The position numbers and the translations under genes were made by a program. This document shows, piece after piece, positions 1 to 25,814 of a stretch of DNA of 25,814 nt. Positions within the stretch are counted from its first letter, which is position 1. Each line of letters starts with the position of its first letter. The notes under the pieces were generated by a model that did no database searches, was not told where the DNA came from, and saw only the letters and a list, made by a program, of their open reading frames with translations. Origin of the DNA: a virus. Where the stretch lies: the IMG/VR virus record IMGVR_UViG_3300025131_000371, positions 1 to 25,814 of that record; one strand, given 5' to 3'.

Positions 1-1
1 C

Positions 2-349
2 ACACAGCCAAGTGTTAATCTACCAGCACCGTCATTCTCACGCAATCTTGACATACGGCAAATCTCCTCTGAAATCGCAGAGAACATGGAAACCGAGCCA
101 GAAGAACAGGCAGAGATATACACTCCGCAGAGTGAAGAGTTTTCTATCGGCGAAGTGCCGACTGAAAAGCCGCTTGAAGATCGTATCTTTGAGCGTGCTG
201 ATGATCCTCTACTTAAAGAGGTATCAGAGTCTAACAATGAAGGCTGGAAAGATGCCATTATTAAGACTTACAAGACCCTACCGGAGAGTCTATGGGGTAG
301 CGATACCGCACGCACTCTCTACAATGCAAACCTCAGCATTAAAGGATAA
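2..349 (+). CDS. Unknown phage protein, 3' end only
   Basis: The reading frame is open from the first complete codon in the window to the TAA at 347-349, so the gene almost certainly begins to the left of the window. An internal ATG at 86 would give 87 residues, but the 28 codons before it also read as ordinary protein (Pro/Ser-rich, starting TQPSVNLPAPSFSRN), so I do not treat it as the start. The visible part is acidic (stretches such as METEPEEQAE and ERADDPLLKEV) and ends in NANLSIKG. There are no cysteines, membrane segments or catalytic motifs that I recognise. It lies two bases upstream of the next gene and is probably the tail of an early or replication gene. Function unknown. Confidence 0.75.
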   Translation, partial: TQPSVNLPAPSFSRNLDIRQISSEIAENMETEPEEQAEIYTPQSEEFSIGEVPTEKPLEDRIFERADDPLLKEVSESNNEGWKDAIIKTYKTLPESLWGSDTARTLYNANLSIKG

Positions 350-351
350 TA

Positions 352-702
352 ATGTCTGAAATTACAACCAACGCAACAGTAAACGGAGAGAAAGTCTCCC
401 ATACTGTCAACTACGACATTGGCGATACATTGCAAAATGCTATTGACAATTTTGGTGAGGACAATGTCCTTGGATTATATGTCCGTGGTGCGACTCTTGC
501 CATACAAGCAAAAGTCGGTCAAATGCTCCGGGCTGAAACATCTCCAGATGCTATTGATGACACAATGGCTGGCTGGAGACTTGACCAACGTGGTGTGCGT
601 ACTAAGAAGTCCAAAGAGCAGAAAGCCACTGAGCTTCTCGCTGGCATGGACAAGGATGCACTGGCCGCTATGCTTGATTCACTCGGCATCAAGGTCAAGT
701 AA
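352..702 (+). CDS. Small hypothetical protein before the exonuclease
   Basis: 116 residues. The ATG follows AAAGGA at a reasonable distance, and the stop TAA shares its last A with the next start (TAATG), so the next gene is translationally coupled. The N-terminal half (TVNGEKVSHTVNYDIGD) looks like beta structure. Residues 25-60 look helical. The last 30 residues form a charged helix pair, KEQKATELLAGMDKDALAAM, that resembles the C-terminus of the protein at 3438-3680. No family is recognised. Its place directly ahead of an exonuclease, a Sak4-like ATPase and an SSB-like protein suggests an accessory role in recombination or replication, but that is context only. Confidence 0.8.
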   Translation: MSEITTNATVNGEKVSHTVNYDIGDTLQNAIDNFGEDNVLGLYVRGATLAIQAKVGQMLRAETSPDAIDDTMAGWRLDQRGVRTKKSKEQKATELLAGMDKDALAAMLDSLGIKVK

Positions 703-1703
703 TGCTTCCTCCGCTTGACAACTCAACGATTACAGCTTTTCGAGAATGCCCCCGCAAAGCTTTTTTTCGTTATGTCAGGCATTGGCGTATGGACGGACCC
801 GAACCTGTATATTTTACATTCGGGTCTGCCTGGCACTCCGGACTAGATGCAATCTACAAAGCCTTTTACGAGGCACGTTCCATTCACGGTCGTACTAACC
901 CAGAGTGGAACAGGTTGCGTCAGTCTGACGAGTTCGCCAAGGTCTTGACTGAAGTAGCCGGCCTGGCATTTGACCAAGTATGGACAGATGCTGGCTGGCC
1001 GCTTATCCCTGATCCGGATCAGTATGCTGACTTCAAAGCACGCACCCCAGCCAAAGCTCGTGAAATGTTCTTCTATTATTACAAAGAGCTTGCCGAGCAT
1101 CTTAATCGCTGGTCATTGATCCAGACAGAGCAGCCCTTCTGCGTCCCATTAGATCCTGAAAATCCTGAAATCTTTTATTCCGGTAGAATCGACAAAGTCA
1201 TCGAAGATGAGCTTGGTACTATGTGGCTCCTAGAACACAAGACCAGCACTTTGTTCAGTAAAACCACCGGATTCAGAAACGATTTCGTGCAATCTTTCAG
1301 TCCTAATAGTCAGGTTGAAGGTTATATGTATGCTGTACGTTTCCTACAGTCTCAAGGTGATCTCCCAGATCAACCCTTCGGTGGTGTATATGTAGATGCC
1401 AGTCTAGTACATAAAACATCCTTTCACTACAAGCGCATACCAGTCTATTATGATGATATGCTAGTAGCTGAATGGCTCGATGATGTACGCTATTGGCATC
1501 ATAGTTTTCAATCTAGTCGTACCGAAGGTATGTTTCCGAGAGCAACCAATAACTGTTTTAATAAGTACAGCCAATGCTCTTACCTCCATCTGTGCAGAAC
1601 GCAGCCCAGTATGCAATACTGGAATGAGAAATATGAAGCTCCTGAAGGCTTCATTACAGATGAATGGAAACCTTACGCTACGAAAGAAATTGAAACCAGT
1701 TAG
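702..1703 (+). CDS. PD-(D/E)XK exonuclease, RecB/Cas4 type, probable Fe-S
   Basis: 333 residues. The nuclease core is visible as GRID (D164), then LLEHKTS (E178, K180), then QVEGYMYAV (Q204/Y208, the QxxxY motif of RecB-family nucleases). An upstream His lies in GSAWHSGL (H45). Four cysteines, C16 (in FRECPRKAFF), C285, C292 and C298, are placed one near the N-terminus and three near the C-terminus. That is the arrangement that holds a 4Fe-4S cluster in Cas4 and AddB. The likely role is 5'-3' or 3'-5' resection of phage DNA ends for single-strand annealing recombination with the adjacent Sak4-like ATPase and SSB. The start is coupled to the upstream stop (TAATG) with AAGG eight bases before it. 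Family assignment is firm; polarity and cluster are inferred. Confidence 0.88.
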   Translation: MLPPLDNSTITAFRECPRKAFFRYVRHWRMDGPEPVYFTFGSAWHSGLDAIYKAFYEARSIHGRTNPEWNRLRQSDEFAKVLTEVAGLAFDQVWTDAGWPLIPDPDQYADFKARTPAKAREMFFYYYKELAEHLNRWSLIQTEQPFCVPLDPENPEIFYSGRIDKVIEDELGTMWLLEHKTSTLFSKTTGFRNDFVQSFSPNSQVEGYMYAVRFLQSQGDLPDQPFGGVYVDASLVHKTSFHYKRIPVYYDDMLVAEWLDDVRYWHHSFQSSRTEGMFPRATNNCFNKYSQCSYLHLCRTQPSMQYWNEKYEAPEGFITDEWKPYATKEIETS

Positions 1704-2496
1704 TGCCTCTGACTACCAGCTAGATAGACTCCGCATACTCGCAATCGGACCAGCTGGTAGTGGCAAAACCACACAATTGCGAACCCTCCCAGGCAAAAAG
1801 CTCCTCTTCTGTTTTGAAGACAATGCCTTGAACTCCCTCAAAGGAGATCCAAACATTGACTATATGCTGTATTTGCCTGATGTTGTAGAAATAGCGCCCC
1901 GTTCCTTGTCAACGAAGCAGAACGCCCGTGCGACACCGGCAACAGGTGATAAGCCTCATGCATTCGATGATTTTGTGGCAGACTTTAATGAACTGCTACG
2001 CGATCAAGAAACCTTCTCCAAGTATGATGTTATAGCCATTGACAGCTTAACATCGCTAGGCAAAGCGGTTATGGATGCTGTCTTATGGCTTAATAACAGA
2101 ATGGGCCAGCAACCGGCACAAGATGACTGGGGCGCTCAACTCAATACAGTTGAGAATACCGTACGCAAGATCACATCACTACCTAAGCTAGTTTATATAA
2201 CTGCCCATGATATGCTGATGCAGGATGATCTGACAAAGAAAATCTTCAATGAGCTTGTGTTAACCGGTCAACTCAAAGTACGCATACCTATGCTCTTCTC
2301 CGACATTTTTAAATTCCAAGTTGACGGCGAAAAGCATAAAATCTTGACCAGGCCAGATCGCTATAATGTGAAGGTACGTCGATCAATCCATAATCTCGAT
2401 GCCGAGATAGATGGAACGATCACGGATTTTAACAAAGCAACTGAGTATGGTCTTGGGGCTTTGCTAGGCAAAGCTGGATATGGCAGTCTTCGATAG
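1660..2496 (+). CDS. Sak4-like RecA-fold ATPase (recombinase/annealing partner)
   Basis: About 278 residues from the ATG at 1660. The frame is open back to 1480, but that part lies over the exonuclease gene and does not resemble the family. 1660 has GAAGG about 11 bases upstream and places the P-loop near residue 30, as usual for Sak4/AAA_24 proteins; an ATG at 1633 is the alternative. Walker A is GPAGSGKT (30-37), Walker B is YDVIAIDS (122-129), and the family's YITAHD motif is at 179-184. Phage Sak4 proteins are single-domain RecA relatives that promote annealing with help from the phage SSB. The exonuclease immediately upstream and SSB-like gene downstream form a complete recombination set. 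It overlaps the exonuclease by 44 bases. Confidence 0.85.
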   Translation: MNGNLTLRKKLKPVSASDYQLDRLRILAIGPAGSGKTTQLRTLPGKKLLFCFEDNALNSLKGDPNIDYMLYLPDVVEIAPRSLSTKQNARATPATGDKPHAFDDFVADFNELLRDQETFSKYDVIAIDSLTSLGKAVMDAVLWLNNRMGQQPAQDDWGAQLNTVENTVRKITSLPKLVYITAHDMLMQDDLTKKIFNELVLTGQLKVRIPMLFSDIFKFQVDGEKHKILTRPDRYNVKVRRSIHNLDAEIDGTITDFNKATEYGLGALLGKAGYGSLR

Positions 2497-2539
2497 TCGA
2501 ACATTGCCTTCTTTTTAACTTCCATATAGGATAATTATT

Positions 2540-2992
2540 ATGGTAGAATCAGTCGACCTGAATGACCTCGAACTCGACGGTATCGAGGATGCAAGTGAAC
2601 CTAGTGCAGTAGCAGCCGGTCAATACATTATTCGTGTTGGGCAAGCTGAATTCCGTAACTCAAAAGCTGGCAATCCTATGCTCCAGCTAATCTGTGAACT
2701 GCCAGATGAGCCAAGTGCGGCAGGCATTTTTCATTTCGTTATGATGCCTACAAGAACAATGGAGTCAGATCAAAAGACCCGTAGAAAACTCGAGCTGAAG
2801 CGCCTGCTTCATGCTTTCAGTGTTCCTTACACTGCCGCAGGTTTCGATCCGGGTGCTTTAATCGGGCAAGAATGCGAGATGTATGTCTCCGTTGAGCAAG
2901 ACGACAATGGTGTTGATCGTAACCGTCTAACTCCTCCTCCTGTCCCAGAGGGTGCCAAAGCTCCCAAAGGTGACGCTATACCTTTTGAGTAA
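2540..2992 (+). CDS. Phage SSB-like protein with IPFE tail
   Basis: 150 residues. AGGA lies eight bases before the ATG after a 43-base gap. The middle (about 25-125) has the look of an OB-fold single-strand binding protein, with short alternating hydrophobic strands such as QYIIRVGQAEF, GNPMLQLICEL and GQECEMYVSVEQ. The N-terminus is acidic. The C-terminus is a Pro/Lys-rich linker ending DAIPFE, close to the DDDIPF tip through which bacterial SSB recruits partner proteins, though here one Glu follows the Phe. The position after exonuclease and Sak4 supports the SSB role, since Sak4 annealing is known to be SSB-stimulated in other phages. The fold assignment rests on pattern and context rather than a hallmark motif. 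Confidence 0.7.
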   Translation: MVESVDLNDLELDGIEDASEPSAVAAGQYIIRVGQAEFRNSKAGNPMLQLICELPDEPSAAGIFHFVMMPTRTMESDQKTRRKLELKRLLHAFSVPYTAAGFDPGALIGQECEMYVSVEQDDNGVDRNRLTPPPVPEGAKAPKGDAIPFE

Positions 2993-3029
2993 TAATTAGG
3001 CTAGGGCAAACGCTAGGAATCTCCTCTCC

Positions 3030-3054
3030 CTTATCTTAGGGGGTATAAGATAAG
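3030..3054 (+). repeat. Inverted repeat, 9-bp perfect stem
   Basis: CTTATCTTA (3030-3038) pairs perfectly with TAAGATAAG (3046-3054) around the loop GGGGGTA. It is immediately followed, without a spare base, by the next hairpin, so the two could stack coaxially. There is no T-run after it, so it is not a terminator on its own. Confidence 0.75.
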
Positions 3055-3083
3055 CCTGGGCATTTACGCATATGGTGCCCAGG
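3055..3083 (+). repeat. Inverted repeat, 8-bp GC-rich stem
   Basis: CCTGGGCA (3055-3062) pairs perfectly with TGCCCAGG (3076-3083) around a 13-base loop, TTTACGCATATGG. It is the strongest stem of the leader. The following bases, TAGCCTA, are a duplicate of the outer-stem sequence at 3151-3157. Confidence 0.75.
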
Positions 3084-3109
3084 TAGCCTAAGCTCTAGTA
3101 GGTGTTTTT

Positions 3110-3131
3110 CTTCAGATTTTCTGAGGTTTTT
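3110..3131 (+). terminator. Terminator-like hairpin with T5 tract
   Basis: CTTCAGA (3110-3116) pairs with TCTGAGG (3120-3126) around TTT, with one G-U pair, and is followed by TTTTT (3127-3131). The stem is short and only moderately GC-rich, so termination would be partial. It sits at the downstream end of the leader and could separate the recombination genes from the replication genes or act as an attenuator. It is forward-strand only: the opposite strand has an A-run. Confidence 0.45.
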
Positions 3132-3159
3132 CCCGTACGCTATTGCTCCCTAGCCTATT

Positions 3160-3441
3160 ATGTCAGTCTCAATAAATCCATTTCCCCGCAACAGCCCTCG
3201 ATATAGGTCCAACATGTCCCAAAGATACACCCAATATACGCATAAAATCAGCGTGCCTATGCGTAAAGAACTGTACGATTTCTATGCCCAATTTCCGCAT
3301 GGCATAAAAGCCCAGATCGCACGCATGTCCTTGCTCAAGATCAAGACTCTGCTTGAAAACGTGCCAGAGGACGAAATGAAGGCCCACCTATACGATCTAG
3401 TAAATGGCCAATACACACTAACAACCGCTAGTGAAAAATGA
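3160..3441 (+). CDS. Small hypothetical protein, possible DNA-binding
   Basis: 93 residues from the ATG at 3160, which has no clear ribosome site and lies two bases beyond the outer stem of the leader. An ATG at 3214 (giving 75 residues, MSQRYTQYTHKIS) has TAGG eight bases before it and may be the true start, in which case the leader is longer. A short strand-like segment HKISVPM is followed by two helices, ELYDFYAQFPHGIKAQIARM and LLKIKTLLENVPEDEMKAHL. A strand then two helices is compatible with a ribbon-helix-helix DNA binder, but this is a weak resemblance. The last A of the frame overlaps the next start (ATGA). Function unknown. Confidence 0.7.
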   Translation: MSVSINPFPRNSPRYRSNMSQRYTQYTHKISVPMRKELYDFYAQFPHGIKAQIARMSLLKIKTLLENVPEDEMKAHLYDLVNGQYTLTTASEK

Positions 3442-3680
3442 AGATAGAACAATTCAAAACTGACTTATCCAAAATGTCAGAGGATGAACTCCGAGAGTTT
3501 ATCATAGAAAACCGCAAGGCACAAAGACGCTATAAAGAAGAGCAAGCCGCTCAGCCTAAGCGTGTCAAAGTGTCATCCATCACAGATGCGAAAAAGAAGG
3601 AAGAGAAGCTTAAAGCCATGCTTGAGTCCCTGCCTCCCGATGTACTACAAAAACTCCTTGCCGAGAAAGGACTAAAATGA
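3438..3680 (+). CDS. Small charged helical protein
   Basis: 80 residues, overlapping both neighbours by ATGA, so it is translationally coupled on both sides. It is highly charged and lacks Cys, Trp and membrane segments. Two similar helical hairpins are separated by a basic linker (PKRVKVSS): DLSKMSEDELREFIIENR near the start and AMLESLPPDVLQKLLAEKG at the end. Both fit an L-x-x-M/L-(S/P)-x-D-x-L pattern that also occurs at the C-terminus of the protein at 352-702. A scaffold or adaptor role in the replication complex is possible. No family is recognised. Confidence 0.75.
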   Translation: MKIEQFKTDLSKMSEDELREFIIENRKAQRRYKEEQAAQPKRVKVSSITDAKKKEEKLKAMLESLPPDVLQKLLAEKGLK

Positions 3681-3949
3681 TAACGATAGAATGCACCGCC
3701 GCAATTGTATTAGACAGTGAGACAAGCAAGCCAAAGACAACAGTAACATGCTCTCAATGTGGCTACACCACTGAATCATGGGGCAATACCGAGAAATCGA
3801 TGAAACGATCCTGCTGGCTATTATCCCAGCCAGAGCATGACTGCCCAGATGCGGATCCAGACGAAAGGTATTTCTACCAAGTAAGTGAGGAGAACGTAAC
3901 CGACAATCAAAACGTAGCCAAAGAAGAATCCGACGAAATCCCATTCTAA
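3677..3949 (+). CDS. Zinc-finger-like small protein with SSB-type DEIPF tail
   Basis: 90 residues with an ATGA overlap at the start. The core CSQCGYTTESWG (C25, C28) is followed by C46 and C56, a probable four-Cys zinc site. The pattern CxxCG...esxG...S...R...LL...C is one I have seen in small phage proteins of unknown function. What stands out is the end: after a polar linker (QNVAKEE) the protein finishes SDEIPF, matching the acidic tip plus I-P-F of bacterial SSB tails. The SSB-like protein at 2540-2992 ends in a similar but weaker form. The tail suggests docking on host SSB-binding partners or recruitment of phage replication proteins. That role is inferred from the motif alone. Confidence 0.78.
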   Translation: MITIECTAAIVLDSETSKPKTTVTCSQCGYTTESWGNTEKSMKRSCWLLSQPEHDCPDADPDERYFYQVSEENVTDNQNVAKEESDEIPF

Positions 3950-3956
3950 GCCAATT

Positions 3957-5270
3957 ATGAAACGCCTTGAAACCAAAACTGTTCTGCTCGACACAATACA
4001 AATCGGCGAAAGGTTCCGTGTCGACTATGGTGATGTTGAATCACTTGCCCAATCAATCAAGTCTGAAGGACTTATCAATCCCATAACGATAGACACCCAA
4101 TCCAATCTGCTAGCCGGAGGTCGACGCCTCGAAGCAGTCAGGTTACTAGGATATGACTCAATCGAAGCCACTATCTTCAAGATAGAAAATGAGTACGAGC
4201 TACGGATAGTCGAACTAATCGAGAATATCCAAAGGAAAGAAATGACCTGGGCTGAGCAAGCTAACCTAGTCAAACGCATCAATGATTTGATGAAGACCGA
4301 GAATAAGCAATGGACCCAGCAGAAAACTGCTGACCTATTATCTATGTCTCCCGGTCATGTCAGCGATCAGCTATCCATAGCAAATGTTGTTGAACAGGTG
4401 CCTGCTCTCGAATCTATCGGGTCACTCCACGATGCAGTTAAGACCTACCGTGCTTTATGCGTAGGTATGGCAGAAGCAGAGTTATCCCAGCGTCTGCAAG
4501 CTAAAGCCGAGGCAACCCACCGAGCGGAGCAAGGTGCTGAGGACAACCAAAGCTACGACCCTCACCTAGCCTTTGTAAAAACCTGTGCAGACAGCTATCT
4601 TATATCCGACTGCATACAAGCAATGAACAAGCTAGCCGGGCACTGCGAGAAGTTCGATTTTGCCGAGATAGACCCTCCCTATGATGCAAACTTTGACTAT
4701 AAGTACGACGTTACCAAGCTAGAAATCTACGGCAATCGAACATACGCCGAATTCATGCATGAAGTTATACAGGCCTCCCGTATGCTAATGCGTGACAACT
4801 CCTTTATGATTTTATGGTTCCCTACCCGCGACTTCACTATGTTTCATGAGCTACTCGATGCCTCTTTCAAAGACTCCTTCGATCCTATACCTGCTATCTG
4901 GTACAAAGAGACACAGCCTGCCGGCGACATCGAACGCATGTTAGCACGCCGCTATGAGTCATTCTTTGTAGCGTGGAAAGGCAAACCTATCCTGCAACTC
5001 AAAGGTTTGCCTAACATATTCCAATACAATACAGTTCCAGCATCAGCACGCTGGCATCCTGTCCAACGTCCTCTTGATATGATGCTCCGACTGCATGAAA
5101 TATTTTGCCCCTCCTTCGGACGTACTTTAATACCATTCGCCGGTTCTGGCACTCCAATAAATGCCCACTATTTGCGTAACCCAACACCTGAGTCATGCAT
5201 CGGTTTCGATCTGAATGCCGATTTCCGAACTCGCTTCTTAGCTAACCTAACATACCCGACCTCAAAATGA
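3957..5270 (+). CDS. ParB-like domain fused to DNA methyltransferase
   Basis: 437 residues. The N-terminal third is ParB/Srx-like: LLAGGRRLEA (51-60) is the ParB GxRR box, ELIENIQRKEMTW (86-98) the second ParB box, and a helix-turn-helix follows at about 120-142 (QQKTADLLSMSPGHVSDQLS). After a linker near 180-205 comes an amino-methyltransferase with DPPY (239-242) as the catalytic motif and FAGSGT (394-399) as the S-adenosylmethionine motif. DPPY before FxGxG is the permuted beta-class order for N6-adenine or N4-cytosine methylation. The ParB part may give sequence recognition. The fusion is known from other phages and mobile elements. Likely roles are protection from host restriction or marking of phage DNA. 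Start seven bases after the upstream stop, weak ribosome site; end overlaps the polymerase by ATGA. Confidence 0.9.
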   Translation: MKRLETKTVLLDTIQIGERFRVDYGDVESLAQSIKSEGLINPITIDTQSNLLAGGRRLEAVRLLGYDSIEATIFKIENEYELRIVELIENIQRKEMTWAEQANLVKRINDLMKTENKQWTQQKTADLLSMSPGHVSDQLSIANVVEQVPALESIGSLHDAVKTYRALCVGMAEAELSQRLQAKAEATHRAEQGAEDNQSYDPHLAFVKTCADSYLISDCIQAMNKLAGHCEKFDFAEIDPPYDANFDYKYDVTKLEIYGNRTYAEFMHEVIQASRMLMRDNSFMILWFPTRDFTMFHELLDASFKDSFDPIPAIWYKETQPAGDIERMLARRYESFFVAWKGKPILQLKGLPNIFQYNTVPASARWHPVQRPLDMMLRLHEIFCPSFGRTLIPFAGSGTPINAHYLRNPTPESCIGFDLNADFRTRFLANLTYPTSK

Positions 5271-7783
5271 ACTATGATCTCGATGCAGGCGTAGACGGCG
5301 CCAATATCATCATTTTGTTTGACTTCCCTAACCCAGACGTAAAACGCTCAGGTAATATGCTCGGCGGTCGTTCTGGCTACGCCCTTCATCAGCTTCTCAA
5401 TCAAGCCAACATTCCAGTCTCTGACTGCTTAATAACATATTGCCACGATACACTAGACAACCGTGGCCTGATTAACACAAAAGGAGCATTCTCCAACCAC
5501 GGTGCTGAGCTTCGAGACCAAGTAGCAAACAGACTAAAGTCACTGGCCGGTAATATAATTGTGCCCGTGGGCCCGTTTGCCTGCGCCACGACGACCGGCG
5601 ATCATCGGCTAAAGTTTAATCGCGGCTCACTGACATTCAACGAGGAGTTACAGAAGAAAGTCTTGCCAACCTTTACTCCCACATCAGTTGCATTCGTACC
5701 AGCCGACCGCTTAATGTGCATCTGGGACTTACGTAAGGTGAAAGCCAATTCTCACCGCACTGGATTCCAACCACCCGAACGCACTATGCATATTAATCCT
5801 ACAGTCTACGAGGTCGAACAATTCCTAGAGTATTGTAAGATGTCAGACGATCCTACTATAGCCGTAGACATAGAGACACTTAACGGTGCCGTCTTTTGCA
5901 TTGGCTTTGCGCCCTCACCCAACGTAGCCATGTGCGTCAACTTCGATAACCGAACAGTCGAGGAAGAGATCAGACTTTGGCAACTATGCACCACCCTCTT
6001 ACAAGATCCATCAGTAATTAAGATAGGCCAGAACTTTATATTTGATATGTGGTTCTTAGCTTTCCGCCACAACTGCTTTGTACAAGGCCCCATAGAAGAC
6101 ACTATGGTAGCACATCACATTGTCTATCCAGACCTGCCGAAAGGACTCGGCGTGCTAACAACTCTGCACACAGACGAGCCATACTACAAAGAAGAGGGCG
6201 GCTACTGGAAAGGAGGCATAGGTGACCGCACCAGCTTTCTAAATTACAATTGCAAAGATTGCATTACAACCTACAAAGTATGGAATAAGATTAAGCTATG
6301 GGTAGCACCCGACAGCCCCTTCCATGCCATCTATCGCACAACTCTTAATACATATCCAGCACTAATCTTTATGATGTCTCGGGGCATTGCTATTAACCAT
6401 GACGAGCTTGCAAACGTACGGCAAACCATTGACAACGAGATACATGACATCGACGCCTCACTACAGGGTGTAGTACAAGAAGAGTCAGAGGATCCACTCC
6501 TAACTTTGAACTTCAACTCACCTAAGCAATGCATGAATTATTTCTACAACATACTAAAGGTCAAGCCTTATCTAAAAGGCGGAAAACCTACACTCGATGA
6601 CGATGCGTTGACAAGGCTAGCCAAGGGAACCCAAGCACGGCCAGGCTTATACTCAGCCCAGCTTATACAACAGCTACGGCAACGTGCCAAATATTCCGGA
6701 ACATACTTACAGATAAAGTTTGATCCCGACAAACGATTCCGATGCTCATACAATCCACGAGGTACTAAGACCGGCAGACTATCAAGCTCAAAGACAGTCT
6801 TTGGTACCGGCATGAACCACCAAAATCTGCCGCTTGAATTCCGCTCCTTCATGGTGCCAGACCAGGGCAAAATCTTTATCGAGATGGACAAGCGCCAGTC
6901 TGAGTGGGTCATTACAGCATACTTATCCGGTGACAAAAACATGATAAATATTTTGTCAGAGCAGAAAGACCCACACATCTCAACTGCCAAACTGATAACC
7001 GGCCTACCCGAACATGTTATCAAGGCCGAAGACAAAGCCATAGCCAAGACAACCAATCCAGAAGAGATCAAACGAACCCGTGAGCTTCTACTTGTCGAAG
7101 GTACTCCATTCCTAGACTTCGTACAAACTCATCAAGCATTTGTGCCTCGCACTATGTCATGCAGACAAGTAGGCAAGAAGTCCAACCACGCTCTGAACTA
7201 TATGATGGGTGCTAATCGATTCAGTATGGAATCGGGACTGACACTTGACGAGGCCGAGCGTGCCCGCGCACTCTACCTCTCTGCATACAGTAGATTGCCT
7301 GAATGGTGGGAAGAGATCCGCGCACAGCTAACAAAAGACCGAACTGTAACAAACATTATAGGGCAACCACGCAAATTTCTCGGCATCGTTGACGACAAGC
7401 TATTGAAGGATGCCGTAGCACACCTTCCTCAGAGTATCTCAGTCTGGATAGTTAATCAAGCCATGGCAAAAATCTATGAACTTGATCACCGAGCCGAGAT
7501 ACTATCCCAGGTCCACGATAGCTTACTCTTCCAGTACCCTTATGACGATCTATCTGGCTTAGAAATCTTCTGCTATCAGGCTATGGATGCCATGGAACCT
7601 AAGCTAAGAGCCGTAGGCGACAACATAGAACGTATGTTCTATGTATATACTGACATCAAAGTTGGCTTTGACGCCGCCAAGATGTATGATACTACTTTTA
7701 CCAACGTGCAAGAAGATGTTGAAAAATTAAGCAAACTCCGTAAAGATGACGAAATCTACCGAACTACTGAAGTCGCAATATAG
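5267..7783 (+). CDS. Family A DNA polymerase with N-terminal UDG-like domain
   Basis: 838 residues in three parts. Residues 10-160 resemble the uracil-DNA glycosylase superfamily: SGNMLGGRSGYALHQLL fits the G-x-F-x-G-x-(A/S)-G-x-x-L box, IIVPVGPFACATTTG the central strand, and TFTPTS sits where family 4/5 enzymes have HPS, so the catalytic His appears lost. Residues 195-345 are a 3'-5' exonuclease with D201/E203 (VDIET), N256 and D260 (GQNFIFD), and Y327/D331 (YNCKD), all DEDDy residues intact. Residues 355-838 are the polymerase: TGRLSSS (502-508), motif A D541/E546 (MDKRQSE), motif B R633, K637, N640, H641, Y645, and motif C QVHDS (748-752). It is the replicative enzyme of the phage. Two departures are noted: His at the E. 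coli Pol I 762 position, and Ser after the motif C Asp where Pol I has Glu. Confidence 0.93.
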   Translation: MNYDLDAGVDGANIIILFDFPNPDVKRSGNMLGGRSGYALHQLLNQANIPVSDCLITYCHDTLDNRGLINTKGAFSNHGAELRDQVANRLKSLAGNIIVPVGPFACATTTGDHRLKFNRGSLTFNEELQKKVLPTFTPTSVAFVPADRLMCIWDLRKVKANSHRTGFQPPERTMHINPTVYEVEQFLEYCKMSDDPTIAVDIETLNGAVFCIGFAPSPNVAMCVNFDNRTVEEEIRLWQLCTTLLQDPSVIKIGQNFIFDMWFLAFRHNCFVQGPIEDTMVAHHIVYPDLPKGLGVLTTLHTDEPYYKEEGGYWKGGIGDRTSFLNYNCKDCITTYKVWNKIKLWVAPDSPFHAIYRTTLNTYPALIFMMSRGIAINHDELANVRQTIDNEIHDIDASLQGVVQEESEDPLLTLNFNSPKQCMNYFYNILKVKPYLKGGKPTLDDDALTRLAKGTQARPGLYSAQLIQQLRQRAKYSGTYLQIKFDPDKRFRCSYNPRGTKTGRLSSSKTVFGTGMNHQNLPLEFRSFMVPDQGKIFIEMDKRQSEWVITAYLSGDKNMINILSEQKDPHISTAKLITGLPEHVIKAEDKAIAKTTNPEEIKRTRELLLVEGTPFLDFVQTHQAFVPRTMSCRQVGKKSNHALNYMMGANRFSMESGLTLDEAERARALYLSAYSRLPEWWEEIRAQLTKDRTVTNIIGQPRKFLGIVDDKLLKDAVAHLPQSISVWIVNQAMAKIYELDHRAEILSQVHDSLLFQYPYDDLSGLEIFCYQAMDAMEPKLRAVGDNIERMFYVYTDIKVGFDAAKMYDTTFTNVQEDVEKLSKLRKDDEIYRTTEVAI

Positions 7784-7964
7784 CCGGCTAATAGTTTTAG
7801 AGCATGTAGAGACAGACATTAATTCCAGAAAACATTACTTGTGCAGATGTTCCTGCGGCAATCATACCATAGTCCGAGAAGACGCATTGCGTCAAGGTCA
7901 TACAAAGTCGTGCGGATGTATGCGAGGAGCCAACAATAGAAAAAACTATGTCCCGGATAATTAA
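7746..7964 (+). CDS. Small CxCxC / SCGC zinc-binding-type protein
   Basis: 72 residues, overlapping the end of the polymerase gene by 38 bases and the next gene by 17. Two cysteine clusters, CRCSCGN (C33, C35, C37) and SCGC (C56, C58), flank a helix-like IVREDALRQGHTK. The pattern 'xRLxVLe...yxCxCxCGn...v...xLxxGxtkSCGC' is very common in small phage proteins, some of them associated with AP2 or HNH endonuclease genes. The family probably binds zinc and perhaps nucleic acid, but no activity is established. The ATG at 7746 has only TAAAG before it; no better start is present in the frame. Confidence 0.82.
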   Translation: MTKSTELLKSQYSRLIVLEHVETDINSRKHYLCRCSCGNHTIVREDALRQGHTKSCGCMRGANNRKNYVPDN

Positions 7965-9135
7965 GAATGCATCATGGCTAGACGCTTATCTAAAATATGT
8001 AGACAACACCGAGAGCCCAACATCTTATCATGTATGGACAGCACTGTCATGCATCGCAGGCGCACTGCAACGCAAGTGCTACATGACCTGGGGCCTTGAG
8101 ACAATCTACCCCAATATGTATGTTGTTTTAGTAGGGTCAGCCGGGCGCACACGCAAGAGTCTAGCTATCAACATAGGGCAAAACATCTTCAAGGAATTAG
8201 ATTTAGTAACCGTCAGTGAGTCGATCACACCTCAGGCACTCATTACCAAGATGGTTAATGCCACGACAACTTACATAGATCCACAAGGGCTAGTACGACC
8301 ACATAGCTCGCTAACCTGCTTCTCAAAAGAGCTGTCTACATTGCTTGGTGCCAACCAAAACTTTCAGTACTTGGCCTACATGACAGATTTCTGGGACTCA
8401 CATGACTCCTGGACCTACGAGACAATCAAGCGAAGTGAAGATCCAATCATAGGCATGTGCCTCAACATACTTGCGGCAAGCGCACCCGACTGGATGTCTT
8501 CCATGCTCCCTGTACAAGCAATCGGCGGAGGCTTTACCTCTCGATGTATCTTTGTAGTTGAGACAAACAAAGCAAAGCATATAGCACTCCCGACTATCAC
8601 AAAAGATCAAGAGCATTTAAAACGTGCGCTAGTGCATGATCTGAAGCTTATAGCACTATACCAAGGTGAGTATTCTTTCACTACAGAAGCATCAGAGATT
8701 TATAAAAATTGGTACCTAGATCAGTCAAAGAATATGGATGCGGGTGAGTACCCAATAGATGATCCAAACTTCCGTGCATATTGTGAAAGACGATCAACAC
8801 ACCTACGCAAGATGTGCATAGCCCTGCAGGCATCAAACGGTGACAGCAGACAGATTACACCAGAGACATGGTCTCAAGCTTTAACTATACTAGAGAATAC
8901 CGAGAAACAAATGACAGATGTATTCGGGGGCCTCGGACGATCTGACCAAGGACAACTAATCTACGAAATGATTCAATACATCGGCAAGAAGGGCAAGATA
9001 AACCGAGACGCTATGTATAAAAACTTCTATAAACACTGCACTTGGCGTGAGTTCAACGAAGCACTCGACGGCATGCGTGCCTCAGGATTTGTAACCTACA
9101 GTCTTGAGACTCGTACTATAACCTTTAACGGATAA
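7948..9135 (+). CDS. DUF3987-like P-loop ATPase, probable helicase/primase-associated
   Basis: 395 residues. The N-terminus SWLDAYLKYVDNTESP leads into ALSCIAGALQRKCYM and YPNMYVVLVGSAGRTRKS. The latter is a P-loop of the DUF3987 style, with an Arg-Lys-Ser end and one residue more than the classical GxxGxGKS. Further family-like pieces are LTCFSKELSTLL (a Walker B-type position with acidic Glu), LNILAASAPDWM and IGGGFTSRCIFV. The C-terminal 80 residues (from about residue 315) look like a winged helix (GKINRDAMYKNF...FNEALDGMRASGFV). Related phage proteins sit beside DNA polymerases and are presumed to unwind DNA or help in priming; no typical primase motif is seen. The ribosome site is weak; GAGGAG lies 19 bases upstream. 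The gene ends inside the convergent endolysin gene. Confidence 0.82.
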   Translation: MSRIIKNASWLDAYLKYVDNTESPTSYHVWTALSCIAGALQRKCYMTWGLETIYPNMYVVLVGSAGRTRKSLAINIGQNIFKELDLVTVSESITPQALITKMVNATTTYIDPQGLVRPHSSLTCFSKELSTLLGANQNFQYLAYMTDFWDSHDSWTYETIKRSEDPIIGMCLNILAASAPDWMSSMLPVQAIGGGFTSRCIFVVETNKAKHIALPTITKDQEHLKRALVHDLKLIALYQGEYSFTTEASEIYKNWYLDQSKNMDAGEYPIDDPNFRAYCERRSTHLRKMCIALQASNGDSRQITPETWSQALTILENTEKQMTDVFGGLGRSDQGQLIYEMIQYIGKKGKINRDAMYKNFYKHCTWREFNEALDGMRASGFVTYSLETRTITFNG

Positions 9136-9592
9136 GCCCGTTCTCATACTTAACGCCCCGGCCTATCTTCATAGCAGTCAGTTGTACACTTCGGTTACTA
9201 CCTAGCCTATTATAGCTACAATGGACCCAGCCACTATGCGGGTCACCCTTCTTATAGAACTCCAGGATCAGCTGATCAAACTCAAGGTTCTCTGCAATCC
9301 ACTTGGCTAACTCCCAGTTACTCACAGAGTAACACTCAAAATCTATCGCCTCGCCTTTGCAGTGCTGGCTCTTCTTACTCCCACCTACTGCCTTGTTTAC
9401 TTTCTCACCTCGTAGGCCAGATTTTACAGTCACAATACCAAACCTGTCTCTAACAGGTTGTAGTATTCTATTAGTTATTGCCGTCAAAGCAACTAACTGC
9501 TCCTCCGTAGGATCGTTTTTCAATCCTAGGCGTGCCGCCGTTGTAGAAGCAGTTAGCTCTTTTAGATTAAAATTGGCTGACAGTTTAATCAT
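9125..9592 (-). CDS. M15 peptidase endolysin
   Basis: 155 residues. SQHCKGEAIDFE (H77, G80, D84) and GWVHCSY (H124) are the zinc-binding HxxGxAxD and WxH motifs of the Peptidase_M15_3 group, which cuts peptide cross-links of peptidoglycan. The N-terminal NFNLKELTASTTAARLGL fits the usual start of these enzymes, and the length is normal. There is no signal peptide, so release to the wall depends on a holin; two candidates lie upstream on the same strand. It is the last gene of the minus-strand operon and its stop lies inside the convergent ATPase gene. The ribosome site is weak, and 29 bases separate it from the preceding gene. Confidence 0.92.
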   Translation of the reverse strand: MIKLSANFNLKELTASTTAARLGLKNDPTEEQLVALTAITNRILQPVRDRFGIVTVKSGLRGEKVNKAVGGSKKSQHCKGEAIDFECYSVSNWELAKWIAENLEFDQLILEFYKKGDPHSGWVHCSYNRLGSNRSVQLTAMKIGRGVKYENGLIR

Positions 9593-9621
9593 AACAAGTT
9601 CGCAGATCGAAGATCGTAGAT

Positions 9622-9945
9622 TTATGCATAGGGATTACTTTTAATAACCAAAGAGATAGTACCCCAAATCAATCCGTTATTATTCTCAGAGTCATATATT
9701 ATGACCTTCACACTAGGGTACGAGCCATTAGTCAGCGACTGGTTTGCCAGATTCAAGATCAGTTCATTCTTTCTAGTTGAAAAATCCAATGGTTCAACTG
9801 TACCTACTGTACCTGTCAACTTGAATGCACTGCTAAACACCAGCTCAATCTTACTCAGGTTAGTTAAGTCCTGCGCAGTACCATCATTCAATAATTGATA
9901 GCGCAAGTTAGAGTCGCGCCCTTGATATATAGTTCTTGTTGCCAT
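9622..9945 (-). CDS. Hypothetical beta-rich protein
   Basis: 107 residues beginning MATRTIYQGRDSNLRYQLLND, with GAGGT ahead of the ATG, which shares a base with the preceding stop (TAATG). Alternating hydrophobic residues (KIELVFSSAFKL, NELILNLANQSL, SVKVIIYDSENN, GTISLVIKSNP) suggest an all-beta, Ig-like sandwich. No Cys or signal peptide. Similar small beta proteins occur as phage neck, tail or baseplate accessories, but here it sits between holin and endolysin, so the role is open. Confidence 0.75.
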   Translation of the reverse strand: MATRTIYQGRDSNLRYQLLNDGTAQDLTNLSKIELVFSSAFKLTGTVGTVEPLDFSTRKNELILNLANQSLTNGSYPSVKVIIYDSENNNGLIWGTISLVIKSNPYA

Positions 9946-10340
9946 TATATTACCTCTGTAATAGGCGTTCTAGCTTCTACAATATCTGTAGAATCAATTA
10001 TGGATAGTGTAGAACTCACATCTTTTACTATTTTTTCACCCAGGCTTAATGTAATAGGTAGCACAAGCAGGCAGAAAGGATCTGCTGTAACTGTATTAGC
10101 CGTAGAGACAAAATTAATTTCGGTAGTGAGATTGTTTGCAGTAGCCCCCGCAATAGCCACACTTCCATCATTTGCAAAAGTTATTTCTGTCGCTAAGTTA
10201 AAGTTACCAAACGTAACAACTAACTGCCCACCTGTACTCGCTACAAAGATGCTAGATTCGCCTATTAGGCTAGAGAGGTTAGATGTTGTAGCACTGGCAT
10301 TATAGAAACAACTACTACTAGCACCGTATTGTAAGGACAT
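9945..10340 (-). CDS. Hypothetical Ser/Thr-rich beta protein
   Basis: 131 residues, coupled to both neighbours by TAATG overlaps. It is rich in Ser, Thr, Ala and Asn, with short strands such as GGQLVVTFGNF, ATEITFAND, GSVAIAGATA and TEINFVSTA. ATEITFAND and TTEINFVST look like a small internal repeat. The composition resembles a surface-exposed virion protein rather than an enzyme. One hydrophobic stretch (FCLLVLPITLSL) is too short and interrupted to be a convincing membrane helix. Family unknown. Confidence 0.75.
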   Translation of the reverse strand: MSLQYGASSSCFYNASATTSNLSSLIGESSIFVASTGGQLVVTFGNFNLATEITFANDGSVAIAGATANNLTTEINFVSTANTVTADPFCLLVLPITLSLGEKIVKDVSSTLSIIDSTDIVEARTPITEVI

Positions 10341-10597
10341 TACTTAATCAAGTCAAGTAGTGATTTATGACCATGCGTAGTATCCTCATCGACCGCCTTG
10401 TCAAAAGCCTCGACTAGCTCCCTAGGTGCCTCACTTAAAGCTTTCTCTACATCTGCCATTACAGTTTTTGTTGCCTTGTCCTTTACCATGTCCAAGATAA
10501 AGTTCGCTGCCATTGTCATCAAGACTGGTGGTATCATCTTTTCCTTTCTTACTGTTTCCATATTAGTTAAAAAGAACTCTTTAAGCCAACTAAACAT
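10340..10597 (-). CDS. Small hypothetical protein in the lysis cassette
   Basis: 85 residues from the ATG at 10597 (MFSWLKEFFLTNMETV), chosen because AAGGAG stands about seven bases before it. The frame is open further to 10687, but that part overlaps the holin gene and reads as an Arg-rich shadow. It overlaps the holin end by 8 bases. An amphipathic N-terminus (FSWLKEFFL) and a moderately hydrophobic segment (MIPPVLMTMAANFILDMV) precede an acidic helical tail. It could associate with the membrane. No family is recognised, and the link to lysis is positional. Confidence 0.72.
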   Translation of the reverse strand: MFSWLKEFFLTNMETVRKEKMIPPVLMTMAANFILDMVKDKATKTVMADVEKALSEAPRELVEAFDKAVDEDTTHGHKSLLDLIK

Positions 10598-10937
10598 CAG
10601 CACTCTCCTTCTCAGGGTGAGGAGGTATTGGGTTCTTCTCTGCCTCTTGGTGTAGATCACCACCAGACTCAAAGTAGAACTTGGCAATACCAGCTAGTAT
10701 CGGAATGAATGCTCCGATAAGTATGTTAAGCAGATCCTTAGAACTAGTTGGTAGCTCTTCTGCACTGCCTAACATAACGTGAACAATGTATAAGAATGTG
10801 GCGAGAGCAAATAAGCCGATGATAAACCGAGCAATAAACCTACTTACTTGTATCCGCTCATTCACCGACATTGAAGGCTTGATAGGTTTCGGAATATCTG
10901 GTTTAGTTACAGTCGTTACCGTAGTCTCTTTAGCCAT
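10590..10937 (-). CDS. Two-TM holin-like protein
   Basis: 115 residues with AGGAGATAAG directly before the ATG. A Lys/Pro-rich cytoplasmic-type N-terminus (KPDIPKPIKPSMS) is followed by two membrane segments, FIARFIIGLFALATFLYIVH (about 34-55) and LLNILIGAFIPILAGIAKFY (about 69-88), then FESGGD and a charged tail. Two helices, the FYF(E/G)S turn after the second and a polar C-terminus are typical of small phage holins. The gene lies between the BhlA-like gene and the endolysin. Its ribosome site overlaps the last codons of the upstream gene, so the pair is coupled. The likely job is to form membrane lesions that release or activate the M15 endolysin. Confidence 0.72.
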   Translation of the reverse strand: MAKETTVTTVTKPDIPKPIKPSMSVNERIQVSRFIARFIIGLFALATFLYIVHVMLGSAEELPTSSKDLLNILIGAFIPILAGIAKFYFESGGDLHQEAEKNPIPPHPEKESADV

Positions 10938-10938
10938 C

Positions 10939-11268
10939 TTATCTCCTGCCTGGTTTCATGCCTCTGATCTCTCCACAGAGTTCTTTGATTGCCATAGTCT
11001 GCTCATTAAGAGCCTGTTGAAAATTCTCGTTCCTAGTGTTACTAAGATTAATTACATCAATGAGTCTTGAGTCAGCAACAGTGTCTTTCTCCTGCCAACT
11101 CTTAACTTCATCACGGTGTGACTGGGCTGTCTTGTAAATGTAGAAAAATGTAGCACCGATGATCACCGCTGGTAGACCAATTCTCTCTATTAATTGCATT
11201 AAACTGTCAACTTCCATAAGCTCCGGATGTGTATTACCTGTTGCATAAATGTAGTCTGCTGGGTTCAT
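10939..11268 (-). CDS. BhlA/UviB-like one-TM holin or holin partner
   Basis: 109 residues. The start at 11268 overlaps the upstream stop by ATGA; an internal Met (MEVDSLMQL, 11217) would give the usual short N-terminus of the family. One membrane helix, IGLPAVIIGATFFYIYKTAQ (about 30-49), is followed by a long charged coiled coil ending EIRGMKPGRR. A short N-terminus, single TM and coiled tail resemble BhlA/UviB bacteriocin-type holins. An i-spanin is an alternative on topology, since no other spanin is recognised. No lipobox is present. Confidence 0.6.
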   Translation of the reverse strand: MNPADYIYATGNTHPELMEVDSLMQLIERIGLPAVIIGATFFYIYKTAQSHRDEVKSWQEKDTVADSRLIDVINLSNTRNENFQQALNEQTMAIKELCGEIRGMKPGRR

Positions 11269-11726
11269 TTGTAAAATATATGCTGGTCAATCTGTAATGT
11301 CCTATGCTTTATTTTACTCCACTTAGGAGTTACATAATCTGCATGATAGAACAAACTACCATCTGTAAAATCTGGCAACCACCTCTGCGTTACCAGTAAC
11401 CACTGAGCAATCTCCACAGACTTATTGTAAGCACGAAGATCGTAAGGATTGTCACTAAGGCCATCACAATACCAACTAAACTGGCACCGATCCCTAGCAG
11501 GGTATCCTCCTTTATATACTCCTTGGGTAACGACTTCACATACTGTGTCTGGGAATCGGTCGGAGTAGACCCTGTTAAGAGTAACTTGACCAACTGCAAC
11601 CCTGCCAGCAGTGCTTTCATTCCGAGCCTCGTGGTAGATGTTCAAAGCCATGCACTGCAAGTCTTCCGTCTTGAAATAAGTTACAGCACTCTGCACCGTC
11701 CAATAGCATAAGATAACTATTGGCAC
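11265..11726 (-). CDS. SleB-type cell wall hydrolase
   Basis: 153 residues. MALNIYHEARNES (E33) and VAVGQVTLNRV are the Hydrolase_2 (SleB/CwlJ) signature, and RCQFSWYCDG (81-90) is its second conserved block. These enzymes cleave glycan strands of peptidoglycan. The N-terminus is hydrophobic (PIVILCYWTVQSAVTYF), pointing to membrane anchoring or export. The start is a problem: the annotated codon is GTG at 11726 with no good ribosome site, while the frame stays open for about a dozen more codons rich in Ile and Leu with one Lys, with AGG before candidate ATT/ATA codons. It overlaps the next gene by ATGA. Having both this and the M15 peptidase gives the phage two different wall-cutting activities. 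Confidence 0.85.
   Translation of the reverse strand: MPIVILCYWTVQSAVTYFKTEDLQCMALNIYHEARNESTAGRVAVGQVTLNRVYSDRFPDTVCEVVTQGVYKGGYPARDRCQFSWYCDGLSDNPYDLRAYNKSVEIAQWLLVTQRWLPDFTDGSLFYHADYVTPKWSKIKHRTLQIDQHIFYK
11390..11620 (-). CDS. Possible nested membrane ORF inside the hydrolase gene
   Basis: A 76-codon frame lies wholly inside the hydrolase gene in another reading frame. The ATG at 11620 follows GAGG at a six-base distance. The product starts MKALLAGLQLVKLLLTG, continues with a polar stretch, and ends in a strong membrane segment (ASLVGIVMALVTILTIFVLT) plus SLWRLLSGYW. Nested membrane genes in lysis cassettes (Rz1 type) are known, but there is no lipobox Cys here. The GAGG also encodes conserved residues of the hydrolase, so the ribosome site may be coincidence. 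Low confidence. Confidence 0.22.
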   Translation of the reverse strand: MKALLAGLQLVKLLLTGSTPTDSQTQYVKSLPKEYIKEDTLLGIGASLVGIVMALVTILTIFVLTISLWRLLSGYW

Positions 11727-11766
11727 GAGTAGGATTGTTTTGATTATAATACCTATAAGCCATCAT

Positions 11767-12303
11767 CTATTTAGGTTTACTCGGCCAAGTTATATCATTA
11801 GGATCACTATTATCCTGCGGGAGATCCCGTAGTTTCTTCCTGTAGATTTGCATGTCGTTGGACATTTTAGGTTGATCCTTCATTGCCAGATAGTCTGTCT
11901 CTGCTAAAAACCTATTACGCTTTAAGCGTATACTTTTCCACTTCTCCGCAGTCTGACAAGCACTCAGGGCATCATCATCCTTGATAATCTTTGACCCGTC
12001 CCACTTGAGGTGGTAGTGCATCCCATCTAAGTCTGAGTGTATGTGACCACTTTCATTAAAAGTAACTATAATGTCGTTACCTTCAGAGTCTTTAGTTTCA
12101 TAACTAAGTGGTGCATCTGTCTCTACAATCTCGTAATCTTCACCAGAATAGTCGTAAGACTTAGTTCCGTTTTCGTCTTCAGAAGTTACAGTAGCAAGCC
12201 AAGTCCAGTAAGCGGATTTGTCTAAGCCTTTAGCCCTTCTTCTGCACTGCCATTCTGTTTCGTGAATAGCGATTACTTTTGTGTCTTTGGTTGCGATGAA
12301 CAT
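11767..12303 (-). CDS. Tail fibre assembly-like protein
   Basis: 178 residues. The C-terminal part carries the pattern of phage tail fibre assembly chaperones: SIRLKRNRFLAETDYLAM, then IYRKKLRDLPQD, then NDITWPSKPK (compare RdxLLaetDw...YRqaLRdip...iiWP.kP). The N-terminal 120 residues are mostly beta with ATKDTKVIAIHETE and a His-rich HIHSDLDGMHYHLKW turn. The gene directly follows the 871-residue fibre gene, where such chaperones normally sit. These proteins help fold or trimerise the distal fibre and may stay on the particle. Ribosome site weak (TAAG). Forty non-coding bases separate it from the hydrolase. Confidence 0.75.
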   Translation of the reverse strand: MFIATKDTKVIAIHETEWQCRRRAKGLDKSAYWTWLATVTSEDENGTKSYDYSGEDYEIVETDAPLSYETKDSEGNDIIVTFNESGHIHSDLDGMHYHLKWDGSKIIKDDDALSACQTAEKWKSIRLKRNRFLAETDYLAMKDQPKMSNDMQIYRKKLRDLPQDNSDPNDITWPSKPK

Positions 12304-12305
12304 AT

Positions 12306-14921
12306 TTAGTTACTTAGTCTGATTATATTGTATTGATTATAGTCAAGGTGTCCTCTCCATCTACCCTTTACTTGCAGGTAATCACCCCTTTGAAGTTGTA
12401 AAGGAACCACATTAGTTGATTTAGAAGAACCTGAAGTCGTTGTCATACCCCATGCGACTAAAAGACCATTTAAGTATATAGAACCAGTATCCCCACCCGA
12501 ATCTGCTGTGTGATTAGTTGTGCCCACTGTAATTTGGTAAAGCCCTGCTCTTAAACAAATTTGTCGATCATAAGCGATTGCAAAATCTTTATTGCAATAA
12601 GTTTGCTCACTATCAACACCTCTATATTCATCGAAAATCACTGGATTTGTCGAACTTTCTCCAGTATCTGAATTTGCAAGAAATGATAAATTCCCAATAT
12701 AACTCACATCCCTAGTCACCTCATCCCAAGTCTTGCCGTCTGGTGTGACGATTAGATTAGTCTGCTCCATATTCCGATCACCTCCTACTAGCTCATGCAG
12801 GAAGGGTGTTTCGAAGCTCTGGTAGTGGGAACTGGTGTGGATTGGGGTGTGGACTTCCATGTCATTAAAATGCCAATAACCACTAGTAACTACAGACTTA
12901 AAAGTATTTGCTCCAAGAGTCGCATAAGTATGATTCTGTCTGGCACTATAGCCACTACCTTGGTCACTAGAAGTAACACTTTGTGCACCATCTGAACCAG
13001 AGGTTACAGTTCCATCGTATGAAGCGTAAAATTTTGTAGAAAAATGAGTCCCAAAATAAGGAAGTTTAGTTGTTGCTGTGCCAGAAGTAATATCTTCGCT
13101 ACAATAATTTTTCCAACCTAACGTGTCTCCTACCCCTTGAGAAAACAGAAAAGACATGTTTGTGCCATTATCATAAAACATGTCCCTACTACACGATTGA
13201 TACCTCGCACCTTTTGATATTGTGTATTGATCTCCAGTTGAAGCAACCCAGTCTGCCATCAGCATATAGTCTGCGATCACACACGCATCTTCAGGGATAG
13301 GTGGGCGTTTGGGTTGGTGGAAGGTGACTTCAGTATATAACTCGTTCCATACTTGTGCGGAAGTTCTTTCAAGTTTTAGAATATGAGTACCATAGGGAAG
13401 ATTCTGTGCTAGTGTTTCTTGGGTAGTAACACCAGAAGTTCTTGCGTAAGCTCCATCTCTAATTTGAACACCATCAATAAATTTATCGTACTCATCAGTA
13501 GTACTACCATTGCTCGATACTGTAATACCAACTCCTGTTCCTATAAACGTAATATAAAAAACACTTGCATCAGCACTATGTATAAAGAGATGAGTAGAAG
13601 TATAAACATTATCACCAGATAAACTTGTAAGTCCATCATCCATACAGTAAGCAATATCATCTGCGGTATTAAGCATACTTGCATCTTGGAGAGTCCCGCT
13701 TGTATCACTCCCTTGATTGGCCGCACCATTCCCAAACTCTCTCCAATGGAATGTCTTTGCAACCTCTGCTATTGAGTGGTCTATTGTGGTTGAACTGAAT
13801 AATGGCTGATAGTCAGTAGTCCAGTCGTTAGCTTCTGGAGTGTTTGTATCTGACGATGCACCTATAGAAGTTCCAGCAGGAGGCATCATATTTACTGAAG
13901 TCTTAATGCTCCCAGATGAATCAACCCACCTGACAACTCTACCTCCGTTTACTGGTCTGTAATACTTTGAATTTTGTACCCATGCAGATAGACCTAAAGA
14001 GGTTGCAGTATCCAGAGTGTCATCAAAATACCCCGACCCTGTTCCTGCCCATCCTGTAGCAACTGAACCGTGTGAGGTATTATCATCTATATCAACATCT
14101 GTCCCTGCTTGATCTTGTGCAAAGGGATTGTAGTGTGGGTGTACTGCATCACCAAGTGTGTCAGAACCTACTTCAAACTTTTTGCCGTATGAGACTACAT
14201 TCTGTTTAGGGATTTTAATCTCATTTACATTTGAAGTGTCGTGGGCGATTAGTTCGATGCCGTGGAAAAGCGGTGTAGCAGAACCACTATCTCTAATCTT
14301 TAAAGTGTGGATTCCTAATGTCGCACCTAAACCTAAATTTATGACAGCACCAGAATCTACATATCTTGTCCTTAACGGAGTTTGGACACTTGCTGACCCA
14401 AAATCCGTAGTATCTTCCGTCCCTCCATCAATCGTATATCGATAGGTTCTATTAGCCTCAGTGTGGGAAATTGCATTCGCATCACTAAAATACCCAACAA
14501 TTTCTATATAACCAGCAGTCCCAGACGGAGGTTCTATGTAATTTCCTATTGTGTCGTAATTAACCACAAAATTCCCTACTGCTCTCATCCACTCTCTACC
14601 ATCTACACTGTAAACATTTTCCCCGTGAGTTGCAGTCTCCTGCTCTAGCTGTTGTATGCTCTTAAACTTGTGCCTCTGACTACCAAAGTGTGCCCCGATT
14701 CTAGGGTCACGAATGGGTTTACTGCCCTTGATGTCGGTGTAGTAGTACTTCAGGGTTGCATAACCAGAAATCGGAAAGTCAGTCCCGAAACTGGTTACTG
14801 TAGTAGAACCATCAATACCTTTTCCACCAACAGCAGGATACAGAACACCGGGGATGATGTGGGGTACTACTTCACCAGCTTCTATACCACTTCCACTGGC
14901 TAAATCTCTTGCTCTAGTCAT
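12306..14921 (-). CDS. Large tail fibre / receptor-binding protein with C1q-like end
   Basis: 871 residues. The N-terminus MTRARDLASGSG is of a kind seen at the start of marine phage fibres. A first beta module (about 135-230) ends LGIHTLKIRDSGSA, and a second (about 455-545) ends YGTHILKLERTSAQ, so the shaft holds at least two related sandwich domains. VYSVDGREWMRAV (103-115) and IVTPDGKTWDEVTRDVS (724-740) look like another repeated element. Residues from about 780 (CNKDFAIAYDRQICLRAGLY ... LYLNG-type turn ... LQLQRGDYLQVKG) resemble a C1q/TNF-like jelly roll, a common trimeric fibre tip. Likely role is host recognition. The start overlaps the small coiled-coil gene by 8 bases; the chaperone-like gene follows two bases after its stop. 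Confidence 0.82.
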   Translation of the reverse strand: MTRARDLASGSGIEAGEVVPHIIPGVLYPAVGGKGIDGSTTVTSFGTDFPISGYATLKYYYTDIKGSKPIRDPRIGAHFGSQRHKFKSIQQLEQETATHGENVYSVDGREWMRAVGNFVVNYDTIGNYIEPPSGTAGYIEIVGYFSDANAISHTEANRTYRYTIDGGTEDTTDFGSASVQTPLRTRYVDSGAVINLGLGATLGIHTLKIRDSGSATPLFHGIELIAHDTSNVNEIKIPKQNVVSYGKKFEVGSDTLGDAVHPHYNPFAQDQAGTDVDIDDNTSHGSVATGWAGTGSGYFDDTLDTATSLGLSAWVQNSKYYRPVNGGRVVRWVDSSGSIKTSVNMMPPAGTSIGASSDTNTPEANDWTTDYQPLFSSTTIDHSIAEVAKTFHWREFGNGAANQGSDTSGTLQDASMLNTADDIAYCMDDGLTSLSGDNVYTSTHLFIHSADASVFYITFIGTGVGITVSSNGSTTDEYDKFIDGVQIRDGAYARTSGVTTQETLAQNLPYGTHILKLERTSAQVWNELYTEVTFHQPKRPPIPEDACVIADYMLMADWVASTGDQYTISKGARYQSCSRDMFYDNGTNMSFLFSQGVGDTLGWKNYCSEDITSGTATTKLPYFGTHFSTKFYASYDGTVTSGSDGAQSVTSSDQGSGYSARQNHTYATLGANTFKSVVTSGYWHFNDMEVHTPIHTSSHYQSFETPFLHELVGGDRNMEQTNLIVTPDGKTWDEVTRDVSYIGNLSFLANSDTGESSTNPVIFDEYRGVDSEQTYCNKDFAIAYDRQICLRAGLYQITVGTTNHTADSGGDTGSIYLNGLLVAWGMTTTSGSSKSTNVVPLQLQRGDYLQVKGRWRGHLDYNQYNIIRLSN

Positions 14922-15075
14922 TTGTTTCTTCTTCTACTGGTTGTTGATCTTCCTGCATTTCAGTCAAGGCTTGCTTATACCCTAGCAACCGTTGAAGCTG
15001 TGCTTGTAGCTCAGGGATCTGCTGTTGTATCTGTGCGATTTGAGCATCACACTGTTCGGTTGTTAGTTGCATCAT
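14914..15075 (-). CDS. 53-residue coiled-coil protein
   Basis: A short gene between two accepted genes: ATG at 15075 overlapping the upstream stop as ATGA, TAG at 14914-14916, overlapping the fibre start by 8 bases. The product begins MMQLTTEQCDAQIAQIQQQI, continues with a heptad-like, Gln/Leu-rich helix (PELQAQLQRLLGYKQALTEM) and ends in an acidic tail, EDQQPVEEETND. The exact fit into the gap, with coupling on both sides, makes it very likely real. A small coiled coil just before a fibre gene suggests an assembly factor or a trimerisation/attachment partner. That is context only. Confidence 0.72.
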   Translation of the reverse strand: MMQLTTEQCDAQIAQIQQQIPELQAQLQRLLGYKQALTEMQEDQQPVEEETND

Positions 15076-15392
15076 GCGTTCTCTTTATCCTTAAGGAATT
15101 TGGTGTAGTTTGCTTTAACTTCATCAGTCCATAACTCTTCTGCAATTTCCTTAACTGTTTTCAAAATAGGATCACCATTCTCATCAGTACCACGTTGAAT
15201 AGTTTGAGTTTCTCCAGATACATCCATATCTGGCGTCAGCACCCTGCGGTGGTATCCACCTGAGTCAATAATAGGATTGCCATCATCATTTAAGACAGGA
15301 TTACCATCTTCATCCACTCTTGGGACTTGTATAATCTCCCGAATCTGAAGATGTTTGTAGTCTGTGGCTATTTCGATTTTGTTTAGTTCCAT
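15072..15392 (-). CDS. Hypothetical acidic protein of the fibre region
   Basis: 106 residues with AGGGAG before the ATG. The middle contains a repeated turn, DEDGNPVLNDDGNPIID, and later DENGDPILKTV, three Asp/Asn-Gly-(N/D)-Pro units that look like hairpin loops or Ca-binding-type turns. The end (WTDEVKANYTKFLKDKENA) is a charged helix. No Cys or membrane segment. It lies between virion proteins and the fibre and is probably a structural or assembly component. Family not recognised. Confidence 0.75.
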   Translation of the reverse strand: MELNKIEIATDYKHLQIREIIQVPRVDEDGNPVLNDDGNPIIDSGGYHRRVLTPDMDVSGETQTIQRGTDENGDPILKTVKEIAEELWTDEVKANYTKFLKDKENA

Positions 15393-15400
15393 AAACTCCC

Positions 15401-15874
15401 TTATGTCGTGAAATACGTGAATGTGAGGTACACAACTGAGTTCGCGGCTAGTTGTTCTGCTGAGTCGGACTGATAGGTTGTGCCATCACCTAGATAAACC
15501 ATTAAATATGATGTCGATTCGTTTGTTCTTGAGACAAAACCCCCCGAATCTGCAGAGGCAACATCCGCAAGCGTCAGAGATCCGCAACCCCTCAACTCAC
15601 CACCATTAGTAGAACTACCGATCACAAAAGGTAATGAAATCTTAAAATACCCAACAGGTGATGAAACTCCAGACACAATTAACTGCCCAGTAACAGTTAC
15701 CTGTCTGCCGATTTTAGTGTAACTTAACCTTTCGTAGTTTCCTTCCATTGTGACGGTTCCACTTGTTGACGGAGTGATGGTTGCTACATGAACACCTTCC
15801 TCATAACCACCAGGAATTTCTGTACTGCCGATGACACCAGAACGACTGCCTGCCGAATTAACTATTCCGCTCAT
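15401..15874 (-). CDS. Conserved marine-phage virion protein (beta jelly-roll end)
   Basis: 157 residues with AGGAGA before the ATG. The beginning MSGIVNSAGSRSGVIGSTEI followed by YEEGVHVATITPS is a phrase I know from many marine phage tail or decoration proteins. The rest (RLSYTKIGRQVTVTGQLIV ... YFKISLPFVIGSS ... NSVVYLTFTYF) is an all-beta C-terminal domain of that group. It probably attaches through the N-terminal hook and exposes the beta domain on a fibre or tail. One cysteine pair region (RGCGS) holds a single Cys. Exact location on the particle is not known. Confidence 0.78.
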   Translation of the reverse strand: MSGIVNSAGSRSGVIGSTEIPGGYEEGVHVATITPSTSGTVTMEGNYERLSYTKIGRQVTVTGQLIVSGVSSPVGYFKISLPFVIGSSTNGGELRGCGSLTLADVASADSGGFVSRTNESTSYLMVYLGDGTTYQSDSAEQLAANSVVYLTFTYFTT

Positions 15875-15882
15875 GATTTCTC

Positions 15883-16242
15883 CTATGCAAATTCTTGGTC
15901 AATGTAAGAACAATATATGTCGTGACTTGTAGAAGTACAATAGACTTTTAGAATATCTGTTTCTGTAATTACTAGCTTATCATTCCACACAAAACAGTCA
16001 TGTGAAGCTATAGTTTGAGCAGATTGTATATAAAAACTTCCACTACCATCTACCAAAGTAAATATATCAAATGTAACATTAGCATCCTGTCGGTTGACTA
16101 AAAGTAGAGACAAAATTGTGATAATATGATTTGCCGCTACAGTCAAAACTGGTGTAGTTATATTACTTTTTCCTTCAAATGCTACTCGTCTAAGAACCTC
16201 AGTTCCTGCCCCCGATGGGCCTGTTGTACTTGGGTTTGCCAT
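15883..16242 (-). CDS. Hypothetical beta-rich virion protein
   Basis: 119 residues with AAGGAG before the ATG. Ordered strands are visible: TEVLRRVAFEGKSN, HIITILSLLLVNRQD, NVTFDIFTLVDGSG, FYIQSAQTIASHDCFVW, DKLVITETDILKVYCTS. This reads like a compact beta sandwich of a type frequent among phage tail accessory proteins. Spaced eight to ten bases from both neighbours in the fibre cluster. No enzyme motif. Family not named. Confidence 0.75.
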   Translation of the reverse strand: MANPSTTGPSGAGTEVLRRVAFEGKSNITTPVLTVAANHIITILSLLLVNRQDANVTFDIFTLVDGSGSFYIQSAQTIASHDCFVWNDKLVITETDILKVYCTSTSHDIYCSYIDQEFA

Positions 16243-16252
16243 AATTTTCTCC

Positions 16253-17494
16253 TTAATATCCTAATGTAAGTGCTTGATGTGTACTTGATTGCATAAATGC
16301 TGCTTTTTGCTTTATTTTATTAGCTGTCCCTGTGGAAATATCTCCACCATCTGCTACCACAAGAACATCAGTACCATTATCCTGTAGTTGTAGTATGTTA
16401 CCAGTAGAGGTGCTGTTGACCTTAATGCCTACATCAGAGCCGGCATTGTTGATTACCATTGCATCTGAAACTGTTAATGTAGTATCAACAGTAGTTGTCG
16501 TACCTGAAACTGTAAGATTCCCTGACAGTGTTAAATCCGTTCCAGTAAGAGCACCAGTAAATGTACCTCCGCTCTTAGGAACTACAGCCGTACTTGCAAC
16601 AGTACCAAATCCCATAGCCGACATTACATCACCACTAGCAGGAGGTGTCGCAAAGTAAAGATGCGTGGCTGTACCACTTGTCATATTGCTGGTTGAACTA
16701 TCACTATTTACAGAGAGGTAGTCAGACCCTTGAACCAGTCGTACTCCATTAAGCCACACTATCTGCAATCCTACGTCATGACTGAAGGCAAAATGTGTGT
16801 CTGAGCCATTCGGTGTAAATTCTGTAATCGTAGCTACACCTTCAACAGCACTCGTGGCGTTAGCCCAAACAGGAGTACCCGATGCATCTGTGCAAACCTT
16901 TAGCTTGCTAGTCGTTGTATTAAAATACAGCGAGCCAACTGATACAGTAGCACCACCTGCATTCGCTGCTGTGTCGTTTGCATAGTCACCAAGATAATCA
17001 TTACGAAAGTTGGTATAATTAGTAGATGTATTCGTAGCATGATACTTAGCACTATACTCCGACGTGCCGGTAACTGTTCCGCTGGTCTTAACAGCCCATT
17101 CATTAGCCAGCAGAGATTCGTTAATGTCTTTAGCACGCTGAATGGACCCCATCCCACTATATGTAACACTAACTGGACTGGCAACTGAGTTATGGAAAAC
17201 AATGAAGGCTCTATCATAATCTACATGGAACTTAGAAGCGCCATCTATATTGCTTAAGCCAACCACAAGAGTCTTGCCTGAAACTGCCGGTGCTGCATTA
17301 CCTCCAGTAAAGTTTGCAGTAGCAGGGCGTTCAGCAAGATACCCTACCTTATAACCGGTAGTACTTGCCGCGGCTAAATCATAGAGAATAACCGACTCGT
17401 CTGTAATACTATTTAGTTGCCATGTACTGCCATCAATATCAAGGCGCTGGTCAGCAACTGACGTAGCCGCAACCTGGGGATTAGGAATAGCCAT
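16253..17494 (-). CDS. Tail fibre protein
   Basis: 413 residues, low in charge and rich in Ser, Thr, Gly and Asn. The first 120 residues form a folded attachment-type domain ending SIQRAKDINESLLANEWAV. Residues about 135-185 (SAKYHATNTSTNYTNFRNDY, then VGSLYFNTTTSKLKV) match shaft phrases found in many phage fibres. A repetitive beta region follows at about 305-395 (GGTFTGALTGTDLTLSGNLT, then TLTVSDAMVI). The C-terminus (KIKQKAAFMQSSTHQALTLGY) is short, with no chaperone domain. It may be a proximal fibre to which the 871-residue fibre attaches. AGG lies before the ATG. Assignment as fibre is firm; partners are inferred. Confidence 0.8.
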   Translation of the reverse strand: MAIPNPQVAATSVADQRLDIDGSTWQLNSITDESVILYDLAAASTTGYKVGYLAERPATANFTGGNAAPAVSGKTLVVGLSNIDGASKFHVDYDRAFIVFHNSVASPVSVTYSGMGSIQRAKDINESLLANEWAVKTSGTVTGTSEYSAKYHATNTSTNYTNFRNDYLGDYANDTAANAGGATVSVGSLYFNTTTSKLKVCTDASGTPVWANATSAVEGVATITEFTPNGSDTHFAFSHDVGLQIVWLNGVRLVQGSDYLSVNSDSSTSNMTSGTATHLYFATPPASGDVMSAMGFGTVASTAVVPKSGGTFTGALTGTDLTLSGNLTVSGTTTTVDTTLTVSDAMVINNAGSDVGIKVNSTSTGNILQLQDNGTDVLVVADGGDISTGTANKIKQKAAFMQSSTHQALTLGY

Positions 17495-17501
17495 GTTCTG
17501 C

Positions 17502-17924
17502 CTAGTTAAATGTGAATTTCAAATCACCTGCATTAAACTTCGGCGCAGGGTCACCCTGATTAATATTCTTGCTATACTGTAAAGCTGCCTCCAATATAAG
17601 GGTGCCTCCAGTAGTTGCATCCCATATGCCAATGTGTGTTATAACACCCCAAGGACCACTAGGCGCATTGAATGTCACTGTGCTGGTATTCTTAACACTA
17701 TAGTCATTACCAACTACTTCCTTGGTCCACGTACTTGTACCCCGTGTAACAGCAACGCGAGCATAATTATTTCCTGACAGTTCAGTACCACCTGAACCAT
17801 CCTCCCCGTGCGCCGCGGTTAACAATCCAACATGCCATTCTGCCGGACTACTGTGTGAATATTGTGTTGCTCGAAATAGGTGATCGATCAAAGCACCCTC
17901 GAGATAATTAGTCATAGCACTCAT
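17502..17924 (-). CDS. Conserved phage tail/virion protein
   Basis: 140 residues. AAGGAG precedes the ATG, which overlaps the upstream stop (ATGA). The beginning MSAMTNYLEGALIDHLFR, the middle WHVGLLTAAHGEDGSGGTEL and NNYARVAVTRG, and the later GPWGVITHIGIWDATTGGTL belong to a family found in many tailed phages next to fibre genes, usually labelled tail or structural protein. It is mostly beta after a short N-terminal helix. It probably forms part of the tail tip or fibre attachment. No catalytic residues are expected. Confidence 0.8.
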   Translation of the reverse strand: MSAMTNYLEGALIDHLFRATQYSHSSPAEWHVGLLTAAHGEDGSGGTELSGNNYARVAVTRGTSTWTKEVVGNDYSVKNTSTVTFNAPSGPWGVITHIGIWDATTGGTLILEAALQYSKNINQGDPAPKFNAGDLKFTFN

Positions 17925-20900
17925 AGGCTATCTCCTTTACGCTTTAGTTTTTTAAGTTCTCTAAGAAAGAAAGGATCCTTGTACCCTCTTGTAACCGCTA
18001 GCTTGTCTAACCTTCTACGCCAATCTGGATCCAATTGTAACCACTCATCATAATACATATTAGCCTGCTGTTTCCCCCTCGGAACCATTTTAAGCATAGA
18101 CCACCATATGTGTGTAGGTATATTATCATATGTCTCAGCCTCACCATGATCCTTGATAAGTTTATGTAAATATATGCGGCTTTTAATCTCTTGATTCGAT
18201 CTATTAAGGGCCTTTAGCTGGCTCTCTTTATCTCCTTTTGTAAGAGATACTAATTCCCGCTGCATCTGCCGAGGCGTTATTTGACTTGCATGATACCTGA
18301 GTATAGCTCCTTCGATTTGACTTGTCAAGTTTTTTCTTTCTATGCTACCAGCCTCCTTACTATACTTTTCTCCTATTTTCCAGTCCCTCCAACCTGGTCT
18401 AGTCGTACCCATAAACCTTCGGCTGCCAGCAAACTTTATTGTATTATCAAGCAAACTCTGCTGAGTCTCTGCCGGCATTTCAAAGGGAACACCTAGAAAG
18501 TACGACAAAGGGTTTGCGGCAAAGAATGAACTAGCTGCCTGTTGTGATCTTGCAGGACTTAATCCTGTTAGCTCACCTAACTGTATAAGAGCACCATGGG
18601 TTTGACGGCCACCAGTCAGCTTTGTGTTTATCTCATCCTTAGCCTCTACTCTAGGTCCTTTATATATTTCATTCCCCTCAATGTCATGGTTGTAAAAAGA
18701 CGCTAATGCGTGTGCCGCAGGGGGTGTAATACTTCTAAGCTCTGCGGGTGTACTCACCTTGATTGCATCATAAGCCATAGTTAGATAGTCAATTGGTGGC
18801 AATCCCTCCATGCCATAATAATGCTTATCCATAGCGGCTGTAGCAACAGCATCCATCAATCCAAAGTATGGGTTATATGCCTTCTTTATCTTAAAATATA
18901 CTTTTTTATGTTCACCGGACTCGGCATCAACTGTACTCATAGGTGTAGGTATAATCCAATATCGCATACGATCCTCCCAGGGTACATCTTGATAGAAACC
19001 TGGGTATGCCTCCTCCATCAAAGCACGATGCATTGCAAGACCAAATGTAATCTGCCCCATAACAGCAAGTGATCTGCCTGCATTTTTCATATTCTTCAGC
19101 TCACTTGTATTGGAGGCAAGTATCTGTGCGGCAGAGTTCGCAAAAGGTATAACCGTATCAATAAACTTCATTAGATAGCCACGTCTATGGTAGTTCAACC
19201 TACGCAATGACTCACCTGCTGCCTCAGCTTTATTGCCAAACTTGCCTGTACTCATAAGCATATCGACTTCGGTCATTCTAGTTGCAACCTCCATTGAGTG
19301 CCCAAACTTGCCAAAGAATTCTATAAAGTTATTGTACCTTTTAGCGTAAGTATTGCTAACCTGACCTTCAACCATACCATGCCTAGCTCCACGTATTAAC
19401 TCTTGGTTACTTATATGAGAAACCAATGTTGCAGTTGTCCCATGATTTTCTACATAATCCTTAAATACTTTATCTTTTGTCCATGCTGACTTAAAGTTTT
19501 TCAGAAAAGGCGCAAAACCGCGCTCCTTATTATACACTTCAAAGTCCCATAGCATTTTTGGTAAAAATTTACTAAGTGCATTATGGTGTGTAAACGTATG
19601 TAGCATATCAAGTGTATGCGTAGCCAATGCAAATATAGGATTTATTCCTACAGCAGTTAATCTTATACCATGCGCACCAGATGCCCAACCAAGCCAATGT
19701 CTACTACTCTGGTCTGAAAATATATCTTGCTTTTCTAATAGATTAGCTACTCGGCCCTCAACCCAGATTGGCTTTTCTTTGCCATTTTCTACAAATGTAT
19801 AATGCTGAAAGTTGGCCTTCTTTTTATCATTAGCACCAGGTCGGTGTGTCTTGAACATATCATCAAGATGCGTGCCAGAATCAGCTAGCTTAGCGGCCTC
19901 TAATAAGAACTTATTCTTGGCTATCTTGTGTTGTAGCATAGCCATGTGATTTTTTAGTAGATACTCCGTGTCAGGGAATAGGTCTTTACTAGAGTATTCG
20001 GACAAGTTTTTGAGAAATTTGGCTTCTGAGCTAACTAGGTCAAGTTCATCACCTGTCGACCTACGCATACCAATGTTGTAGAAATATGCGTTATCTCGTA
20101 TTTCTTCAATAGTCTTTTGTGGTATATATTTGAACTCCTGTAACCTTTCCCATGTCTTTTGGCCAATAAGTTTCTCATCTCGCATCTCATCAAAGATCCG
20201 GGAAAACTCATTCTTAACGCTGTCAACCCTGTTCAGAAATGTATCTCTACCACCAGCATAATTTTTTACATTTTCTAATATATAATGCTTAATTACCTCG
20301 GCTTGCGGCGCCTCTACGCCTTCCCACATTTGGCGTGGAATTTCTGGAAACGCCCCTCTTCGTTGTGCGAAGTCTGGCTCTGTCTCTAACTTGTAGTATA
20401 AATCAAACCATGCCCGATAATCTTTATCCCAATTATGCCATTCCATATGTTGGTCAAGCTCATCAAAACGCATGGCAATTTTATCCTTTATTGTATAGCG
20501 TAATTGATGGGCATTCCGTACATTTATAGCATCGGCTTTCTCTAACTTATTATACAACCGTCCTTCAGTAGCAACAAGCCCTCTATATAATATGTCTACA
20601 ACACTTTGCTTGGTCTCTGCATCAGCCCAATCAAGCGCCGCATTTGCTGCACTCTTTGCGTTCAATATCTTTTCTTTAAGCGAGGTTGCTTTACCTGCAA
20701 AATCATCTATGCTAGAAGCTGCCTGATTAAACTTTGTAGTACGGTGTATATAGCCATACTCAGGATACATACCATAATCAAGCAATGCACCCATATGAGG
20801 ATATGTTTTCTTTTGTCCTGCGGTAAATGTCTTAGCAGCGCCTTCAATAGATTGTCTATGCAAGTTAAACAAACTTTCATTCCACTTAGCCGCATCTGTA

Positions 20901-22423
20901 TTAGGCTTGACATCCTTTTTAAAGCCAAATAATTCTTTTACTTCCTGCCTGCTAAGCTCATGGAGCTTTAGGCCTGTCTTGTTTAAGTATGCTACGTTGC
21001 CTTCTACATCAACAGGTATTGTAGGATCGCCAAGCATATCGTATGCTTTAGAAGTGTCATCAATAGCCCTTGTCAACGTCTTTCTGTGCGCTGGCTTTGG
21101 AGGTTTCCAATCTGCATTTGTATACCACGACTTATAGTTAGTATGATCCGCTAACCAACCTTTGTTAGTTTCATTTATAGAATCCATTACAATCTTGGCA
21201 TTTTGTAATGTCTCCTCTCGCGTAAAGCTAGGGAACAATCTCTCATTCTGGCTGATCTTTGTACTTGGCATCATGCTATATTCACCGCCTGTCTGCTCTG
21301 CTACATCTGCCATTAGATGTATAATCTGGTCATCGCTATAACCATATACGTCTTTCATTCCACTGGCAGTACGCAAGAATAGCATGAAGTTATCTTTAGG
21401 GCTTAGGAATTTAGGATTGAGTTGATCTACACCAGTTTTGTGTATAAGTGCGTCCTTCTTTACCTCCTCAACAAACAGATGATTATATTTAACTGGCTGG
21501 AACTCCTTCAAGTAGCTTTTAAAGTCAACAGGCTGGCCCATGCGTTTACGAGTAACAACCCATTTTGTAATATCAACCGGCCCTGTTTTACCACTTGTGA
21601 CACCGAGACCAAATAAACTACCCATTACAATATTAGCAGCCACTGCATTATCATCCGCTCCGGATACTTTAGCAACTCCACCCATAGCACTACCTGTTAG
21701 TAAGGCACCATACCTACGCTTCAGTCCAAGTGCCTGGCTAGTTCGGCCAATTGTAGACATCATAGCAGACATTGCGAGTGCTTCTAGACCTTTGTCTGCA
21801 TACTGCGCCTCACGGCCTTCAATCTCTGCCTGGCCTGCTTCATGCGCCATAAATGTGCCAACATTAGCCGATGTATCCCCAATTATTCTGCCAAGCATTG
21901 TAGTAACAGCGCCAGCTTTCTTACCCATACCTACGGCCATTGCACCATTCTTAGCGGCAGCTCCTAAAATCCCACCACCTGTAAATGTAAGCACAATGTC
22001 CGGCGCTAGATTACCAAGCAGATAAAACAATTGATCTTCCCACTCCTCACTAGTAGGCTGCATCGGTATATTCTTATATTTTTCTAATGATGCGGCAAGA
22101 AAATCTTGCTTTTTGTCAAACGGTAAACCAACCTTGTCTGCTACATACTCAGCTACATTTTGAGCCGCGACTTGATAATCGTAAAAAGATCGATTAAGCC
22201 CAAGCTTCATATTCTTAGGAACCTCTGCCAAATTTCTAAACAATGTACGAGCCATCTCATCCCCCGGCTGCGCCATAGTTGCAGCAACTCGGTCGTATTG
22301 ACGTTCAAAGAAACCAGGGCCTTCAGCAGGCAGAAAATACCGGTCTAAATCTGACATTTGCGCCTCATTAGGCGTCAAACGCTCGTGATTTTCTGGGCTA
22401 AAAAGCTCGTCTAACGTACTCAT
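17921..22423 (-). CDS. 1500-residue internal virion (ejection) protein
   Basis: The largest gene in the window. Residues about 135-275 are Gly/Ala-rich and membrane-like (DIVLTFTGGGILGAAAKNGA, then NIVMGSLFGLGVTSG), and another hydrophobic stretch (FIDTVIPFANSAAQILA) lies near 1090-1110. The section after it (GLAMHRALMEEAYPGFYQDV, YWIIPTP) resembles the polyvalent-protein LPD38 type, tentatively. The rest is helical and charged, ending in a basic tail (FFLRELKKLKRKGDSL). Size, composition and place next to two other long helical proteins fit the T7 gp14-16 type, which is ejected into the cell and builds a channel for DNA. No lytic transglycosylase motif is seen. There is no cysteine in the whole protein. 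It starts two bases after the upstream stop. Confidence 0.8.
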   Translation of the reverse strand: MSTLDELFSPENHERLTPNEAQMSDLDRYFLPAEGPGFFERQYDRVAATMAQPGDEMARTLFRNLAEVPKNMKLGLNRSFYDYQVAAQNVAEYVADKVGLPFDKKQDFLAASLEKYKNIPMQPTSEEWEDQLFYLLGNLAPDIVLTFTGGGILGAAAKNGAMAVGMGKKAGAVTTMLGRIIGDTSANVGTFMAHEAGQAEIEGREAQYADKGLEALAMSAMMSTIGRTSQALGLKRRYGALLTGSAMGGVAKVSGADDNAVAANIVMGSLFGLGVTSGKTGPVDITKWVVTRKRMGQPVDFKSYLKEFQPVKYNHLFVEEVKKDALIHKTGVDQLNPKFLSPKDNFMLFLRTASGMKDVYGYSDDQIIHLMADVAEQTGGEYSMMPSTKISQNERLFPSFTREETLQNAKIVMDSINETNKGWLADHTNYKSWYTNADWKPPKPAHRKTLTRAIDDTSKAYDMLGDPTIPVDVEGNVAYLNKTGLKLHELSRQEVKELFGFKKDVKPNTDAAKWNESLFNLHRQSIEGAAKTFTAGQKKTYPHMGALLDYGMYPEYGYIHRTTKFNQAASSIDDFAGKATSLKEKILNAKSAANAALDWADAETKQSVVDILYRGLVATEGRLYNKLEKADAINVRNAHQLRYTIKDKIAMRFDELDQHMEWHNWDKDYRAWFDLYYKLETEPDFAQRRGAFPEIPRQMWEGVEAPQAEVIKHYILENVKNYAGGRDTFLNRVDSVKNEFSRIFDEMRDEKLIGQKTWERLQEFKYIPQKTIEEIRDNAYFYNIGMRRSTGDELDLVSSEAKFLKNLSEYSSKDLFPDTEYLLKNHMAMLQHKIAKNKFLLEAAKLADSGTHLDDMFKTHRPGANDKKKANFQHYTFVENGKEKPIWVEGRVANLLEKQDIFSDQSSRHWLGWASGAHGIRLTAVGINPIFALATHTLDMLHTFTHHNALSKFLPKMLWDFEVYNKERGFAPFLKNFKSAWTKDKVFKDYVENHGTTATLVSHISNQELIRGARHGMVEGQVSNTYAKRYNNFIEFFGKFGHSMEVATRMTEVDMLMSTGKFGNKAEAAGESLRRLNYHRRGYLMKFIDTVIPFANSAAQILASNTSELKNMKNAGRSLAVMGQITFGLAMHRALMEEAYPGFYQDVPWEDRMRYWIIPTPMSTVDAESGEHKKVYFKIKKAYNPYFGLMDAVATAAMDKHYYGMEGLPPIDYLTMAYDAIKVSTPAELRSITPPAAHALASFYNHDIEGNEIYKGPRVEAKDEINTKLTGGRQTHGALIQLGELTGLSPARSQQAASSFFAANPLSYFLGVPFEMPAETQQSLLDNTIKFAGSRRFMGTTRPGWRDWKIGEKYSKEAGSIERKNLTSQIEGAILRYHASQITPRQMQRELVSLTKGDKESQLKALNRSNQEIKSRIYLHKLIKDHGEAETYDNIPTHIWWSMLKMVPRGKQQANMYYDEWLQLDPDWRRRLDKLAVTRGYKDPFFLRELKKLKRKGDSL

Positions 22424-24484
22424 TTATTGGCCCATACCATGATTTGATATAAAAATCTGGGCAAGTAATTCCCATGCACGCTTATTACCTCCTAACGCTT
22501 GGTGAAAAAAGCTAATACGCTCTCTTTGGCTTGCTGGATTATCTTTATTCTCTACTCGGCTTTTTAAATCCTCAGCTGTAACATCTGACACTCCGGTCAT
22601 TTTTCTGGCTTGTTTAAGTACCGGGTTAAGATAAGGATCTTGAAGCATCATCTTATTTACATAACCTGCATGAAATTTTTCTACTGCTGTTAATTGGTCA
22701 TCACTTTTGTTATTAGCGTATAATTCGGCTAGCTTACTACGACCTTCTTTTGTTGCCATTAACTTTCGTACAGCTATGTTTATCCCCCCTTCGCCCTCTA
22801 AATTATAAAAACTGTCATTTCGTAGCACACCTACTGATTCGGGATTCTTATCTTCAATACTTTGATACCATTCTTGAACTTTTTTTAAGCCATTACTATT
22901 AAGTTGTAATTGGTAAGGCAAGTCTTTATTTATTGTTTCGGCAGCGGCATAAAAATCGTTAGGTAGATTATTAATACCCTGCCAATTACGATATACATTA
23001 TTTAGCATTTGATCGCTATCAATGCCTACAACACCATCTTTTGGCTCACCCTTAACTTCTACAACTGGAGCATTCTTAGGTTGATTATGCAAATTACTTA
23101 CGGCAATATTATTATTACGAAAATTATCTCCTATAGTCTTTGCCTCTTTACTTTTCGGGTCTAAAATTTCGTTAACATGTTGCCCTACTAACCCAGGATT
23201 ATTACTCATAATATGCGCGTACAGTTTTTGGCTAGGCAATACACCCTGCTCATCTGCTACATCACCCTGAACTACCTGACTAAGATAGTACATGCCAACT
23301 TCTGTATGTTTACCTTTGGGCTTTTCTAACACTGTTACGCCATACTTCTCTAGTTCATTTTTATACTCATCCTGAAAAAGCTGGCTATAGTTTTCTTCTT
23401 TAGTGTCATACTTACCATCTTCCTTAAGTTTTATCTCTAACTTATCTGACAAAACACCAATCTGCTGGTTAACATAGTGACGTACTTGCTTGGCATTAGC
23501 AGGAATAAATCCACTGGCTTGCATACTAGACTTAGCATTCGAGAAGACTAACTGAGCAATAAGGTTTTTACGTCCATCATCAAATGGATCTACGCCTTCA
23601 CTAAGGGAGGAAAGCGCATCAGTAATTTCAGGCCTAGTTTTGTCAAACTTTGCCACAGTCTCTATGTTCTTAACTGCCCTATTATACGAAGTTACGGCTC
23701 GTCGTTGCAATATATTAGCAGAAGAATGTGGACCTGGTAGCCAAGATGTACCATCTGACTTCAAGAAATCGGTGCTAGCATTTAGATAGGTCTGAAAGTT
23801 CTCATCTTGCCATTTTTGTCCTGTAGTAACTGCAGGCACAAGACCTGCATCTATTATCTCTTTATACCATGCATCCGATCTTGCGAGTTTACTAAGCTGG
23901 CTGTAATCTATACCTCCTTGTTTATCTAGTACGCTTTGTAAAAACGGAGCTGTCCGTATTTTGTTTGCTTCATATGCCGACTTAACTGCAAGCACTCTGG
24001 CACCTATTGTTCTTTGCTGTGCTCCTATGGCTAACTTAGCCTGTATGTATTTTGTTCTTGTGCCAGAGTGTAAGTTTATCTTTTTTATGGCATTTTTTAT
24101 TTCCGCTGGGTTGCCCTTCTTCACAAGCTTGCCCTGGTCATTAAGCTCAAAGTTAAGGCTACTATCCATCCAAAAGTCAAAGCCCTCTACTGCATTTACC
24201 TCGTCCTTAAGCAGGTCTTTCTCATGCTGAAACCTGTTTTCCTGTAGATCGAGAGATTCTTGCTGTAGTCTGTGACCTTCGCCTGCAATTTTCTCCCTAC
24301 TACTTATGCCTACTTGCGTGAGATAATTCTGATGGGCAGTCTTCATAGCTTGCATAGCCAAATCATTCTGCTGTTTGCGGCGCATCGCAATGCCACCCGC
24401 TATGCTACTGCCTACATTAAGAATAGTTTCTCGCAGTGCTTTTATGTTAGGATCTTCGTCTATCTCGATATATTGTATTGCCAT
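22424..24484 (-). CDS. Internal virion protein, helical
   Basis: 686 residues. The ATG shares a base with the upstream stop (TAATG). A short hydrophobic/Gly segment (LNVGSSIAGGIAMRRKQQ, about 22-40) is followed by a coiled coil to about residue 95 (EGHRLQQESLDLQENRFQHE). The remainder is a long, mostly helical body without recognised catalytic motifs, ending LLAQIFISNHGMGQ. No cysteine occurs. Its position between two other cysteine-free, Gly-zipper-containing proteins suggests the second member of an ejection-protein set (compare T7 gp15). The function is inferred from context and composition. Confidence 0.75.
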   Translation of the reverse strand: MAIQYIEIDEDPNIKALRETILNVGSSIAGGIAMRRKQQNDLAMQAMKTAHQNYLTQVGISSREKIAGEGHRLQQESLDLQENRFQHEKDLLKDEVNAVEGFDFWMDSSLNFELNDQGKLVKKGNPAEIKNAIKKINLHSGTRTKYIQAKLAIGAQQRTIGARVLAVKSAYEANKIRTAPFLQSVLDKQGGIDYSQLSKLARSDAWYKEIIDAGLVPAVTTGQKWQDENFQTYLNASTDFLKSDGTSWLPGPHSSANILQRRAVTSYNRAVKNIETVAKFDKTRPEITDALSSLSEGVDPFDDGRKNLIAQLVFSNAKSSMQASGFIPANAKQVRHYVNQQIGVLSDKLEIKLKEDGKYDTKEENYSQLFQDEYKNELEKYGVTVLEKPKGKHTEVGMYYLSQVVQGDVADEQGVLPSQKLYAHIMSNNPGLVGQHVNEILDPKSKEAKTIGDNFRNNNIAVSNLHNQPKNAPVVEVKGEPKDGVVGIDSDQMLNNVYRNWQGINNLPNDFYAAAETINKDLPYQLQLNSNGLKKVQEWYQSIEDKNPESVGVLRNDSFYNLEGEGGINIAVRKLMATKEGRSKLAELYANNKSDDQLTAVEKFHAGYVNKMMLQDPYLNPVLKQARKMTGVSDVTAEDLKSRVENKDNPASQRERISFFHQALGGNKRAWELLAQIFISNHGMGQ

Positions 24485-25814
24485 TATCTACCCCCTCCAG
24501 GAGTAGAATCACCCGAATCACTATACATCATTAGCTGTAGTTTTTTCCAGAAAGACATATCGTCCCCTCCCCCACTATTCATCATGCCATACATAGCATA
24601 GGGATTTGACATTAAGTTACCACTACCTGTACTACCACCACCATCACCATATCCTTGTGACATTCCACTAGCTAGTGCACCGCCAGCCATTGCTCCGGCC
24701 GGACCAAATGCAAGTCCTGCTCCAGCAGTTATTAAGCTAGGCAATAATCCTGCACTACCCTTATTTCGCGTAATAGTTGTATCAAAGATCGGCGTAGTTT
24801 GCAATCCACCTAATGTCCGAAGTCTATTTATACGGCTGTTCTCCATATTTGTATTCCAGTCATTTTCCATCATGGCGGCACGCTGACTAGCTTGCTCTTG
24901 CATTTGCCAACTATCCAACCCAAACTGATTTTGCGCAAGTCCTTCACGGCTCATTCTATTTAATGCACTATCAGCTAAATTTGCATCTGTGCCATAGCGT
25001 GCTGTATCAGAGGCATATCTTGAACTTCGTGCCCCAACATCTGTACCATACATTCCAGCATTTATACCATATCGCTGATTACCTAAACCTTCTCTTTGCA
25101 GCCCATAATTACCGGCAAATTGTCTGTCTTGTTGTTCCAATCCCTGCCTATACTGCAAGTTCGACTGTGCGGCACCATGTCCATACATTGCCTGCTGTGC
25201 TTCAAGATTCCCGCGGCCTAGATTATATTGGGCATCTTGCCCCCGTGCAGCTAAGTCCATACCTTGCCCCTGCAAATCCAGTCCGGCAGAACGCAAGCCA
25301 ATATCGCCTGCCATACCAAAAGAGCGTAAAGCACGGTTCATTCTCTCTGCCTCAGACTCTTCTGCAAAAGCCGCAGCTGATCGGCCAACTGTACGAGCAT
25401 ACTTCTCACCCATAGCACCCAAAGCTGCATTTCTTGCAGTTGTACCACCCATTACACCACTACGTCTATTCTGTATGTCCGCAGATGTTAAGTCTTTGTT
25501 GGCCTTTTCTAATACATTTGCAAGCCTTTGTTCATACGGAATAGAGCCACGCTCACCTAGCTCCATCAACGCGTTCATCTGCGCATTTGGATTATACGTA
25601 TTCTTAGCTTTAAAACTCCGTAAATCGTTCAGCCCCTCTATAGACTGGTATCTCTCTGCCGCAGCAAAATCACTCTTCGGTGTGTAATCACCAGCTTCCT
25701 GCCCTTCCCACTCAGGCTTATCTACATCTCCCCAAGTACCTGCAAAATTAACTGAGGGTGCAGATCCATCTCCCGCACCGGTCGGTGACCAAGTCGGACC
25801 AGCCGAAGGGGTAT
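24484..25814 (-). CDS. Internal virion protein, 5' end outside window
   Basis: The frame is open to the right edge. Codons before the ATG at 25578 continue as normal protein (for example GTWGDVDKPEWEGQEAGDYT and AAAERYQSIEGLNDLRSF), so the true start lies beyond the window. The visible part has about 443 residues. The centre is a repetitive Gln/Gly/Tyr-rich helix with roughly heptad spacing (LDLQGQGMDLAARGQDAQY, RYASDTARYGTDANLADS). Near the end is a Gly/Ala zipper (ITAGAGLAFGPAGAMAGGAL), a likely membrane-inserting segment, then a Gly/Ser/Met-rich tail. No Cys. It best fits the first ejection protein of the set, or a related neck-internal protein. Confidence 0.75.
   Translation of the reverse strand, partial: TPSAGPTWSPTGAGDGSAPSVNFAGTWGDVDKPEWEGQEAGDYTPKSDFAAAERYQSIEGLNDLRSFKAKNTYNPNAQMNALMELGERGSIPYEQRLANVLEKANKDLTSADIQNRRSGVMGGTTARNAALGAMGEKYARTVGRSAAAFAEESEAERMNRALRSFGMAGDIGLRSAGLDLQGQGMDLAARGQDAQYNLGRGNLEAQQAMYGHGAAQSNLQYRQGLEQQDRQFAGNYGLQREGLGNQRYGINAGMYGTDVGARSSRYASDTARYGTDANLADSALNRMSREGLAQNQFGLDSWQMQEQASQRAAMMENDWNTNMENSRINRLRTLGGLQTTPIFDTTITRNKGSAGLLPSLITAGAGLAFGPAGAMAGGALASGMSQGYGDGGGSTGSGNLMSNPYAMYGMMNSGGGDDMSFWKKLQLMMYSDSGDSTPGGGR

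Follow-up and report, generated by a model that had tools for sequence, protein, structure and literature searches.

The 167 nt that follow an SSB-like gene in this viral DNA (2993–3159 of the window, the whole stretch analysed, a viral record of 25,814 bases) very probably encode a real, evolutionarily conserved folded RNA, judging by base changes that preserve pairing in two relatives. The best reading, for which belief and doubt are about evenly balanced, is that this RNA is a cis-acting mRNA element, restricted to one lineage, through which translation of the small protein encoded downstream is gated.

The intercistronic gap and its relatives

The left arm of the window is a plus-strand replication and recombination operon. 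Its genes encode, in order, a PD-(D/E)XK exonuclease, a Sak4-like annealing ATPase and a DUF669/SSB-like protein, followed by three small genes and then a ParB-methyltransferase, a family A DNA polymerase and a primase-like protein. The genes overlap or almost abut, except for 43 nt 5' of the SSB-like gene and 167 nt 3' of it. The latter is the largest gap between predicted genes of the window, the next largest being 43 and 40 nt. An operon described from the sequence alone as otherwise gap-free is thus nearly so, the exception being the second gap of 43 nt at 2497–2539. Elsewhere in the window, a 72-aa gene at 7746–7964, overlapping the end of the polymerase gene, encodes a Cys-rich CRCSCGN...SCGCM motif; a similar domain is found in a 176-aa protein of contig IMGVR_UViG_3300007511_000061 (L026).

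The gap and the genes on either side of it are:

2540–2992, plus strand: upstream gene, DUF669 / phage SSB-like protein (PF05037, 4.3e-5; phrog_378, 2.8e-4)
2993–3159, plus strand: whole gap, intercistronic structured RNA element (folding z −4.0; compensation in the related contigs L028 and L004)
3160–3441, plus strand: downstream gene, 93 aa, no Shine-Dalgarno, possible ribbon-helix-helix protein

The repeats first noticed in the gap are all present. A perfect 10-bp outer inverted repeat joins 2997–3006 to 3148–3157, and its right strand ends 2 nt 5' of the ATG of gene 3160. Within it, hairpins at 3030–3054 and 3055–3083 abut with no spacer, and a terminator-like stem-loop at 3110–3126 is followed by T5. 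The gap has a minimum free energy of −64.6 kcal/mol, whereas shuffles average −47.8 (z = −4.0), and none of 200 shuffles was as low. Taken alone this z-score would be weak evidence; some other stretches of the window, coding ones included, also reach values below −4. Perfect inverted repeats with arms of at least 10 and a span of at most 200 number 4 in the window, with 4.1 expected. The outer repeat alone is therefore at chance frequency and the case rests on relatives, in which conservation with compensation raises the gap above chance.

The SSB-like protein and the protein encoded downstream served as queries in a search for relatives. Two contigs distinct from the window, L028 and L004/L042, have a gap at the same place; four others (L002, L003, L027 and L030) are identical copies, and the comparison comprises three distinct sequences only (window, L028 and L004). 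Over its first 117 nt the L028 gap is 85% identical to that of the window. It folds strongly, as does the L004 gap (z = −5.3 and −4.0, respectively). Three segments, GGGCAAACGnnAGGnAnCUCCUCUCCC, GCCUAAGC and UGCUCCC, are unchanged in all three aligned gaps, with much of the other sequence diverged. Two bases vary near the beginning of the long invariant block, and both fall precisely within helix P2 of the fold described below.

This fold was derived with RNAalifold and a pair count on the three sequences, the count being taken from alignment A5 with the variable interior of arm P5 left out by hand. Paired cells made up 97.9% of the total, compared to 89.0% in shuffles (0 of 500 as high). Ten base pairs changed on both sides with pairing kept, while a control in which the partner was slid gave 0–1. 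A conserved gap in close relatives and compensated pairs in its stems, the comparison proposed by the sequence-only reading, were thus both found in L028 and L004.

Consensus fold

The consensus derived from the alignment probably consists of two nested three-way junctions, P1-P2-P5 and P2-P3-P4, with these parts:

2997–3006, plus strand: P1, 5' strand; two compensated pairs with 3148–3157
3007–3011, plus strand: J1/2, invariant unpaired junction CAAAC, identical in 3 of 3 members
3012–3015, plus strand: P2, 5' strand, GCUA (GUCA in L004); pairs with 3084–3087
3016–3029, plus strand: J2/3, nearly invariant junction GGnAnCUCCUCUCC; all three members agree at 12 of 14 bases
3030–3054, plus strand: P3, the first abutting hairpin; 5 of 8 pairs compensated in L004
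3055–3083, plus strand: P4, the second abutting hairpin; two pairs compensated and two broken in L004
3084–3087, plus strand: P2, 3' strand, UAGC (UGGC in L004); pairs with 3012–3015
3091–3147, plus strand: probable P5 arm; AGC at 3091–3093 with GCU at 3145–3147, interior variable
3110–3131, plus strand: terminator-like hairpin and its T5, within P5; found in the window and L028 but not in L004
3148–3157, plus strand: P1, 3' strand; pairs with 2997–3006; 2 nt separate its end from the ATG of gene 3160

The P2 helix and the two invariant or nearly invariant junction segments had escaped the sequence-only reading. P2 has 4 bp, with one double change and one wobble change. P3 is not part of the thermodynamic minimum in the window or L028, where other pairing is preferred; thermodynamics alone disfavours it there, and P3 thus rests on comparison. 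The P5 arm, made of the AGC/GCU pairs and a variable extension that holds the terminator-like hairpin, is probable; its counted pairs never vary, and covariation is thus silent on it. The terminator-like hairpin has a longer, GC-rich stem in L028 and, being absent from L004, is not part of the core.

Geometry, possible function and alternatives

P1 spans the distance between two genes almost exactly. In the three members it starts 4, 4 and 5 nt 3' of the SSB-like stop codon and ends 2, 6 and 8 nt 5' of the next start codon, across a stop-to-start distance of 159–183 nt. This position and the exact spacing favour a cis-acting role. No Shine-Dalgarno sequence precedes the start of gene 3160 in the window, an observation weakened as support by its absence from other operon genes as well. 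When the stop region was forced to be unpaired, P1 was lost in the predicted structures of all three members, and the predicted accessibility of −15 to +12 rose from 0.38 to 0.57, from 0.57 to 0.64 and from 0.36 to 0.67, the smallest gain, that of L028, being slight. The structure over the downstream initiation region is thereby predicted to overlap the footprint of a terminating ribosome in each of the three.

These predictions suggest a mechanism in which P1 would mask the region where translation of gene 3160 begins. A ribosome ending the SSB-like gene would cover the 5' strand of P1 and open it, and expression of the next gene would be coupled to SSB translation by RNA unfolding. Such coupling is documented, including at a spacing of +52 nt in rpmI-rplT, and translational coupling usually falls off with distance (PMC12548453). 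Two features disfavour coupling here: 159–183 nt is long for it, and a simple form would have no need of the invariant junctions. The CAAAC and GGnAnCUCCUCUCC segments may bind a partner or form tertiary contacts that set the stability of P1, candidate partners being the SSB-like protein, the downstream protein or a metabolite.

From the sequence alone, the gap had been proposed to hold a leader RNA, acting in cis, that gates transcription or translation. The geometry of P1 makes translation the favoured target, and gating of transcription by the terminator-like hairpin is left unsupported by its absence from L004. "Leader" is imprecise for an element that lies between cistrons, in a gap that showed no promoter-like site. 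A broader proposal, which we find doubtful, is an undescribed class of phage mRNA domain in which P1 links one gene's stop codon with the start of the following gene, about 165 nt away, and the invariant double-junction core senses a phage protein or a metabolite, setting the ratio of the SSB-like protein to the downstream replication proteins.

The intercistronic position would suit an element for mRNA processing or stability, or a small RNA liberated from the mRNA, with a fold that guides RNase cleavage, protects the end of the SSB mRNA or acts in trans through a C/U-rich tract. The conserved CUCCUCUCC is complementary to a Shine-Dalgarno-like sequence. This explanation is rather unlikely, however: helices of 8–10 bp are short for RNase III, the C/U tract has no start-codon-proximal target common to the three contigs, and a small RNA would lack a promoter-like site in the gap.

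It also seems unlikely that the domain is a transcription attenuator or antitermination RNA on which termination by RNA polymerase at the T5 hairpin (3110–3131) depends. Phage RNAs such as HK022 put do act directly on RNA polymerase (PMC9378689), and the hairpin occurs in the window and L028, but it is missing from L004 though the remainder is conserved. Terminator-like sites are moreover common by chance (13 found and 7.7 expected in 10 kb), and no antiterminator pairing was seen.

Invariant unpaired junctions amid variable, compensated helices, together with a closing P1 that adjoins the start codon, bring to mind a ligand-binding riboswitch, in which the double-junction core would bind a metabolite such as a nucleotide and P1 would be the translation switch helix. 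We consider this quite unlikely. The element is confined to a single phage lineage, with no metabolic gene downstream, and a two-state pairing possible in the window and L028 (UUAGGCU/AGCCUAA, by eye) is lost in L004. There is also no Rfam riboswitch match, and the sequence-only reading had recognised no known riboswitch class. Curated Rfam families at the gathering threshold did not match the window, L028 or L042, and a permissive search found none in the window, its matches in L004 and L028 being weak, inconsistent and attributable to chance.

The least probable alternative is a DNA element, either a replication origin or an operator of the adjacent possible ribbon-helix-helix protein, with the repeats as double-stranded sites. 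The location among replication genes and the possible nature of the next gene product point this way; ribbon-helix-helix proteins often bind repeats close to their own gene. However, an RNA better explains why arms some 140 nt from each other show compensation and why unpaired segments are invariant, and no skew switch was found at the position of the gap in the window. Several of the kept pairs are G-U on the plus strand, pointing to it as the functional strand, though the folding z-scores do not distinguish strands.

A self-splicing intron was rejected because the SSB-like gene terminates at a stop codon of its own and the gap breaks no reading frame, as was a hidden small gene, no open frame in the gap being long enough to convince. 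ARAGORN found no tRNA or tmRNA in L001 (window part), L028 or L004.

Distribution, downstream gene and known systems

A covariance model, R1, was built from the three members (training scores 124.6, 116.9 and 96.4 bits) and found no copies beyond the known ones in 257 kb of loci and in 11 records. Relaxed pattern scans of viral and bacterial/archaeal collections returned only the known contigs and chance matches. Eleven candidates (L029, L037–L040 and L049–L054) were rejected as members of the family. Named phages gave no DNA match and no relative of protein 3160.

A more distant lineage, L006–L013, has an SSB-like protein of 57–59% identity. The gap after this gene (e.g. L010:5401–5472) is shorter. 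It contains one hairpin, of 11 bp, in which two pairs are compensated and the upper stem is invariant, as well as an AGGU-containing, Shine-Dalgarno-like stretch. On this comparison the hairpin is a second conserved RNA hairpin at this place. The version of protein 3160 in this lineage has no N-terminal extension of about 18–21 residues, and among the contigs seen the large RNA and the extension co-occur. An in-frame internal ATG of gene 3160 (3214–3216; AGGTCCAACATG) matches the start of the shorter homologues, so that two start sites are possible.

Protein 3160 matched no family. A profile of eight homologues gave a weak match (E = 0.42) over IFDFLENVPRGTKTAHIREAL to 2q2k, which was deposited as a hypothetical protein and which we take to be ParR of plasmid pSK41, a ribbon-helix-helix protein. 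The predicted models of protein 3160 are of low confidence, with helices compatible with this fold, and a structure search with a model of poor quality gave no meaningful match. The ribbon-helix-helix assignment is a lead only.

Several other observations concern this gene and its surroundings. In L004 the homologues of genes 3160 and 3438 are separated by about 220 additional nt (L004:3404–3624), which fold no better than shuffles. The N-terminal peptide MSVSINPFPRNSPRYRN of protein 3160 (window 3160–3213) is shared, at L026:5001–5051, with the 176-aa protein of L026, which is otherwise unlike protein 3160; the DNA of the two copies has synonymous differences, and the peptide is possibly a portable one. 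A 190-nt stretch upstream of the L026 gene also folds strongly, with a long outer stem (z −3.7), and does not match model R1. Near copies of the right outer arm and start region (ACCTAGCCTATTATA) lie just beyond the primase-like gene in both phages (window 9200–9214, where the copy is inside a minus-strand reading frame, and L028:9871–9892), in a number not above chance expectation.

The comparison gives a phage replication operon a defined RNA domain, with a compensated fold, named invariant bases and an exact stop-to-start geometry. Fold and geometry together allow one to ask whether phages tune the ratios of replication proteins with such domains, and the L006–L013 lineage, whose hairpin at this site is short and different, is a natural comparison.

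The RNA family appears to be undescribed, though its kind, cis-acting phage mRNA elements, is known. Like the RNA-unfolding cases of translational coupling (f1 VII-IX, MS2 coat-lysis and E. coli rpmI-rplT; PMC12548453), it surrounds a downstream start with structure that could be opened by a ribosome translating the gene before it; unlike them, it spans 159–183 nt and is a multi-junction RNA with invariant unpaired segments, and its coupling is a prediction. The autogenous translational operator of T4/RB69 gene 32, which encodes SSB, is likewise a structured RNA adjoining a phage SSB gene, with a translational role that is likely here too. That operator lies 5' of the SSB gene and represses it, whereas the RNA described here lies 3' of the SSB-like gene and before another gene (PMC535899); an operator of this type was rejected, as the element is not at the SSB translation start. 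The manA and wcaG motifs of marine metagenomes and cyanophages are also structured RNAs upstream of genes, partly in phages, with no assigned function, but they are widespread and precede metabolic genes, and manA is in Rfam, where the present element has no match (PMC2864571). HK022 put RNA is another cis-acting structured phage RNA; it consists of about 70 nt in two stem-loops near the early promoters, while the present element has about 160 nt in two three-way junctions and lies between genes (PMC9378689).
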